Source of the DNA: Vaginimicrobium propionicum
GTDB taxonomy: Bacteria; Actinomycetota; Actinomycetes; Propionibacteriales; Propionibacteriaceae
Direction of reading: 5' to 3'
Assembly: GCF_900155645.1 (NCBI RefSeq)
Contig: NZ_LT706985.1
Span: 248,001-312,000, forward strand
DNA length: 64,000 bases
Each line of letters opens with the position of its first letter. The stretch's first letter is position 1. Of the stretch, positions 1 through 64,000 are shown in pieces. Below the pieces are notes generated by a model. It was not told where the DNA came from, ran no database searches, and worked only from the letters and a program-made list of their open reading frames with translations. The position numbers and the translations under genes are program-made.

Positions 1-1
1 G

Positions 2-301
2 CTTAGAATTATCACTATCGCTGGTCTATATAAATCACTAGGTATATTGGTAGACCCGCACACGGCAGACGGTATCCACGTCGCTACCGATATGTTGGGC
101 GAAGTAGAGGGCAAGATAATTGCTTTAGAAACTGCGCTGCCAGTTAAATTTGCTGACACTATCTTCGAAGCAACCGAAACTTACCCACAGGTGCCTGAGC
201 GTTTTCGGGGGATAGAGGATAAGCCAGCCCACGCTATTGAATTACCGAATGACCTAGAAGCCTTAAAAGCAATTATTATTTCTGCCTACAACAAGGCCTA
301 A
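2..301 (+). CDS. thrC: Threonine synthase, C-terminal end (gene starts before the window)
   Basis: The frame is open from the window edge to a TAA at 299-301. The visible end carries the VDPHTADG and LETALPVKFA motifs typical of the C-terminal part of threonine synthase, the PLP enzyme that converts O-phosphohomoserine to threonine in the cytoplasm. A TTG at 47 is in frame but is not a real start, because coding similarity continues upstream of it (IITIAGLYKSLG). The gene is convergent with valS, and a shared hairpin lies between them. The family assignment is good; the catalytic lysine region is outside the window. Confidence 0.85.
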   Translation, partial: LRIITIAGLYKSLGILVDPHTADGIHVATDMLGEVEGKIIALETALPVKFADTIFEATETYPQVPERFRGIEDKPAHAIELPNDLEALKAIIISAYNKA

Positions 302-332
302 CACGGGCTGGCAGTAGGTAAGAAACGCTAAA

Positions 333-375
333 CATTGCCTAGGTGTAGACCGGTAAAGCCAACACCTAGGCAATG
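333..375. terminator. Bidirectional terminator between thrC and valS
   Basis: A perfect 14-bp inverted repeat (cattgcctaggtgt at 333-346, its complement at 362-375) with a 15-nt loop sits in the 81-bp gap between two convergent genes. It is followed on the plus side by a T-rich stretch. Position and structure fit a shared factor-independent terminator. Confidence 0.8.
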
Positions 376-382
376 CTTTCTG

Positions 383-2941
383 TTATTCAGTGACTAATTC
401 GGCTTTTACGTTGAGGTGTTCGCCCTCGGTGACATACTCGATCTCACCGTCGATGTGGCCAACCTTGCGTAAATCTGCCTCAACAGTTTTCAACAGATCC
501 AGGTCGCTTTGTGCGCCGCTAATCGTAACGTGAGCCAATGGAGTCTTTTGAGAAACTTTCGCTTGCGATTTAACCCCGCGCAACCCAATCAACGTTGCCG
601 ATACTGCCGCTAGCAAAGCCGAATCACCACCACTAGGCAGTTCGTCGGTGTTTGGCCAGTCAGCCAGGTGAATTGAACCTTCTTGCCACCAACTCCAAAC
701 CTCTTCGGTGACGAAAGGTAGGAACGGGGCAAATAGCCTGAGCATGGTACTCAAAGCTAACTGCAAGCTGGCGTGCGCTGAATCTGCTCCAGCCTGACCG
801 AGCGCGCCGTGAGAGCGTTCTTTTACCGTTTCTAGGTAGTCATCGCAGAAAGTCCAGAAGAACTGTTCGGTAGCTTCCAGAGCGTCGGTGTATTGATATT
901 TCTCGAATGCTTCGGTGGCGGTTTCAACCACTTTGGCAAGCTCAGCTAACATCGACAAATCCAACGGGTCAGTGATTAGCTCATAGTCAACTGGCGATTG
1001 ACCCATTAAAGCGAACTTCGATGCATTCAAGATTTTCACCGCAAGACGCCGACCAACTTTCATCTGGCCCTCATCAAACGGGGAATCCATGCCTGGACGA
1101 GCCATGGCTGCTCGCCAACGCACCGCGTCTGAACCGAAGCGTTCAAGAATCTCGGTGGGCACTACCACATTGCCTTTAGATTTAGACATCTTCTTTCGGT
1201 CTGGATCCATGACGAATCCTGACAGGGTAGTGGTGTGCCAGGGCAGCTTATTTTCTTCTAGATGGCTACGCAGCACCCTAGTGAACAGCCAGGTACGAAT
1301 AATGTCGTGGGCTTGGGGGGCCATATCCATCGGATAGGTGAGTCTATATAGCTCGTCATCGCTGCCCCAACCGCAAGCAATTTGTGGGGTTAACGAGCTA
1401 GTCGCCCACGTATCCATGACGTCTGGGTCACCAATAAAGCCCCCAGCTGCGCCTCGCTGGCTCTCGTCAAATCCGGGCGGGCATTCAGATTGTGGGTCAA
1501 CAGGTAGCTGATTCTCCTCCGGTAACAACAGCTCATCAAGAATTGGCTGGCCGTCGGCGTCCAAGCGATACCACAATGGGAATGGGATACCGAAAAACCG
1601 CTGCCTAGAAATCAACCAATCGCCGCTCAGACCGTTAACCCAATCCTCGTAACGGTGGCGCATGAAATCAGGCACCCAATGCAGTTGACGACCACGCTCT
1701 AACATGGCATTTTTTAGCTGGGCATCACGTCCGCCGTTAGTGAAATACCACTGCCTAGTCGAGACGATTTCTAGGGGCTTGTCCCCGCGCTCATAGAAAT
1801 TAGCTTTGCGCTGGGTCGGTTCCGGTTCTCCAAGCAGATCGCCGGTTTCACGCAACAAATCAACCATTTCCTTACGTGCGCTGAAGGTAGTTTTTCCCGC
1901 TAAACGTTCGTAAGGGGATTTGTTTACCAGCCATTCTGGGGTTTCAGTAATCATGCGGCCATTGCGTTGAATGATTACGCGGGTTGGTAGCTGTAACTCT
2001 CGCCACCAAGTGACGTCGGTTAAATCTCCGAAAGTACAGCACATCGCGATACCAGAACCTTTGTCAGGCTCCGCGTCACGGTGAGCTAGCACTGGCACCT
2101 CAACACCAAATACTGGAGTAGTTACGGTAGTGCCGAATAACGGCTGGTAGCGCTCATCATCGGGGTGAGCAATTAACGCACCGCAGGCAGCCAATAATTC
2201 TGGTCGGGTCGTGTCGATTTCGACGATGCCGCCGTCAGCCTTGTGGAAAGCCAGCTTGTGATAAAAACCGGGATAGTCGCGCGCCTCTAATTCGGCTTGG
2301 GCAACTGCAGTTTGAAAGGTGACATCCCACATAGTTGGTGCTTGGGCAAGATAAGCCTCGCCACGAGCTAGGTTACGCAAGAAAGCTCGTTGTGCTACTC
2401 GTTGCGTAGTCGGAGAGATCGTCGAATACAGCTGATCCCAATCAACGGATAGCCCGACGCGACGCCACAAATCCTCGAAAACCTGCTCGTCAACTTGGGT
2501 GAGTTTCAAACATAATTCGACGAAATTACGCCTAGAAATGGGCAACTGACGTTTCTTATCCGGCTTAGCAGGTGGCAGGAAATCCGGATCGTAGGGCAGC
2601 GATGGGTCGCAGCGCACACCGTAATAATTTTGTACGCGTCTCTCTGTCGGCAAGCCGTTATCGTCCCAGCCGAGCGGGTAAAATACTTTCTTGCCGCGCA
2701 TCCTTTGAAAACGAGCGACGGTATCGGTGTGGGTGTAGCTAAAGACGTGACCTACATGGAGAGAGCCGGATACTGTTGGTGGTGGAGTATCAATAGAGAA
2801 AACTTCTTCGCGGCTTTTGGGACGCTCAAACTTATAGGTTTGCTCATCTTGCCAGCGTTTCGCCCATTTGGCTTCCAAACCCTCTAGGGACGGTTTGTCG
2901 GGCACCTGCCAGGCGCCACTACCCTCACACGTATTCGTCAT
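383..2941 (-). CDS. valS: Valyl-tRNA synthetase
   Basis: Class I aminoacyl-tRNA synthetase that charges tRNA-Val in the cytoplasm. The HIGH-type signature is HVGH at residues 62-65 and the KMSKS loop (KKMSKSKGN) lies near residue 585. An editing domain sits between them and an anticodon-binding helical domain follows. At 852 aa it is full length for the archaeal-like ValS found in many actinobacteria. The ATG at 2941 is preceded by an AAGGAAG ribosome site. It is followed downstream by the shared terminator, and upstream on the same strand lies the thioredoxin-fold gene. Confidence 0.96.
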   Translation of the reverse strand: MTNTCEGSGAWQVPDKPSLEGLEAKWAKRWQDEQTYKFERPKSREEVFSIDTPPPTVSGSLHVGHVFSYTHTDTVARFQRMRGKKVFYPLGWDDNGLPTERRVQNYYGVRCDPSLPYDPDFLPPAKPDKKRQLPISRRNFVELCLKLTQVDEQVFEDLWRRVGLSVDWDQLYSTISPTTQRVAQRAFLRNLARGEAYLAQAPTMWDVTFQTAVAQAELEARDYPGFYHKLAFHKADGGIVEIDTTRPELLAACGALIAHPDDERYQPLFGTTVTTPVFGVEVPVLAHRDAEPDKGSGIAMCCTFGDLTDVTWWRELQLPTRVIIQRNGRMITETPEWLVNKSPYERLAGKTTFSARKEMVDLLRETGDLLGEPEPTQRKANFYERGDKPLEIVSTRQWYFTNGGRDAQLKNAMLERGRQLHWVPDFMRHRYEDWVNGLSGDWLISRQRFFGIPFPLWYRLDADGQPILDELLLPEENQLPVDPQSECPPGFDESQRGAAGGFIGDPDVMDTWATSSLTPQIACGWGSDDELYRLTYPMDMAPQAHDIIRTWLFTRVLRSHLEENKLPWHTTTLSGFVMDPDRKKMSKSKGNVVVPTEILERFGSDAVRWRAAMARPGMDSPFDEGQMKVGRRLAVKILNASKFALMGQSPVDYELITDPLDLSMLAELAKVVETATEAFEKYQYTDALEATEQFFWTFCDDYLETVKERSHGALGQAGADSAHASLQLALSTMLRLFAPFLPFVTEEVWSWWQEGSIHLADWPNTDELPSGGDSALLAAVSATLIGLRGVKSQAKVSQKTPLAHVTISGAQSDLDLLKTVEADLRKVGHIDGEIEYVTEGEHLNVKAELVTE

Positions 2942-2966
2942 CTTCTTCCTTCTTATATCGTTTCCG

Positions 2967-3782
2967 CTATGCAGCTTCGCGTTCGATCATTGCCAGTAGA
3001 GAATCTGCTGTAGCCAAGTCGGCGTTGGTAAGTTTCACATTCTTGCCGTTGACATAGATCGAGGGTGTAGACCGTAGATCGTCTGGCAAATTTTCATCCA
3101 TCTTTTTCACAAAGTCGTTAGTTTGCTTCGAGTCGTAGCAGGTTTGGAATTTCTTCAAGTCTGCGCCACTTATTCCCGCACTAACTGCGTAGGTGTCTCT
3201 AATATCTGCTTCCGGCCAGCCATCACCCTCGTTTTGGGGCTGATTGCTGAATAGCTGGAAAGCGTAGTCGCTGAACTTATTAATATCAGCTGCGCAACTT
3301 AGTGCCATCGCTCCGTTATAGGAATGTGTAGTGCCAAAATTGCGGTCTAAGAAATGGGCTACTTGGTAGCTGAGTTGGATCTTGCCTTGGGCAGCGAAAT
3401 CAGCCAATGCTTTACCGTGGGTATGCTCTAACCCGCCGCAGCCTGGACATTGTGGGTCTAAGAAGATCTTTACTTCAGGAGTGCCTGTTACCCAATGGTC
3501 TTTATTAATGGCCAAAGAATAAGAGTCAGGAGCCACCGTAGAAGGCACTATCTGCTCGGCGCTCACCCCATCTTGGCGCTGACCGGCCTGCTTTTCGTCA
3601 CGCCAGTTATTGAAAGCGACGATGCCTACCGTCGCGATTACCGCCACCACTACAACGATGGCAGCAGCTACAACAACTTTCATGCGGCGCTGCCTTTGGG
3701 CTTCAGCCTCCTGGCGAGCTCGCAGTTCTTCACGCCTAGATGAGGCAGTCCTAGGTGCAGGCTTCTGCTTTTTCTTGCTCAT
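2967..3782 (-). CDS. Membrane-anchored DsbA-like thioredoxin-fold protein
   Basis: The N-terminus is a charged cytoplasmic stretch (residues 1-33) followed by one membrane segment (about 34-57). The extracytoplasmic domain has a thioredoxin-type CPGC redox motif (C112, C115) within FLDPQCPGCGG, and further cysteines later. This is the Thioredoxin_4/DsbA-like architecture common in actinobacteria, where such proteins catalyse disulfide exchange on the outer face of the membrane. Only 7 bp separate it from the upstream MauE/DoxX-like gene, so the two are probably one transcript acting as an oxidase plus electron-passing membrane partner. The pilin and sortase cluster at 18.9-24.2 kb could supply substrates, but that is inference. 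Confidence 0.85.
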   Translation of the reverse strand: MSKKKQKPAPRTASSRREELRARQEAEAQRQRRMKVVVAAAIVVVVAVIATVGIVAFNNWRDEKQAGQRQDGVSAEQIVPSTVAPDSYSLAINKDHWVTGTPEVKIFLDPQCPGCGGLEHTHGKALADFAAQGKIQLSYQVAHFLDRNFGTTHSYNGAMALSCAADINKFSDYAFQLFSNQPQNEGDGWPEADIRDTYAVSAGISGADLKKFQTCYDSKQTNDFVKKMDENLPDDLRSTPSIYVNGKNVKLTNADLATADSLLAMIEREAA

Positions 3783-3789
3783 CGTTTTC

Positions 3790-4281
3790 CTAACCTTCGT
3801 CGATGTTTAATGGCGGAAACAGTAACCCGTCCAGGCTCAGTACGGAGCTTGGACGAATAACCAACCAAACCCCGCCCGCCATAAGCACCGCATCGCGGAT
3901 GATGTCTTGAAGATACTTGTTCTGCTCGCCAGGCTCCAATTCGCCACCCGGGCTAAAGCAACCACAGTCAATTTGCAATCCATGCGACCAGGCCCAGATG
4001 ATTCCAAAAATAAAAATGATCATGGCCAAAGTTGCGGCGGCTGCGCTAACTCGAGTGAATAGCCCGAGAATAAGCAATAGACCGAAAATTACTTCTATCG
4101 GCGGCTGAAGATAACCAACAACTGTGGCTAGCCAATCCGGAATTGGCAGCCCGAATAACTTCACTTGGCTAACATTGGCGGCCAACCTGGTGACTTTCGA
4201 TAGCCCTGCCCACAGCAGCGCTATCCCAAGCACTAACCGAGCGGCTAGTCCCATCCAGTCGCGCCAAGAATAGTTACCCAT
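3790..4281 (-). CDS. MauE/DoxX-family redox-associated membrane protein
   Basis: A 163-aa protein with four predicted membrane segments (about 10-27, 52-74, 79-98, 128-145) and a CGC cysteine pair (C106, C108) in DCGCFSPGG. MauE/DoxX-like proteins are small membrane proteins often encoded next to thioredoxin-fold proteins, and are thought to relay electrons during disulfide formation or methylamine dehydrogenase maturation. It is co-oriented with and 7 bp upstream of the DsbA-like gene. Its start codon (complement of 4279-4281) abuts the divergent folC region, so their promoters must overlap or lie inside coding sequence. Confidence 0.8.
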   Translation of the reverse strand: MGNYSWRDWMGLAARLVLGIALLWAGLSKVTRLAANVSQVKLFGLPIPDWLATVVGYLQPPIEVIFGLLLILGLFTRVSAAAATLAMIIFIFGIIWAWSHGLQIDCGCFSPGGELEPGEQNKYLQDIIRDAVLMAGGVWLVIRPSSVLSLDGLLFPPLNIDEG

Positions 4282-4336
4282 GCCATGTAATCATACGCGT
4301 AAGTTCGTTATAGGCTTTGGCGTAGTCTTGAGCCTT

Positions 4337-5656
4337 GTGAATCATGACACATTGGCAGCTCAACTGATTGGACGGTGGCCAGAGTCTCGTCCCCAGCCGT
4401 CCCTGGCCAGGATTACCGCGCTTTGTGACTTGCTAGCTAGGCCGCAGGACGCCTGTCCAGTCATTCAAGTCACCGGCACGAACGGCAAAGGTTCTACCGC
4501 CATAATGATCGATAGTCTGCTGCGGGCTATGGGTTTGAGGACTGGCAGATTCTCTAGTCCTCACTTAGTCGATGTGACGGAGCGCATCTCGATAGATGGC
4601 GAACCGATTAGTGTTGAGCGCTTCGATAATATTTGGAGCGAAATCGCTCCGTTCGTTGAGATGGTCGATGAGCAATTGATTGACGGGGTAAAGATGACTT
4701 TCTTTGAGGTCATCACTGCTATGGCTTATGCGGCCTTCGCTGATGCGCCAGTGGATGTGGCAGTAATGGAGGTCGGCATGGGTGGATTATGGGACGCTAC
4801 CTCAGTCGCCAAGTCCCAAGTTGGTGTGGTCAGCCCAATCGCTCTAGATCACACTCATATTTTGGGTTCTACTATCGCAGAAATTGCTAACGAAAAAGCG
4901 TGGGTCATTAAGCCCGGCGGTGTTGGTGTTATGGCTGGGCAAACTCCTGAGGCTGCCGAAGTGCTGACGAGGCACTGTTTAGAGGTGGGTGCAAAAATGG
5001 TGCGCGAAGGCGTTGATTTCGGGTTACTTGATCGCCAAATTGGGGTTGGTGGCCAAGTCGTCCGCATCCAAGGTACTGGCGGTCCGGTAGGCGGATTGTT
5101 CTTGCCACTTTTCGGTGAACATATGGCTCACAATTGTGCGCTAGCTATTGGAGCGGTCGAATCATTCCTGGGTGGTAGAGCCCTAGAGCCATCGATTATC
5201 GAAGAAGGCCTGGCCAACGTTAAAGCGCCGGCTCGTCTCGAAATAGTACATTCCGACCCGACAGTCGTCTTAGATACCGCACATAATCCACACGCCATAA
5301 CTTCAACGCTGGCCGGACTAAAAGAGGTATTTCCCGGTTACCGAGTGATTGTGGTTTCGGCGATGATGCGTGATAAGGCAGTCAATGAGGTTATAGAAAA
5401 GCTTGGTGAAAATGCCGATGCTTATCTGGCCACCACTATTCCTGGCTTGGACAGGGCACTAAGTTGCACAGAGTTAGCACAGATTGCTGAATCAGTATTC
5501 GGCTCCAATCGAGTGCAGCAATATCAAGACCCCAATGAGGCACTCCAGGTTGCCATGTCAATGGCTGATGCACCCCAGTCAGATACGCTGGTTTTAGTCG
5601 TCGGCTCGGTTTATTTGGCTGGGCTGGTGCGTCCGAAATTAGTCGATGTCAATTAG
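4337..5656 (+). CDS. folC: Bifunctional folylpolyglutamate synthase / dihydrofolate synthase
   Basis: Mur-ligase-fold enzyme that adds glutamate to folates and makes dihydrofolate in the cytoplasm. The ATP loop GTNGKGS is at about residues 47-53, and the HNPHA motif of the C-terminal domain is at about residue 315. The frame is open back to an ATG at 4280, but that start overlaps the divergent MauE-like gene and adds 19 non-conserved residues; a GTG at 4337 gives the usual N-terminus. No strong ribosome site supports either start. The CPBP gene follows 22 bp downstream. Confidence 0.9.
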   Translation: MNHDTLAAQLIGRWPESRPQPSLARITALCDLLARPQDACPVIQVTGTNGKGSTAIMIDSLLRAMGLRTGRFSSPHLVDVTERISIDGEPISVERFDNIWSEIAPFVEMVDEQLIDGVKMTFFEVITAMAYAAFADAPVDVAVMEVGMGGLWDATSVAKSQVGVVSPIALDHTHILGSTIAEIANEKAWVIKPGGVGVMAGQTPEAAEVLTRHCLEVGAKMVREGVDFGLLDRQIGVGGQVVRIQGTGGPVGGLFLPLFGEHMAHNCALAIGAVESFLGGRALEPSIIEEGLANVKAPARLEIVHSDPTVVLDTAHNPHAITSTLAGLKEVFPGYRVIVVSAMMRDKAVNEVIEKLGENADAYLATTIPGLDRALSCTELAQIAESVFGSNRVQQYQDPNEALQVAMSMADAPQSDTLVLVVGSVYLAGLVRPKLVDVN

Positions 5657-5678
5657 GTAGGCATTTAGGAGGATAACG

Positions 5679-6824
5679 ATGAGTCAGAGTGATCAACCTT
5701 TAGAAAGCCCAAGGCCTTGGGAGCCTAACCTACCTAAACCTAATTCGCAGCCCGAATACCAGCCAGCCTATCTGCCGACACAGACAGGTAATCAGCCTTA
5801 TCAGCCCACATACCAACCATATATCGCCTATCCGACGGCTAAAGTGCCAACTCATCCGGTAGTAGAAACCGATTACACCAACTTTTGGCGTTCACCCTCA
5901 TGGAAAGTTTCCAAACCAATAACAGGTCTGGTGCTTTTCTTTGTCTTCTGGCTGCTGGCTTCATTCGTGACCGTGGGAGCCTACATCTTTCTCACGATCT
6001 TTGTCGGGATAGCGAGCGGTCAGATGGATTCCGCAAGTATTAACCCTGAAGACATCAAAATATCTATGACGCCAGGTCTTCTCTTGGCAACAAACGTTTC
6101 ATTGGCTGCCATGATCCCCATCTCCATGCTCATCGCGAAATGGATTTTCGGTCAAAAAGTTGGTTTTGTTTCCTCTGTTGTAGGCAAGATTAGATGGCAG
6201 TGGCTATTCGTCTGTCTAGGCATTCTGCTGCCGTTATGGATAATTCTTCAGTTCGGCACCTGGCTATTAAACCCAGACGCCTTTTCAGGGTTTAGCCCCA
6301 ATAAGGACACCGTCGCTTTTCTAGCCGTAATCATTTTGACCACGCCGCTGCAATGTGCTGGCGAAGAATATGGCTTCAGAGGCGCCGTCAATCGCTGTGT
6401 GGCAAGTTTTGTGCGTCCAGACAAAAAGATTGCCGGTAGTTTGCCGATTGGTGTAGTGCTAGGGGCAGTAGTTTCTTCCCTATGTTTTATGCTTGCTCAC
6501 GGCTCAACTGATATTTGGTTGAATATTTTCTATTTCTTCTTCGGTTTCGTCTCAGTGATTTTGGCCTATAAGACGGGTGGTTTAGAGGCCTCAATTGCTA
6601 TGCACATCGTCAATAATTTGACTGAGATGGTGATTACCTTGCCTTTCGGTCAGGCGGATCAGCTTCTTCAACGTGGTGCTGGAACAGCTGACGCCTCAGT
6701 TTTAGTACAAATGGGGGTAATTATTATCGGTATGACTTTGGTGCTGTTGGTTGCTAAACGACGCGGTATCCGCGCAACTAATGCACCTGGGGCCGACCCA
6801 ACTATTCAGGTCAGTCAAGCGTGA
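5679..6824 (+). CDS. CPBP-family intramembrane metalloprotease
   Basis: A Pro/Gln/Tyr-rich cytoplasmic N-terminus (about 1-75) is followed by about eight membrane segments. The CPBP (Abi/CAAX protease-like) motifs are visible: the EE...R motif in GEEYGFRG near residues 229-235, a histidine in AHGS, and a final HIVNN motif. Members are membrane-embedded glutamic/metal proteases with roles ranging from prenyl-protein processing to bacteriocin self-immunity; the substrate here cannot be told. It has a strong AGGAGG ribosome site 8 nt before the ATG, and its stop overlaps the next start (GTGA). Confidence 0.85.
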   Translation: MSQSDQPLESPRPWEPNLPKPNSQPEYQPAYLPTQTGNQPYQPTYQPYIAYPTAKVPTHPVVETDYTNFWRSPSWKVSKPITGLVLFFVFWLLASFVTVGAYIFLTIFVGIASGQMDSASINPEDIKISMTPGLLLATNVSLAAMIPISMLIAKWIFGQKVGFVSSVVGKIRWQWLFVCLGILLPLWIILQFGTWLLNPDAFSGFSPNKDTVAFLAVIILTTPLQCAGEEYGFRGAVNRCVASFVRPDKKIAGSLPIGVVLGAVVSSLCFMLAHGSTDIWLNIFYFFFGFVSVILAYKTGGLEASIAMHIVNNLTEMVITLPFGQADQLLQRGAGTADASVLVQMGVIIIGMTLVLLVAKRRGIRATNAPGADPTIQVSQA

Positions 6825-8770
6825 GCGCGTCTATATGGCCGCAGCTTGAACGCGCCTTGAATCTAGTGCAAGCACCCGTTCAATATGTTGGTGGAGAATT
6901 AAACAGCGTCAACAAGCCTTGGGAATCGGTTGACGTGCGTTGGGTATTGATGTACCCCGATACTTACGCTGTTGGTCAACCAAATCAAGGCTTGGCGATT
7001 CTCTACGAAGTATTAAACGAAATTGATTGGGTCAGTGCCGAGCGTACTTACGCCGTCGCTCCTGATCTAGGCGTGTTAATGCGCGAGCGTGGTATCCCGC
7101 AGTTTTCGTGGGAGAGTCATCGGCCAATCAAAGATTTCGACGTTATTGGGATAACCCTGCAAACCGAATTGGGTTATACGAACGTGCTAGAAACCCTGGA
7201 TTTGGCTGCTATTGCTCTGCACAGTAAAGATCGTGAATTGGGGCAGCCATTTGTCCTAGCTGGAGGTCATTGTGGTTTCAATCCGGAGCCGTTGGCAGAC
7301 TTTCTTGATGCGGTATCGATGGGCGACGGTGAGGAAGCTGTACAGGAGTTTTCGCAACTTGTTAGGGATTGGAAACAGGCTGGCTGCCCTGATGGGCGTG
7401 ACGGATTATTGCTGGCTGCTGCTAAGACTGGGCATTTTTATATCCCCAGATTCTATGACGTCACTTACCAGGGGGCAGATGGCATAGTGCCGGGCGCGAT
7501 TGAACGTATCAGCCCTAACCGTCAGGGAGTTCCTTATTCAGTACGCAAATGGGTGTTGACAGATTTAGACGATTGGCCTTATCCCAAAGCTCCACTTGTT
7601 CCTGTAGCTGAAACCGTCCATGAACGCTACTCAGTAGAAATCTTTAGAGGCTGCACTAGAGGATGCCGATTTTGCCAAGCAGGGATGATTACCCGTCCAG
7701 TGCGCGAGCGGAGTTTGCAAACTATCGGCCAAATGATTGATAAAGGTTTGCATGCCACGGGTATGGAAGAGGTCGGCTTGCTGTCGCTTTCCAGCGCTGA
7801 TCATTCCGAGATTGAGTCAATGGCTCACCAACTTGCAGATCGTTATGAGTCTTCAGAAATTTCCTTATCCATCCCTTCAACTAGAGTAGATGCTTTCAAT
7901 ATCGATCTTGCTCAAGAGCTATCGCGTTCTGGTAGACGTTCAGGGTTGACATTCGCCCCTGAGGGTGGCTCTGAACGGATGCGCGCCATCATTAACAAGA
8001 ATGTTTCTGAGCAAGATCTACTAGCGACTGTTACAGCTGCTTTTTCTAGGGGTTGGCGACAGGTCAAGCTTTATTTTATGTGTGGTCTACCCGGTGAAAC
8101 TGATGAAGACGTGGCACAAATAGCCAGAATGGCTCATGATGTCATTGTGGCTGGACGAGCAGCTGCTGGCCATCGCGATATTCGATGCACTATTTCAATC
8201 GGCGCTTTCGTCCCGAAACCTCACACCCCGTTTCAATGGTTCGCTCAGGTTGACCCTGAAACTGTAAACGCCAGATTAAAAATGCTAAAAGACCTGGTTA
8301 GATCGGATCGGCAGGCTGGTCGAGCAATCAGTGTCCGCTACGCTGACGGTCGTCCTAGCCTAATTGAGGGGCTGCTAGCTAGGGGGGATCGTCGTGTTGG
8401 AAAAGTCATTGAGGCGGTTTGGCGCGCTGGCGGAAAGTTTGATGGTTGGTCAGAACATTTTGATTACGAACTTTGGCTGGCCAAAGCTCGTGAACAATTG
8501 GAGCCGCTTGGTCTTAGCTTGGCTTGGTTTACCATGCGTGAGCGTGACGAATTAGAGGTATTGCCGTGGGATCACTTGGACGCCGGGCTAGATAGACAAT
8601 GGCTGTGGAATGACTACGAAGCTGCCATGCAGAAAGAAACCGTCCCAGATTGTCGTTGGGAAGACTGCAATGATTGCGGAGTGTGCCCAGGGCTGGGGGT
8701 TGACCTAGATTTTGGTGCGACGGGGTTAACTTTGTTGCCATTAACTAGCGTGAAACGGAAAGTTAGCTGA
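6821..8770 (+). CDS. TIGR03960-family B12-binding radical SAM protein
   Basis: The N-terminal half contains a B12-binding-like fold and the centre a radical-SAM domain with the CTRGCRFC cluster motif (about residues 278-285, CX3CX2C). The 649-aa length fits family TIGR03960. It starts at GTG 6821, overlapping the preceding stop, and ends overlapping the next start by one base. Family members nearly always sit beside a TIGR03936 protein, as here, and just upstream of rne; some relatives are single-chain fusions of the two. The modified substrate is not established to my knowledge. Confidence 0.9.
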   Translation: MSASIWPQLERALNLVQAPVQYVGGELNSVNKPWESVDVRWVLMYPDTYAVGQPNQGLAILYEVLNEIDWVSAERTYAVAPDLGVLMRERGIPQFSWESHRPIKDFDVIGITLQTELGYTNVLETLDLAAIALHSKDRELGQPFVLAGGHCGFNPEPLADFLDAVSMGDGEEAVQEFSQLVRDWKQAGCPDGRDGLLLAAAKTGHFYIPRFYDVTYQGADGIVPGAIERISPNRQGVPYSVRKWVLTDLDDWPYPKAPLVPVAETVHERYSVEIFRGCTRGCRFCQAGMITRPVRERSLQTIGQMIDKGLHATGMEEVGLLSLSSADHSEIESMAHQLADRYESSEISLSIPSTRVDAFNIDLAQELSRSGRRSGLTFAPEGGSERMRAIINKNVSEQDLLATVTAAFSRGWRQVKLYFMCGLPGETDEDVAQIARMAHDVIVAGRAAAGHRDIRCTISIGAFVPKPHTPFQWFAQVDPETVNARLKMLKDLVRSDRQAGRAISVRYADGRPSLIEGLLARGDRRVGKVIEAVWRAGGKFDGWSEHFDYELWLAKAREQLEPLGLSLAWFTMRERDELEVLPWDHLDAGLDRQWLWNDYEAAMQKETVPDCRWEDCNDCGVCPGLGVDLDFGATGLTLLPLTSVKRKVS

Positions 8771-9489
8771 TGACTAGTCGCCAACCAGAACGCCGTAACC
8801 CGCCTCCGGTGCAAAGAATCAGATTGCGTTATTCAAAGACTGGAGTCTTTCGTTTTGCCAGTCACCGAGATTTCAGTCGAGTTTTTGAACGCGCCTTGCG
8901 TCGAGCTGGTGTTCCCATGGCTTATTCTTCCGGCTTCAACCCCAGACCACGAGTCTCATATACCAATGCTGCAGCGACAGGTGCCGCTAGCCGGGCCGAA
9001 TATTTAGAGATCGGTTTGGCTCAGCAGGTTAGCGTTGCGAACTTAGTCGCGGGTCTAAATGAGGTACTGCCCGAGGGATTTTGTATTGAGGACGCTGTGG
9101 AAGCCAGTGGAACTAAACTTGCGGAACGGTTACAAGCATCGCTTTGGCTAGCACTATTGCCTACTGAGAAAATACCTCAAAAACTAGCGGAAGCTGTTAG
9201 CGATTTCTTAAGCGCTCCACAGGTTCTTGTTGAACGTAAAACCAAGAAGGGCATGCGCTCATTCGATGTGCGAAATGCAGTTTTAGCTCTCGACATCAAA
9301 GAGTCAGTGATGCATCTTAAGCTGCGTCACGTGGTGCCTTTGGTGCGTCCCGATGACGTGATTTCGGGATTAAACACCGTGAATGAGCAAGTGGTTGATG
9401 GCTCAGAGGTGCTTTTTGAGCGGCTGGCTCAAGGCCCGATAAAAAGTGACGGCGCAATAGGCGACCCGCTGCGTGAAGATGTGTCCTAG
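8770..9489 (+). CDS. TIGR03936-family radical-SAM-associated protein (DUF2344)
   Basis: A 239-aa protein with the family's N-terminal core (IRLRYSKTGVFRFASHRDF, FNPRPRVSY). The ATG overlaps the stop of the radical SAM gene by one base, indicating translational coupling. It is the usual partner of TIGR03960 enzymes. The biochemical role is unknown. A 215-bp leader separates it from rne; I see no gene there. Confidence 0.9.
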   Translation: MTSRQPERRNPPPVQRIRLRYSKTGVFRFASHRDFSRVFERALRRAGVPMAYSSGFNPRPRVSYTNAAATGAASRAEYLEIGLAQQVSVANLVAGLNEVLPEGFCIEDAVEASGTKLAERLQASLWLALLPTEKIPQKLAEAVSDFLSAPQVLVERKTKKGMRSFDVRNAVLALDIKESVMHLKLRHVVPLVRPDDVISGLNTVNEQVVDGSEVLFERLAQGPIKSDGAIGDPLREDVS

Positions 9490-9704
9490 CAAAGCCTTTG
9501 TGCCATACTTGCTTCTAGGCAAGCGTGCCGACCCGGCACGTACCGCAGACTGACGCAGTTTTGTGCGCCGCACCAGATTTGCTGTGTTAAGCAATTCTGT
9601 AACGTTAGTGCGAGCCAAAATGCGAGGATCGCGGGCCACCAGCTTTTGTGCGCAGCCTACTGCGCCGTGACCTCACACTTTAGCGGTGTGTTGAAGGAGC
9701 CATT

Positions 9705-12056
9705 ATGGCCGAAATGAATACTGAGTCTCAGGTTGAAGACACGCAGGCAGATGACTTGCCGCGCCCCCCGTCTGGACGCAGGGCGAAATCTCGTCCAGCA
9801 GGGCCGCCGAAAAGCACCGAATTGGTAAAGCTTGACCCAGGTGACCTGGAATCGAAAGAGCTAGAGCCGAAGACTAATTCACGCAAATCCACCGCGAAAT
9901 CAACGCGCAAGAAACCATCCCAAACAACTCGCAGACGCAAGAGCGCATCGAGTGAGAAAACTACCGCTAACAATTCTAATAAGAATGACGAAAAGCCTAA
10001 GGTAGCTGATTTAGACGCCAAAGTGGATGCTGTGCTTTCTGGGCCAAAAGCTAAGACACCGGCTCCTAATAAGGAGGCTGCAAGCGCGTTACTAGGCGCC
10101 GAGGCGCCAACTGACGCTAGCGGTCAAGTGGATAAGGAGAAGGCGTTAGAGTCTTTGGCTGCTAGTCTCGCCGGACGCAAGCGGGAAGAACTTTATGACG
10201 CTCCTTCAGACCCAGACGTCAACACTGAGGCTCAAAGTGAGGGCGATGCTGATGACGAGGAAGGTAACGGCCAGCCTAGGCGTCGCCGTCGCCGTGGGGG
10301 CAGGCGCCGTCGTCGTCCCAATAATCAGCAGACAGATAGTGATGGCGATCAAGACGAAACCGTCTCAGAGACTAAGAATGATGAGGGTGAAAAACTTCAA
10401 GAAGTTGACCCAAACGTTGAAAACTCAGATGACAAGGCGAAATCTGAGAAAGCTGATGAGGAAATAACCGAGGGCGACGGGTCGTCTCGTAGGCGTCGTA
10501 GGCGACGTAGGCGTGGCGGATCGGAAAACGATACTGCCGTGCGGGTGCGTGAGCCTAGAGCTAATCCGGTAAGTGACGAAATTACCGCTATTGAGGGCTC
10601 CACCAGATTAGAGGCAAAACGTCAACGTCGTCGTGAGGGACGTAACAATAGACATCGTGCGCCTATTTTGACCGAAGCTGAGTTTTTGGCCAGGCGGGAA
10701 AAAGTCAACCGCAAGATGGTGGTTCGTCAATCCGACGATTACACGCAGTTAGCCGTCTTAGAGGATGATGTGCTAGTTGAGCACTATGTGGATCGTAAAA
10801 ATTCCACTTCTCTTATCGGCAATGTTTATCTTGGTCGAGTCCAAAATGTTTTACCGTCTATGGAGGCGGTATTCATCGATATTGGGCGTGGACGGAATGC
10901 TGTTCTCTACGCCGGTGAGGTGAATTGGGAAGCCTTTGAGGTTGCTGACGATAAGCGCCGTGTTGAAGAGGTGTTCAAATCTGGCCAGACGGTCGTGGTT
11001 CAGGTATCTAAAGATCCGGTTGGAGCTAAGGGTGCCCGGTTAACTGGCCATATCTCGATTCCTGGTCGCTATGTGGTATTCAGCCCGGATGGGCATCTGT
11101 CTGGGATTAGCCGGAAATTGCCTGATACTGAGCGCAGCCGGTTGAAAGGAATCTTCGAGCACACGCTAAGCGAAAGCGCGTCGGTGATCGTTAGGACCGC
11201 TGCTGAAGGTGCTGACGAGGAAGACCTAACCCACGATGTTGACCGGCTTAAAGCGCAGTGGGAGGTTATCGAATCCAAAGCCTCACGCGGGTCAGCGCCG
11301 ATGCAACTTTATAGCGAGCCTGATTTAACGCTTAGGACTATCCGCGATTTGTTTACCGAAGATTTCCGCGAATTAGTCGTTTCCGGTCATGGCGGCTCAG
11401 ATGATGCTTGGGAGACAGTGTCAAATTACGTGAACCTGGTGGCACCCAAGTTGGCTGACCGTCTGACCAAATGGGATAGCGAAAAACAAGGTGATTTATT
11501 CGCTAAATATCGTATTGATGAGCAGATTGCTAAAGCGTTGGAACGTAAAGTCTTTTTACCGTCTGGTGGTTCGCTAGTTATTGACCGCACCGAGGCGATG
11601 ACTGTCATCGACGTCAACACTGGAAAGTTCACTGGAAACGGTGGGAATCTGGAAGAAACGATCACCAAGAACAACCTGGAAGCTGCTGAAGAGATCGTGC
11701 GGCAGCTGAGGTTAAGAGATTTGGGTGGCATAATCGTCGTTGACTTTATTGATATGGTTCTGCCAGCCAACCGTGATCTGTTGCTGAGACGCCTTGTCGA
11801 GTGTTTGTCGAGAGACCGCACTCGTCACCAAGTCTCTGAGGTGACAAGTCTTGGTTTAGTGCAAATGACGCGTAAACGTATTGGTACTGGTTTAGCTGAG
11901 GCTTTTACTACCGAATGTGAAGAGTGCGGCGGGCGTGGATATCATCGTAGTGACCGACCGGTTGCCTCGCAGGCTCCCGCTGACGGCGGAGAACGACGCA
12001 AAAAAGGTCCGCGTCGAGGTTCGCAAAAGAATCAGCAGGCAAAGAAAGAAAACTAG
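9705..12056 (+). CDS. rne: Ribonuclease E/G family endoribonuclease
   Basis: The first 340 residues are low-complexity, alternating acidic stretches with arginine blocks (near residues 193-210 and 262-272), as in actinobacterial RNase E, where they bind RNA or partners. The catalytic core follows: an S1 domain (about 365-440), DNase-I-like motifs with the metal-binding aspartates in DVNTG (about 634-638) and DFIDM (about 679-683), and the zinc-link cysteines in CEECGGRGYH (about 738). It cleaves single-stranded RNA in mRNA decay and rRNA maturation. The ATG has a GAAGGAG ribosome site. Confidence 0.95.
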   Translation: MAEMNTESQVEDTQADDLPRPPSGRRAKSRPAGPPKSTELVKLDPGDLESKELEPKTNSRKSTAKSTRKKPSQTTRRRKSASSEKTTANNSNKNDEKPKVADLDAKVDAVLSGPKAKTPAPNKEAASALLGAEAPTDASGQVDKEKALESLAASLAGRKREELYDAPSDPDVNTEAQSEGDADDEEGNGQPRRRRRRGGRRRRRPNNQQTDSDGDQDETVSETKNDEGEKLQEVDPNVENSDDKAKSEKADEEITEGDGSSRRRRRRRRRGGSENDTAVRVREPRANPVSDEITAIEGSTRLEAKRQRRREGRNNRHRAPILTEAEFLARREKVNRKMVVRQSDDYTQLAVLEDDVLVEHYVDRKNSTSLIGNVYLGRVQNVLPSMEAVFIDIGRGRNAVLYAGEVNWEAFEVADDKRRVEEVFKSGQTVVVQVSKDPVGAKGARLTGHISIPGRYVVFSPDGHLSGISRKLPDTERSRLKGIFEHTLSESASVIVRTAAEGADEEDLTHDVDRLKAQWEVIESKASRGSAPMQLYSEPDLTLRTIRDLFTEDFRELVVSGHGGSDDAWETVSNYVNLVAPKLADRLTKWDSEKQGDLFAKYRIDEQIAKALERKVFLPSGGSLVIDRTEAMTVIDVNTGKFTGNGGNLEETITKNNLEAAEEIVRQLRLRDLGGIIVVDFIDMVLPANRDLLLRRLVECLSRDRTRHQVSEVTSLGLVQMTRKRIGTGLAEAFTTECEECGGRGYHRSDRPVASQAPADGGERRKKGPRRGSQKNQQAKKEN

Positions 12057-12182
12057 CCTTGGCTCGGTTTGCTTGCCAGCTATTTAGTCCGTATTATTGA
12101 CCCTCGGTGCTTGATTAGTGGCTAACCCATTTCGGTTAATCCTTTGGAGCTGCTATCAGGCAATGCTTGAATTGTAAGACAC

Positions 12183-12201
12183 TCGACCTCTTAAGGGTCG
12201 A
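12183..12201 (+). promoter_or_regulatory. Small hairpin in the rplU leader
   Basis: The 166-bp gap between rne and rplU ends with a 6-bp stem (tcgacc / ggtcga, 7-nt loop) about 20 nt before the rplU GTG. It could be a translation-control element of the L21 leader, but I see no wider consensus. Confidence 0.25.
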
Positions 12202-12222
12202 ATAAACGAGAGTGAGTCAGGC

Positions 12223-12528
12223 GTGTACGCGATCGTGCGCAGTGGCAGCCGCCAGCAGAAGGTGGCCGTCGGTGACGTCGTCGAGATCGATCTGATCAGC
12301 GACGAAGTCGGCTCCAGCATCGAGCTGCAGCCAGTGATGCTGGTCGACGGCGATGACATCACCGTAGGTGAAGACCTCGGTAAAGCTTCGGTTACCGCCG
12401 AGGTGCTAGGCGAGACCAAGGGTCCAAAGATTCGGATCCTCAAATATAAGAACAAGACCGGCTATAAGAAGCGCCAGGGGCACCGTCAGCGGTACACCCA
12501 GGTAAAGGTCACTGGGATTAAGGGCTGA
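12223..12528 (+). CDS. rplU: 50S ribosomal protein L21
   Basis: 101 aa, full length, starting at GTG 12223 with the typical [19 protein letters not shown]-terminus and ending in [14 protein letters not shown]. It binds 23S rRNA domain III in the large subunit. Base composition and codon use are more GC-biased than in neighbouring genes, as expected for highly expressed genes. rpmA follows 7 bp downstream in the standard rplU-rpmA-obgE order. Confidence 0.97.
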
Positions 12529-12535
12529 GGTAGAA

Positions 12536-12793
12536 ATGGCACACAAGAAAGGCGCGTCCAGCTCGCGCAACGGTCGTGATTCAAACGCCCAACGTCTCGG
12601 TGTGAAGCGTTTCGGCGGCCAGTTGGTTAATGCGGGAGAAATCCTCGTTAGACAGCGTGGCACCAAACTTCATCCGGGTGAAGGTGTTGGGCTCGGCAAG
12701 GATGACACTTTGTTCGCTCTCGTAGAGGGCAAGGTTCGCTACGGAACTCGACGCGGACGTAATGTCGTCAACGTGGATCCTGTGCAAGCTTAG
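12536..12793 (+). CDS. rpmA: 50S ribosomal protein L27
   Basis: 85 aa with the unprocessed actinobacterial N-terminus [16 protein letters not shown] and the LGVKRFGGQ motif. L27's N-terminal tail reaches the peptidyl transferase centre. It starts 7 bp after rplU and ends just before a clear terminator, so rplU-rpmA are one transcript separate from obgE. Confidence 0.97.
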
Positions 12794-12804
12794 TTTTAGT
12801 AGTA

Positions 12805-12839
12805 ATCGCGCCTGGAATTCCGGGCGCGATTTTTATTTT
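12805..12839 (+). terminator. Terminator of rplU-rpmA
   Basis: Stem atcgcgcc (12805-12812) pairs with ggcgcgat (12823-12830), and the inner bases ggaa/ttcc also pair. The stem is followed by a T-rich run to 12839. It lies 11 bp after the rpmA stop. Confidence 0.85.
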
Positions 12840-12848
12840 GCTGTACGG

Positions 12849-13211
12849 CTACCCGAAAACTGGCATCAGGTGTAAAACCAGGTATGCCACTGCCACTAGC
12901 AGGCACACGATTACAGGGAATAGCCCTTGTCTGGATCCTTTAGTGCCTAACTGTCGAGCGTAGCTAAGGCTAAAGGCGGCTGGAGTCAGCATTACGATGA
13001 AAGTCACTAAGGACGCAAATATCTGAAACCAAGCTGGCGGAGCGGGTGCATCGTTGAATCCAAAAGCTATCGTCAAGCCAACTCCCGCTAACGTAGCCGC
13101 AATATAGGCAATAGGGACGATAACTAACCCAGCCCAAGCACGTAGCACCAAAGGATAAAGTTCGTCATTGGTAGTGGCTTTAGGATTCTTGTGGCTTGGT
13201 TTTCTGGCCAT
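12849..13211 (-). CDS. Small membrane protein of unknown function
   Basis: 120 aa with a basic, lysine-rich cytoplasmic N-terminus (MARKPSHKNPK) and three likely membrane segments (about 25-50, 62-83, 98-118). I do not recognise a family motif. It is a lone minus-strand gene between rpmA and obgE. Its length, actinobacterial codon use and hydrophobic pattern support it as a real gene. Confidence 0.6.
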   Translation of the reverse strand: MARKPSHKNPKATTNDELYPLVLRAWAGLVIVPIAYIAATLAGVGLTIAFGFNDAPAPPAWFQIFASLVTFIVMLTPAAFSLSYARQLGTKGSRQGLFPVIVCLLVAVAYLVLHLMPVFG

Positions 13212-13329
13212 GTGCTTGATTCTATCCGTCTTTTGCTTGTCAACGCGTTTTCTACCCGTCCGCTGTGCTTGTCTCTTCTTGTCTTATGGTGCGGCTAACA
13301 TTGTCTAAACAGTGATTTGAGGTGTTTTG

Positions 13330-14850
13330 ATGGCGATTCCGTCCTTTGTTGATCGGGCGATCTTAAAAGTGTCGGCCGGTAATGGTGGCAATGGTTGTGC
13401 GTCTGTACATCGCGAAAAATTTAAGCCTTTGGGCGGGCCGGACGGCGGTAATGGTGGCAACGGTGGATCAGTTATTTTAAGAGTAGATGAAGGGTTGACC
13501 ACTTTGGTTGACTACCATCATCAATCTCACCGCAAGGCTGAGAATGGTCAGCCTGGGATGGGCGATAATCGTGCGGGCGCCGATGGTGCGGATGTTATTT
13601 TGCCTGTCCCACTAGGCACTTTAGTAAGCGACTCAAATGGCAATGTGCTGGCTGATTTAACTGATTCCACTCGCGAAGTGGTAATTGCTCAAGGTGGGCG
13701 CGGTGGTTTGGGTAACGCTGCTTTAGCCTCTAGTTCAAGACGTGCTCCTGGGTTCGCTTTGCTTGGTGAGCCAGGCGATGAGAGAACGCTCGTTCTTGAG
13801 ATGAAAGTCATGGCCGATATTGGTTTGGTTGGGTTTCCATCTGCCGGAAAATCCAGTCTCATCGCAGCTATTTCAGCCGCTAAACCAAAGATTGCTGACT
13901 ATCCGTTCACTACACTTACCCCTAATCTTGGGGTGGTGGTAGCCGGTGAGAATACTTATACTGTGGCCGATGTGCCTGGGTTGATTCCTGGCGCTGCAGC
14001 TGGCAAAGGTTTAGGTCACGATTTTTTGCGACATATTGAACGTTGCCAGGCGATTGTTCATGTCATTGATTGCGCGACCTATGAGCCTGGACGCGATCCG
14101 ATAAGCGACTATGAAGCTATAGAGCATGAGTTGAATGCTTACGGCGGACTAGAGGATAGGCCTCGACTAGTCGTCCTAAACAAAATTGATGTGCCAGATG
14201 GTCACGATTTAGCAGAAATCGTCCTGCCGGATCTGCAAGCCCGCGGGTTAACCGTATTCTGCGTGTCGACAAAATCTGGGCAAGGTCTAACCGAGCTGAA
14301 ATTTGCTATGGCAAAAATTGTTGCTGAGCATCGTTTAAACAAAGAAATCCAGAAGCCGAAAATGGTTATTCGTCCGAAACCGGTCGATTCTGGCCCACAG
14401 TTCAGTATTAAACGCCAAGGCGACGGGCGTGGCGGAAAAGTTTGGCGGGTGCGTGGTACCAAACCTGAGCGTTGGGTAAAACAAACTGATTTTAATAACG
14501 ATGAGGCTGTTGGTTATCTTGCGGATAGGTTGAATCGTATCGGCATTGAGGATGAGTTAATTAAGCTTGGCGCTTTGCCTGGCGATGCGGTGGCTATCGG
14601 AGAGGGAGATCGGCCGGTAGTTTTTGATTTTGCTCCGCAAGTTGATACAGGTGCCGAAATTCTGGGCAGACGTGGTGAGGATCCAAGGCTTTCTCAATCA
14701 CGTCCTGCGGCTCAGCGCCGTCGAGCTCGTGACGTCGAGTATCAGGCGCAACGTCAGGCTGCGATGAGTGATGACCGTGATGTGGATTGGCGAGAGCAGC
14801 GGCGTCGAGATTTACTAGCTGACATGTCTGAGGATTTTGACGATGACTAA
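13330..14850 (+). CDS. obgE: GTPase Obg (CgtA)
   Basis: Ribosome-associated GTPase for late 50S assembly and stress control. The glycine-rich Obg fold occupies about residues 1-158. The G domain follows with P-loop GFPSAGKSS (about 168), DVPGLI and NKID motifs. An OCT domain is at about 355-430, then a basic/acidic C-terminal tail. An in-frame TTG at 13327 precedes the ATG at 13330; the ATG fits the GAGG ribosome site and family start ([10 protein letters not shown]). It overlaps proB by 8 bp. Confidence 0.95.
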
Positions 14851-16012
14851 CGGGGATGAGGGCTGGACTGAAGACACAGTGCGTGAGGCTATCGCTAGTG
14901 CGCGCAGGATTGTGGTGAAAATAGGGTCTAGCTCTTTGGCTTCCGTTAACGGCGGTCTAGATGAGGCGAAAATTGAGAATCTCGTTGCCGTTTTGGCTGA
15001 TGCTCACGATAGTGGTCGAGATGTTTTGTTGGTCTCGTCGGGTGCAATCGCTACCGGACTGAAGCCACTCAAGTTAAGCAAAAGACCAACCGATTTAGCT
15101 CATCAGCAAGCAGCGGCAGCGGTTGGTCAAGGTGTCATGATGCAGCACTACACGCAACTATTTGCTGCCCGTGGGATAGTTACCGCTCAAGTGTTGTTGA
15201 CTGTTGAGGATTTGACTAGGCAAGAGTCCTACAGCAATGCCTTACGAACTTTAGGCACTCTCATTCGCATGGGCGTGGTACCAATTGTCAACGAGAATGA
15301 TACGGTCGCCACTCACGAGTTGCGCTTTGGTGATAATGATCGAATAGCAGCACTGATCGCCCAGCTAGCTAGGGCAGATGCGCTGATTTTATTGACTGAT
15401 GTGTCTGGCTTGTACACTGCTCACCCTGATGAGCCAGGTTCTAAACCAATTTCTTTTGTCCCAGATATTGAGGGGTTATCTGTAGATACCACCAGAATTG
15501 GTTCCAAGATTGGCACTGGCGGGATGCAGACGAAGCTGCTGGCTGCTCAGATTGCCTGTTCTGCTGGTATCCCGGTGGTGTTGACGCAAGCTAATCAGGC
15601 TAAGGCAGCTATTAATGGCTCTCGGGTTGGCACCTGCCTTGCGCCCATTGATAAGCGTCGGCCTCGCCGGTTGCTGTGGCTGGCTTATGCGTCCAGCTCG
15701 TGCGGGAAGCTTACTTTAGATGAGGGCGCATTGGAGGCTGTCCTAAATAAAAACGCTTCGCTTTTGCCTGCTGGCATATCCAAGATTGAGGGTGATTTTC
15801 GTGCCGGCGACCCGGTAGATCTCGTCAATGCTCGGGGTGAATCTGTAGCTCGCGGTCTTGTTTCCTATGATCACCAGGACTTAGCGAAGATGGTTGGAAA
15901 ACATACTGTAGATATTGTTCAGTCTATGGGTGAGCAATATGACAGGGCAGCTGTACATCGTGATGTATTGATCGTGTTGCATTCGGGAACGAACTCAATT
16001 GGCGATCAATAG
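14843..16012 (+). CDS. proB: Glutamate 5-kinase
   Basis: First enzyme of proline synthesis: ATP-dependent phosphorylation of glutamate. An amino-acid kinase domain ([12 protein letters not shown] near the N-terminus; VNENDTVA and LLTDVSGLY motifs) is followed by a C-terminal PUA domain (about 285-370). The ATG at 14843 overlaps the obgE stop and follows a GAGG ribosome site; a TTG at 14837 is a less likely start. It lies directly before proA, so the two pathway steps are co-transcribed with obgE. Confidence 0.94.
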
Positions 16013-16025
16013 TACACTTCTTCGC

Positions 16026-17267
16026 ATGTCAATTACCGAGCTGGGGGAGGCGGCGCGTGCCGCGTCACGTATTTTGGCCAGCGCCACTAGGGCTGACAAG
16101 GATGCCGCATTGGTTGCTATGGCAGATGCTTTAGCATCCAGCGAGTCAGATGTGTTAGCGGCTAACAAGTTAGATATTAAAGCAGCGCGTAAGGCTGGCA
16201 CGCCGGCAGCTTTGATTGATCGGTTGTCACTGGATTCGTCTCGGTTGGCTGGCATGGTTGCTGGTATACGTCAGCTAGCGAGTTTGGCTGACCCCGTAGG
16301 TGAGGTGGTGCGCGGTTGGACGCTCGCCAATGGCGTGAGCGTGCGTCAAGTGCGGGTGCCTTTCGGAGTGATAGCGATTATCTACGAGGCTCGGCCAAAT
16401 GTTACGGCTGATGCTGCTGGAATTTGTTTGAAATCTGGCAGCGCTTCACTGTTGCGTGGCTCATCTAGCGCACTCAACTCGAATCGGGCGATAGTTGCCT
16501 CATTAAGGCGAGGTTTGGTTAAAGCAGGTTTACCCGAAGCATCTGTCAGTCTGGTTGAAGGTGGTCACGAAGCAACAGATGAGTTGATGCAAGCTAGGGG
16601 GTTGGTTGATGTGCTGATTCCACGTGGGGGAGCGAATCTGATTAATGCAGTGGTAGATAAGGCGAAAGTGCCGGTGATTGAAACGGGTACCGGAAATTGT
16701 CACCTTTTTGTTGACGAATCTGCTGATTTTCAGATGGCTCAAACGATAATCATTAATGCGAAAACACAACGTCCTAGTGTCTGTAATGCGCTAGAAACCC
16801 TTCTTATCCATGGAGACATTGCTAAAGATTTTCTACCAAAAATTACTGATACTTTGATTGGTCTTGGGGTAACTTTGCACGGTGATGAAAGATCTCGTCG
16901 CATCGATGACAGAATCATTGCTGCTAAGGAAGCCGATTTTGTATCAGAGTTTTTATCTTTAGATCTGGCAGTCAAAATTGTGGCCGACTTAGATGAGGCT
17001 ATTGAGCATATTCAAAAATATTCAACCGGTCATTCAGAGACAATAGTTACCTCTTGTGTGGCGTCTGCAGATAAATTTGTGGCCAGTATTGATGCGGCTG
17101 CAGTGTTGGTTAATGCCTCTAGCCGATTTGTAGACGGGGGAGAGTTTGGGTTTGGTGCCGAAATTGGTATTTCTACACAGAAATTGCATGCGCGAGGGCC
17201 GATGGCATTAGCTGAAATGACGTCCACAAAATATGTCGTTACTGGTCAAGGCCAAGTGCGAAAATGA
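16026..17267 (+). CDS. proA: Gamma-glutamyl phosphate reductase
   Basis: NADPH-dependent reductase making glutamate semialdehyde, the second proline-synthesis step, with an aldehyde dehydrogenase-type fold. The catalytic cysteine lies in [12 protein letters not shown] near residue 253, and the [13 protein letters not shown] substrate-region motif is present. The frame opens with a TTG at 15999 overlapping proB, but the ATG at 16026 gives the usual family N-terminus. Neither start has a strong ribosome site, so coupling to proB is likely. Confidence 0.94.
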
Positions 17268-17277
17268 GGCGGTAAGA

Positions 17278-17967
17278 ATGACTGATTTTGGCTCAGATAC
17301 GGGGTTAGCTCGTAAGAAGAATCACGGTGGTTACCGCTTAGGGGTTATGGGTGGCACTTTCGATCCGATCCACCACGGCCACCTAGTTGCTGGTTCTGAG
17401 GTTGCTGCTCGTTTTGGTTTGGACGAGGTTGTTTTTGTTCCGACTGGTATTCCTTGGCAGAAGGCTGGACGAAAAGTTTCCCACGCTGAAGATCGTTATC
17501 TGATGACGGTTATAGCGACCGCGTCTAACCCGAGATTCTCAGTATCGCGCGTCGACATTGATCGAGCTGGCAATACCTATACTGTCGATACGTTGAAAGA
17601 TATTAAGAAAGAGCGTGGCGACGATGTTGAATTGTTCTTCATCACCGGTGCTGATGCGCTGGCAGCTATTTTGACTTGGCGAGGGGCAGACGAATTATTT
17701 GATTTAGCTCAATTCGTCGGGGTTAGTAGGCCAGGGGTGGATTTATCCAAGCGCGACATCAGTCATTTACCCTCCGATAAAGTGACTTTATTGGAGGTGC
17801 CAGCTTTGGCGATTAGTTCGACGGAGTGTCGAAAGCGTGTTTGCGAAGGGTTGCCTCTTTGGTATCTCGTTCCTGACGGGGTTGTGCAATATGTCGCCAA
17901 ACGCGGTCTTTATACGCCTAGCCAAAAGGTTCTGCCGTTGAGGGCAGATCCAGATAGAGAGGATTAA
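17278..17967 (+). CDS. nadD: Nicotinate-nucleotide adenylyltransferase
   Basis: Makes deamido-NAD from nicotinate mononucleotide and ATP. The nucleotidyltransferase motif [10 protein letters not shown] is near residue 25 and the ISSTECR motif is near the C-terminus. An in-frame ATG at 17233 lies inside proA; the ATG at 17278 has a GAGG ribosome site 8 nt upstream and is preferred. The stop overlaps the rsfS start. The nadD-rsfS pair downstream of obgE-proBA is a standard actinobacterial arrangement. Confidence 0.94.
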
Positions 17968-18347
17968 TGGCAGCAACTCAAGAAGCAATCGATACTGCGA
18001 AAATCGCTGCTGAAGCTGCAGCGAGTAAGCTCGCCAGTGACATCGTCGCATTCGATGTATCCGAGAAGTTAGCAGTGGCAGATATTTTCCTAATTGTCTC
18101 GGGTCACAATGAACCCCAAGTGGATGCCATAATGGATGAAGTCCAAGATAAGATATTAGCTCAGATTCAGCAGCGTCCAATTCGCCGCGAGGGGGATCGC
18201 CAGTTACGGTGGGTGCTACTGGATTATGGAGATGTGGTGGTTCATATTCAGCATGAATCTGAGCGGGTGCTCTACAGTTTGGAAAGATTGTGGAAGGACT
18301 GCCCACAAATCGATTTAGGGCTTGTTGACGCAGATGGTAATTCCTGA
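17967..18347 (+). CDS. rsfS: Ribosome silencing factor RsfS
   Basis: 126 aa, with the family core (DIVAFDVSEKLAVADIFLIVSG, WVLLDYGDVVVHIQH). RsfS binds L14 and blocks subunit joining when nutrients are short. The ATG overlaps the nadD stop (TAATG), with GAGGA as ribosome site. It is the last protein gene of the obgE-proBA-nadD-rsfS run, with tRNA-Ala immediately downstream. Confidence 0.94.
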   Translation: MAATQEAIDTAKIAAEAAASKLASDIVAFDVSEKLAVADIFLIVSGHNEPQVDAIMDEVQDKILAQIQQRPIRREGDRQLRWVLLDYGDVVVHIQHESERVLYSLERLWKDCPQIDLGLVDADGNS

Positions 18348-18413
18348 TTTGGAGCTTTCTGCTTGGGTGCGATAATGTTTCTAGTCGTGCTGTTGAAAGA
18401 CAGCCACCCGTTT

Positions 18414-18486
18414 GGGGGTATGGCGCAGTTGGTAGCGCGCTTCCATGGCATGGAAGAGGCCAGGGGTTCGAATCCCCTTACCTCCA
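18414..18486 (+). tRNA. tRNA-Ala (anticodon GGC)
   Basis: A full cloverleaf: acceptor arm ggggta-type 5' strand (18414-18420) pairs with tacctcc (18479-18485), a D arm, an anticodon arm cttcc/ggaag with loop ATGGCAT giving GGC, and a T arm aggggttcgaatcccct. The discriminator is A and CCA is not encoded. A strong hairpin follows. Confidence 0.95.
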
Positions 18487-18487
18487 C

Positions 18488-18527
18488 AAAGTTAAATCCC
18501 GGCCTTTTGGCTGGGATTTAACTTTAT
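18488..18527 (+). terminator. Hairpin terminator after tRNA-Ala
   Basis: A 17-bp stem (18488-18504 with 18509-18525, one G-T pair) and a 4-nt tttt loop directly follow the tRNA. Confidence 0.8.
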
Positions 18528-18867
18528 TTAGCACTGTGGATTCGAACCTGGGAGCGTGATCGTGCGCGTAGCGCTGTCGATCACGGAACAGCGCGTCGCC
18601 GGAGCACGGCGACGCTCGCTGTTGGCGGTAATGGTTGTGAGTAGGGCTAAACAGTGCGTCGCCGGAATGCGGCGACGCTAGTTACCAAACTGTTTGACAC
18701 CGGCGGATTCAAACACCAACTATACCCTCTTTTGCGATCAGTCGACAAAAGATGAATGACCATCACTCATCCAACAAGTTTTGGCTCACAATCTGCAAAG
18801 CACCAGGCCGCCATGCCTCGGCATTCTTCAAATAAGCCAGGTTTTCCGGACGAAAAAACGGGTCTGG
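18528..18867. repeat. Gene-free stretch with two copies of a GCGTCGCC hairpin repeat
   Basis: No gene is supported between the tRNA terminator and the sortase stop. Two 23-nt hairpins, 18593-18615 and 18656-18678, share perfect 8-bp arms gcgtcgcc/ggcgacgc with different 7-nt loops, each preceded by an aacag- or acagt-type flank. A third hairpin uses gtgatcg/cgatcac arms near 18556-18583. They may be dispersed intergenic repeats of this genome. Confidence 0.6.
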
Positions 18868-19872
18868 CTAGGCGAGTTCGGTCTCGGCAAGGGAATCGGG
18901 AGCCTCGGCGGATTCCTCTTCCTTTTCCTTCTTGCGCCTGCCCGCCAGGTAGCGAGCCACCTGGGCCGCTATCACCAACGAGATCAGGATCGCCAGCAGG
19001 AACGGCGTCATCCACCACGACCACTGCATGCCGTTGACCGGGGGCACATCGGGGGTCGGGATGACGCGCTCGCCGGTCACCAGCAGCCGGTGCGAGTTGA
19101 TGCCGTAGGGCGTGCAGGTGAGCAGCGTGGCGAGGTCTTTGCCCTCGACGCGGCCAAGCAGGCTCGGGTCGTGGGGTTCGACAACGTCTATTCGGGTGAC
19201 GCGGTAGCCGAAGGTCTGGTCTTGCACCTCGAAGAAGAATTTGTCGCCGACCTTGAGGTCTGTTAGGCGGTCGAACATGGTAGAGCTCGGCAGGCCGGTG
19301 TGAGCGGTGATTACGGTGTGCCGGTCTACCCCGCCGACGGGCAGGTCGGAGCCGAACATGTGGCCGGCGCCTTTGTTGAGCGTGTCATGATCGGTGCCGT
19401 GATACATCGACAGCTTGACGTCAATCTTGGGAATCTTTACGACGCCGATAATGCCCGATGGCTGATCTAGCACGCTCAGGTATTCGCGGTATTCCGGCGA
19501 GTCTGGCGCCGCGTCGCCCAGGTACGGGTCGAGCACTGGGTATCCCTTGTGGTTCTCGTTGTATTCGCGGGCGCGGGCGATGTAGGAGTCTTTCAACTCC
19601 TGCGACTGATTGTTCACGTGGTTCTCGTAGGCGCGGCTGACCAGTTTGGCCTGGTGGTTGTTCCAGACGGTCGAGGTGATCGGGTATGCCAGTAGTAGCA
19701 CGCCCAGCAGAATAAAAATCAGCGGCAGCATACGCTGGCGGCGAACCTTCTTGGCCTTTTCCGCCTCGGTCAGCTGCTCGGCGGGCTTCGTCTCGGCTGC
19801 GGCGTAATCGCCTGCCGCCCGCTCGGGGCCGTTATCTTCGCCGAACCCTTGAGGGTCTCGCGAATCAGTCAT
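18868..19872 (-). CDS. srtC: Class C (pilus-polymerising) sortase
   Basis: Transpeptidase that joins pilin subunits through their LPxTG motifs on the outer membrane face. An N-terminal membrane segment (about 49-70) and a C-terminal one (about 295-318) bracket the sortase domain; the two-helix topology is typical of class C. The catalytic cysteine is in LLTCTPYG (about residue 252), the arginine in RLLVTGERV, and the histidine in ITAHTGLP. It is the third gene of the pilus cluster, 248 bp after the major pilin, with a hairpin in between, so its expression may be uncoupled from the pilin. Confidence 0.93.
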   Translation of the reverse strand: MTDSRDPQGFGEDNGPERAAGDYAAAETKPAEQLTEAEKAKKVRRQRMLPLIFILLGVLLLAYPITSTVWNNHQAKLVSRAYENHVNNQSQELKDSYIARAREYNENHKGYPVLDPYLGDAAPDSPEYREYLSVLDQPSGIIGVVKIPKIDVKLSMYHGTDHDTLNKGAGHMFGSDLPVGGVDRHTVITAHTGLPSSTMFDRLTDLKVGDKFFFEVQDQTFGYRVTRIDVVEPHDPSLLGRVEGKDLATLLTCTPYGINSHRLLVTGERVIPTPDVPPVNGMQWSWWMTPFLLAILISLVIAAQVARYLAGRRKKEKEEESAEAPDSLAETELA

Positions 19873-20048
19873 TTTTCCGCCGATCTGAACAGTAAGGTTT
19901 TGGTTCGACCAGACAAAAGCCGCAACATGGACTCGCCCGCTTTAGCCCTTTGAAACAGCCAAAGCGCGCTGACAAGGCTTTTCGCTTCCGATTTGCGAAG
20001 CGCCGGTATCCCTTGTGGTGACTTTTGACGGGTCGCTCTTTTACACAG

Positions 20049-20085
20049 CTTGTGGGGCCGACCCGGCTTGGGTCAGCCCCACAAG
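20049..20085 (-). terminator. Strong hairpin between pilin and sortase genes
   Basis: A 16-bp stem with one mismatch (20049-20064 with 20070-20085) and a 5-nt loop lies 36 bp after the pilin stop. There is no long U run on the minus strand, so it may act as a partial terminator or RNA-stability element that keeps sortase expression below pilin expression. Confidence 0.6.
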
Positions 20086-20120
20086 TTTATTTAGCTGTAG
20101 CTAGTCATTAGCAGACGAGC

Positions 20121-20696
20121 TTAGGCATTCTCGCGACGACGCGAACGCATGTGCATCGCGGTGCCGCCAGCCACCAGGCCAGCACCCAGCAGCGCGAAGA
20201 CGCCAACACCGATGGCGCCGGTGCTCGGCAGCTTGAACCAGCTACCAGAGTCGGAGCTGAGAACGTTCTCGATAGTAATCGGAGTGGTTGCCGATGCTTT
20301 GGTAGCGGTAATCTCGGTCACCTCACCGGAGAGTACGTATTTTTCCGGTGCCTTGGTCTCAACGACCCAGAACTTGCTGTTGAGCTTAACCTTCTTAGCG
20401 GGGGTCAGGCCGTCAGTACCGGACTTGAGCTCGATCACAGATGCCTTATCGGCGCAGTTTTCTGCTTTGCGGCCGGTGTCTGCGGCGCAAGCGTCAGCGT
20501 CGGACTTGACCGCGAAGGCGAGGAACTCGGCCTTCTCCAAGGTCTTGTTGTTATCCTCAGCAGCGACCTTCTTGATCTTGAAGTCACCGAACTCGGTTTG
20601 TTCAACACCAGGATCACTCGGATCATCAGGTGTAGGAGGAGTGACCGGGGTTGGAGGAGTTACGCCTGGGGTATCCGGGTTGTAGCCCGGGGACAT
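20121..20696 (-). CDS. Major pilin, C-terminal part of a frameshifted gene
   Basis: This frame continues the major pilin after a one-base frameshift near 20689-20692. It starts in a Pro/Thr-rich linker (PGVTPPTPVTPPTP), then a CnaB-type isopeptide domain with the E-box FWVVETKAPEKY, then the cell wall sorting signal LPSTG near residue 155, a hydrophobic helix and the basic tail MRSRRRENA. The ATG at 20696 has no ribosome site and no signal peptide, so on its own this fragment would not be exported or assembled. It is best read with the upstream part as one gene, either disrupted, phase-variable, or carrying a sequencing error. Confidence 0.8.
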   Translation of the reverse strand: MSPGYNPDTPGVTPPTPVTPPTPDDPSDPGVEQTEFGDFKIKKVAAEDNNKTLEKAEFLAFAVKSDADACAADTGRKAENCADKASVIELKSGTDGLTPAKKVKLNSKFWVVETKAPEKYVLSGEVTEITATKASATTPITIENVLSSDSGSWFKLPSTGAIGVGVFALLGAGLVAGGTAMHMRSRRRENA

Positions 20697-21756
20697 AGCC
20701 GGAGTTGTTAGTAACGATATCGGGAAGATTCTCCGTGACGAAAGTCAGGCTGACATTCATCGAAACCTTGACGTTCTCATCAGCGTTCTTTGCAGTAGCA
20801 ATCTTGCCCAGACCGCTTTGGGTGAACTTCACGATGATTCGAGAATAATTCGCAGCAAGACCCTTGGAGAACTTGTCGGCCTCGGACGCGGTGTTGATAA
20901 CAGACACGCTGTAATCGGCTGCGTCGAGTTTAGTGTCGCCAACCTTGACTTCCTTCACTGCTGCGGCAGCGATGTCGGAGTACGCAGCATTCGGGGCGTC
21001 ATCGAAGATCGCGTAGTCGGTGAAGTCCTTGGCTGCGTAGCCGCTGCCGCCCTTCTTGGCACTAGTCGTGGTAGCTGCCGTGATCGTGTAGTCAGCGGTG
21101 TCCCCAGCGCCAACGAAGCTATTTTGATCAACTTCCTTTGTTAGAGCGCCGGTGTGGACGTCCTTGTTCTTCGGGAACACGTTCACATCATAGTTGTACT
21201 TGGCGGTTGACGGATCCGAGCCGGTGATCTGCGGAATCGTCATGAAGAAGGTGGTGGTGCCGGTGTAGCCAGCAGGAACCTTAGTCTCCACAACCTTGTA
21301 CAGGCCGATCTTCAGGTCAGAGAAAACTGCCTTACCAGTATTGTCAGTAGTCTGAGGAGCGGTAGCAGTTCCTAGAGTGTAGAGGGTGGTGTCATCCGGG
21401 TTAGCGTTCAGGCCCGAAATGACATTGGAGATGTCCTCCCAGCCCCCCCACTTCGTAAGATCAACGGCTTTCTTGTCGGCCCCGACCTGGACCTGAGTAA
21501 CCGGGGTTACGGTGAACTCGGCGCCAGGAACGGCGTCAGCCGCGTTCAAAGTAGCAGGATCGATCTTGCTGTGATCAGGGTCAACAGTAGTACCGTCCTT
21601 CAGCTTGTAAATGTTGATGGAGCCAGGCTTGTTCACGTTTGCCGGGTCCCAAGGGGCGTCCGTAGCCGCGTTGGCCGTGGCCGCCGCACCCATGCCGCCG
21701 ACCAGCGTCAGGGCGCAGGCTGCGGCTAGCAGCTTGCGAAATGACTTCTTAGCCAT
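20626..21756 (-). CDS. Major fimbrial subunit (FimP/SpaH-type pilin), N-terminal part
   Basis: The signal peptide is residues 1-30 (KKSFRKLLAAACALTLVGG...ANA). A first domain with E-box GLYKVVETKVPAGYT and a pilin motif VFPKNKD near residue 195 follow; its lysine is the acceptor for sortase-made polymer bonds. The frame then runs through a second domain up to VTNNSGYVPG and is diverted into 18 unrelated residues before a stop. The ATG at 21756 has an AAAGGAAAG ribosome site; upstream ATGs at 21777 and 21786 are less likely. With the downstream frame restored, the product would be about 545 aa, normal for Actinomyces-type FimP. It lies between the adhesin and sortase genes. Confidence 0.85.
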   Translation of the reverse strand: MAKKSFRKLLAAACALTLVGGMGAAATANAATDAPWDPANVNKPGSINIYKLKDGTTVDPDHSKIDPATLNAADAVPGAEFTVTPVTQVQVGADKKAVDLTKWGGWEDISNVISGLNANPDDTTLYTLGTATAPQTTDNTGKAVFSDLKIGLYKVVETKVPAGYTGTTTFFMTIPQITGSDPSTAKYNYDVNVFPKNKDVHTGALTKEVDQNSFVGAGDTADYTITAATTTSAKKGGSGYAAKDFTDYAIFDDAPNAAYSDIAAAAVKEVKVGDTKLDAADYSVSVINTASEADKFSKGLAANYSRIIVKFTQSGLGKIATAKNADENVKVSMNVSLTFVTENLPDIVTNNSGYVPGLQPGYPRRNSSNPGHSSYT

Positions 21757-21883
21757 TTTCTTTCCTTTCAATTTCATTTTTGACATCGGCTGATGTCCTT
21801 GCTGCCCGAAGTTTCGAGCCCTTCATCTTCCGATGCCCCCTATTATGTGCGCAACCAGGTTGCTGATTATGTCTCTTACATCG

Positions 21884-21905
21884 GTGCCTAAACGCTCTTA
21901 GGCAC
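21884..21905 (-). promoter_or_regulatory. Hairpin between adhesin and pilin genes
   Basis: An 8-bp perfect stem (gtgcctaa / ttaggcac) sits in the 212-bp gap. It could be an mRNA processing or stability element that separates the levels of tip and shaft subunits; there is no U run to call it a terminator. Confidence 0.35.
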
Positions 21906-21968
21906 GCGGTGAAGCGTTTGGCTTTCCACCGGTCGGCCAGTTTTGGCTGCCCAGCCGGCGGACCCCAC

Positions 21969-24203
21969 TTAAGCCGTGGACTCTCCACGCCTGTTCTGAC
22001 GCAGGTAGCCAACCCCCGTCAAAGCAATTATCAACAGCGCCGCGTAACCCGCTACGTAGTTGAGGCTAAACACGCCCGCCTTGGGCAGCACGACCTCGAC
22101 ATCGGGAATCTTATTCGACTTCCAAATGGCTTTCACCACGGTGTCTTTGGTGACCGTAATCTCGGTACCCGCTGCAACTCTATTGCCGTCAATTTCCCAG
22201 GTATCGAACTGTTGGTTCTCCGGGGCAGTGAAACTATTAGCTACCAAGGTGTATTTCTGACCCTTGTTGAGCTTCTTGCTAACCATATTGCCGGTGCCGC
22301 CATTGCCATCGTAGCTGACAGTGACAGTTTCAAGCGTCTCGCTGGCCGGAGCTGATTCAAGCGGGGTTTCTTCAGGAATTAATCCGCCATTATCTTTTGC
22401 TTTTGCCGTGATGGTGGCTCCCACTGCTAAATCTTCAATCTGTAGGGTTACCACCCCAGTATTCGCATCAACGGTCGCACCATCTGATGACCATGTGGTC
22501 TTACCTGTAGTGTCCACGGTTCTCGTTAAGGTGACGGTTTTATCAGCATCCGAAGCGTCCTTGTAGGTAATCGTGTAGGACGCCAAGTCGGTATCATCAC
22601 CGGGGTCTTTATAAGCCGGTGGAGTAATGGTGACTTCACCCTTATCCGTATCTACCGCAATCGCCGGAGATTTAGGTGCGATATTTTTCACCAGATCTTT
22701 CGCCGGGAATTTAATTACGTTATTTTCTTTACCGGTCTGTAGTTTATAGGTTCCATCGGGATTTTTTGCATATATCGGATTGTAGCTACTATCCCAACCC
22801 TCAACTTCCACATCATTAGGACTGATTATTGTAACGTTTCCGTCTTTATCAAATTCAATGAATGCAGATGTACCGTCATTAAATCCAGTTCCATCGGGGA
22901 GTTTAGACTTCCCATTTATAGTATTGGCTGTTCTAATAGCTTCCCTGATTTTATCTTTTTCTTGATCAGTTAGCTTTTTGGGATCCCGAACTTCGGTTTT
23001 TTGAGGGGTAGCCAGTATAACAGTAGAGGTTCCACACGATACAAACTTGTTCTTTTCTTTTACAGAAACACCAACTATTTGATCTCGGGGAAGGCCATCA
23101 GCACTAGGAATGGTGTATGTGAACTCGCCCGTATTAGAATCTACGCTCACTTCTACGGGTTTAGATGAGTTTTTATCAACCTTACATCCGTTAGCACTAT
23201 TAAAAGTATTTAAAGCTCCTGGGGAAAGTTTGGTATATATCTGAACCTTGATGTTATCAAAAGGCCCGGTTCCATTCAGCTTTCCTCTAATCACATTGTC
23301 AACAACGGTAATATCGCTAATGTTAGCGCCCATTGAAGTGTCGGTTACTTGTTTTACTATTAAACCGGGAGCAGCAATTTCACCTGATGTCGAGCCATCA
23401 GTATAAGTTACATTAATTTTAGCCGTCTTAGGAGCAGTAGTTCCATAAATTTTTAGTTCAACAGATGATATATCGCCAGCTATTGTAGGATTTGCTTCCT
23501 TTACTAATCTCAATGCTTCGGCTTGTTCTTCTGCATTGACTATATTGGCCCCTGTCTGTTCAATCCAGATTTCACCGGTCGGCATCTTCAGATCAGCTTT
23601 ATGCTGGTCACTCAGGGCTTTCTTAATTTCCAGAACGACACCTTCAGAAAATTCGCCTTCAAACTCTTGTTTTACAGTGACTGTGTCGCCCGCTACAAGT
23701 TCACTAGCTAAAGTAACCGTCCAGTCCGGACTGCTGATCGTGTATGGAACAATAGCCGTCTTTTCTTCAGTTCCACCTGCTTGACGATTCACGGTCACGT
23801 GAATCGTCACGTCTAGCTTTTTTTGCTTTCTTTGATTGAATCCGATAGTTATTTTTCCAGAAACAGTTTTATTTCCAGCAAACACATCATTAACAGTCGG
23901 CTTTCTGACAGCACGCACGGGTTGCCCAATAATCTCCGGCCCTATCTCTAGCCCGTCGCCTGACTGCGAAGTAGCTTCGACGCCCGGAGTGTTTTCCAAA
24001 GTCGGATTGACGCTTTGTTTGTCAGCCTGGGAGCTGATCTGTAGATCCTCGGCATGAGCCAGGGACGGGGTCAATAGCGTGAAACCCAAGGCGCAGACGA
24101 GGACGATGGCAATCAATCTCTTTAGGAAATTGGCGAATCTTCGCACCACCTCGCCGGGGTTTGCAGCTAAAAAAGAACAAAGTTCATTTTTAAACTTGAG
24201 CAT
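21969..24203 (-). CDS. Sortase-anchored pilus-tip or surface protein with LPKAG sorting motif
   Basis: A 744-aa exported protein. The signal peptide has an unusually long N-region (residues 1-25) before LIAIVLVCALGFTLLTPSLAHA. Several beta-rich, Thr/Val-rich domains follow, then a domain resembling Listeria-Bacteroides/InlB B-repeats (VTVSYDGNGGTGNMV, residues about 625-690). The C-terminus is a sorting signal with LPKAG at 706-710, a hydrophobic helix and a QNRRGE tail. First in the cluster before pilin and sortase, it is probably the minor tip subunit, as FimQ is to FimP. No collagen-binding or VWA domain is evident. The ATG at 24203 has a GGAAGG ribosome site. Base composition falls in the middle of the gene (22.7-23.6 kb), suggesting a recombined or diversified segment. 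Confidence 0.85.
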   Translation of the reverse strand: MLKFKNELCSFLAANPGEVVRRFANFLKRLIAIVLVCALGFTLLTPSLAHAEDLQISSQADKQSVNPTLENTPGVEATSQSGDGLEIGPEIIGQPVRAVRKPTVNDVFAGNKTVSGKITIGFNQRKQKKLDVTIHVTVNRQAGGTEEKTAIVPYTISSPDWTVTLASELVAGDTVTVKQEFEGEFSEGVVLEIKKALSDQHKADLKMPTGEIWIEQTGANIVNAEEQAEALRLVKEANPTIAGDISSVELKIYGTTAPKTAKINVTYTDGSTSGEIAAPGLIVKQVTDTSMGANISDITVVDNVIRGKLNGTGPFDNIKVQIYTKLSPGALNTFNSANGCKVDKNSSKPVEVSVDSNTGEFTYTIPSADGLPRDQIVGVSVKEKNKFVSCGTSTVILATPQKTEVRDPKKLTDQEKDKIREAIRTANTINGKSKLPDGTGFNDGTSAFIEFDKDGNVTIISPNDVEVEGWDSSYNPIYAKNPDGTYKLQTGKENNVIKFPAKDLVKNIAPKSPAIAVDTDKGEVTITPPAYKDPGDDTDLASYTITYKDASDADKTVTLTRTVDTTGKTTWSSDGATVDANTGVVTLQIEDLAVGATITAKAKDNGGLIPEETPLESAPASETLETVTVSYDGNGGTGNMVSKKLNKGQKYTLVANSFTAPENQQFDTWEIDGNRVAAGTEITVTKDTVVKAIWKSNKIPDVEVVLPKAGVFSLNYVAGYAALLIIALTGVGYLRQNRRGESTA

Positions 24204-24592
24204 AAGGCCTTCCAGTGTTTTTTACTACATAAAGCAAAATAATTCTATCATCTTTATCGCAAACCCAATAAATGTCACAACTGTACCGCAATGCAGTTGA
24301 TGAAGTAGCTTTACTACATGGCAAGATCTAGTAACTATGAGCTGTAAGTCAGTCAAAGAGGCTGGCATACGAAAGTCTCAGAGTGACACGTTGATTTAGT
24401 TCCATGTCACCAAGACACTGCTGAACTGCTAGTGAAGGCCAAATTTGAACGATGTGGACAGGTGTGAGAATCACTGCTAAAGCCGTCCGCAGTGATGGTG
24501 GCTGGTTATTAAAAAGTCGTTACCCTGTGACGGGCAAGTCTCAACCTTAAAAGTGATATCATATTAATATCACTTTTCTTAAAGGAGGATTT
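24204..24592. promoter_or_regulatory. Divergent intergenic region of pilus cluster and SPFH operon
   Basis: 389 bp without a gene between the divergent adhesin and SPFH genes. It must hold both promoters. The only clear structure is the palindrome at 24549-24577 next to the SPFH start. Confidence 0.6.
24549..24577 (+). promoter_or_regulatory. 29-bp palindrome, candidate operator for the RHH protein
   Basis: Perfect 11-bp arms aaaagtgatat (24549-24559) and atatcactttt (24567-24577) surround 7 nt, ending 4 bp before the AAAGGAGG ribosome site of the SPFH gene. The AT-rich centre resembles a -10 region. The ribbon-helix-helix gene of the same operon is the natural candidate to bind it. Confidence 0.55.
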
Positions 24593-25567
24593 ATGACTCA
24601 ATCCACAACTCAAATGAGCGAAAAATCCGATGCGGCTCCGGTTGGTCACGATGGCACGCAAGTCGAGATTAAAGAGAAAGCAGCGTGGTCAGTCGGCGCA
24701 CTGGGTGCTGCATTTCTATTGCTGGGCGGCATCGTTGTGTTGGGTCTTTCGATTTGGGGCTTCGTTGTCTCGGTGAACGCTATGGATGCGGGTAGGGGTA
24801 GTGGCTCGACGCTGGCGTGCGCTATCGCAACCTTTGCCATGTTTATTGTGGTGCCTATCGTTTTGACTGGTTTCGTCGTTATATCGCCTGGTCATACTAG
24901 GGTCGTGCAGTTTTTCGGACGCTATGTTGGCACCTTGCGTCGCCCTGGAATGTCGTTTACTATTCCATTTTCTTCTAGGAAGAATGTGTCAGTTCGGGTG
25001 CGAAACTTTGAGACCAAGCTGGCGAAAGTCAATGACTACAATGGGAACCCGATTGAAGCGTCTGCGATTGTGGTGTGGCAGGTTGCTAATACCGCTCAAG
25101 CTACGTTCTCGGTAGAGGATTATGAAGCATTCATCACATCTCAATCCGAGTCGGCACTGCGCCATATCGCAACTCAGCACCCCTATGACTCGCCTGTTGA
25201 CGGTCGGGTGTCCCTTCGTGGCTCAACCGATGAGGTTAGTGGAGAATTGGCTCGTGAGGTAGCTGCTCGGGTGGCTATTGCTGGCTTGGAGATCATTGAG
25301 ACGCGGATTTCGTCGTTGTCCTACGCGCCTGAAATCGCGCAAGCCATGCTGCAGCGCCAGCAAGCTACTGCCATTGTGGACGCGCGCGAGACCATTGTGG
25401 AGGGTGCAGTGTCAATGGTGCAACAAGCGTTGGATGAGCTAGAGCAAAAGGAAATCGTAGACCTGGATCCGGAGCGTCGTGCGGCCATGGTCTCGAATCT
25501 GCTGGTGGTTCTGTGCTCGGACAACAATGCCCAGCCAGTCATTAACACTGGTGGCCTTTATCAGTGA
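24593..25567 (+). CDS. SPFH/band 7 (stomatin-like) membrane protein
   Basis: The N-terminus is cytoplasmic, followed by two membrane segments (about 33-60 and 75-100) and an SPFH domain (about 103-270) beginning [28 protein letters not shown]. The end holds an alanine/glutamate-rich helical stretch likely to oligomerise. SPFH proteins build membrane microdomain scaffolds. It has a strong AAAGGAGG ribosome site, and the stop overlaps the RHH gene start. SPFH genes followed by a small Arc-like gene recur in several phyla; the purpose of the pairing is not settled. Confidence 0.88.
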
Positions 25568-25758
25568 GCCGAAAGGTGATCTCGCTTCGTCTCGACCCGG
25601 CGGTTTACGACGCGCTGGCCAGGTGGGCGAGTGACGACTTGCGTTCCGTGAACGCGCAAATCGAGATACTTCTTAGGCAATCGTTAGCCAAAGCTGATCG
25701 ATTGCCTAAGAACGTCGGCAAAATGCGTGGGCCCGGTCGGCCTGCGCTTCAGGAATAA
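25564..25758 (+). CDS. Arc-type ribbon-helix-helix DNA-binding protein
   Basis: 64 aa starting at GTG 25564, overlapping the SPFH stop (GTGA). Residues 3-45 match the Arc/MetJ ribbon-helix-helix pattern ([37 protein letters not shown]), with a basic tail. Such proteins bind DNA palindromes as dimers of dimers. As the second gene of the operon it may autoregulate through the palindrome at 24549-24577. No toxin gene is adjacent, so this is not a recognised toxin-antitoxin pair. Confidence 0.8.
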
Positions 25759-25811
25759 TAAAAATCTTTAAGGGCGTGATTGCGCGCTGCGGAGAGGGCT
25801 AGCGTAGATCC

Positions 25812-26327
25812 ATGACAGAAATACACGAGATAATCAGTGAGCGTTGGAGCCCGAGGGAATACGACCCGGCATATGTGGTCACAAAAGAACAAACGGAGCA
25901 GGTTTTAGAGGCTGCACGGTGGGCTCCATCGGCTATGAATAAGCAGGAATGGTGGTTTATTGTCGGGCTTAAAGGTGATGAAAACTTCAAGAAATTAGCC
26001 GATGCTGCCAATGGGTACTCTGACTGGGCACTGGACGCCTCCGCACTGATTCTTAATATCTATCAACCCTTCCCGTCTGAGCGGCACGGCGTTGATTTTG
26101 GACCATACGACCTTGGTGCCGCCGTTCAAAACATGTTGCTGCAAGCAACTGCCATGGGGTTGTTTATGCGCCCCTTCGCCAGCTTTGATAAGGCGAAAGT
26201 GCGTGAACAGTTCAGTATTCCCGAGCCTTATGTGCCGTTCACAATGTCTGCCCTAGGTTTGGCGAAGGCGTCGAAACCTGAAAGGCAACGCAAGCCACTG
26301 TCGCAACTATATTGGTCAGCTATCTGA
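25812..26327 (+). CDS. Nitroreductase family protein
   Basis: 171 aa with the FMN-binding nitroreductase pattern: an early RWSPREY motif, AARWAPSAMNKQEWWFIV for flavin contact, DLGAAVQNMLLQATAMGLFMRP in the dimer core, and a C-terminal PERQRKPL basic motif. Such enzymes reduce nitroaromatics, quinones or flavins with NAD(P)H; the true substrate is unknown. It stands alone, 53 bp after the RHH gene. Confidence 0.88.
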   Translation: MTEIHEIISERWSPREYDPAYVVTKEQTEQVLEAARWAPSAMNKQEWWFIVGLKGDENFKKLADAANGYSDWALDASALILNIYQPFPSERHGVDFGPYDLGAAVQNMLLQATAMGLFMRPFASFDKAKVREQFSIPEPYVPFTMSALGLAKASKPERQRKPLSQLYWSAI

Positions 26328-26484
26328 CTCTGGCGAGACAGTATTTCTTTTTTTGTGGTGATTTTGTGTGAAGGGTTGGAGGTTGGCACTCGTTCTGATA
26401 ATATTTGTTTTATAACAATACAAAAGACTATCCGGTGTATCGCATCAACCGGTTGCCGGGAGGGTTGTACGAGGAGGTACCTAA

Positions 26485-27825
26485 ATGTCGGATCTTTGGA
26501 GTGTAGACCCCGTCAAGTTCGTTGGAACTGATGAGGTTAAGCAGGGTCTAGGATTCCGTTTTTATCAGCCAGATCGAGTGGTTGCCGGAAAGAAGATGTC
26601 TGAGTGGCTACGCTTCGGGGTGGCCTATTGGCACACCTTTGATCAGCGTCTTGTAGACCCATTCGGTGAGGGTACTGCTCAGCGTCCATTCGACAAGTAT
26701 TCGGATCCGATGGAGTTAGCCCTTGCCAAGGTCGATTATTCTTTTGAGTTCTACCAAAAGCTAGGCGCAGAATTCTTCTGCTTCCACGATCGTGACATTG
26801 CTCCAGAAGGCGACACCCTTCGTGAGACTAACAAGAACTTAGATCGTGTAGTTGATCGCATCGAAACCTTACAGAAAGAAACTGGCGTCAAGCTGCTGTG
26901 GAACACCTGCAACCTGTTTAGCAATCCGCGCTTCCAGGCTGGTGCGGCAACATCGCCATTCGCTGACATCTTCGCCTATTCCGGGGCTCAGCTTAAGCAC
27001 AGCTTAGAGATCGCCAAGCGTCTGAACGCCGAAAACTATGTTTTCTGGGGTGGGCGTGAAGGATACGAAAACCTGTGGAACACCGACCTGAAACGCGAGC
27101 AGGATCACATCGCCCGCTTCTTCCAGATGGCTGTCGACTACGCCAAGGAGATTAGCCTAGATGCTCAGTTCCTGATTGAGCCAAAGCCAAAAGAGCCAAC
27201 CACTCACCAGTACGATTTTGATGCGGCGACCACGATCGCATTCTTGAAGAGCTACGGTTTAGACGATCACTTCAAGCTGAACCTTGAAGGCAACCACGCT
27301 AATCTAGCTGGTCACACCTACCAGCATGAGATTCGGGTTGCTCGTGCAGCCGGTCTGCTTGGCTCGCTGGACGCCAACCAAGGCGACAAACTGTTGGGCT
27401 GGGATTTGGACGAATTCCCCTCCGATCTATACGAAGCAACTTCGGTAATGTGGGAAGTTCTGGATGCCGGCAGCATCGGTCCTCGTGGTGGCCTGAACTT
27501 CGACGCCAAGCCGCGCCGCAGCTCATACACTGAACGCGACCTATTCCTCGGCCACGTTGTCGGCATGGATACCTATGCCGCCGGGCTGCTGGTAGCAGCC
27601 AAGATGCACGAAGATGGGTTCATTCAGGATCTATTGGCCAAGCGCTATTCATCTTTCGACCAGGGCATTGGCAAGCGCGTCGAGGAGGGCAACGTAAGCC
27701 TCGCTGACTTGGAAGAATACGCCTTAGATAAGACCCAGGCTGAATTGATTGAGGCTAATGAGCCTGGAGAGATTGAGGTCATCAAGGCAACCGTTAACAA
27801 TTACCTTGTTTCCGCTCTGGCATAA
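26485..27825 (+). CDS. xylA: Xylose isomerase
   Basis: 446 aa, the class II (longer) form, converting D-xylose to D-xylulose in the cytoplasm. Catalytic and metal residues are visible in [12 protein letters not shown] (about 99-110), [21 protein letters not shown] and [26 protein letters not shown] ribosome site precedes the ATG. No xylulokinase or XylR gene is adjacent; the next gene is a UMF1-type transporter. The upstream 157 bp hold a small ttgtt/aacaa inverted repeat near 26406-26419 that might be an operator. Confidence 0.96.
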
Positions 27826-27897
27826 AAGAGATAAATGAATTAATTCTGGTTTTTAGCCGGGACGATTAAGCTAATAAGCCGTTCATGGGTTACGGTC

Positions 27898-29310
27898 TTG
27901 AATGTGAGCACAACCTATGACAAAGCGCCAACAGCGCTTGGTAAAGCGGGTGGCCAGTCCCGGCTAAAAACCATTTCTTGGGCAATGTGGGATTGGGGAA
28001 CTCAGCCCTTCAATACGGTAATAACTACTTTCGTTTTTTCCGTCTACATCACTTCTAAAGCTTTCGGTGACACCAATACCACTAGCGCATCGCTATCCCT
28101 ATCGACCGCTTTGGCTGGTGTTGTGGTAGCTATCGCAGCCCCAGTGCTCGGGCAGACCGTGGATCGTTCAGGACGAACTGTGTCTGTGCTCAAATGGTTG
28201 ACTTGGGCGTTGGCCGCCATCTCTGCCGCACTATTCTTCGTCAAACCAGAGCCGGCATATCTGTGGTTAGGCTTAGGGCTGTTAGCAGTAGGATCTGTCG
28301 TTTCAGAAATTGGTTCCGTTAATTACAACTCTCTACTAGATGATGTCGCTGGCGAACATAATGTCGGTCGAGTGTCAGGATTTGGCTGGGGGATGGGTTA
28401 TCTGGGTGGCATCATCGTTTTATTGGTGTTGTTTTTTGGCTTCATCTCACCAGATACTGGATTATTTGGCGTTACATCTGAGAACGCGATGGACGTTCGC
28501 GTCTCGATGATTGTATGCGGTGTGTGGACGCTGATCTTTACTATTCCTACATTCTTAGCGTTAAAAGATAATAAAGACGCGAAGCCTCGCCCTGTTCCAG
28601 GTGTTGAAAAATGGCAACACCGACAGCCAGCAGTTATTTGGTCGTGGTTTTGCGTCGTTATTGCATCCTATGTTGAGCTGGGAAATACCGTAAAAAGGTT
28701 GTGGCAAGTAAGCCGCCAAACTATCTACTTCTTGTTTGCCTCAGCACTGTTTCGCGACGGCCTAGCTGGGGTATTTGCTTTCGGTGCTGTGATCGCTTCT
28801 GGCACTTTCGGGTTTACTACTACGGATGTTGTCATATTCGGAGCGGCCGCCAATATTATTGCTGGCATTGCAACTATCGCCTTCGGCCTTTTGGACGACA
28901 AGCTAGGCCCAAAACGGGTAATCATGATTTCACTTGCGCTTCTAGTGGGTTGTGGCTTAGTAATTTTCTTTTTCCACGATGGTGGTCCCAAAATATTCTG
29001 GGTGGTCGGGCTAATAATGTGTGCCTTCGTTGGACCAGCCCAATCAGCTTCCCGATCTTTTCTGGCAAGATTGATTCCACTAGGTAAGTCTGGCGAGGTT
29101 TTCGGGCTCTATGCCACCACTGGCCGAGTTATCTCTTTCCTCTCGCCGGCTCTTTTTGGTTTAGCAATCGGGCTAGGTGCGCTGATAACGCGCGAAGAAA
29201 ACACTCAATACTGGGGAATTCTAGGTATCGTCTGCGTGTTGTTGGCTGGCCTAGTAGTGATGGCGAAGGTTAAGGAACCAGAGCATCATCAGCTCGCAAG
29301 CGATGGTTAG
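27898..29310 (+). CDS. UMF1-family MFS transporter
   Basis: 470 aa with about 12 membrane segments. The N-terminal ISWAMWDWGTQPFNTVITTFVF is characteristic of the UMF1/Atg22-like branch of the major facilitator superfamily, whose bacterial substrates are mostly unknown. The start is TTG 27898 or GTG 27904, neither with a strong ribosome site. It is 72 bp after xylA on the same strand, so a role in pentose import or metabolite export is possible but unproven. It is convergent with the DUF368 gene and overlaps its end by 4 bp. Confidence 0.83.
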   Translation: MNVSTTYDKAPTALGKAGGQSRLKTISWAMWDWGTQPFNTVITTFVFSVYITSKAFGDTNTTSASLSLSTALAGVVVAIAAPVLGQTVDRSGRTVSVLKWLTWALAAISAALFFVKPEPAYLWLGLGLLAVGSVVSEIGSVNYNSLLDDVAGEHNVGRVSGFGWGMGYLGGIIVLLVLFFGFISPDTGLFGVTSENAMDVRVSMIVCGVWTLIFTIPTFLALKDNKDAKPRPVPGVEKWQHRQPAVIWSWFCVVIASYVELGNTVKRLWQVSRQTIYFLFASALFRDGLAGVFAFGAVIASGTFGFTTTDVVIFGAAANIIAGIATIAFGLLDDKLGPKRVIMISLALLVGCGLVIFFFHDGGPKIFWVVGLIMCAFVGPAQSASRSFLARLIPLGKSGEVFGLYATTGRVISFLSPALFGLAIGLGALITREENTQYWGILGIVCVLLAGLVVMAKVKEPEHHQLASDG

Positions 29311-30230
29311 ATGGCGGTATCTAAGGCTTCACGTTGGCCAGAGAATCTGTCTTCTAGTTTCGAAAACAGCCAAGACGACAAAACGCCTGCGGCTAACAAA
29401 ACAATGGCAAACACTACAGCAGACCCCAATGACAGTCCCATTTCGGCCAATCCCTTTGGGCTAAAAGAGGGGAAAACAACTGTCGGGAAAATCGCTAAGG
29501 ATGATCCGATAACCATGCCGAGAATAAAGTGATACATGCCGGCGTAGTAGTGTTCAAAAGCCCACTCGGCAGCCTTGGCTAACAGCAGAATGCAGACGAT
29601 TAAGCCAAGTGTTAACGGGATTATCACCAAGAAATCAAAGTCTTTAATACCGGCAGCCATCTTGTCGTAAAGACCGAAGTAGATCAGAAAATTGGATGGG
29701 CTCATGCCAGGAATGATCACACCCAAACCAATCAAAGCGCCTGAGGCGAACCACACTGGTACAGATGGAGCTACGTGTAATGCAATACTTCCACCCCAAC
29801 ACATTAGAGCAAAGATTGCGATAGCTGAGATTGCCATGATTGCCCAGTGGATCAAACCCCGCGTTTGTTTACCCGCTTGCCGAAACAGGGAGGGAAAGGT
29901 TCCGATAACAAAACCGATAAATAAACAAATAAATTGGGCAGCAAATCGTCCAAAAGCGGCATCGACCACCACGGAAAACAGCACCACACCGATAGCACCG
30001 CCAATACCTATCGGTAGAAAATAGCGCAACTGGGCTATAAACCTATGAAATGGCTTCGATAAAAACCGGATTATCGGGTCATAGATTTTGAAAATAACCG
30101 CTAGTACCCCACCTGATAGCCCAGGCAGAATAAAACCAATGCCTACCAAAATACCTTTCAGTAACCGGGTCAACCAGTTGCCAAGTGTCTTTGGTTCGTC
30201 CAGGTAGCCGGTGCGGTTATTGCTCATCAT
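29307..30230 (-). CDS. DUF368 polytopic membrane protein (polyprenyl-phosphate translocase family)
   Basis: About nine membrane segments and the family motifs GFILPGLSGGVLAVIFKIYD and GVIIPGMSPSNFLIYFGLYDKM, a pseudo-duplicated pattern. DUF368 proteins have recently been linked to recycling of undecaprenyl phosphate across the membrane, together with DedA proteins, so it may serve cell wall synthesis. The frame extends to 30302, but the ATG pair at 30227/30230 has a GGAGGA ribosome site and avoids overlap with the carbonic anhydrase gene. It lies 44 bp after that gene. Confidence 0.85.
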   Translation of the reverse strand: MMSNNRTGYLDEPKTLGNWLTRLLKGILVGIGFILPGLSGGVLAVIFKIYDPIIRFLSKPFHRFIAQLRYFLPIGIGGAIGVVLFSVVVDAAFGRFAAQFICLFIGFVIGTFPSLFRQAGKQTRGLIHWAIMAISAIAIFALMCWGGSIALHVAPSVPVWFASGALIGLGVIIPGMSPSNFLIYFGLYDKMAAGIKDFDFLVIIPLTLGLIVCILLLAKAAEWAFEHYYAGMYHFILGMVIGSSLAIFPTVVFPSFSPKGLAEMGLSLGSAVVFAIVLLAAGVLSSWLFSKLEDRFSGQREALDTAI

Positions 30231-30274
30231 CTTCCTCCAATTCTCGGACGATGATACAAGAGGCAGTGCCAAGC

Positions 30275-30766
30275 TCAAAGAACCTGTGTCAACCGACCCC
30301 AATCGACGTCATACATGAACCCGCCAATCTCAGCGAATGAGCCAATCAGTGGGTGATTACGTAATTCTTCAACGTCGTGCGAGAGCCTTGCCCGCTGAGC
30401 TGGGTCGGCTCCCAAAGTTAATTCGCCGATATCTTTGCCAGCATGTTTGGCTACCAATTCAAGGAGCTCTTCTTCAGTTTGGTTAGCCATCGCGCATCTG
30501 GTGTGAGCCACCACCATGATGCGATCAACTCCAAGTTTATGGACGCCGACGATGCACCCGCTAAGCGCATCCGGCGTTAAAAAAGCTCCAGGGGTACGCA
30601 ATATTTTTAGCGACCCAATTTTTTGGCCAATCATGGCCAATGGTTCGATACGCGAATCCATGCAGGTCAACATCAAAACGCCGACTTCAGCTTTCCCATT
30701 AAAATGGTGATCGTCGAAATGTTCAGCGTATTTCTTATTCTCGGCTAGCAAATCATCAAAAGCCAT
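30275..30766 (-). CDS. Beta-class carbonic anhydrase
   Basis: 163 aa with the zinc ligands and dyad of a type II-like beta carbonic anhydrase: C35-x-D37-x-R39 (CMDSR) and H88-x-x-C91 (HTRC). It interconverts CO2 and bicarbonate in the cytoplasm, feeding carboxylases. It follows the topoisomerase gene by 4 bp on the same strand, with DUF368 next, so the three may be co-transcribed. Confidence 0.9.
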   Translation of the reverse strand: MAFDDLLAENKKYAEHFDDHHFNGKAEVGVLMLTCMDSRIEPLAMIGQKIGSLKILRTPGAFLTPDALSGCIVGVHKLGVDRIMVVAHTRCAMANQTEEELLELVAKHAGKDIGELTLGADPAQRARLSHDVEELRNHPLIGSFAEIGGFMYDVDWGRLTQVL

Positions 30767-30770
30767 GTAA

Positions 30771-33203
30771 CTATTCTACGTGTCTCAGCTCGCGGCTAGC
30801 GATTGCGTCGATGGGCTGAGAGCAACTAATTCCTGACCCATCACGTTTGCCGTTTTCAGTGGGTAAATCGATGGGAGAGCCAGACCCTGCAGCGGCAATA
30901 GCCGGTTTAGCCCCTACCCACGCTTTCAGCAGCGTATCCTCACCTTTCAAGAATCGGTGGCAGCGCACCCCGCCCGTGGCTCGTCCTTTCGCCGGATACT
31001 CGTCAAAATCGGTTAACTTGATATTTCCGGATTCGGTTCCAGGCAGCGCATCAGTGCTACCGGAGACTGTGACGACCAGGGCATCTTTTGCCGGTGTGGC
31101 ACCAAACCAAATTACTTTGGCATCTTTGGCTAGCCGTATTCCGGCGATACCTCCGCCGCCGCGTCCTTGGGGACGAACCGTGTCGGCACCAAAATGTAAC
31201 AGTTGGGCGTCAGAGGTGATAAAGACGAACTCGTCATCTTCGCTGACTAGCTCGCCAGCGCCGACCACCTCATCGCCGTCATTTAGCCGGATGATAGTCC
31301 ACTCATCTTTAGTTAAAACTTCTGGATTTACGCGCTTGACAACGCCGTTTGCGGTTCCAACATAAAGCCCAAGCCCCTCCTCGGTTACCCGACAAAGCCC
31401 GACAACACGCTCATCTGGAGCCAAATCATAGAGCTCCGAAACTCTAGAGCCCCCCTGTAAATTGCAAGAAATTGCTCGTGGTACAACGGTCGGTAGTTCG
31501 ATAGCCTGGGCGTGCAACAGCCGCCCTTGTGATGTCAACACCCCGAAAACGCCGCGTGCAGTGGTCGAGACTGAAGAAACGATCACATCGTGACGGGATC
31601 TCGGTCCTTGAGCGCTAACAGAGGTGGCGTCCATTCTTGCCATCAAGCCAGATGAGCTCAACATCACCAGGCATGGGTCGTCTGGAACCTCAAGTGGGGT
31701 GGCAGCAGTGACGCTGGTCCCGGCATCTTCTAACAGCACAGTTCTACGTGGGGTACCAAATTTCTTAGCGATATCATCCAAATCTGTGGAAACTTTTTCC
31801 CGAATCTTGTCATCGTCATTTATAAGCTCGGTTAATTCGGCAATTTTCTTGGTTAGTTCATCGCGTTCTGTTTCTAATTCGATTTTTGACAGTTTCGTTA
31901 ACCGACGTAACTGCAAATCAAGAATGTAATTGGCTTGTTTTTCGCTTAACTCAAAAGCGTCAATTAGCCGCTCTCGTGCTTGCCCAACATCATCAGATGA
32001 GCGAATTATTGCGATCACGTCATCGATATCTAAGATGGCCAGCAGCAGCCCCTCAACCAAATGAAGGCGTTCCTCAGCTTTATTTAACTGAAACTCGGCG
32101 CGTCTTAGAGTGACATTTTCGCGGTGCTCAAGATAGACCTCAAGTAATTCCCGCAAACTTAAGGTGCGTGGCTGACCCTCCACCAAAGCGACATTGTTGA
32201 TAGCAAAAGTGTCCTCAAGTTTGGTCATCTTATAGAGCTGAGCCAACAATGCTTGCGGATTAATACCGTTTTTGACAGTGATTTCTAGGCGAGTGCCATG
32301 AGCTAGATCCGTTAAATCTTTGATATCAGCTATGCCAGTGATGCGTTTTTTCTGCACCAGGGTTTTAATTTGATCGATAATTTTTTCTGGCCCGACCATA
32401 TATGGCAGCTCAGAAATGATAATGCCTTTGCGACGGGCACTTACCTTCTCGATGCGCGCGCTAGCGCGCAGCTTTAAGGTGCCACGTCCTGTAGCGTAAG
32501 CGTCACGAATACCATCTAAGCCAATAATTTTGCCGCCGGTAGGGAAGTCGGGGCCTGGAATATAACGCATTAATTCGTCTAATTGCGCCTTGGGATTGGC
32601 TAGCAGGTGCTTCAGCGCGCCAACCACCTCAACAAGGTTATGGGGAGCCATATTGGTAGCCATCCCTACCGCGATACCCGTTGCACCGTTAACCAGCAGA
32701 TTCGGGATAGCTGAAGGCAAAACTGCTGGCTCAGTTTCTTTACCGTCATAATTAGGACGAAAATCCACCGTGTCTTCGTCCAGTCCGTCCACCATCGCCA
32801 ACGCTGGAGAATCTAATCGGCATTCGGTGTAACGGTACGCAGCGGGACCGGCATCAAGAGAGCCAAAGTTGCCATGGCCATCGATCATCGGCAGCCTCAT
32901 CGACCAGTCTTGACCCATTCTGACTAGGGCGTCGTAGATGGCAGTATCACCGTGGGGGTGAAGCAAACCCATAACCTGCCCGACAACGCGGGCACATTTG
33001 ATATGCGGTTTGTCGGGACGCAAACCCATCTCGCGCATGATGTAAAGGATGCGCCGTTGTACTGGCTTCAGACCGTCTCTAGCGTCTGGTAAAGCCCTGG
33101 AATAGATAACGGAATAGGCATACTCAAGAAAACTGGCTTCCATCTCGCTAGAGACATCAACGTCGATAATGCGTTCTTCGTCGGTGCTTGCTGAAGTTAC
33201 CAC
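30771..33203 (-). CDS. parC: DNA topoisomerase IV / gyrase-like subunit A
   Basis: Type IIA topoisomerase A subunit. The breakage-reunion domain has the catalytic tyrosine Y125 in [10 protein letters not shown] and the [15 protein letters not shown] helix (82-96). A coiled-coil and C-terminal beta-pinwheel follow. The pinwheel has a degenerate GyrA box ([11 protein letters not shown] near residue 690) in place of QRRGGKG, as in the actinobacterial ParC-like proteins paired with ParE. The B subunit gene is not in the window. App1 lies just upstream (3 bp gap). The call as ParC over GyrA is inference from the C-terminal box. Confidence 0.85.
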
Positions 33204-33206
33204 TGA

Positions 33207-34250
33207 CTAACCAATCTCTTTCAATTCTTTTAGTTCTTTATGCAATTCGTCCCCGTTGGCTCCGAAAACTTCTGCCACTGTTGGTGGCGTCCACGCCAAA
33301 TGGGCATTATCCGAAAGCACCTGCGTTGAACCGTGAGCCAAAATCTGTTCGGCCTGCGATAGCTCACGAATGGCGATAGCTCTAACATGACCTGGCATGA
33401 GTTCCGAAAACTGCCGGTACAACACCGGGTCATGCTGACCGTTATCGCCCACGCACAGCCACGAGATATTCGGGAAGTCACGTGCCAACTCGAACAAAGA
33501 GTAGCGCTTATGGTCACGTCCGTTCCTGAACCACGCGGTCTGTGTCGGCCCAAAGTTTGTTAGCAGCAGCGGTCCTTTAGGGAAACCGTGGCGTTTCATG
33601 AAGCGATTCAAGAACGGCAACGTGTCCCAAGAGCCAGTCGACACATACACGAGCGGGGCACCAGGGTGCTCAGCCAGCAATTTTTGGTACATGCGCGCCA
33701 TACCCTCTACAGCTTGCCTATTGCCCTCAGTCATGACGAAAGAGTTCCATGCGGCCAGGAATAACCTAGGCAACCATGTAGTGATAATGGTGTCGTCAAT
33801 ATCAGAAATAATCCCAAAGGTTTGCGTCTCGCTAATCACTTGGACGGGGGCATTCACCCGTTCACATTGGGGTGAATCAATCGTCACCTCATGCCAGCCA
33901 GGTTCTAAGCCGTGGTCGCGAACCTGAAAATCTATATAACCGGTGCGATCAGTAACCAAATCTATGACATGTTTGCCGACCCGCAGTTGCACCGGTGTAT
34001 CTGGCACCGGAACGCGAAAGAAATTTCGCCAGCCGCGTTGATTAAGAAATTGTTCTGCATATATTCCCAAATGCGTTTTCGCTTCAGACGGGCGCAGCAC
34101 CACACGAGCAATAACCCGAACGTGTTCTTTTGACCCGTAACCAGTGAATGGAATGATCTGCGCATGCCAATTCCTTTTCCGAAGTCTGGCGGCCATTGTC
34201 TTGTTAAAGGCGTCTTGGAGCCTAAGGCCTAGAAAAGGACGTTGTTTCAT
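33207..34250 (-). CDS. App1-family phosphatidate phosphatase-like protein (DUF2183)
   Basis: 347 aa. An N-terminal beta-sandwich-like region (about 1-140) precedes the HAD-like catalytic domain, with the nucleophile motif SDIDDTI near residue 150, then VYVSTGSWDT and the LCVGDNGQHDP acidic motif. Yeast App1 dephosphorylates phosphatidic acid; bacterial relatives are uncharacterised but keep the DxDxT site. It lies directly upstream of the topoisomerase gene and divergent from the DUF5998 gene. Confidence 0.85.
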   Translation of the reverse strand: MKQRPFLGLRLQDAFNKTMAARLRKRNWHAQIIPFTGYGSKEHVRVIARVVLRPSEAKTHLGIYAEQFLNQRGWRNFFRVPVPDTPVQLRVGKHVIDLVTDRTGYIDFQVRDHGLEPGWHEVTIDSPQCERVNAPVQVISETQTFGIISDIDDTIITTWLPRLFLAAWNSFVMTEGNRQAVEGMARMYQKLLAEHPGAPLVYVSTGSWDTLPFLNRFMKRHGFPKGPLLLTNFGPTQTAWFRNGRDHKRYSLFELARDFPNISWLCVGDNGQHDPVLYRQFSELMPGHVRAIAIRELSQAEQILAHGSTQVLSDNAHLAWTPPTVAEVFGANGDELHKELKELKEIG

Positions 34251-34291
34251 GGTTACTCACATTACCCGTCCGACATGGCAAACTTGGATTT

Positions 34292-34867
34292 GTGCATCTG
34301 TTAACCGAGTTGAGTTTCCAAGAACGTCTTGAACGGCTGAAGTTTGATATCGACCAGCGAGGCTTCTTTCCCGAATTAACCTATGCAGAAGTACGTGAAG
34401 TGCTCAGTGGGGAACCAATAATCGACTTTCTATTACACAACGAGGCAACATTTGCACACGAGCAGATTGGGCGGCACATGACCGTGCTGGTGCTGACTCA
34501 AACGCGCTTCTTGTGTTGTCACATTGACGAACAAAACGATAACCCAACTCAACTGGGTGCGGTCATTACTACCGATGTGCTGCCGTTAAGTGAATTAGGT
34601 GCAGTCACGGTAACAAAAGTCATGGGGTTTGAATCCAATACCACGACAATTAAAGAAGCCTGGCTGACTTTAGGTTGGCGAAATGTTAGACGAATAGATT
34701 TAGAGCCTGCCAGTTGTTCTGACCCTAATTGCGATGCTGATCACGGGTATACGGGCATCAGCGATTCTGAAGACATGGTTATCCGCATGTCTGATGCTGC
34801 AGATGGGGCTAACGAGGTTGCTAACCTAGTACGGTTTGCCAGCCAATTACAACGGAGAACACGATGA
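34292..34867 (+). CDS. DUF5998 family protein
   Basis: 191 aa from GTG 34292. Found in actinobacteria, usually next to the nucleotide pyrophosphatase-like gene, as here (4-bp overlap). The N-terminus is LSFQERLERLKFDIDQRGFFPELTYAEVREVLSGE. A CSDPNCDADHG stretch near residue 148 could bind metal. Function unknown. Its start lies 41 bp from the divergent App1 gene. Confidence 0.75.
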   Translation: MHLLTELSFQERLERLKFDIDQRGFFPELTYAEVREVLSGEPIIDFLLHNEATFAHEQIGRHMTVLVLTQTRFLCCHIDEQNDNPTQLGAVITTDVLPLSELGAVTVTKVMGFESNTTTIKEAWLTLGWRNVRRIDLEPASCSDPNCDADHGYTGISDSEDMVIRMSDAADGANEVANLVRFASQLQRRTR

Positions 34868-35985
34868 GTTTCGGTTTTGTTAAACCTGAATATGGAAAGG
34901 CAACCCTGGCAGAGGTGATGCCAGCCATAGCCCACCATCTTGCCCCGAATCTGGCTGGTGCCCAGGATGTGTTACACATTCCGCAAGCCAATCGCTATGT
35001 CCTGGTACTCGTCGATGGGTTGGGGCACGAGCTGCTCTATAACAACCGTAGTCGAGTGCCTTACCTAGGTGGGTTATTACCCAAAGCGATACCGCTGACT
35101 TGTTCGCTGCCGTCAACCACTGCAACCTCTTTGACTACTCTTGGCACTGGTCTTGAGCCTGGTCATCACGGTGTTGTTGGCTATAAGTTTCGCTATAACG
35201 AAGAAATTTTCAATCCGCTTGCGTGGAATCCTGAGGAAACCGATCCAAAAATTCTTCAGCCCAATAAGACCTGGTTTGAGCGCTTAACCAGCGCTGGGGT
35301 AGCAGTTTCTAACGTTTCTCCAAACCATTTTGGTGTCTCTGGGTTAACAATGGCAGCTCAGCGGGGGGCAGAATTCATTGGTTTTGATGAAGAAGCTGAT
35401 CGATCCCAGCGGATAGATTTAACGGTTGCTGCTAGTCAGATGGGTGAGCGTAGCCTGGTTTACCTTTATGAGCGTGATCTAGATCATACCGGTCATGGTT
35501 TTGGTTGTGGCTCAGTTGAGTGGCGTTTGACCCTAGATCGAATTGATGAATATTTAGAGACTTTACGTGGGCAGCTCGACCCTGACGTATGTCTCTTGGT
35601 GACGGGCGATCACGGCATGACTGACGTTCCTCAGGCGCACCAAATTGTCATAGAGGACATTCCAGGACTAACTCATGGCGTCGATACGATTGCCGGTGAA
35701 GGCAGAATGCGCCAAATTTACACTGCTGATCCAGAGTCGCTGGCCAAACGGTGGGCCGCCAAGTTAGGAAAGCGAGCACTGGTAGTAACCAAACACGAGG
35801 CCATGGCTGAGGGGTGGTTTGGCCCTATTCAACGTTCGGTCTTCTCGAGGATTGGTGACGTGCTGGTAGCTATGCGTCAAGATTGGGCATTAATGAGTTT
35901 GACCGCTCCTGGTGAGTGGAGCCTCGTAGGCCAGCATGGGTCATTAACTGGCGCTGAGATGCGGGTTCCGCTGCTAATAGATTAA
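34864..35985 (+). CDS. Alkaline phosphatase-superfamily nucleotide pyrophosphatase/phosphodiesterase
   Basis: 373 aa with the metal-binding core of the phosphodiesterase branch: VLVDGLGHE (about 45-53), a threonine nucleophile region in PSTTATSLTTLGTG (about 79-92), and GDHGMTDVPQAH near 249-260. No signal peptide is seen, so it is likely cytoplasmic. It overlaps DUF5998 by 4 bp, indicating a linked function. Confidence 0.85.
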   Translation: MSFGFVKPEYGKATLAEVMPAIAHHLAPNLAGAQDVLHIPQANRYVLVLVDGLGHELLYNNRSRVPYLGGLLPKAIPLTCSLPSTTATSLTTLGTGLEPGHHGVVGYKFRYNEEIFNPLAWNPEETDPKILQPNKTWFERLTSAGVAVSNVSPNHFGVSGLTMAAQRGAEFIGFDEEADRSQRIDLTVAASQMGERSLVYLYERDLDHTGHGFGCGSVEWRLTLDRIDEYLETLRGQLDPDVCLLVTGDHGMTDVPQAHQIVIEDIPGLTHGVDTIAGEGRMRQIYTADPESLAKRWAAKLGKRALVVTKHEAMAEGWFGPIQRSVFSRIGDVLVAMRQDWALMSLTAPGEWSLVGQHGSLTGAEMRVPLLID

Positions 35986-35997
35986 GGCTGACGAGTT

Positions 35998-36981
35998 TTA
36001 ATTATTTCTGGGGCTGCCGAAAATAATCTCGTCCCAACTAGGGACGCTAGCCCGTTTGCGGTTCTTCGGTATCGGCTTTGGTGCAGTATTTTCAGGCTCG
36101 GGAAGCAACGCCTCCTGAGCCTGTGTCATCTCGGCGCTTTCACTTTTATCGCTGGGCTGGGGTTCGACTGGCTTGGGAGTGTTGGCGGGGGGCTGGGCAG
36201 CGATCTCGACATCAGCCTCCGGTTTATTTACGCTGGTAGCCGACTGTTTTTCATCTATTGGCGGGCGAGTTAGACCGGCATAAATACGCACTGAGTCTTC
36301 GTTGAATCCAGAAAGCATCTCGTAGAGGACATCTAGCTTGCCATCTTTATCCTTATCCGGGACGATGTCGTAGATTCCGTCGACCTGCTCTAGATGTGGA
36401 GGCTGATAGTCCTCGGGCTGGTTAGCGAATGCTTCTTCGTCAGGAAGTACTGCCGGAATTATTGGGTCATCATCTTGAACGGCACGCACGATTGCCATCT
36501 CGTCGTGCAAATCTAGGGTTGGCTCCGAGTCTGGGTCAGTATTGGTTGACCGGATTGGTTGAGGCTTGTCACCAACCAATGCTCTAGCTAGGTCATTTGC
36601 TGGCTGACTGTAGCGTCCACGCTGATTGAAAGTAAATAGCGCCTCGACGGTTTCGTCATTTTCAACCCAAGCGGCTTTTACTGTCCAAAGACGATTTTCT
36701 CCACGCCAAGCATCCCAAGAAACTTCATCGGGTGAGCAGCCGATTTTAGCCATTCGGGCGTCTATAACTTCACCTAGGCTGCGTTGAGAACTTAATTCTC
36801 CGTAACGGCGGACTTGTGAGTCTTGAGCTACCTGATAAGCATGTTCCCGCTCAGCGAGCACGGGGAGGGCATATATTTCGATGTGCTTTGGTGCCACACC
36901 TGCGGCTTCGGCAACCTCATCTAGGGTCTCGCCGCCGCGCAGGCGTGCTTGGATCTCCCGCACACTTAACGCGCTATCCAT
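35998..36981 (-). CDS. sepH: Septation protein SepH (DUF3071), short N-terminus
   Basis: FtsZ-binding cell division protein of actinobacteria. The helix-turn-helix region is clear at residues 1-60 (MDSALSVREIQARLRGGETLDEVAEAAGVAPKHIEIYALPVLAEREHA), followed by the rest of DUF3071, an acidic disordered middle and a basic C-terminus (PKNRKRASVPSWDEI) of the type that contacts FtsZ. Usual SepH proteins carry about 50 residues before MDSAL; no recognisable coding for them lies upstream here in any frame. The gene is divergent from DUF4193. Confidence 0.85.
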   Translation of the reverse strand: MDSALSVREIQARLRGGETLDEVAEAAGVAPKHIEIYALPVLAEREHAYQVAQDSQVRRYGELSSQRSLGEVIDARMAKIGCSPDEVSWDAWRGENRLWTVKAAWVENDETVEALFTFNQRGRYSQPANDLARALVGDKPQPIRSTNTDPDSEPTLDLHDEMAIVRAVQDDDPIIPAVLPDEEAFANQPEDYQPPHLEQVDGIYDIVPDKDKDGKLDVLYEMLSGFNEDSVRIYAGLTRPPIDEKQSATSVNKPEADVEIAAQPPANTPKPVEPQPSDKSESAEMTQAQEALLPEPENTAPKPIPKNRKRASVPSWDEIIFGSPRNN

Positions 36982-37179
36982 ATCACTTCTCCCCAGAACT
37001 CCTAGGCTCCAGCCTAATTTAGCGCCTAAAAGCGTTAACGCGAATCTTCGGCACGCTTGCCGGATTAAGCTTGGCGGAATATCTTCGGCTAAAGCTTGCT
37101 TTTATCACTTGATAACTTGTAATACTAGCCTGAACGCGCCAGTATGTATCGGCACCGCAAAACGCGTAAGGAGAGAGTA

Positions 37180-37476
37180 ATGGCCACTGATTACGATGCG
37201 CCACGAAAGAACGACGAAGAGATGCGCGAAGACTCCATTGAGGAGTTGAAGAATCGTCGCAATGACAAGAACTCTGGCAAGGTGGATGAGGACGAAGTTG
37301 AAGCTGCTGAATCCTTTGAACTGCCTGGTGCGGACTTATCGCACGAGGAATTAACTGTTCGTGTACTGCCACGCCAGGCAGGAGAATTCACTTGCGCTTC
37401 ATGTTTCCTAGTGAAATCTCGCAGCCAACTGGCTGAATCAAAGAACGGTTTGGACTACTGCGTCGATTGCGTCTAG
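37180..37476 (+). CDS. DUF4193 family protein
   Basis: 98 aa, acidic N-terminal half, and a C-terminal zinc-ribbon-like CXXC pair (FTCASCFLVKSRSQLA...DYCVDCV). The family is conserved in actinobacteria next to sepH and dut; its C-terminus resembles RNA-polymerase-interacting small proteins, but its function is not established. The ATG at 37180 has an AAGGAGAG ribosome site; the ATG at 37144 in frame lacks one. Confidence 0.85.
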   Translation: MATDYDAPRKNDEEMREDSIEELKNRRNDKNSGKVDEDEVEAAESFELPGADLSHEELTVRVLPRQAGEFTCASCFLVKSRSQLAESKNGLDYCVDCV

Positions 37477-37479
37477 TTT

Positions 37480-37752
37480 CTAGACCTTTGCATTTTTTGC
37501 GGCGCGCGCTTTCCCAATGAGTATGTAGCGGTTAGTTACGAAACGCTGAACGACGAGTTGAGACACTGCCGCGCCGACGGCAGTAGCTGCAACCCACATC
37601 AAAGCTTCTTTTTCAGAAACTTGCAGATCATACGGGTCAGGTGGTTCCTGGCCGGTGAACTTCTTCCACAGTGCGGTGATGAGTTTCTGAGTTGCGAAAG
37701 TTGCAACTGCGCCTACAGCGCCAGCGACAATCTTCGTTTCGATGTTGGCCAT
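37480..37752 (-). CDS. DUF4235 family membrane protein
   Basis: 90 aa with two hydrophobic segments (about 8-26 and 48-66) flanking a PPDPYD loop, the DUF4235 pattern of actinobacteria. Function unknown. It is convergent with DUF4193 (3-bp gap) and divergent from dut. Confidence 0.85.
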   Translation of the reverse strand: MANIETKIVAGAVGAVATFATQKLITALWKKFTGQEPPDPYDLQVSEKEALMWVAATAVGAAVSQLVVQRFVTNRYILIGKARAAKNAKV

Positions 37753-37824
37753 CGGTTCTTCCTATCGAGCTAGTTTCTGTCTTTCATCCTAGAGCCACAG
37801 CCCTAATGACGCTACGGTTTACTC

Positions 37825-38325
37825 GTGAGCCAAAACTCAGTAACCATAAAAGTAAAGCGTCTTGACCCCACCTTAGCCTTACCAAGCTACGCGCACCCAG
37901 GCGATGCTGGTGCAGATCTTCTGGCTAGTGTAGATATTCAACTTGCACCCGGTCAACGTGCTTTGGTGCCAACTGGAATAGCTATTGAGCTGCCAGATGG
38001 ATTCGCTGCTTTCGTTCATCCGCGCTCGGGCCTGGCGGCTCGTAGTGGCATAACCATCGTCAATGCGCCCGGAACAATAGATTCTGGATATCGCGGTGAG
38101 ATAAAGGTTTGCCTGTTAAATACCGATGCAACTCAACCGGTGAAATTGTGTCGCGGCGACGCTATCGCACAGTTAGTTATCCAAAAAGTTGAACGGGTCG
38201 AATTCCTGGAAGTGGACGAGTTAAGTGATAGCGAACGTGGAAGCGGCGGTTACGGTTCGACCGGTGGTGTGAGTCAGTGGCGTCAGCGCGCTAATGTAGA
38301 GCCCGATGTAAAGGAGCAGCAGTGA
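37825..38325 (+). CDS. dut: dUTP diphosphatase
   Basis: Trimeric dUTPase that makes dUMP and keeps uracil out of DNA. The five motifs are visible: [26 protein letters not shown], the later [11 protein letters not shown] and the C-terminal RGSGGYGST arm. It starts at GTG 37825. The stop overlaps DUF3710, which is the standard neighbour in actinobacteria. Confidence 0.96.
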
Positions 38326-39038
38326 TCTTTGGACGAAAGAAGCGAAATCAATCAACTGACGAAATTATCGCCGCGCAAGATGATGAAGCTTTGGAAGATA
38401 CTGACACTAAATCGGCTCCGGCGCGCGCAGACGAGTGGGAAGCCCTAGATAATTCGCGTGATTGGCGTCAAGACGGACCATTCGATATTTCTGAAGTCGA
38501 TTTAGATGCTGACGAGATTGAGCGTTTAGATTTTGGTGCTCTGGTGGTTACTCCTTTTCAAGGGTGGCGGCTTAGTGGTCGAGCAAACCAACAAACTGGC
38601 GAATTAATGTCTTTGGTTATTAGCGATGGCAAATCTCAGCTAGTGGTTACCGCCATCGCAGCGCCTTTTTCGTCCCAGATGAGGCCGCTAGCCAGAAAGC
38701 AGATTATTTCTGCGGCAAATGCTCAAAACGCTACCGTTGATTTAGCTTCCGGGCCGTTTGGAACTGAAATTCGTCAAGCCACCCCACTGCGCGGATCTGA
38801 TGGCAAACCAACTAACCGGATTTTCCAATCGAGAATTTGGATGGTGGAAGGACCAGGTTGGTTGTTGCAAGGCGTCTTAAATGGACGAGCAGCCATGGTG
38901 GACGGTATTGAAGGTCCAGCTGAGCTGCTTTACGAATGTTTTGCCAACATGGTGGTTAGGCGTGACGACAAGCCTCGTGTGCCTGGAAGCGTAATTGAAT
39001 TACGTCCGCCTGAAAGCATGTCGAAAACCTCGGTATGA
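38322..39038 (+). CDS. DUF3710 family protein
   Basis: 238 aa with an acidic charged N-terminus (1-65) and the DUF3710 domain ([42 protein letters not shown]). Conserved after dut in actinobacteria, function unknown. It overlaps both neighbours by 4 bp (dut and the RNA methyltransferase), so all three are translationally coupled. Confidence 0.85.
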
Positions 39039-40453
39039 GCATAATCGGCCCGCTTAAGCTAGGGGCAATCGCTCACGGTGGCTACTGTGTTGCCAGAGTT
39101 GACGGGCGGGTCATTTTCGTTCGACATGGGTTGCCAGGGGAACAAGTAACAGTCAAACTGACTGACACCAAGAAAGCTAAGTTCTGGTTTGGTGAAGTTG
39201 CCGAAGTGCTCGAGGCTTCACCTGATCGGGTAATACCAGCGTGCCCTGTCGCTGGATTATGCGGGGGTTGCGATTTTCAGCATATACGGCTTGAGGCACA
39301 GCGTCAGGCAAAAGAGCAAGTTATTTCTGAGCAGTTAACCCGGATTGCCAAGATCAGCCCTGACGTTGAGGTTGTTGGACTCGCTGGTGACCAAGATGGG
39401 CTCGGTTGGCGCACCAGAATGCGGTATTTGGTTGAAAATGGTCGAGTTGGGTTGCGAGCCTGGCATTCAGACCGTCTTGTTCCATTGCCTAGCCAGGGGT
39501 GTTCAATAGCTCATCCAGATGGACGGCAAGTCACGAAACTGATTCGTGAGGATGGGCAAGCCCAAGTTGTAGTCGCAGATAAGTCTGTAACTGTTCTTGA
39601 CAGTAGCGGGCGCTCAATTTGTGGCCCAAAAATAGTTGAACAAGAGGTTTTTGGACACACTTTCCGAGTGCGGGCTAACGGATTTTGGCAGGTTCACCCA
39701 GGGGCAGCCGCAGCGCTAACCGAGGCAGTGATGTCATTTATTAAACCTAAACCTGGGGAATTGGCGCTTGATTTATATTGCGGAGTTGGGCTTTTCGCTG
39801 CAGCGCTAGCCGAAAGTGGTGCTCAAGTTGTGGGTGTCGAATCATCCAAGGCAGCAATTAAGTTGGCTAAACAGAACGTTGCGCAGGCCAGATTCATCTC
39901 ATCTCGCGTAGAAAACAGCTTTAATAGATTGCCAAAAGCATGTGACATCGTTGTTTTGGATCCGCCCCGCACAGGGGCTGGAGCCAAAGTAGTGCGTCAG
40001 CTCGCCCGCCTTAAACCGCGCGCCATCTGTTATGTGGCCTGTGATCCAAGCGCGCTAGCTAGGGATGTCAGAACTTTCGCAGAATTGGGCTATCGGGTTT
40101 CTGGCCTTAAGGCGTTCGACATTTTCCCAATGACGCACCATGTTGAGACGGTAGCACTTTTGTCCAAACTCGATGTCGATAAGCATATAGACGTTGAAAT
40201 TGAGCTGGATGAGCTGGATTTGACAAGTGCTGAAAGTAAGGCAACATATGCTCAAATCAAAGAATATGTTTGGAATAAATTTCAATTAAAAGTTCCAACA
40301 TTATATATTGCACAGATAAAAAGGAAATGTGGAATAGAATTACGAGAACATTACAACAAGTCTAAAAAGGAGAAACAAATTATTCCACAGTGTACACCTG
40401 AAAAAGAAGAAGCCATCATGGATGCCTTGAGACACTTCAAAATGATTGAATAG
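39035..40453 (+). CDS. RlmD/TrmA-like 23S rRNA uracil-C5 methyltransferase with a foreign C-terminal tail
   Basis: Residues 1-60 are a TRAM RNA-binding domain. Iron-sulfur cysteines are in CPVAGLCGGC plus a later cysteine. The SAM domain has LDLYCGVGLF, and the catalytic motifs are LDPPRTG and YVACDPS. It methylates U1939-type sites of 23S rRNA. Up to PMTHHVETVALLSKL (about residue 377) the gene is actinobacterial. The last 95 residues are AT-rich and read like the C-terminal extension of Firmicutes enzymes linked to mobile elements (DVEIELDELDLTSAESKATY; LYIAQIKRKCGIELREHYNK). The switch marks the left end of the island: an element inserted into the 3' end of this gene and supplied a new tail. 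Confidence 0.88.
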   Translation: MSIIGPLKLGAIAHGGYCVARVDGRVIFVRHGLPGEQVTVKLTDTKKAKFWFGEVAEVLEASPDRVIPACPVAGLCGGCDFQHIRLEAQRQAKEQVISEQLTRIAKISPDVEVVGLAGDQDGLGWRTRMRYLVENGRVGLRAWHSDRLVPLPSQGCSIAHPDGRQVTKLIREDGQAQVVVADKSVTVLDSSGRSICGPKIVEQEVFGHTFRVRANGFWQVHPGAAAALTEAVMSFIKPKPGELALDLYCGVGLFAAALAESGAQVVGVESSKAAIKLAKQNVAQARFISSRVENSFNRLPKACDIVVLDPPRTGAGAKVVRQLARLKPRAICYVACDPSALARDVRTFAELGYRVSGLKAFDIFPMTHHVETVALLSKLDVDKHIDVEIELDELDLTSAESKATYAQIKEYVWNKFQLKVPTLYIAQIKRKCGIELREHYNKSKKEKQIIPQCTPEKEEAIMDALRHFKMIE

Positions 40454-40603
40454 AAAAGAATGACAGCAGATGACTTTCTGCATTTATGACATTACTACTT
40501 GGTATAGGAACAGCTACTATTCCTTTCTTGCAAGGTATCAATGAGAAAATAGGCTCAATATAAAGATTTATAGGATGATTTTTATATTTAAAGGAGCGTT
40601 GAA

Positions 40604-40762
40604 ATGATTGATAAAAGCAATAACAAATTTTGAGATAAATTTGCTAAGCTATATGCTCCTTTCATGAAAAAAGACAAAGGAGTATATGATAAAGTTTGCG
40701 AATACATTCGTCCTCATTTGAATAAAGACATGGAGACGGTTGTATTAATGACAAGGGAATAG
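40604..40762 (+). pseudogene. SAM-methyltransferase N-terminal remnant joined to a rumA 3'-end-like sequence
   Basis: From the ATG at 40604 (after an AAAGGAG ribosome site) the frame reads MIDKSNNKF, a TGA at 40631 where such proteins have Trp, then DKFAKLYAPFMKKDKGVYDKVCEYIRPHLNKDM, the start of a small class I methyltransferase. At 40730 it switches to METVVLMTRE and a TAG, which resembles the end of Firmicutes RlmD. The rest of the methyltransferase appears at 41895-42222. The 150 bp before it encode nothing I recognise. Confidence 0.6.
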
Positions 40763-41025
40763 ACCGAAGTCCTTAATTACGAATGCTTTATGCGATAGCG
40801 TTTCTGTAACAGCGAATCTTGGACATCAACAGCTAATGATAGTGAAGAAATCTTAGCTACTACACTTGATCATGAACTTATCGCAAAGTTTGCTAAAGAG
40901 TTTATGGAGTTATATAATGGTATTTATTTTTAAGCAAAGAGAAATCAAAATTTATGGAGATAATTTCATCAGAAATTTGATGAAACTCTCGGTTTATTTG
41001 GAGAAAAGAGGTATCGAATTCAGAT
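40763..41025 (+). pseudogene. Degraded coding remnant of unknown family
   Basis: Short readable pieces with in-frame stops, for example LDHELIAKFAKEFMELYNGIYF followed by a stop, then NQNLWR and FDETLGLFGEKRYRIQI. They look like the C-terminal part of one decayed gene. I do not recognise it. Confidence 0.35.
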
Positions 41026-41364
41026 ATGAGAAAATATGCAGATATAAAAGACATAATTGAATATGGGTTAAATAATATTTCTGATAAGGAAAAAATAACA
41101 ATGAGCCTGAAAGACTTTCTATACATTAGACGAGTTTTAGAGGAATATATGCGTTATCTACATAATCCTGATCATTATCCCGATATAGAAGCAATTCGAA
41201 ATTTTTTAGGTGATATTTCTTCGGGAGGAGGATTTGAATGTTTAAGCACAGCTATTTATGAAAAAGTATATAAAGTTGATTTGCCATCGAAGATTGAGAA
41301 AATGATTGATGATGGGGTATTTGAGCACCCTCTTTATCCCAGTTACTATAAGAAAAACGAATAA
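41026..41364 (+). CDS. Hypothetical protein, possible immunity protein
   Basis: 112 aa, soluble, with a central SLKDFLYIRRVLEEYMRYLHNPDHYPDIEAIRNFLGD segment that looks like a conserved small helical family found among immunity-type genes. There is no strong ribosome site before the ATG, so the true 5' end could lie in the degraded stretch upstream. Codon use is strongly AT-rich. Function is inferred only from context. Confidence 0.5.
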   Translation: MRKYADIKDIIEYGLNNISDKEKITMSLKDFLYIRRVLEEYMRYLHNPDHYPDIEAIRNFLGDISSGGGFECLSTAIYEKVYKVDLPSKIEKMIDDGVFEHPLYPSYYKKNE

Positions 41365-41447
41365 GTAATAATTGTATAATATTGAAATGGTACAAAATAT
41401 AAATTTATGTGGATACGTAAATTTGAAGTTGTAGGAGAAAATAAAAA

Positions 41448-41753
41448 ATGAAAGCTGAACTATATATAAATAAAGCATCTATGCAAATGAAAAAAGGTGA
41501 TATAGAGGGTGCTTTTTGTAGTATGAAAAAGGTTATTGAATTGAACGATGATAAAGTTTCAAATGTTCAAGCTCATTGCTTTTTAGGCGAATATTATTTT
41601 GTGAATCAGAATTATATTCTTGCTAAAGAACATTTAGATTATATTGTGGAACAGCAAGAAGAATTGGAAAATGAATATGATGATTTGTTAAATGATGAAA
41701 TAATAAATGCGAATGTTTTGATAGAACTTATCGAAAAATATTTATTGATATAA
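41448..41753 (+). CDS. Small TPR-like hypothetical protein
   Basis: 101 aa with a GTAGGAG ribosome site. Two helix pairs (about 3-30 and 38-70, with ASMQMKKGDIEGAFCSMKKVIEL and AHCFLGEYYFVNQNYILAKEHLDYI) have tetratricopeptide spacing. The last third is acidic. Likely a protein-binding module; no specific function can be given. Confidence 0.55.
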   Translation: MKAELYINKASMQMKKGDIEGAFCSMKKVIELNDDKVSNVQAHCFLGEYYFVNQNYILAKEHLDYIVEQQEELENEYDDLLNDEIINANVLIELIEKYLLI

Positions 41754-41771
41754 TAGGTTGACTACTAAGTT

Positions 41772-41894
41772 CCAGTTTGTCGAGGTAATACCTTTTAACG
41801 ATAACCTTAAGCTATCGTTAAAAAGTTCATGGATATGTTCCTGCATACGAACGCAGCTACTTGACATACTTAGTGTTCACTCGTTTCATGTGGA
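41772..41894 (+). repeat. 123-bp direct repeat, copy A
   Basis: Matches 44913-45035 at 121 of 123 positions. It contains an 11-bp hairpin (ttttaacgata at 41793-41803 with 41813-41823), a second hairpin with ctgc/gcag arms, and ends in tttcatgtgga, the start of a rumA 3'-end-like motif. It is likely the end of an integrated element. Confidence 0.85.
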
Positions 41895-42222
41895 TGCAGT
41901 AGCATTATCCTATTCGCATGAAAAATTTGATTGTGTGTTAATTGCTAATGCACTTCATATTATGCCTAAACTGGATGAGGCGATGAAAGAAATATATAGG
42001 GTGTTAAAACCTAATGGGACTTTGTTCGCATCCACTTTTCTATGGAAAGATGAAAAACAAAGAAAAACGATAAAAAGTTTGATGTCTATTTTAGGATTTA
42101 AGATGTATCAAGAATGGGATAAAAAGGAATTTGGAGATTTTATTAAAGAATATGGATTTTTAGTAGTTGAATGGAATTGTGCAAGCATATACGCAGGAAA
42201 AGTGCCGGATATTTTATCATAA
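41895..42222 (+). pseudogene. C-terminal part of a class I SAM-dependent methyltransferase
   Basis: Reads AVALSYSHEKFDCVLIANALHIMPKLDEAMKEIYRVLKPNGTLFAST, the post-motif II to motif III region of a small methyltransferase, and runs to a normal C-terminus. The SAM-binding glycine motif is absent. The sequence begins exactly where the 123-bp repeat ends, so the gene was cut at the repeat; its N-terminal part is probably at 40604-40732. The frame is open from 41758 through the repeat but has no ribosome site, so it is not expected to be active. Confidence 0.7.
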
Positions 42223-42347
42223 TGTTGAGGGCAATATTGGGAAAGGAGATTGCGGAAAAGGATAATCAATTCCCGTTTGTTGGGCTGATTTTCATAGGCG
42301 GATAAGGTGAACAAAAGATAATTCATCGTATCGATTGGAGAAAGCAT

Positions 42348-42818
42348 ATGGAATTAGCAAAAGCAGAGATTAAATTACTAAGAAAAGCTTATAGCGTTAT
42401 GGCTGACACGCACAGCAAATATCACCCGGAGTCCGAAAAAGACATATTTGAGTTTGAAAACAAATTCGAACCAATTCCGTCAGGATATCGGTATTTACTC
42501 AAGGAATTTGGTGGCTGCCATTTTGTTGATCCATGGATTTTCACTTTAGAGGAATTAGGTTGTGAATACCCTGCTTTTATTGCAAACTATACCGACGACG
42601 AAGAAAGCAACATATCAAGTAATACTGTTTTTCCTATTGGCGGTTTAGGTGATGGAAGTTTAGTTTGTATTTTAAAGGAAACAGACAAAATTGTTGTTTT
42701 GCCACATGATGTATATGTGACATCGGTTGATGATTTAGAAATTATTGCAGAAAGTTTTAAGGAGTTAGTTTTTGGTTTAGCGGAACAGGGTATTGAGCTT
42801 GACAACCAAATTAAATAG
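42348..42818 (+). CDS. SMI1/KNR4 (SUKH) family immunity-type protein
   Basis: 156 aa with the SUKH pattern: an early FEFENKFEPIPSGYRYLLKEFGG, then an IFTLEEL and a hydrophobic core ending VFPIGGLGDGSLVCI and a late YVTSVDDLEIIAESFKELV. SUKH proteins are the most common immunity superfamily against polymorphic nuclease toxins. No toxin gene is nearby, so this looks like an orphan immunity gene. A GGAGAAAG ribosome site precedes the ATG. Confidence 0.8.
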   Translation: MELAKAEIKLLRKAYSVMADTHSKYHPESEKDIFEFENKFEPIPSGYRYLLKEFGGCHFVDPWIFTLEELGCEYPAFIANYTDDEESNISSNTVFPIGGLGDGSLVCILKETDKIVVLPHDVYVTSVDDLEIIAESFKELVFGLAEQGIELDNQIK

Positions 42819-42895
42819 CAAATAATGGACATTCGTGAAGTTCTTATTGATATAATGTGTACTTGCTAACTTGAATTTGTTGACAATGAGGTTTT

Positions 42896-43438
42896 ATGAA
42901 TAATAAATACGAAAGCGTAAGAAAATTTTTATTATATCCAGATAATATTGATGACATTTGGGAAAGTAATGATTTAATTTGGATTGATTGGAGAGAAGAA
43001 GACGAATCTGTAATCAATTACTTTAATAGTGAAATAGGAAATCTTATAAAAGTAGATTTTACAAATAATAATAAAAAATATGGTGATGACATAAAATTAA
43101 AATACAGAGCTAAAGAAATAGTTATTCCTTATATGGGTAATATGGATAGGGATACAACTATAAAATATTTCAACGAAATCATAAAGGAAGATTTTGAAAT
43201 AAGATGGTTTGTTGAAAGTCTTGGTGATGATACTTTAGCCTTTTGCATTTTACCGAATAATTTATGGAGTAGTTTAGAAAATGAGTTTAGTAAAGAGGTT
43301 GTAGATTATTATTTTATGACAATTAGTTTGGAATCCGTAATGTTTGATTTAGATGTTGATTCTGTTTTTGATTTGATTTCGCTTAGAAAAGATAATAATA
43401 AAGTACCTTTTTTAGAATTACTAAAAAAGCTCAAGTAG
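42896..43438 (+). CDS. Hypothetical protein, probable immunity protein
   Basis: 180 aa, acidic, soluble. The segment IRWFVESLGDDTLAFCILPNNLWSSLENEFSKEVVDYYF resembles small immunity families in Firmicutes and Bacteroidota, but I cannot name the family. GAGG ribosome site 5 nt before the ATG; strongly AT-rich. Lies between the SUKH gene and another small unknown gene with short gaps and the same strand. Confidence 0.6.
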   Translation: MNNKYESVRKFLLYPDNIDDIWESNDLIWIDWREEDESVINYFNSEIGNLIKVDFTNNNKKYGDDIKLKYRAKEIVIPYMGNMDRDTTIKYFNEIIKEDFEIRWFVESLGDDTLAFCILPNNLWSSLENEFSKEVVDYYFMTISLESVMFDLDVDSVFDLISLRKDNNKVPFLELLKKLK

Positions 43439-43472
43439 ATAAATAAAAATTAGAAGTCGTGGAGGGGGTAGT

Positions 43473-43784
43473 ATGTCAAAACCAAATATAATTTATTCTA
43501 ATAAAAATGCAACCAACTATAGTTTCCTTTATTTTTTACATGAAGAAGATAGATTTGACGAGAAGTCTTTTTATGACCTATATGCTTATGTTAGTAACTT
43601 GGAAAGTATAACTCTTGCAGAATTAAGAGATTTATATTTTATTCAAAATCAAGTAATGAGGCATATTGTTTACCACTTTGATCAAAATGATATGAGTGAA
43701 ATTTCAAACTTTCCGACAGAATACTGGAAGTATATTGACCTTTTAGATCATGCTATAAATAATATTTGTTCTATTGTTATATAG
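43473..43784 (+). CDS. Hypothetical protein, immunity cassette
   Basis: 103 aa, mostly helical, with aromatic-rich FLYFLHEEDRFDEKSFYDLYAYV and a SITLAELRDLYFIQNQVMRHIVYHFD helix. GGAGGGGG ribosome site. Family not recognised. It is in the same-strand run of small genes between the 123-bp repeats. Confidence 0.6.
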   Translation: MSKPNIIYSNKNATNYSFLYFLHEEDRFDEKSFYDLYAYVSNLESITLAELRDLYFIQNQVMRHIVYHFDQNDMSEISNFPTEYWKYIDLLDHAINNICSIVI

Positions 43785-43830
43785 TCAACTCCCAGTTTAT
43801 TAAATTTGGCAAGGTATAAGTTTCTATGAG

Positions 43831-44211
43831 ATGAAAAATATAGATATTTTTGTACATGAAAAATATAACAAAGCTGATTACGAAAAGGTAGCAGAACATA
43901 TCTATAAAACGTATGACGATTTTATGAAAAGTGATTGCTTTGTTACTTCATTAAAATTTGTTCAAGAACCAGAATTAGGAGAAGGAGATAGTCCGAGGAA
44001 TATTTCCCAATATCCATTGGAAGATGTTTTAGAAAAATTTTATGTGGCGATTCAGGATTTTTATGAAGATTTGAATTATACCAGTGATGAGACTTGTTAT
44101 TTGGAATTTTCGGCTTCAGATATGGAAGGTATACAGAAACTACTTGGAATCGTAAATAAGCATGTATACAATAAGGAAGATGGGGATTATGTAGAGCTGG
44201 TAATTGAATAG
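43831..44211 (+). CDS. Hypothetical protein, immunity cassette
   Basis: 126 aa, acidic, no signal peptide or membrane segment. A conserved-looking EPELGEGDSPRNISQYPLEDVLEKFYVAIQDFYEDL stretch suggests a compact alpha/beta fold. A weak AAGGT ribosome site lies upstream. Family not recognised; role inferred from its neighbours only. Confidence 0.55.
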   Translation: MKNIDIFVHEKYNKADYEKVAEHIYKTYDDFMKSDCFVTSLKFVQEPELGEGDSPRNISQYPLEDVLEKFYVAIQDFYEDLNYTSDETCYLEFSASDMEGIQKLLGIVNKHVYNKEDGDYVELVIE

Positions 44212-44315
44212 TGTATTAAAATAATTACGATATAATTTCACGGGTTCTGATAGTAAATGTACAGATATTTGTTCAAAAAAAGATAGTTACAAATCGAAAT
44301 TTTAGGAGGTACAGT

Positions 44316-44900
44316 ATGTTAACGATAAGTGATATTCTCAATGACGATTTTGAATGGGACGAAGTCAAAATTGATGACGATGAATTTGAGAAATTAAGCA
44401 CAGAGCTTATTATTGATTTTCTTAAGAAAAATACTCCGAAAGAAAGACAGCTATTAGCAATAAGTTGGAACTCTGATAATTCTAATAAAGTAATCCAGTG
44501 GATAGTTGATCAGCCAGGTACTGACAGAGGCACAATCCTTTATTTGTACTGGTACATGGCACCTGATTTTTATAAAGAGAACTGTGTGGACAGAAAAGAA
44601 TGCGAAGAAAAATATTCATGGGGCTTAGAAGATTATGATATTTTAGATACCATTGAAACAAACTATCTTTCTGATTTTTATAATGATCAAATTTATGCAT
44701 TTAATCCGACTAACGATTTATATTCTGGAGGACATGATTGGACAAAAGGATATGACGACAGTAAAGCAAAATCAAAAATACCAGAAGTAATGTTTAAGGC
44801 GTTAGATGGTGAAATTCTTGAAAGTCCAGACTGGGATGAAGGAATTCCAGAAGCCCTTTCTGTAATTATGGACAAGCTTTACAACGCTTTGGATCAATAA
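44316..44900 (+). CDS. DUF4274-like protein, probable immunity protein
   Basis: 194 aa with the DUF4274 pattern: LLAISWNSDNSNKVIQWIVDQPGTDRGTILYLYWYMAP (about 50-90). DUF4274 proteins are encoded beside polymorphic toxins and SUKH proteins. The C-terminal half (Trp/Asp-rich, GGHDWTKGYD) is an extra domain I cannot assign. TAGGAGG ribosome site. Last gene before the second 123-bp repeat. Confidence 0.65.
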   Translation: MLTISDILNDDFEWDEVKIDDDEFEKLSTELIIDFLKKNTPKERQLLAISWNSDNSNKVIQWIVDQPGTDRGTILYLYWYMAPDFYKENCVDRKECEEKYSWGLEDYDILDTIETNYLSDFYNDQIYAFNPTNDLYSGGHDWTKGYDDSKAKSKIPEVMFKALDGEILESPDWDEGIPEALSVIMDKLYNALDQ

Positions 44901-44912
44901 AAGAGATAAATC

Positions 44913-45035
44913 CCAGTTTGTCGAGGTAATACCTTTTAACGATAACCTTAAGCTATCGTTAAAAAGTTCATGGATATGTTCCTACATACGAACGTAGCTA
45001 CTTGACATACTTAGTGTTCACTCGTTTCATGTGGA
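44913..45035 (+). repeat. 123-bp direct repeat, copy B
   Basis: Second copy, 3,141 bp from copy A. The two differences (g to a, c to t) fall opposite each other in the second hairpin (ctac/gtag in place of ctgc/gcag), so the pairing is kept. It joins directly to a rumA 3'-end-like sequence. Confidence 0.85.
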
Positions 45036-45069
45036 GACTGTCTGTTTTATGTCAAGAGTGAAGGACTAA
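45028..45069 (+). other. rumA 3'-end-like fragment (HVETVCFMSRVKD, stop)
   Basis: The frame reads VHSFHVETVCFMSRVKD then TAA, matching the last codons of Firmicutes RlmD/RumA. It starts in the last bases of repeat copy B, the arrangement expected of a recombination junction between an element end and the 3' end of its target gene. The following 150 bp hold no gene. Confidence 0.65.
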
Positions 45070-45221
45070 ACGGAATAGTAAAGCTTTGACTGAGTATGAT
45101 GCCAGAAACAGGCACATCGCTGGGGATCTTTTTCTCTAATTGATTGATTTTCGTCCAATACGAAGATAGTTTGGGTGAAAGCGGGCACGAGTGGACAAAA
45201 AATGATTTGAGGATTGGTAAA

Positions 45222-45447
45222 ATGTTGATATTATTAAAAATTATACTAATAACGGACGGCGTTGCATTTACTACATATTGGATATGAGATCTATTTTCAG
45301 AAGAAGCATAACCTAATCAACGGTTTCAAGGAAGATTTTAAAGCAGGTAGTAAAACAGAGCTATATGCCAAGAGAGTTGGATTGGTAGAATTGATAATTG
45401 GAATTATCCTTATTTTATTTGGAATCTGTGTTACTTTTATCAAATAA
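45222..45447 (+). pseudogene. Small DUF3784-like membrane protein, frameshifted
   Basis: The frame from ATG 45222 reads MLILLKIILITDGVAFTTYWI then stops. In the next frame it continues as YEIYFQKKHNLINGFKEDFKAGSKTELYAKRVGLVELIIGIILILFGI to 45447. Together they give a two-helix protein with the NLINGFKED motif of DUF3784-like families. A one-base shift is required near 45262-45287, so it is probably inactive. Confidence 0.5.
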
Positions 45448-45478
45448 AAAAATTGAAGTTGTAGAAGGATTGTAAAAT

Positions 45479-45850
45479 ATGGGATTTTGGATTTTTGTGT
45501 TTATAGTTACCTTGGTGATACCCGCATCATTATTATTAACATGGTATCTATGCCCAAAACTTAAAAAAATTAATAATGCAAGTGGATATAGAACAAAACG
45601 ATCTATGCAAAATCAAGACACATGGGATTTTGCTCAAAAGTATTCCTCAAAAATTTCGTTTTATATGTTTTTCCCTTCGTTGATATTAGCCATCACCATT
45701 ATGCCTACAGTGGGTAGTAAATCAATTAATAGGATAGGTTGGATAGGGTTTGGTATTACATTGATTCAAATGATGAGTTTTATTGTAATTATGGTTTCTA
45801 CTGAAAAAGCTTTAAAGAAGAGTTTTGATGAAAGCGGAAACAAAGTGTAA
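45479..45850 (+). CDS. SdpI-family membrane immunity-type protein
   Basis: 123 aa with three membrane segments (about 3-24, 60-78, 90-110) and the SdpI motif GYRTKRSMQNQDTWDFAQKYSS after the first. In Bacillus, SdpI protects against the SdpC killing toxin and also signals its presence. No SdpABC genes are present here, so it is another orphan immunity gene. The ribosome site is GAAGGAT. Confidence 0.8.
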   Translation: MGFWIFVFIVTLVIPASLLLTWYLCPKLKKINNASGYRTKRSMQNQDTWDFAQKYSSKISFYMFFPSLILAITIMPTVGSKSINRIGWIGFGITLIQMMSFIVIMVSTEKALKKSFDESGNKV

Positions 45851-46229
45851 TACAAAACCCAGCTCGTAGTGCTTTAGACTTTTATCATCAAACGACATTT
45901 CCTTTGCCAGCTTCCATCTTGCAACGAGCGTTAAGACTCTTTTCTTGATGTAGGGTTATCACCAGGGTAGTCTTGATACATGTGGAGACTATAGCGTTGA
46001 TACAAAAAGCGTAAAACTTGAAATTCTCCATTTTAAGCAGTTTCATAAGCATTTTGTCTTTGAGAAGGATAAAGAAGGATACGTCAAAAAGACTCAAAAA
46101 ACCACATGGATGTAAGAGTAGTTTTTAGGCTTGTATGAGGAAACACAAAAAATATAATTAACTCAATTTGTACTTTCTACAAGAGTAGCTTAAAAGGCTG
46201 CTCTTTTTGTTTATTCTGTTTTTCTTTGC
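45851..46229. other. Gene-free stretch with a rumA 3'-end-like motif at 45979-46014
   Basis: No gene is supported here. The codons at 45979-46014 read HVETIALIQKA and a TAA, another copy of an RlmD/RumA C-terminal end. A second element boundary or a displaced target fragment is likely. Confidence 0.5.
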
Positions 46230-46556
46230 ATGCCACACTTAATATTACAGAGCCAAGATCTACAAGAGGCAGTTGTAGAAGCCATCAATCAGCTTATTTC
46301 CGAGAGCAGTGAATTAAAAGAAATAATAAAAGAGAATATGGAAAAAGCCATTAAAGGTGATGGAAGTGGTAGGATAGAAGAAATAGACAAAGAAATGCTT
46401 AATATTCAAGAAGAGCTTTTAAAAGTAGCTAATGCTAAGAAAGACTACACAGACCTTGCAGATAGGGTGGAAGAATTAAGGTATGAAAAAGAAAAGATAC
46501 TCCTCAACATTGCAGAAGAGAAAAATGAACAAAGTAGACTAATAGAATTATACTAA
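46230..46556 (+). pseudogene. Large serine recombinase, C-terminal coiled-coil fragment
   Basis: 108 residues beginning SQDLQEAVVEAINQLISESSELKEIIKENMEKAI and ending in a long charged helix (IDKEMLNIQEELLKVANAKKDYTDLADRVEELRYEKEKILLNI). This is the coiled-coil region after the zinc ribbon in large serine recombinases that integrate ICEs. The catalytic and DNA-binding domains are missing. The rest of its C-terminus lies beyond a small insertion, at 46690-46844. Such recombinases are known to target rumA-type genes, fitting this locus. Confidence 0.7.
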
Positions 46557-46580
46557 ACTCAATTTAAGTTTGTATAAGTT

Positions 46581-46659
46581 TATTTGAATATTTTTGAAGC
46601 AGTGGATTGCTAGCGCTCGCTCTAGCCGAAAAGCGCCCCAAGGAAAAAATATTCAAATA
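46581..46659. repeat. 79-bp MITE-like insertion with 15-bp inverted ends
   Basis: Perfect 15-bp inverted repeats (tatttgaatattttt at 46581-46595, its complement at 46645-46659) enclose 49 nt of higher GC with an inner gctag/ctagc pair. It interrupts the recombinase remnant. It could be a small non-autonomous element, or simply a bidirectional terminator. Confidence 0.45.
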
Positions 46660-46689
46660 GGATTTATTTGTGTCTAGTTTTAATTAGAT

Positions 46690-46844
46690 AATAGTATTAG
46701 AAGAGTTTTTAGAAAACCAACAATTAGAAATAGAACAGCTATGATGAAGAATTAGTAAGGAAACTTATAGAGAAGATAGTGGTTTATTAAGAAAGGCTGA
46801 AAGTAATGTTTAAATCTGGGATTGAAATTGTAATAAATAAGTAG
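46690..46844 (+). pseudogene. Serine recombinase extreme C-terminus, degraded
   Basis: Readable pieces LEEFLENQQLEIEQL, then LVRKLIEKIVVY, then VMFKSGIEIVINK and a stop. They match the order of the last 50 residues of large serine recombinases (EEL-V-R-LIEKI-VY ... F-SG-EI). Stops and shifts separate them. Confidence 0.55.
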
Positions 46845-46997
46845 GCAGTAATTATATCGGATTGTTGTTCTTCCTTGAAAATTATATAATACAATTAGTT
46901 GAGATTTATGGAGTAGGTGTATGGTTGCACAAGAAGTGATATTGGAATTGATAGATCTTAGGCGGAAAGTTGGGTACTTGGATTAAAAAAAGAGAGG

Positions 46998-47223
46998 TAT
47001 AAATCTGATAAAAAAAGGAAAGCAAGATTTGCTTCATGATATTATTTTCATGGCTGATAGTAGAGATGCTTTCATGATAATAGGTGTTGACGAAGAAGAT
47101 AAGTATAATATCAAAGATGTCAGGAAAGATAAGGGAAGAAGTGATACTCAAAATGTTGTTGATTCTCTGAAGCTTAAAAATTATAATAAGCTTTTAATAA
47201 TTAATTCACTTTATCAGTGTTGA
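46998..47223 (+). pseudogene. AlbA_2/Schlafen-type ATP-binding domain fragment
   Basis: Reads LIKKGKQDLLHDIIFMADSRDAFMIIGVDEEDKYNIKDV, the beginning of an AlbA_2 (Schlafen-like) domain, which is usually the N-terminus of a 200-450 aa protein in defence or regulation. Here it ends after 64 residues. The 135 bp before it encode nothing intact. A gene remnant. Confidence 0.5.
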
Positions 47224-47260
47224 TAATATAGTAAAATTGATTAACATAAGGAGGTATTTT

Positions 47261-47629
47261 ATGAAGTATGAAGATATTAGATTAAATGTTTCAAATGATA
47301 CTATTAGTGATTATAAAGTATTCAAAGGAATAAAATTATATTCTGAAATGTTTAAAGCAGAAGATGGGAAAAAACTCATTAACAAAAGAGTGTTTGTAAC
47401 TCCAAAAAGAAATTATGTATATTATGAAAGGACAGATATAAATTGGAATTATTGGTCAGATAAAACTAAATATGACTCGAGTTTTGATTTAGGTGATAAA
47501 AATCATAATATAATATTTGAAGTAACATCTGAATTGGATGATTTCTCAAAATACTTAGATGAAGAAGTAATCAAAAAAATTATAATGAAAGAAAAAAGAG
47601 AAGAGATAGTAGAAGTACTAGATATTTGA
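47261..47629 (+). CDS. EXLDI family protein
   Basis: 122 aa with a perfect AAGGAGG ribosome site before the ATG at 47261. The C-terminus EIVEVLDI carries the ExLDI motif that defines TIGR04342. The body contains a YVYYERTDINWNYWSD segment typical of the family. The function of EXLDI proteins is unknown. The gene looks intact, unlike its neighbours. Confidence 0.7.
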   Translation: MKYEDIRLNVSNDTISDYKVFKGIKLYSEMFKAEDGKKLINKRVFVTPKRNYVYYERTDINWNYWSDKTKYDSSFDLGDKNHNIIFEVTSELDDFSKYLDEEVIKKIIMKEKREEIVEVLDI

Positions 47630-47886
47630 GACTGTGTAAAATTCTGTGTATAGAAACCTCCTGATTATGGTTAAGAAAAACTAATCAGGAGGAATTTTTA
47701 TGCCATAAGAAAGCGATCAGAAATAAAATCTGTAAGATGTTAATTGAAGAATATTAAGAGGAAACAGCACAAAATTTACAAGATGCTCTAAAATACCTTT
47801 TAGGTAATACAATGGAGCATTTGTTGAAGAGTGTGAAAATGCATTAGTTTTAAATAAAATGTTAAAAGAATTTAGAAATAATTGAG
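47630..47886 (+). mobile_element. IS256-family transposase 5' remnant
   Basis: Starts with a gactgtgtaaaattctgtgt end of IS256 type, an 11-bp hairpin (47657-47667 with 47682-47692) and a GGAGG-led start. The frame reads NKICKMLIEEY, a TAA, then EETAQNLQDALKYLLGNTMEHLL, the N-terminus of mutator/IS256 transposases. It stops at 47844 and no catalytic DDE region follows. The 3' end of the element is absent. Confidence 0.6.
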
Positions 47887-47951
47887 AATAAATATATTCC
47901 CACATACGAGGCTTCTCCAAAATATTAAATTTTGTCCATACTGACCGCTCA

Positions 47952-47990
47952 AGTCATGTTGGAACTGAAGTATTGATGTCAAGAAATTAA
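47952..47990 (+). other. rumA 3'-end-like fragment (SHVGTEVLMSRN, stop)
   Basis: Another copy of an RlmD C-terminal end, with glycine in place of the usual glutamate. It lies after the IS remnant. The 90 bp to the next gene show nothing else. Confidence 0.5.
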
Positions 47991-48079
47991 GTTAAGCTGA
48001 AATTGCTTCGATTACAATGACAAAAAAGCGCTGGAATGAGTCGGTTCACTAGAATATCCTTGACTTACATGTAGGGTTC

Positions 48080-48655
48080 GTGGCCGTAATTTTGGTGATA
48101 TTTTTGATTATTAGTAAGATAAAACAGGCGATGAAAAGATGTGAACATTTACCAATTTTCGGCATAGGGCCGGCGTATGTTGTTTCCATTTTATTGCCGA
48201 CGCTTGCGGTGGTGCCTTTAAGGGAAAATCATGTATTTGAATCAGGAAAACTGATAACTCTGCGAATACCGCTAATCGTTATTGGCGTCCTTCTCATCAT
48301 TTTGTCTGCTTTTATATGGATACCGGCGGTCATCGTATCAAAGCTGGACGAGAATATTAAAAAGAATCATTTGGTAAAATCGGGAGTTTATTCCTGGGTC
48401 AGGAATCCGGTCTATTCTGCTTTTATGCTTCTATGCACAGGAATAATTCTTGTTGCCGGCAATGCATGGTTCTTTGTTCTTCCTTTTCTTTACTGGCAAC
48501 TCTTGGCTGTACTCATAAAGCATACAGAGGAAAAATGGTTGAAAGATCGGTATGGTAAGGCCTATAAAGAGTATTGCAGAAACGTCAACCGCTGTTGGCC
48601 GTGGTTGCCGAAAAAATCAGAAAAGAACTGGAGAAGAGGATCTGTGATTTCATGA
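48080..48655 (+). CDS. Isoprenylcysteine carboxyl methyltransferase-like membrane protein
   Basis: About five membrane segments. The C-terminal half has the ICMT/PEMT pattern: HLVKSGVYSWVRNPVYSAFML and the late EEKWLKDRYGKAYKEYCRNVNRCWPWLP, which bind SAM and lipid substrate. The GTG at 48080 has no ribosome site, and the 5' part may be lost to the rearranged sequence upstream; an internal ATG at about 48131 is also possible. GC content is higher than in the immunity region, so this may be a separate import. Confidence 0.7.
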   Translation: MAVILVIFLIISKIKQAMKRCEHLPIFGIGPAYVVSILLPTLAVVPLRENHVFESGKLITLRIPLIVIGVLLIILSAFIWIPAVIVSKLDENIKKNHLVKSGVYSWVRNPVYSAFMLLCTGIILVAGNAWFFVLPFLYWQLLAVLIKHTEEKWLKDRYGKAYKEYCRNVNRCWPWLPKKSEKNWRRGSVIS

Positions 48656-48716
48656 ATTTAGATAAGAAGAGACAGATCTTTTAATTAGATAGTTGTTAGA
48701 TGGAAAAAGGCGCAAA

Positions 48717-49655
48717 ATGACTTTAACTTATAAAATAGCAGCAGGCATAGTAGGACTTCTGGGCGTGAAAAAAATATTCAAAAGACCCAAGGAAGATATC
48801 TTGGAATATGCTAAAAAACAAAACGAAAAGTCTCTTTTTGATATTGATAAGGCGATAAAACGGGCTAGCAGAAAGAAATATTTTCTCTTTGACAGAAAAG
48901 TGATGGGACATCGGGTTTTGACCTATCAAAAAAATGAAAATCCGGCAACAGGAGCGGTACTTTATCTTTTTGGCGGAGGAATGATCACTGGCCCTGACAA
49001 TTTGGATTTTTCTCTCTCAGAAAGAATAATGGAAAAAACAGGAAAAGACGTCTGGTTTTTATTCTATCCCTTGTGCACGGCAGATAGAAATATAATAGAG
49101 GCGTATGAAGTTTGCTTTGAGACTTATAAAATGATGACAAAGGCCTATGAGGCGGACAAGATCGGCGTATTGGGATTCTCGTCAGGCGCTGGTTTAGCCC
49201 TTGGGCTTTTTTTGCATAATAATGCCTTGGGCAAGCCTTTGCCAATGCCTGGCAGGATCATTGCCGTTTCTCCGGGAGGACTTCCAAATAAAAATTGTGC
49301 TGAAAGTAAAGAGCTTTGGGAAAAGATGGAAGCTCTCAGTCCCAAAGATATCATGATCGATCCGGCCTACTTCAATACCGCGAGGGAAATCGTGAAGGGG
49401 AAAATGGATGTTCCTGAGTATATGCTTGATGCAACAAGCGGGGACTTTTCAGATTTCCCTAAAACCTATTTTTATTACGGTGAAAACGAATGCCTTTATG
49501 CCTTTGCGGAAGAATTTAAAAAAACTATGGAAAAATACTATGTTTCATACGAAATGATTGTTGGGGAGGGGATGTGCCACTGCTACCCCTTGCTGAGATT
49601 ATTTAGAGAAGGCAGAGAGGCGCAGGACAAAATTATTGAATTATTGAAATTTTAA
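48717..49655 (+). CDS. Alpha/beta hydrolase (esterase-like)
   Basis: 312 aa. An N-terminal hydrophobic stretch precedes the hydrolase domain with LFGGGMITG (oxyanion hole), the nucleophile serine in GFSSGAG, and a C-terminal histidine in GMCHCYP. An AAAAGG ribosome site precedes the ATG at 48717; the frame also opens at a TTG 48693. Related to acetyl-esterase/lipase-type hydrolases of Firmicutes; substrate unknown. Confidence 0.75.
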   Translation: MTLTYKIAAGIVGLLGVKKIFKRPKEDILEYAKKQNEKSLFDIDKAIKRASRKKYFLFDRKVMGHRVLTYQKNENPATGAVLYLFGGGMITGPDNLDFSLSERIMEKTGKDVWFLFYPLCTADRNIIEAYEVCFETYKMMTKAYEADKIGVLGFSSGAGLALGLFLHNNALGKPLPMPGRIIAVSPGGLPNKNCAESKELWEKMEALSPKDIMIDPAYFNTAREIVKGKMDVPEYMLDATSGDFSDFPKTYFYYGENECLYAFAEEFKKTMEKYYVSYEMIVGEGMCHCYPLLRLFREGREAQDKIIELLKF

Positions 49656-49694
49656 TATCAGGACGAAGAATAGAAAAAAGGAATTGAAAAATCC

Positions 49695-50174
49695 ATGCTT
49701 TTAATTGAAACTGTTATTTTATGCTCTGTATTTTTTGCGCTCTGTTTTTTGGGTACCGGCACGGACGAGAAAAATTTAAGAAATTACATGTCCTATCCTG
49801 ATGAAGTTCAAAAGCAAATCAAAGAGATTGAAGAGTATCACGGGAAATATAAGGAAACAGACAGATTCGTCGCATGGATAGTAAATTTTTTAACATTTGC
49901 TGTCTTATTTTTATTGTTGGGCATCTTCATTCGTCAGTCAAACTTTATGCATAACTTTATTAGCTTGCTGATTTTAGGCGGAACGTTAAATGTTTTTGAT
50001 CTTATTGTTGTTGATCTACTATGGTGGAGAAATACTAAGAGGATCAGGTTATTGAAAATACCGCAAAAGGAAATCTACCAAAATCCTAAAAAGCATATTA
50101 CTGCCTTTTTTAGAGCGCTGGTTTTGTATTTTTTTGTGGCGGTGCTTGACGGTTTCATTTTGACATTATTTTGA
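49695..50174 (+). CDS. Membrane protein of unknown function
   Basis: 159 aa with four hydrophobic segments (about 3-20, 60-82, 87-108, 138-158) and a cytoplasmic RLLKIPQKEIYQNPKKHITAF loop. Seen in Firmicutes as a lone small membrane protein; no function known. The last Firmicutes-like gene before composition changes. Confidence 0.6.
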   Translation: MLLIETVILCSVFFALCFLGTGTDEKNLRNYMSYPDEVQKQIKEIEEYHGKYKETDRFVAWIVNFLTFAVLFLLLGIFIRQSNFMHNFISLLILGGTLNVFDLIVVDLLWWRNTKRIRLLKIPQKEIYQNPKKHITAFFRALVLYFFVAVLDGFILTLF

Positions 50175-50655
50175 TCAATAATCACTAGGGCGTATTTTAT
50201 GAGGTTTTGACCTTTTCGTTCACATTCATTCTCCGGGATTTTGGCAAGGCTATTGCCAGTCTCGTGTCGGAACAGTTGGTATTTAGTCAACCAAAAAGAG
50301 AAATGGTGTTTTGTGGCCTGTGGATAAGTTGGCTGTTATTAGATTAATGCGCGTTGACCTACGGGTAAAAAGGTTTCGAGTGGGAATGAAGATTTCGACA
50401 CAAATTGTTCAAATATTGAATTGAAATGGTCGCTGTCATGGCCTTATTGGGGGCTGTTGTCTTGCTGCTCGTGGCGTCCATCCCAAACGCCGTTATCGTG
50501 ACCGGTTGTGTGAAAACGGGCAGCAAGATTGCATCGACTTATTTCTCCAGCGGCCCAGTTAGTTTTATGCGAAAATGACTACAAGACGGCTCTTACAAGG
50601 GAGCTTAGATGTTGTTACATGAAGATAAATCTTAAGTACTAAAGGAGAGTTTTTC
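50175..50655. other. Right-hand composition boundary with a 49-codon open frame at 50427-50576
   Basis: GC rises from the island value to the host value in this stretch. At 50427 an ATG opens a hydrophobic 49-aa frame (MVAVMALLGAVVLLLVASIPNAV...) preceded by a stop and no ribosome site; it looks like the tail end of an actinobacterial membrane protein. No second rlmD tail or att-like sequence was found by eye. Confidence 0.45.
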
Positions 50656-51420
50656 ATGAGCAGGTTCAGTGGCAAAGTTGCAGTAGTTACCGGCGCAAGT
50701 TCTGGTATGGGCAGGGACATAGCCAGAGCTTTATGCGCCGAAGGGGCTAGCGTAATAGCGGTTGCTAGAAGGCAAAATAGGTTGGAAGAACTTGCCGAAA
50801 AATGTGAAGGCATGGAGGGCAAAATTATTCCTTTCGTTGCTGACCTGATGAATGATGACGAAAACCACAAGATGATTGAGTTCGCTGTTGAGCAGTGCGG
50901 CAAACTCGATATTCTCGTCAACAATGCAGGCATGATGGATGAGATGAAGCCAGTCGCCGAGATCGATTCGGAATTATACGACCGCGTCATGACCCTCAAT
51001 GCTAAGAGCCCGATGCTGGCCACCCAAAGTGCGGTCTTGCAGATGGAGAAACAGGAAACCGGCGGCAATATTGTCAACGTGGCTTCCATCGGTGGTACCA
51101 ACGGGTGCAAGGCTGGTGCGATTTACACTATGTCTAAGCACGCATTGGTTGGGCTTTCGAAGAACACGGCATTTATGTATGTCGGGAAAAATATCCGCTG
51201 TAACGTTGTCTGCCCCGGCGGGGTTAAGACTGAGGTTGGAATTAATATGACCGCGCCAAGTCAGTTGGGTATTGAAAGAGTCATGGCTGGGGTTGACACT
51301 AGCATTAGGCAGGCTGAGGTTGAAGAAATTTCGCCATTGGTATTGTTCCTAGCCAGCGATGCCGCGTCCTTTATTACTGGTGCCGTAGTCACGGCAGATG
51401 GCGGCGTAACCAGCGCCTAA
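50656..51420 (+). CDS. Short-chain dehydrogenase/reductase
   Basis: 254 aa, classical SDR. Cofactor motif TGASSGMG (12-19), NNAG near 89-92, catalytic serine before YTMSK (Tyr and Lys about 155 and 159) and the PGGVKTE motif. NAD(P)-dependent oxidoreductase, substrate unknown. AAAGGAGAG ribosome site. A terminator follows, so it is a single-gene transcript. Confidence 0.92.
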   Translation: MSRFSGKVAVVTGASSGMGRDIARALCAEGASVIAVARRQNRLEELAEKCEGMEGKIIPFVADLMNDDENHKMIEFAVEQCGKLDILVNNAGMMDEMKPVAEIDSELYDRVMTLNAKSPMLATQSAVLQMEKQETGGNIVNVASIGGTNGCKAGAIYTMSKHALVGLSKNTAFMYVGKNIRCNVVCPGGVKTEVGINMTAPSQLGIERVMAGVDTSIRQAEVEEISPLVLFLASDAASFITGAVVTADGGVTSA

Positions 51421-51456
51421 CTGACGCCACCTCAGGCGCACTTTGTTTATAAAACG

Positions 51457-51499
51457 AAAGACCCAGATCTCTGCTAGTCGCTAGGGATCTGGGTCTTTT
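51457..51499 (+). terminator. Terminator after the SDR gene
   Basis: 15-bp stem (51457-51471 with 51484-51498, one G-T pair), 12-nt loop, then a TTTT run. A canonical factor-independent terminator 37 bp after the stop. Confidence 0.85.
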
Positions 51500-51688
51500 G
51501 ATATCGAGCCCGGTTTAGCATTAAGTTCAAAATGGGTCCGGGAGATGATGGGCTATCTAATTGGCTCCCTGTGTCTAGCTGTGGTTCGGCAGTGTGATGT
51601 TATTCCGTTAAAGGAGTGAATATTATTCCGATGGAACTAGCATCTTTCCGTTAGACTGGCTTGACGAAGACCGGTGGGGGAATGATTG

Positions 51689-52582
51689 ATGTTCATTACA
51701 GTGAAGCAGGCTGCCGCGACGTGGGGCATTTCCGACAGGCGGTGTCGAATGTTGTGTGCGGAAGGAAAGATTCCCGGTGCTTATCGAGCTGGACGGGTGT
51801 GGAAGATTCCTATTGATGCGGTGAAACCGACGGATGGACGCTTTAAATCAAAGAAGAGCGTTCTGGAGCGGATTGACAAAAAGAAACAGGAACTTGAAAG
51901 TAAAAGACCCTTGACCGAAGGTGAGCTGGAGCGGCTGAATGAAGAATTTGTTGTTGAGTACACGTATAACTCCAACGCTATTGAGGGCAATTCGCTCACT
52001 TTAAGAGAAACAGATTTGGTTCTTCGCGGGCTCACAATCGATAGAAAACCGCTCAGGGATCACATTGAGGCAGTTGGGCACAAAGAGGCATTCGATTTTG
52101 TCAGAGAGTTAGTTGAACAGAAATCCCCTCTGACTGAGCGAGTTATAAAGCAAATCCACTTTCTTGTTCTTGCTGACAAGAGGGAAGATCGCGGAGTTTA
52201 CCGTTCAGTGCCGGTGCGTATCGTTGGTGCGCGGGTGGCGCCTACCCCGCCCTACCTCATAGAGATGAAAATGAAACAACTGGTGTGTGACTATGAGAAA
52301 AATACCGAGCATATTGTTACTAAGCTTTCTCGCTTTCATGTCGAGTTTGAGTCAATCCATCCGTTTATTGATGGAAATGGGAGAACGGGCAGGCTCTTGG
52401 TCAACTTGGAGTTGATGAAAGCGGGATATCCGCCTATTGATATCAAGTTTATGGATCGAGTTGCCTATTATGACGCTTTTGATGAATATCACGCTAAGCA
52501 TAATATTTCAGCTATGGAACGGTTATTTGCAGAATATCTTGAGGCGAGATTAGACATGTATCTAAAGATGCTGGAACCATAA
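51689..52582 (+). CDS. Fic-domain AMP-transferase with N-terminal DNA-binding domain
   Basis: The first 50 residues look like an excisionase/MerR-type helix-turn-helix (ITVKQAAATWGISDRRCRMLCAEGKIPGAYRAGRVWKIP). An inhibitory helix motif SNAIEGN is at 95-101, and the Fic core HPFIDGNGRTGR at about 224-235 is complete. Fic enzymes transfer AMP from ATP to Ser/Thr/Tyr of target proteins; the inhibitory helix in the same chain makes this a class II, self-restrained form. ATG 51689 is chosen over an in-frame TTG at 51686. It stands alone with no antitoxin-like partner. Confidence 0.88.
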   Translation: MFITVKQAAATWGISDRRCRMLCAEGKIPGAYRAGRVWKIPIDAVKPTDGRFKSKKSVLERIDKKKQELESKRPLTEGELERLNEEFVVEYTYNSNAIEGNSLTLRETDLVLRGLTIDRKPLRDHIEAVGHKEAFDFVRELVEQKSPLTERVIKQIHFLVLADKREDRGVYRSVPVRIVGARVAPTPPYLIEMKMKQLVCDYEKNTEHIVTKLSRFHVEFESIHPFIDGNGRTGRLLVNLELMKAGYPPIDIKFMDRVAYYDAFDEYHAKHNISAMERLFAEYLEARLDMYLKMLEP

Positions 52583-52689
52583 CGTCACGGTTTTTTATTT
52601 CATTCGATGCCGACAATGACAAAATGCATATTGATGGAGGTTGTTGAATATTGAGTAAAGTGCGTAAATAGAATCAGGGGTGAAGCGCT

Positions 52690-53802
52690 GTGAAATGGTT
52701 AAAAATCCTTATCGCCATCGTGGTTGTTGTGGCCATCGTTGTAGGCGTTTTCGCTTATCGAAATCTTCACTATGACTATGGCAATGATAGGTTCTTGGAG
52801 AGCAAAGGCAAGTCATTAGGTTTTGAGGAAAAAATCTATAAAACCGTAGATGGCAGTGAGATTTCTTACTTCGAAGGCCCGAATAATGGCGAACCGCTCA
52901 TGCTTATTCACGGTCAAATGGTTTCCAAAGACGATTACGCCAAGGTTTTTCCAGAACTGTCTAAGCACTTTCACATTTTCGCAGTTGACTGTTATGGTCA
53001 CGGTAATTCCTCAAAAGACCCGGAGAAATATAATATCGTTTCTATTCGTGACGATTTGATTGATTTTATGAATGAGGTCATTCAGGAAAAAACATATCTG
53101 TCCGGTCATTCATCTGGAGCGCTTATCAGTGCTGCAATCGCTGCCGAGAACAAGAGTCAAGTTAGAGGATTACTCCTAGAAGATGGGCCGTTCTTCTCTA
53201 CTGAACCAGCAAGAGCTGAAAAAACGTTAGCGTACCTGGAGTTTGAAACAATGAATGATTTCCTTACCCAGGATTCGGAGAAAAATTACACCAGGTACTA
53301 TCTAGATCACACCTATTTGCGAGAATTGTTCAACAAGGACGGCAAGGAAAGCTGGTCTTTTCTCGTGAAGAATCCTTTTCAGAAACGAATTAAAGAGGGC
53401 AGCGGAAAAATGCCGTTGGTCTGGTACTACCCTCCCGAGATGGGGTTGAATGGATTAGTTTTCTTGACTAGAAATATGCAAGACGGCACGGGTGAATATG
53501 ACCTCAGATTTGGTCAGGCATTCTACGATTTTTCTTGGTTTGAGGGTTTTGACCAGGCGGAAGCCCTAAGTCGAATTGAATGTCCCACGATAATTCTCCA
53601 TGTGGCTGAGTCGAAAGAAACCGCACCAAGTTATTACAATAAAGACGGCGTCTTGCTTTCAGCGATGGATGAAGAGGACGTGGCCAAAGTAAAGTCTCTA
53701 ATTAAGTCGAGTACGCTTAAGGATGGCTATAAATCAGGCCACGATATTCACGTGGATCTGCCTAAGCAATTCGTTGAGGCTGCCCTAGAGATGGAAAAAT
53801 AA
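52690..53802 (+). CDS. Membrane-anchored alpha/beta hydrolase
   Basis: 370 aa from GTG 52690. One N-terminal membrane segment (about 3-24), then a hydrolase fold with LIHGQMVS (oxyanion), the nucleophile in GHSSGA (about residue 140), an acid in the CPTIILHVAESKE region and a histidine in SGHDIHVD. The catalytic domain probably faces outside. Substrate unknown. The gene stands alone between Fic and a long gene-free stretch. Confidence 0.8.
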   Translation: MKWLKILIAIVVVVAIVVGVFAYRNLHYDYGNDRFLESKGKSLGFEEKIYKTVDGSEISYFEGPNNGEPLMLIHGQMVSKDDYAKVFPELSKHFHIFAVDCYGHGNSSKDPEKYNIVSIRDDLIDFMNEVIQEKTYLSGHSSGALISAAIAAENKSQVRGLLLEDGPFFSTEPARAEKTLAYLEFETMNDFLTQDSEKNYTRYYLDHTYLRELFNKDGKESWSFLVKNPFQKRIKEGSGKMPLVWYYPPEMGLNGLVFLTRNMQDGTGEYDLRFGQAFYDFSWFEGFDQAEALSRIECPTIILHVAESKETAPSYYNKDGVLLSAMDEEDVAKVKSLIKSSTLKDGYKSGHDIHVDLPKQFVEAALEMEK

Positions 53803-54710
53803 GCCTGGCCGGCTCGCTAGCCTCGGTTTTGTCTTTCATGTGCAACGTTGCGGTAAGTGTGTTGTCAACCTGAGCTGGGTGGGGTCTTATCTGGCGCCCG
53901 AACGAAACCTCGAGTAAAATAAAGTCTGATTTTAGAAAACTCGGGTTGCTGGATGCACCAGCTAATGGAAAATCTGACCCATGACTTGGTAGTGGATGAA
54001 TATAATTCTGAGCGACATGCTTAACTGCATTCTAGTATCCGGTCTGAGTTTTTTGTAATTATGATTTTATGACGCCGTGCGGATTGTGTTAAGCAGGTAG
54101 GCAGTTAATATCCTAACAGTGGGTTGTTCCACGAATCTGTCTATTTTATAGGCAAAGAGAAAATGCTTAATCGAAGATAATTTAAATTATTTTCAATTAG
54201 GCATTCAATTTAGTAATTACCATCTCATAACATCTATGTATTGGAAATAACTTTTTTCATAGACTATCTCGTAAACATCGCATCAAGGCAGATGTGCGAA
54301 CTCGGAAAAATTAACGGAGCCGTCTCTTAATGACGAGAGGATAGCTAGTCATGGTTGACTTTCATAAGTGCTGTGTGACCAGGGTCTCTGGCAGTCGCGG
54401 ATCGCACTTGCGTGAGCAACTCATCCTAAGGATTAAAATCGAGATGAGGCTTGCTTGTTTCAAGGAATTTGAACACAATGTTTGCCAACCTGGCGCGGTT
54501 GAGTAGCTAATCCAGTTTTTATATGTATTCATATGGGGTGGTGAAAGAGAAATAGTATGGTCTGCCTATTGATGTGTTGTCTATCGGGATAATAAATACA
54601 AAGAAGAGTTACAAGCTGTTTGGCTCTTTCGATTTTTGTCCCATCCTCTTCATCGGCCAGAAAAGTGACTTGGCTGGTGGCGACGTTTAATTCATTTATA
54701 AGGAGTACAG
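53803..54710. other. 908-bp gene-free stretch
   Basis: I see no protein gene, tRNA or named riboswitch here. It holds a 44-nt near-palindrome at 54162-54205 and must contain the promoter of the transketolase operon. Composition is mixed, with an AT-rich centre (about 54160-54270). Confidence 0.6.
54162..54205. promoter_or_regulatory. 44-nt near-perfect palindrome
   Basis: Two 22-nt arms meet with no loop and mismatch at three positions, each T/C or A/G. It sits 500 bp before the transketolase genes. It could be an operator or a relic of an inverted repeat from an element; no protein can be assigned. Confidence 0.5.
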
Positions 54711-55601
54711 ATGTCTGTAATTAAAATCGACGGTGTACCAGAACTGGTGGAGAAAGCCGGCGAGATTCGCCGAAAACTCGCTCTTGGTACCCGACGTATC
54801 GGAAATGTTCATATTGGGGGTCCGCTTTCAGCCACGGATGTAGCAGTAGCTCTTTACTATAAATACCTGAAGTTTGATCCAGATAATCTAGATGACCCAC
54901 TCCGTAACCGTTTTATCTTGAGTAAGGGTCACAATGGAATTCTTCTTTTCACAATTTTTTGTGATATGGGAATGTATGAATGGGATTTGCTGCTGGACAC
55001 CTATAACACTATAGGGCATCCTTTTGGTGCTCATCCTAATCACTCAACGGTTAAAGGGATTGAGGTTTCTACCGGGTCTCTTGGTCACGGCTTGTCATGG
55101 AGCTGTGGAATAGCTACTGCCAACCGTGAGCGGAGCATTAGGTCCAGAGTGTTTACTTTGCTGGGCGATGGCGAGATGGAAGAGGGCTCCAATTGGGAGG
55201 CCATTCTGTACGCAGCCTCGAAAGATCTGGACAATATTGTGGCGGTTGTCGATTACAACCATGCGTCTGCAGCCTTCAAAGCTGGGGAGAATATGCGTTG
55301 GGGAGCGGCAGGCGGACCTGAAGGGTTAGCCGATTGTTTTCGTGCTTTTGGGTGGAATGCGCAGATAGTTGATGGATCCAGTATGAGAGAAATTGACGCC
55401 GCTTTTTCATCTCTGCCAGAAGTAACTTTGCACGGGAAACCTAATGTGATAATTAGCTCCACGATTAAAGGACAGGGTATTAAATTCATGTCTGATCGCC
55501 CCGTTGCCTGGCATATCGGTGGACTTGATGACGAACATCTGGACTTGGCATTGCAACAAATAAATGACTATACAGCGCAGCGGTTAGCGGAGGTGCAGTA
55601 A
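54711..55601 (+). CDS. Transketolase N-terminal (TPP-binding) subunit
   Basis: 296 aa, corresponding to the first domain of transketolase. Substrate-site histidines occur in HIGGPLSATD and SKGHNGIL; the TPP/magnesium motif GDGEMEEGSNWEA ... YNH is at about 151-180. Split transketolases assemble as alpha2beta2 and transfer two-carbon units between sugar phosphates. A strong AAGGAG ribosome site; the C-terminal subunit follows after 2 bp. With an MFS transporter next and a LysR gene beyond, this looks like a catabolic module, not the housekeeping pentose pathway. Confidence 0.93.
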   Translation: MSVIKIDGVPELVEKAGEIRRKLALGTRRIGNVHIGGPLSATDVAVALYYKYLKFDPDNLDDPLRNRFILSKGHNGILLFTIFCDMGMYEWDLLLDTYNTIGHPFGAHPNHSTVKGIEVSTGSLGHGLSWSCGIATANRERSIRSRVFTLLGDGEMEEGSNWEAILYAASKDLDNIVAVVDYNHASAAFKAGENMRWGAAGGPEGLADCFRAFGWNAQIVDGSSMREIDAAFSSLPEVTLHGKPNVIISSTIKGQGIKFMSDRPVAWHIGGLDDEHLDLALQQINDYTAQRLAEVQ

Positions 55602-55603
55602 AA

Positions 55604-56572
55604 ATGGCAGGGTTTAATTTTTGTTCTGGTGATATGGGTTCCATGATGGAATCTAAAGGAACGGTCACGGCAGAGATCCTCGACATGATTGAGGAAGATA
55701 AGCGCGTTGCCTACATCAATTCGGACGCAACCATTCAAACTGGTCGCATGGGAGAGCTCATGCGGAAATATCCGAACCGAGTGCTGGATGTGGGTATTGC
55801 GGAGATGAATATGGTCACGATGGCAGCTGGCTTGGCTAAGGAGGGCTTCATTCCATTCGTGCAAACATTCGGGCCTTTTCTGTGTGTACGCGCGCTTGAT
55901 CAAATTCACAATGACGTTGCCTATAATAATTACCCGGTGCGTTTAATTGGCACTCACGCTGGCATTTCCTCGGGGTATGGGCCTACCCACAATACGATTG
56001 TCGAATTTGGAATCATGAATTCTATTCCTAATATGACTATGATTGCGCCGGCAGACGCGATTCAATGTCGTAAGGTTTTGCGCGCATCTATGGATTATGA
56101 AAAACCAATTTACATTAGGATTCCACGCGGTGAAGAGCCTATCGTTTACGATCAGGATCTCGTTTATGAAATCGGTAAGGCTGTAGAGATTAAATCTGGA
56201 AAGGATTTGACTTTCATTGCCACCGGCATGGGCGTGCGTGGATCTATACAAGCTGCACATGAATTGGAGAAAGAAGGCTTCGATATCGGAGTAATCGATA
56301 TGCATACGATTAAGCCGATTGACAAAGCGGCTATTTGCAAGGCGGCTTCCGCAACTGGCGCTATCGTGACTGTTGAAGACCACAATATTCTTGGCGGATT
56401 GGGTTCAATTGTTGCCGACGTACTTATGGATGCACGCATTTACGTTCCACTTGTGAAGATCGGTATTCCTGACGAATTTGTTAATTTCGGATATCCGGAA
56501 GAGCTATACCCCCACTACGGTATGGATGGATGTGGCATTGCCGCGACGGCACGCAATATCCTACGCGGATAA
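55604..56572 (+). CDS. Transketolase C-terminal subunit
   Basis: 322 aa: the pyrimidine-binding domain (IGIAEMNMVTMAAGLAKEGFIPFVQTFGPF with the catalytic glutamate, about 65-95) and the C-terminal transketolase domain (about 195-315). Partner of the preceding gene (2-bp gap). A terminator follows at 56587, so the MFS gene is partly separate. Confidence 0.93.
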   Translation: MAGFNFCSGDMGSMMESKGTVTAEILDMIEEDKRVAYINSDATIQTGRMGELMRKYPNRVLDVGIAEMNMVTMAAGLAKEGFIPFVQTFGPFLCVRALDQIHNDVAYNNYPVRLIGTHAGISSGYGPTHNTIVEFGIMNSIPNMTMIAPADAIQCRKVLRASMDYEKPIYIRIPRGEEPIVYDQDLVYEIGKAVEIKSGKDLTFIATGMGVRGSIQAAHELEKEGFDIGVIDMHTIKPIDKAAICKAASATGAIVTVEDHNILGGLGSIVADVLMDARIYVPLVKIGIPDEFVNFGYPEELYPHYGMDGCGIAATARNILRG

Positions 56573-56586
56573 ACATAAGCTTAAAC

Positions 56587-56620
56587 GGCGGGGGCGGCTG
56601 CCCGTACCCCGCCCTTCTTT
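56587..56620 (+). terminator. Terminator after the transketolase genes
   Basis: 7-bp GC stem ggcgggg (56587-56593) with ccccgcc (56607-56613), followed by ttcttt. It lies 15 bp after the stop. Confidence 0.75.
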
Positions 56621-56691
56621 CCCTCCTCTATCTGAGGCCTATTATGAAACGAGTAATAATGAAAAATGAGTCACCTTATAGATGAGCGGTT

Positions 56692-57864
56692 TTGACCGTT
56701 GTCAGTTTGACAGTTTTAGTAGGTGGTTTCACGCAATTCATGGTGGCTCCTTGGGGAGCCGAAATTGCGCAGGACTTAGGATTCGCTGCCACAGATATAG
56801 CCGGCATTGTGTTTGCCCCGATGATTGTTGGGGTTCTTGTGAGTTTGCCAGGCGGTACTCTTGCCGACCGTTTCGGTGTAAAGAAGGTGCTGGCTGTCGC
56901 CTTGATAATTGCGACTTGTGGTGCTTTCCTACGCGTTTGGGCTGGATCTTATCTTTTGCTCTTCGTGAGCATGTTCCTCTCCGGTGCATCAGGGACTCTT
57001 GCTATGGCTAATTCCCCGAAAATTTTGAGCGCGTGGTTTAAGCCGCAATCCTTAGGCTTGGTTTTCGGCATTTTTATGGCCGGAGGTGGTTTGGGCTCCA
57101 CAGTAGGAATGGCCGTGGCGCGGCTTTTCCCGAGCTACGAACATGCATTCTGGGTATCGGCGTTCATAATGCTTGCAGTGCTCATTGCTTGGGTTTTGTT
57201 AATCAAGGAGCGCCCAGAAGGAGCGGCTGTCCCTCCGCCCGCGCCATCAGCTATATCCGGTTTGGCTAGCGTAATAAAGCTTCCCCATGTGTGGCTTTTA
57301 GGAGCTGGCATGGCGTTTTTCACTGCGGCTAATATGACTTATTCTTCGTTGCTGCCCGTTGGGCTACAGGCTGATAAAGGCATGACACCTGAGCAGGCAG
57401 GCGTGGCAGCTTCAGCTATTATGTTGGGCTCTCTGCTAGGTAGTCTTGGTACTCCGATAGCGTTGAAGATTTCCCATGGCCTATCCAAACCGGTGATTTT
57501 AATTAGTGGAATAGTTAGCTCAATCTGCCTGTTCTTCGCTTGGCGCGCCGCTCCGAGCCCAGCGTTTATGCTTTTCCTCTGTTTAGGCGGCATCGCATTA
57601 GCCATGGCTATGACGGTGATAATGTCGGGACCCTCGCAACTGCCAGAGGTGACCTCGCAATCGGTAGGAGCTGCTGGCGGACTCATCTCCACCGTGCAAA
57701 TGGCCGGAGCATTTGTAATTCCAACATGGATCATCACCCCGATTGCCGGAGGAGACTACACGTTTATCTTTATTTTGGGAAGCCTCTGCGCTCTGCTCAT
57801 CACCGGTGCGTTAATCTTTATTCCAGAATTCAGCAGAGTGCGCGATGCGCAAAGAGTGGTCTAG
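56692..57864 (+). CDS. MFS transporter
   Basis: 390 aa with 11-12 membrane segments and the family loop motif GGTLADRFGVKKV after segment 2. Start TTG 56692 has no strong ribosome site and the first helix begins almost at once, so the N-terminus may be short by a few residues or misassigned. Resembles nitrate/organic-anion-type MFS carriers (MAMTVIMSGPSQLPEV). Its place next to split transketolase suggests import of a sugar or sugar acid. It is convergent with the LysR gene and overlaps it by 4 bp. Confidence 0.85.
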   Translation: MTVVSLTVLVGGFTQFMVAPWGAEIAQDLGFAATDIAGIVFAPMIVGVLVSLPGGTLADRFGVKKVLAVALIIATCGAFLRVWAGSYLLLFVSMFLSGASGTLAMANSPKILSAWFKPQSLGLVFGIFMAGGGLGSTVGMAVARLFPSYEHAFWVSAFIMLAVLIAWVLLIKERPEGAAVPPPAPSAISGLASVIKLPHVWLLGAGMAFFTAANMTYSSLLPVGLQADKGMTPEQAGVAASAIMLGSLLGSLGTPIALKISHGLSKPVILISGIVSSICLFFAWRAAPSPAFMLFLCLGGIALAMAMTVIMSGPSQLPEVTSQSVGAAGGLISTVQMAGAFVIPTWIITPIAGGDYTFIFILGSLCALLITGALIFIPEFSRVRDAQRVV

Positions 57865-58748
57865 GAGAAGTTGTCTCTAAGCTGACCTAGAAATTCCTCT
57901 TCTACTTCGAATAGTTCCTCGCTTCGACGCCGAACCACTATGAGCTGAGTCTCGGCGTCGAAACTGGGGGTGACTGGAATGCATCGAAGCGGCGAGGAGA
58001 AACAACCGCGAGTCCATTTAGACACAAAAAGCAGCGCATCTGTGCGGTTAAGAAAGTTCTGGCAGAGATCGATGGAATTAAAAGCTACAATTTGTTTGGT
58101 GGGTGAATGGATACGCGAAAAATCATTGACGCGCATATCTAGAGTTAGTAAATTCCCGCTTTCAATTTCGCTGCGCGGTACAGTGGTGGCCTCGTAGTAC
58201 TGAGATTGCGGTCCTACACACACGAAAATGGGTCCGGTGTCTAAAATGGTGATTTCAAGTGTACGTATATCGGCAGGCCACATAAACGTTTTATCGTCTA
58301 AATCTGTTCTTACAAGGATTCCAAAAGTCGCTTTTCCATCGATTACGTTCTCAATCACCTCACTTCGATTTGTTTGCTGTAGGTCAAAACGCAATGAATT
58401 GTTTTTGTGTTTGCGGTAAATGTCTAGGAATAGAGATGAAATAAAATCGAACTGTTGGCTGGCAACGCTTAGTTGTTGTATTCGAGCGCTCTCTTTTCCT
58501 CTCATAGAAGAGCGTAAGTGTTCAACTAAAACGGAGATTTCGCGCGCCTGGTGTAAAAATTCTTTACCATCGGCAGTTAGTTGGACCCCGTGAGGGGTGC
58601 GCAGAAAAAACTTTGTGCCGAACTCATGCTCGAGTGCTGCAATCGACTTAGTGAGGCCGGGTTGGCTAGTAAAGAGCTCGTAAGCAGCCTGAGTGATGGA
58701 ACCACACTCAGCTACCTTAATGATCTGACCTAACTGTTCGAATCGCAT
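57861..58748 (-). CDS. LysR-family transcriptional regulator
   Basis: 295 aa. Winged helix-turn-helix at residues 1-60 (MRFEQLGQIIKVAECGSITQAAYELFTSQPGLTKSIAALEHEFGTKFFLRT), then the effector-binding domain. LysR regulators often control nearby or divergent genes; here it is convergent to the MFS gene and may act on the transketolase-MFS module. A 198-bp gap separates its start from the GNAT gene. Confidence 0.92.
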   Translation of the reverse strand: MRFEQLGQIIKVAECGSITQAAYELFTSQPGLTKSIAALEHEFGTKFFLRTPHGVQLTADGKEFLHQAREISVLVEHLRSSMRGKESARIQQLSVASQQFDFISSLFLDIYRKHKNNSLRFDLQQTNRSEVIENVIDGKATFGILVRTDLDDKTFMWPADIRTLEITILDTGPIFVCVGPQSQYYEATTVPRSEIESGNLLTLDMRVNDFSRIHSPTKQIVAFNSIDLCQNFLNRTDALLFVSKWTRGCFSSPLRCIPVTPSFDAETQLIVVRRRSEELFEVEEEFLGQLRDNFS

Positions 58749-58946
58749 CTTGGCTGCCCCGTGTTTCTTGGTCTATTACGTGACTGAATGTTAGAATATT
58801 GTTAAGTACGATCCAATCCGTTCCCCTTCTCGGTGGTCCTTAGGGGCTAGGGCAGTGGCTGCGCAAGCTCAAGGGCAACGGAGGGATATCGGCCTGGAAG
58901 CGTCATTAGCACTTTTATATGTACAAGGCAGTTTTCTGGAGATAAT

Positions 58947-59525
58947 GTGGCAGATTCAGCACACCTAGTTGAGCCGATGCTCAAATATGGGCAACAGATT
59001 TGGGACTATCGCCAGGAATTCGTTGATTGCGGGGAGCCGCTGTGTGGGGCGGGTTCTCTTGCTCGGTGCGCTAACTCCAGCGATTGGCTGACTGACGTCG
59101 TCGCTCAAAAAAGCATTGAGACGCTTCCAAAAGGTCTCGTTACGGCAACGCAATATATTTGTGTGCGACAATCCGATCAAAAAATTGTTGGCACTATTCA
59201 AATTCGGCATTGTCTAAACGAATACTTGGCTAAGTTCGGTGGACATATTGGTTACTCTGTTGCCCCAAGTGAACGGCATAAAGGATATGCGACAAAAATG
59301 TTGAAGAGTGCCTTGCTTAGATGTCGAGACTTGGGCTTAATGAGGGTCTTAATAACCTGCGCGTCTGATAATGATGCAAGTCGACGAACAATTATAAAAT
59401 GTGGCGGTGTTTATGAATCAACCGTTTTTGAACCAAGCCAGTCTCTCCAATTAGAACGTTATTGGATTACCCCTTCAGTAGGCGATTCTATTCGTAAAAG
59501 TGGCGCTAACCGTTTCGGGATATAA
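58947..59525 (+). CDS. GNAT family N-acetyltransferase
   Basis: 192 aa from GTG 58947 with a GGAG ribosome site. The GNAT core is present: IVGTIQIRHCL, then the acetyl-CoA loop VAPSERHKGYATKML (Q/RxxGxG/A type), and a late SDNDASRRTIIKCGGVYE. Substrate unknown. It is followed 11 bp later by the DUF6767 gene. Confidence 0.88.
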   Translation: MADSAHLVEPMLKYGQQIWDYRQEFVDCGEPLCGAGSLARCANSSDWLTDVVAQKSIETLPKGLVTATQYICVRQSDQKIVGTIQIRHCLNEYLAKFGGHIGYSVAPSERHKGYATKMLKSALLRCRDLGLMRVLITCASDNDASRRTIIKCGGVYESTVFEPSQSLQLERYWITPSVGDSIRKSGANRFGI

Positions 59526-59536
59526 TCGCTCATATT

Positions 59537-59737
59537 ATGAAATACGCCAAACCTCGCTGCCCGCTGCGTCCTGATGACTACTGCTCGCAGTGCGTTCCTG
59601 GTGCGTCTGGGCCACAAGACTGCGGTTTGGTTTTCCTTGTTATGGATGATCCAGAGTTGAAAGATCTCTACAACCAAAAAAGACGTGAGAACCAGGCGCA
59701 AAAAACGTCAAAACGAAATATTGGTTTCAGGCAATAA
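59537..59737 (+). CDS. DUF6767 family small protein
   Basis: 66 aa with four cysteines in CPLRPDDYCSQCVPGASGPQDC, a likely small zinc-binding unit, then LVFLVMDDPEL. This short family is widespread in actinobacteria; its function is unknown. Probably co-transcribed with the GNAT gene. Confidence 0.7.
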   Translation: MKYAKPRCPLRPDDYCSQCVPGASGPQDCGLVFLVMDDPELKDLYNQKRRENQAQKTSKRNIGFRQ

Positions 59738-60227
59738 TGTGCGCGAAAGGCTATCTTGCATGTGGAAATGAGTGGTTCACGTATATAGATATAGAAATTA
59801 TTTATCGGGTATATCAGAAACCTAAATAACTAACAAAGCAAATACGCCTATAGAAATTTATGTCGACACACCTGCTGGTAAGGCAAAAATACTAGTTCTC
59901 GCCTTTAACCATTGAATTTTTCAATATTTATTGTGTCAGACCAGCTTTATAACGATTTACGTGAATCAATATTTCATCATTTTTCAAGGTATCTTTATAT
60001 GCAATTCGATGTCGTAAGGCATTTTGTCTATATGATGATTGCGAAAAATTTAGGTTTCTTGTGCCCTGTATTTACTTATGTGCAGATCGAAGGATGGTTA
60101 TCAATTCCGCAATGAAGTAAGTGGATATTGCACAGTGGGCGAACGGAAAAATTGCTGATTCTGTGAAGTGATCTTTGCTTAGGTGATCGTCTGGTTAGCT
60201 GTGAAAGGTTCTCAAGTTGAACGGTAA
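59738..60227. other. Gene-free stretch upstream of the GntR operon
   Basis: About 490 bp of AT-rich sequence. A 67-codon frame at 59912-60115 lacks a ribosome site and family features. Nothing else is evident. Confidence 0.5.
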
Positions 60228-60317
60228 CACGTATACGCGTATGCCCTGAAATCTTGAATATAAATCTTTATATGCCAATTGCTTGACAAGTACGTATACG
60301 TGCTGCATAGTTAAGCC
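60228..60317 (+). promoter_or_regulatory. GntR operon promoter with two palindromic operators
   Basis: A -35 TTGACA (60283-60288), a 17-bp spacer and a -10-like CATAGT (60306-60311). The spacer contains the perfect palindrome acgtatacgt (60292-60301). Upstream, 60228-60243 holds cgtatacg overlapping atacgcgtat. Both match the kind of site GntR/HutC proteins bind. The start codon is 7 nt after the -10, so the mRNA is probably leaderless. Confidence 0.7.
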
Positions 60318-61079
60318 ATGGAGTGCAATGAAGCGCGAACCGAGCTGCCGGCTGGCCTAACTCTTACAGAAGAGGTCAGGTGGATCTTGCTTAACCGGAT
60401 AAAGAATGGCTTTTACGCACCAGGGCAAAAACTTCCAAGTGAGATTGATCTGGCTAGTGAGTTAGGTGTTAGTGTTGCGCCTATTCGTGCGGCTTTTTCG
60501 CAGCTTGTTTCTGCAGGGCTGATAAATCGACGTTCTGGAAGTGGGACTTATGCTAGCCAAGAGCCGCTTCAACATCAGCTATCTACGTGGGTATCTTTCA
60601 CACAGGAGCTACGAAGACTAGAAATTGATTTTGCTACGAAGGTTGAACGGTATAAACAAGTTGATGAAATCCCTTCTCGTGTTTTGGCTCGTTTCCCTTA
60701 TTTAGCTGATGCTTCTGCAATGCAACTTGAACGAACAGTCGAATTTGATGATCGAGTTCGGATTTTCACTCGTTCCTGGTTTAGAAGCGATTGGATGGAA
60801 AAGATCCCGGATCTGGAGTATTTCTCTGATGGGAACTCGCTGTATTCGTGGTTTAGAAATCAAGGCAAACGCGTAGTATTTGCGGAAACTAATTTGCAAG
60901 TTACTTTTATGGACGATGAGCTTGCGGAACGCTTCGGATCGGAATGGGGTACCCCCGTAGTGCTGCTTGAGGGAGCTGCATATACGCGTAATGGTCAAAT
61001 TGAATATTCAGAAACTTATTACGACCATACCTCTTTCACTTTCACTGCAACTTACGCGACTAGAACAGGAACTAATTGA
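60318..61079 (+). CDS. GntR-family (HutC/UTRA type) transcriptional regulator
   Basis: 253 aa. Winged helix-turn-helix at about 17-80 (EVRWILLNRIKNGFYAPGQKLPSEIDLASELGVSVAPIRAAFSQLVSAGLINRRSGSGTYAS), then a UTRA ligand-binding domain (about 95-250, ending YSETYYDHTSFTF). It probably represses its own operon by blocking RNA polymerase at the spacer palindrome and responds to a nucleoside- or sugar-like ligand. No ribosome site before the ATG. The stop overlaps the next ATG. Confidence 0.92.
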   Translation: MECNEARTELPAGLTLTEEVRWILLNRIKNGFYAPGQKLPSEIDLASELGVSVAPIRAAFSQLVSAGLINRRSGSGTYASQEPLQHQLSTWVSFTQELRRLEIDFATKVERYKQVDEIPSRVLARFPYLADASAMQLERTVEFDDRVRIFTRSWFRSDWMEKIPDLEYFSDGNSLYSWFRNQGKRVVFAETNLQVTFMDDELAERFGSEWGTPVVLLEGAAYTRNGQIEYSETYYDHTSFTFTATYATRTGTN

Positions 61080-62095
61080 TGGATGAAATGCTAAACGCTC
61101 GCGTTCTCGGCGGGATGTATGGAGCGGTTATTGGAGACGCGCTCGGCGCAATTACTGAAACTCTGTCTATGCGGCAGATTAGAGAACTATACGGATGGCT
61201 GGATGATTTTCAGCCCCTTAAAACTCAGCCTTATGGGCAAGATAGGGTTCCGGGAGAAATAACAGACGATGCGTCTCTTGTGTTAGCAATGGCTGCTGTG
61301 GCTCATTCTGAGGATTTCACAATAGATATGGCAATCAAGGGAGTGCAGGCTTGGGCTTCTGATGAGCGGTATTCACGTTATGCGGGTCCCAGTACAAAGC
61401 GTGCTCTGGCTTTAATTTTAAGAGGGTGTGACCCGCTCGAGGCGGGCAAAGGTGATGTTACATCATTTACGGGTGCCAGTAATGGGGGCGCCATGAAAGT
61501 TGCTCCAGCTGGATGGATGGCACCTAACGATATTGAAAAGGCTGTAAGAAATGCTGCCGCTATGTGCGGCCCTACTCACAACACAAATTTGGCCATTGCG
61601 GGGGCATCTGCCATTGCGGCGGCTTGCAGCGCAGCTCTAGATGAGTCACCAACGGTTGAAAGTGTAACTGCAGCAGCTATCAACGGTGCAGAAAAAGGCG
61701 CGCGGATAGGTTTAAGACAAGGGAGAGAAGTCGCAGGGCCGGACGTAGCGTTGCGTATTCGTCAAGCCTTGGATCTCATTGATGTTGAAGAACCCAATGC
61801 TTCACTCGAGCGACTTGCAAATCGTATTGGATGTGGGCTGGCAACATCTGAGTCAGTTCCAGTTGCGATTGCGATATTCGCGCTCTCCCAAGGAGATGGG
61901 CGGCTATGTGCCATTTATTCCGCAAATGTCAGTGATGATACCGACACTGTGGGGTGTATGGCCACTGCAATTGGCGGAACGTTTAGCGGTGCAAACGTAT
62001 TTCCGTTGCGATGGAGAAAACTTGTTAGCGCCGCAAACCACATAGACGTGGAAAAACTGACTAAACAGTTCATTGAAAGGACACAGAATGCGTAA
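61079..62095 (+). CDS. ADP-ribosylglycohydrolase-fold enzyme
   Basis: 338 aa; ATG 61079 overlaps the GntR stop. The metal-binding motifs of the DraG/ARH fold are visible: GAVIGDALGA near the N-terminus, TDDASLVLAMA (about 61-71) and SDDTDTVGCMATAIGGTFSGA (about 284-304). Such enzymes remove ADP-ribose from proteins or hydrolyse related N-glycosides. Beside a BMP lipoprotein and an ABC ATPase, a role in cleaving an imported nucleoside or ribosyl compound is more likely than protein de-ADP-ribosylation; that is inference. The next gene starts inside its 3' end (8-bp overlap). Confidence 0.88.
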   Translation: MDEMLNARVLGGMYGAVIGDALGAITETLSMRQIRELYGWLDDFQPLKTQPYGQDRVPGEITDDASLVLAMAAVAHSEDFTIDMAIKGVQAWASDERYSRYAGPSTKRALALILRGCDPLEAGKGDVTSFTGASNGGAMKVAPAGWMAPNDIEKAVRNAAAMCGPTHNTNLAIAGASAIAAACSAALDESPTVESVTAAAINGAEKGARIGLRQGREVAGPDVALRIRQALDLIDVEEPNASLERLANRIGCGLATSESVPVAIAIFALSQGDGRLCAIYSANVSDDTDTVGCMATAIGGTFSGANVFPLRWRKLVSAANHIDVEKLTKQFIERTQNA

Positions 62096-63074
62096 GTTCG
62101 TCAAGGCTATCTTGGTAGTCTCGCTCGCAGTATTTCTTGCCAGTTGTGGTTCAACTGGTTCTGGTGAAACCCCGGCTGATTCGAAAGAAGGCAGCACGGT
62201 TTTAATCATGAACCAACCTGCCGGGAATCCATTTGCGGATTTAGTTTATGCCGGAATGGTCAAGGCGGCCGAAGAAAAAGGCATCAGTTCCCAGCAAGTG
62301 CCGGGTGTTCAGGCCGGCGCCTATGAGCAGCAGCTGCGAAGTGCTGCTGAAGCAGGCAACAACCCTATTGCTGTCTTATGGGATGATTTAGGAAATGCTG
62401 TTGCTCGTGTTGCCCCAGATTATCCTGATACAAAGTTTCTTGTCATTGATTCAGCAGTTGATCCGAAACTTCCGAATGTCCAGACTGTCTTGATCGACTC
62501 CTCCCAATCTTCCTATCTGGCCGGGGTAGTTGCAGCGCACCTAACGGAATCCAAAAAAGTCGGTTTTGTTGGGGGGCAAGATATGGGAGTTGTAAATGAG
62601 TGGGCCTGCGGTTTTAAGGCAGGTATTGAAAAAATTGATTCTTCTGTGTCTCTCACCGTCAATTACGCTGGGACTTTTACTGATCCTCAGAAAGGCAAGC
62701 AAATCGCTAATGCGATGGCCGGGGATGGTATAGACGTTATTTTCCAAGCCGCAAACCAGACTGGATTGGGCGTAATAAATGGCGCTGCTGATCGTGGCAT
62801 CAAAGCAATTGGGTCTGATTCTTGGCAAGGTGATGTCGCTTCAGGGTCTGTACCGTGGTCGGCACTTAAAGATGCGGGAGCAGCTACATATACATCCATC
62901 CTCAAGGTTTTAGACGGCAAATTTGAGAGTGGTTTGTTCGTGTATGACTCAACTCAAGGGGCTCCCTTGTATGACTCTCGCGACTATGATGCTTTAGCTC
63001 CTGAGGTGAAAGCTGAGGTAGATAACATTGAATCTCAGCTTCGCGACGGTACCATTACTCTTTCTTGCCGGTAG
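62088..63074 (+). CDS. BMP-family substrate-binding lipoprotein
   Basis: 328 aa with a lipoprotein signal (residues 1-20, lipobox LASC), then the BMP/PnrA-like periplasmic-binding fold: STVLIMNQPAGNPFADLVYAGMVKAAEEKG, SSYLAGVVAAHLTESKKVGFVGG and GSDSWQGDVA. BMP proteins bind purine nucleosides or other compounds for ABC import. GAAAGGA ribosome site before ATG 62088. Co-transcribed with the glycohydrolase and the ABC ATPase. Confidence 0.93.
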   Translation: MRKFVKAILVVSLAVFLASCGSTGSGETPADSKEGSTVLIMNQPAGNPFADLVYAGMVKAAEEKGISSQQVPGVQAGAYEQQLRSAAEAGNNPIAVLWDDLGNAVARVAPDYPDTKFLVIDSAVDPKLPNVQTVLIDSSQSSYLAGVVAAHLTESKKVGFVGGQDMGVVNEWACGFKAGIEKIDSSVSLTVNYAGTFTDPQKGKQIANAMAGDGIDVIFQAANQTGLGVINGAADRGIKAIGSDSWQGDVASGSVPWSALKDAGAATYTSILKVLDGKFESGLFVYDSTQGAPLYDSRDYDALAPEVKAEVDNIESQLRDGTITLSCR

Positions 63075-63089
63075 GTAGGTGTGTGACAG

Positions 63090-64000
63090 GTGGACGAAAT
63101 CCGGCTTGAGAATATCTCGAAGCGGTTCGGATCGATCCAGGCGGTTGACGATGTCAGCGTCGTTATTTCACCGGGCACTGTGACAGCCGTGGTTGGTGAA
63201 AATGGCGCTGGCAAGTCAACTTTGGTGAAAATTCTTGCAGGCGTTGTGGAATTGGATTCGGGACATATATACCGAGGAGATCGCTCTCTAAGTATAACTA
63301 GCGCGAGGGTTGCTGCTCTACAAGGAATCGGAATGGTATTCCAGGAGATGGCGCTAGTTCCTGACTTGACGGTTTGGGAAAACGTGTGCCTTGGCTGGGA
63401 GACCACGAGTAGAGGAAAGCTTGCTCGAAAAGAGATTATTAATCGAGTGAAGTCAGTCTCGGAAGAATTTGGCTTGTCAATCCGACCTGACGTCAGAGTA
63501 AGAGATCTTCCTGTTAGTTTGCGTCAGCGAGTAGAGATATTGAAGGTTCTATATCGTGATGTTGACACAATTATTTTAGATGAGCCGACTGGAATTCTTA
63601 CGCCACAAGAAGCTGAGTCATTATTTGCTGCGATAGATACTCTTCGGGCTGCTGGTAAGGCTGTTGTTTTTATTTCACATAAGTTAAATGAAGTTCTGCG
63701 CTTAGCTGATGTGATCTATGTTATGCGTCGTGGAAAATTGGTTGCTAAAACCGAGCCAGGTGATTTAACTCCACGGGATTTAGCCAAGCTCATGCTCGGC
63801 GAGGAACTCCCCGTTATTGAAAAAGAAAAATCAAAGCTTGGAGCAACCGCCATTCGTCTTGACGATATTCATATCCGCAACAGTGAAGGAAATAAAATTC
63901 TGGGTCCTTTTAATTTAGATCTCAGGTTTGGTGAAGTTTTCGGTGTGGCAGGTGTTGCTGGTTCCGGGCAGGATGAGTTGGTTTCTGTTATCACTGGAAT
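63090..64000 (+). CDS. Nucleoside/sugar-type ABC transporter ATPase (continues past the window)
   Basis: Starts at GTG 63090, 15 bp after the BMP gene, and is open to the window edge. Two-domain ATPase of the RbsA/YufO type: Walker A GENGAGKST, Q-loop MVFQEMAL, Walker B TIILDEPTG, H-loop ISHK; a second domain begins at about residue 255. The signature reads LPVSLRQRVEI where relatives have LSVG-QQRVEI, so the usual LSGGQ-like Ser and Gly are changed. The permeases should follow outside the window. Confidence 0.9.
   Translation, partial: MDEIRLENISKRFGSIQAVDDVSVVISPGTVTAVVGENGAGKSTLVKILAGVVELDSGHIYRGDRSLSITSARVAALQGIGMVFQEMALVPDLTVWENVCLGWETTSRGKLARKEIINRVKSVSEEFGLSIRPDVRVRDLPVSLRQRVEILKVLYRDVDTIILDEPTGILTPQEAESLFAAIDTLRAAGKAVVFISHKLNEVLRLADVIYVMRRGKLVAKTEPGDLTPRDLAKLMLGEELPVIEKEKSKLGATAIRLDDIHIRNSEGNKILGPFNLDLRFGEVFGVAGVAGSGQDELVSVITG

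Follow-up and report, generated by a model that had tools for sequence, protein, structure and literature searches.

Closest described systems and organization of the operon

The closest described relative of the operon analyzed here is the yegTUVW cluster of E. coli, which encodes a putative transporter of predicted nucleoside type (YegT), an ADP-ribosylglycohydrolase-fold (ARH) enzyme (YegU), a PfkB-type kinase (YegV) and a GntR regulator (YegW, or GgaR). In E. coli, GgaR is described as repressing a single target, which it binds at two sites (PMC10819704). Staphylococcal SCC/vSe1 elements are described as carrying an ARH enzyme, a permease of the cytosine/purine/uracil/thiamine/allantoin type and a ribokinase in a row (SERP2218-2216; PMC3637587); we liken these genes to our locus by that description, which has another transporter and names no BMP or ABC genes. 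This kind of cassette is therefore already known, and the E. coli cluster is the same cassette with another transporter.

We analyzed a stretch of 64,000 nucleotides of Vaginimicrobium propionicum (the window), in which eight tightly packed genes (C1:308318-315965) form an operon that continues past the window end. The operon and its upstream sites are listed below in order. L002 positions are converted to window positions by adding 55000.

60229..60239, + strand: probable GntR operator 1, ACGTATACGCG, part of a palindrome (repeat count)
60283..60311, + strand: promoter-like site TTGACA-17-CATAGT, 6 bases 5' of the GntR ATG (10/12 matches)
60292..60302, + strand: probable GntR operator 2, ACGTATACGTG, between the promoter hexamers (repeat count)
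60318..61079, + strand: GntR-family regulator with a UTRA (HutC-type) ligand domain (Pfam)
61079..62095, + strand: ARH/DraG-fold hydrolase, PF03747 (Pfam, alignment, fold model)
62088..63074, + strand: BMP/PnrA-type substrate-binding lipoprotein (Pfam, solved relatives)
63090..64000, + strand: ABC ATPase with two ABC domains, truncated at the window end; the full gene spans L002:8090-9619 (Pfam)
L002:9616-10689, outside the window: permease 1, BPD_transp_2 (Pfam)
L002:10676-11557, outside the window: permease 2, BPD_transp_2 (Pfam)
L002:11554-12480, outside the window: PfkB kinase (Pfam)
L002:12477-12965, outside the window: ureidoglycolate-lyase-like protein, PF04115 (Pfam)

An earlier note on this DNA had described the first four genes as overlapping or nearly touching, and this proved accurate: they lie on the same strand, the ARH start codon (ATG at 61079) shares 1 base with the GntR stop, the BMP start (62088) overlaps the ARH stop (62095) by 8 bases, and 15 bases separate the BMP stop from the ABC ATPase start (63090). 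The note had also proposed looking beyond 64 kb for permeases and a kinase, and both are there: two BPD_transp_2 permeases and a PfkB kinase, which overlap one another and the PF04115 gene and extend the operon up to L002:12965. A chance arrangement is not an issue, since the Pfam scores exceed their cut-offs and comparable arrangements are found in other phyla.

As in yegTUVW, the ARH enzyme, PfkB kinase, GntR regulator and importer stand in one cluster. The two ARH enzymes are 32% identical, although YegU belongs to another ARH subfamily, and the sugar kinase and GntR/UTRA regulator are also shared. In contrast to E. coli, the importer is a BMP-type ABC system instead of a nucleoside-H+ symporter, a ureidoglycolate-lyase-like gene is added, and the GntR gene heads the operon, whereas it is convergent in E. 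coli. The two binding sites of GgaR have a counterpart in two operator-like sites.

Fold and active site of the ARH enzyme

The ARH enzyme matches PF03747 with 167.7 bits (gathering cut-off 26.2) and shares its operon with a complete BMP-type ABC importer; the earlier note had placed a DraG-fold enzyme in a nucleoside-type uptake operon. Its AlphaFold2 model (pLDDT 94.8) has MJ1187 as best Foldseek match (E 3.2e-16; Z 38.4, rmsd 2.2 over 301 residues), and the Z score against ARH3 is about 36. We compared the enzyme with the metal and catalytic residue set given for ARH3 (PMC9738213). E26, T61, D62, D63, D286, D288 and T289 match this set, so that the metal motifs T61-D62-D63 and D286-T287-D288-T289 and the catalytic Glu (E26) are kept.

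The fold, metal residues, catalytic Glu and phosphate-contact Gly and His are thus shared with ARH1, ARH3, DraG and MJ1187. However, the window enzyme has lost the Tyr that stacks on adenine in ARH3 (absent in 15/15 aligned sequences), and it has Gly in place of a Ser that is a further pyrophosphate contact in ARH3. With this Tyr lost, an ARH3-like mode of ADP-ribose binding seems less likely. The residue argument as a whole is weak: ARH enzymes are said to conserve the Gly and His absolutely, the Ser is changed to Gly, and ARH1 is described as binding adenosine another way, without the Tyr of ARH3.

Importer, kinase and ureidoglycolate-lyase-like protein

The importer is complete as a BMP type by Pfam: a Bmp lipoprotein (PF02608, 160.5 bits, with a lipobox-like LASC recognized by eye), a two-domain ATPase and two BPD_transp_2 permeases. 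The lipoprotein shares Pfam Bmp with the binding proteins of BMP/PnrA nucleoside ABC importers, and Lbp, BmpA, BmpD and TmpC/PnrA are among its best solved relatives. The five cassette BMP proteins that we aligned all carry Asp 121, Asp 244 and Lys 261. The F-N-[QE]-S stretch of Lbp, BmpA, BmpD and lipoprotein 6y9u reads P-F-A-D-L in the window protein, so the ligand may have a different base part. The models of a putative B6 ABC transporter (NF047927-NF047930) all scored under cut-off (63.2/400, 373/670, 108.5/400 and 130.1/465 bits).

The kinase matches Pfam PfkB (54.3 bits, cut-off 25.8) and is divergent, scoring 46.7 bits against the 299.65 required by the ribokinase model TIGR02152. The last gene matches PF04115 (ureidoglycolate lyase AllA; 35.4 bits, cut-off 23), and four NCBIfam ureidoglycolate lyase models match it below cut-off (32.6/160, 26.5/260, 25.6/212 and 22.4/230 bits). 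We rejected the AllA-like gene as a regular cassette partner: of the 96 loci, just two have it, the window locus and L027, the latter with two copies.

Distribution of related loci

A scan of species-genome contigs with the window ARH protein alone as query returned no relative. We retained the best 80 ARH homologues of a species-genome scan with a 15-sequence alignment as query (135 of 160 flanks fully covered). A wider set comprised 96 loci, the window's and 95 others, including plasmid loci. Alignment A1 retains rows that break the pattern (L017, with PfkB absent nearby, and L009, with none within 7 kb). Neighboring genes were first named by eye and the names were then upheld by Pfam.

A PfkB gene was found within 3.5 kb of the ARH gene in 69/80 scan loci and a GntR gene in 57/80; at 5.5-9 kb, the counts dropped to 3 and 4. 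These counts overstate the independence of the loci, since 28/80 belong to one gammaproteobacterial clade. The importer is swapped across lineages: within the same 3.5 kb we counted nucleoside-H+ symporters in 25 loci, NCS1 in 15, another ABC in 10, sugar-type MFS in 5, ECF T in 3 and PnuC in 2, with one member each of the first four classes verified by Pfam. A BMP lipoprotein with BMP-type permeases was present in five scan loci (L023, L025, L028, L078 and L101), all in the window's ARH subfamily. Three of these (L023, L078 and L101) carry PF01156 nucleoside hydrolases within 9.5 kb, and two (L023 and L078) have a PF01048 nucleoside phosphorylase at a distance of 7-8 kb. In L027, the GntR and ARH genes are fused. 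Ten scan loci contained no PfkB within 5 kb; they include L024 and L032, with an aldolase and an alcohol dehydrogenase, and L068, with a PTS, so the small-molecule partners of the ARH fold do not form one class.

Regulation of the operon

The regulator matches Pfam GntR (63.2 bits) and UTRA (48.5 bits). In the window, ACGTATACG is found at the two operator sites only (3 matches counting both strands; 0.24 expected), and ACGTATACGNG has three occurrences in the 2.01 Mb genome, two at the GntR promoter and one elsewhere. The site TTGACA-17-CATAGT is weak by itself, because such sites were not enriched in the scanned stretch (12 found vs 20.4 expected from shuffles). Its 6-base distance from the ATG suggests that the GntR message may be leaderless. 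Repression of the operon by the GntR protein probably acts through the two CGTATACG palindromes, with release probably triggered by the substrate or a phosphorylated product. A scripted search of the 95 other loci for CGTATACG/GTATATAC-type palindromes, up to 2.5 kb from the ARH gene, gave single hits in just 6/95, so we claim no operator motif common to the cassettes.

Proposed function and alternative explanations

We consider it likely that the operon, under GntR control, serves to salvage a nucleoside-like N-riboside. Judging from their families, the BMP lipoprotein would bind the extracellular compound, which the ABC importer would then take up. The fold and conserved active site suggest that the ARH-fold two-metal hydrolase would cut the bond between ribose and aglycone, and the PfkB kinase would phosphorylate the ribosyl part, yielding ribose 5-phosphate for central metabolism. 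The ureidoglycolate-lyase-like protein might perhaps act on the released aglycone. We tentatively favor an order in which the kinase would act before the hydrolase: the enzyme has lost the adenine-stacking Tyr but retains the Gly and His with which ARH3 touches the phosphate beside the cleaved ribose. As ARH enzymes generally conserve these two residues, the order is only weakly supported. A kinase-first order would parallel the kinase-then-glycosidase logic of the pseudouridine (PsuK/PsuG) and queuosine (QueK/QueL) pathways. The partner genes include an IF-2B-type isomerase in L027 and L028 and a SIS protein in L013 and L101, which are not needed for plain ribose 5-phosphate and count against this explanation. 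A common nucleoside is an improbable substrate, because two ordinary nucleoside hydrolases (PF01156) are encoded elsewhere in the genome. In the literature covered, which takes in a minority of subscription papers and no bioRxiv preprints, we found no substrate assigned to ARH-PfkB cassettes and no substrate, activity or binding reported for the window's subfamily.

The earlier note had proposed import and cleavage of a ribosylated compound, in a role distinct from the removal of ADP-ribose from proteins. The first part is supported in outline by the BMP-type ABC importer, the PfkB kinase and similar cassettes beside nucleoside hydrolases. The second is indicated by context: salvage of a small-molecule riboside fits better than protein de-ADP-ribosylation, given the cassette (PfkB, GntR and swapped importers), the conserved metal and Glu residues and the loss of the ARH3 Tyr. 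The enzyme could instead reverse protein ADP-ribosylation as DraG, ARH1 and Tri1 do, its location in a transport operon being incidental. Its ARH3/DraG fold and metal-site residues would agree with such a role, but it scores far under the cut-offs of the DraG equivalog TIGR02662 (51.3 vs 337.05 bits) and of the Tri1 ADP-ribosylarginine hydrolase NF041672 (34.3 vs 490 bits), it is the only PF03747 match of the genome, and its gene context is transport and a sugar kinase, with no ADP-ribosyltransferase among the eight operon genes. Together with the kinase association seen across the scan loci, this makes reversal highly improbable. The proposal that yegTUV under GgaR serves ADP-glucose and glycogen metabolism draws on the release of GgaR from DNA by ADP-glucose and on the increased glycogen of E. 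coli after ggaR loss (PMC10819704). However, the same source assigns no clear function to any yegTUV gene, YegW and the window GntR show just a distant resemblance (33.9 bits), and BMP, NCS1, PnuC and ECF importers and nucleoside hydrolases would be unexpected for a sugar nucleotide; we regard this role as very unlikely here.

Salvage of an NAD fragment or ADP-ribose, which the earlier note had named among the possible compounds, would have the enzyme remove ADP-ribose or cleave the riboside of nicotinamide or nicotinate, in either case supplying NAD synthesis. Some context agrees with this: PnuC (150 bits, cut-off 42.45) adjoins ARH-PfkB in L063 and L079, which belong to one clade; plasmid locus L020 has an isochorismatase, a nicotinate phosphoribosyltransferase and an NrtR-like NUDIX gene 1-3 kb upstream; and plasmid locus L016 carries a nicotinate-degradation-like group. 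ARH1 and ARH3 are also described as hydrolyzing alpha-NAD+, not beta-NAD+ (PMC9738213). But PncB, PnuC or a nic-like group stands near the enzyme in just 4/96 loci, none of them in the window's subfamily, and beyond these we found two weak single hits (L010 and L043). This is too sparse for an NAD link as a general rule, and as the eight-gene operon contains no NAD gene and the ARH3 Tyr is missing, an NAD-related substrate appears unlikely. A further alternative, queuosine or queuine salvage serving the tgt gene 1.5 kb downstream, is prompted by this neighbor and by QueA not being found in the genome, and known queuosine salvage does pair a PfkB kinase with a hydrolase. Yet tgt is present in 33/37 genomes of the family whereas the ARH gene is in 2/196 genomes of the order, one of them the window's own (E 1e-40), the phosphatase-tgt-PhoH-YbeY-CorC-Era block exists without the operon in a relative (G147), and tgt is near the ARH gene in 0/95 other loci. 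We therefore rejected this explanation as hardly credible.

The preferred reading, salvage of a nucleoside-like riboside, could be narrowed to alpha-anomeric ribosides as the substrates of ARH-PfkB cassettes, a speculation prompted by the cleavage of alpha- but not beta-NAD+ by ARH1 and ARH3 and one that we hold to be quite unlikely as it stands. Ordinary beta-specific nucleoside hydrolases would leave such compounds uncut. If the window enzyme keeps the alpha stereochemistry, this would explain both why nucleoside and vitamin importers (BMP, nucleoside-H+ symporter, NCS1, PnuC and ECF) are interchangeable and why nucleoside hydrolases coexist with the cassettes, in the L023, L078 and L101 clusters and elsewhere in the window's genome. 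Alpha-anomeric ribosides include alpha-ribazole, the nucleoside of the B12 lower ligand, and alpha-nicotinamide riboside.

Significance

Bacterial proteins annotated as "ADP-ribosylglycohydrolase" are easily taken for parts of protein ADP-ribosylation systems. The relatives of the window enzyme mostly stand beside a PfkB kinase in uptake cassettes (69/80 scan loci) whose importer varies by lineage. The BMP-ABC version has a separate binding protein, which opens the substrate question to direct ligand screening, and ARH stereochemistry provides a sharp prediction for alpha- vs beta-ribosides. If the alpha-riboside reading were true, these cassettes would represent a widespread unrecognized pathway, and many "ADP-ribosylglycohydrolase" proteins would be renamed.

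Organization and distribution of the operon

The genes for the GntR regulator, the glycohydrolase, the BMP (PnrA-type) lipoprotein and the ABC ATPase, described in the earlier note as overlapping or nearly touching, all lie on the + strand and either overlap their neighbours or stand 15 bases apart. The window ends within the operon. The permeases and kinase that were to be sought beyond 64 kb are both present in L002 (the window's own locus, C1:303001-323000; window position = L002 position + 55000), where each further gene overlaps its predecessor.

Genes of the operon
60318-61079, + strand, GntR/UTRA regulator
61079-62095, + strand, ADP-ribosylglycohydrolase (ARH)-fold enzyme
62088-63074, + strand, BMP lipoprotein
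63090 to beyond 64000, + strand, ABC ATPase
past the window end, the last gene stopping at L002:12965, two permeases, PfkB kinase, ureidoglycolate-lyase-like protein

All eight proteins, every row of this list, exceeded Pfam cut-offs, and none reached an NCBIfam cut-off among the models listed (for six proteins all that were listed; for GntR and the ATPase the 25 best out of 26 and 188, respectively); scores with the DraG, Tri1, ribokinase, ureidoglycolate lyase and B6-transporter models were far under the cut-offs. Upstream, on the opposite strand (55604-58748), lie genes for a transketolase C-terminal-half protein, an MFS transporter and a LysR regulator. The operon is followed by a metallophosphoesterase gene on the opposite strand and then by tgt (L002:14473-15711). 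The presence of tgt in 33 of 37 family genomes, together with QueA not being found in the window's genome, suggests salvage of queuine.

The genome, a single 2.01 Mb contig, contains one PF03747 match in total. The enzyme was detected in 2 of 196 genomes of the order (the window's own and G099; E 1e-40) and in 4 of 396 genomes of the phylum, the window's own counted (E 1e-30), so the gene is rare around this genome. The closest sequences among the matches listed present 35-39% identity, and one relative (G147) carries the phosphatase-tgt-PhoH-YbeY-CorC-Era block without the operon.

A cassette of a known kind

We scanned the genome contigs of 84,980 species with a 15-sequence alignment and took the best 80 of 317 relatives among pattern-matching stretches. 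With earlier loci, L002 included, this yielded 96 loci, whose ORFs were all searched with profiles made from cassette members. Among these best 80 of 317 relatives, PfkB was found within 3.5 kb in 69 and within 5 kb in 70, against 3 at 5.5-9 kb; GntR was found within 3.5 kb in 57, against 4 at 5.5-9 kb (135 of 160 flanks were long enough for this far control). One gammaproteobacterial clade (30 rows) takes up 28 of the 80 loci, and the PfkB evidence therefore rests on its spread over phyla (Pseudomonadota, Bacillota, Actinomycetota, Chloroflexota and Bacteroidota), not on the raw count. Ten of the 80 had no PfkB within 5 kb (L024, L032, L054, L068, L069, L073, L082, L091, L095 and L097).

The transporter varies. 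Within 3.5 kb, the same 80 of 317 presented a nucleoside-H+ symporter (PF03825; 25 loci), NCS1 (PF02133; 15), another ABC system (PF00528 permease; 10) or a sugar-type MFS_2 transporter (5), one member of each of these classes being typed with Pfam. ECF T was found in 3 loci within 3.5 kb and 4 within 9.5 kb, the BMP lipoprotein in 5 within 9.5 kb, and PnuC in 2. The cassette is of an already known kind, that of E. coli yegTUVW (PMC10819704, in part), with another version in staphylococcal SCC (PMC3637587, in part); the window cassette differs by its BMP-type importer and its added ureidoglycolate-lyase-like gene.

In the tree (IQ-TREE; support 100/99), 15 loci contribute the 18 other rows of the clade that contains the window enzyme. 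The enzyme itself is on a long branch (1.71), which makes its placement uncertain, as the tree program warns.

Loci of the window enzyme's clade with BMP systems
L023, nucleoside phosphorylase, BMP, ATPase, two permeases, ARH, PfkB, two nucleoside hydrolases
L078, BMP system, two nucleoside hydrolases, ARH, PfkB
L025, BMP-ABC version
L028, BMP-ABC version and IF-2B-type isomerase
L101, nucleoside hydrolase, BMP system, ARH, SIS, PfkB

An MFS_2-type transporter replaces BMP-ABC in clade members L015, L048, L052, L056, L084 and L089, and the profile search of locus ORFs recognised no importer near the enzyme in L029 and L043; L029 contains three ARH paralogues inside 7 kb. L009 (G357), of a different subfamily, presents GntR-ARH-BMP-ATPase-permeases in the order of the window, but a PfkB gene was not seen up to 7 kb away. 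L027 encodes a GntR/UTRA-ARH fusion in one ORF of 592 residues (L027:7168-8943), adjoined by a second ARH gene, with two AllA-like proteins downstream.

Other contexts were also observed. An ARH-family gene of Enterococcus raffinosus directly follows a beta-glucoside-type PTS gene (L017:5066-7975), with no PfkB found nearby, and a PTS gene likewise precedes the ARH gene of L068; these perhaps represent another small-molecule role of the fold. In L024, L030, L031 and L032 the ARH genes are accompanied by a zinc alcohol dehydrogenase and an aldolase of the DeoC/LacD type; an FGGY kinase also occurs in three of these loci, and ECF importer genes in L030 and L031. On a Lactiplantibacillus plasmid (L020:3872-10241), ARH-NCS1-PfkB genes follow a group encoding an NrtR-like NUDIX protein, nicotinate phosphoribosyltransferase and isochorismatase.

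Putative operator sites

The motif ACGTATACG[C/T]G occurs in two copies, at 60229 and 60292. ACGTATACG is confined to those two sites in the window, with 3 matches on both strands against 0.24 expected, and two of the three genome occurrences of ACGTATACGNG are at this promoter. The copy at 60292 is flanked by the two hexamers of a promoter-like site ending 6 bases before the GntR ATG, a match that is insignificant alone (12 such sites were found, and shuffles gave 20.4). We found no operator motif common to other cassettes. The predicted paired sites resemble the pattern of a single-target autorepressor, likewise paired as in E. coli GgaR, for which one target with two sites is reported (PMC10819704, in part).

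Fold and residues of the enzyme

The structure was predicted with confidence (pLDDT 94.8); among solved structures, MJ1187 (Z 38.4) and ARH3 (Z about 36) match it best. Residues E26, T61, D62, D63, D286, D288 and T289 align with the catalytic and metal set of ARH3 (Glu41, Thr76, Asp77, Asp78, Asp314, Asp316 and Thr317; PMC9738213, in part). In Latimeria ARH3, Phe129 and Tyr135 stack the adenosine, and Ser134, His168 and the backbone, including that of Gly138, contact the pyrophosphate; citrate is described as mimicking the contacts that Pbeta makes with this Gly138 and the His (PMC6309922, in part). Where the loop of human ARH3 reads SYGNG, the window enzyme has GASNG, with Gly in place of the loop Ser. 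Tyr is absent from the adenine-stacking position in all 15 aligned enzymes, and the Phe129 counterpart has no confident placement in the window enzyme. Gly135 and His166 are invariant (15/15 and 20/20 aligned enzymes). From the alignment, this pattern would suit an enzyme holding ribose 5-phosphate with no ARH3-like adenosine. However, the Gly and His are called absolutely conserved, so their presence may simply reflect descent, and ARH1 binds adenosine differently, via a Tyr263 loop (both PMC6309922, in part), so ADP-ribose may still be a substrate.

Candidate substrates

The earlier note proposed import and cleavage of a ribosylated compound. Gene context supports the direction of this proposal, with ribosylated compounds as candidate substrates. 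An alpha-riboside is considered because cleavage of alpha-NAD+, and not of beta-NAD+, is reported for ARH1 and ARH3 (PMC9738213, in part). Several observations speak against the salvage reading: the reported effector of E. coli GgaR is ADP-glucose (PMC10819704, in part); four relatives carry isomerase-type proteins (IF-2B in L027 and L028, SIS in L013 and L101), a hint that the sugar may sometimes be something other than plain ribose 5-phosphate; some relatives have a PTS or genes for an aldolase, a dehydrogenase and an FGGY kinase as neighbours; and NAD-related context is sparse, occurring in 4 of the 96 loci and in none of the window's subfamily.

Elsewhere, the window's genome encodes two PF01156 nucleoside hydrolases and a second BMP protein (C1:1958589, on the genome's contig), beside which no BMP-type permease was seen by eye in its surrounding stretch (L121). 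One nucleoside hydrolase gene of this genome has a Cas9 gene (Cas9_a, 257 bits; L122:8895-11999, C1 about 1784894-1787998) at a distance of a few kb. With these other hydrolases and the second BMP protein, the genome seems already equipped for common nucleosides, suggesting that the operon would serve a special substrate.
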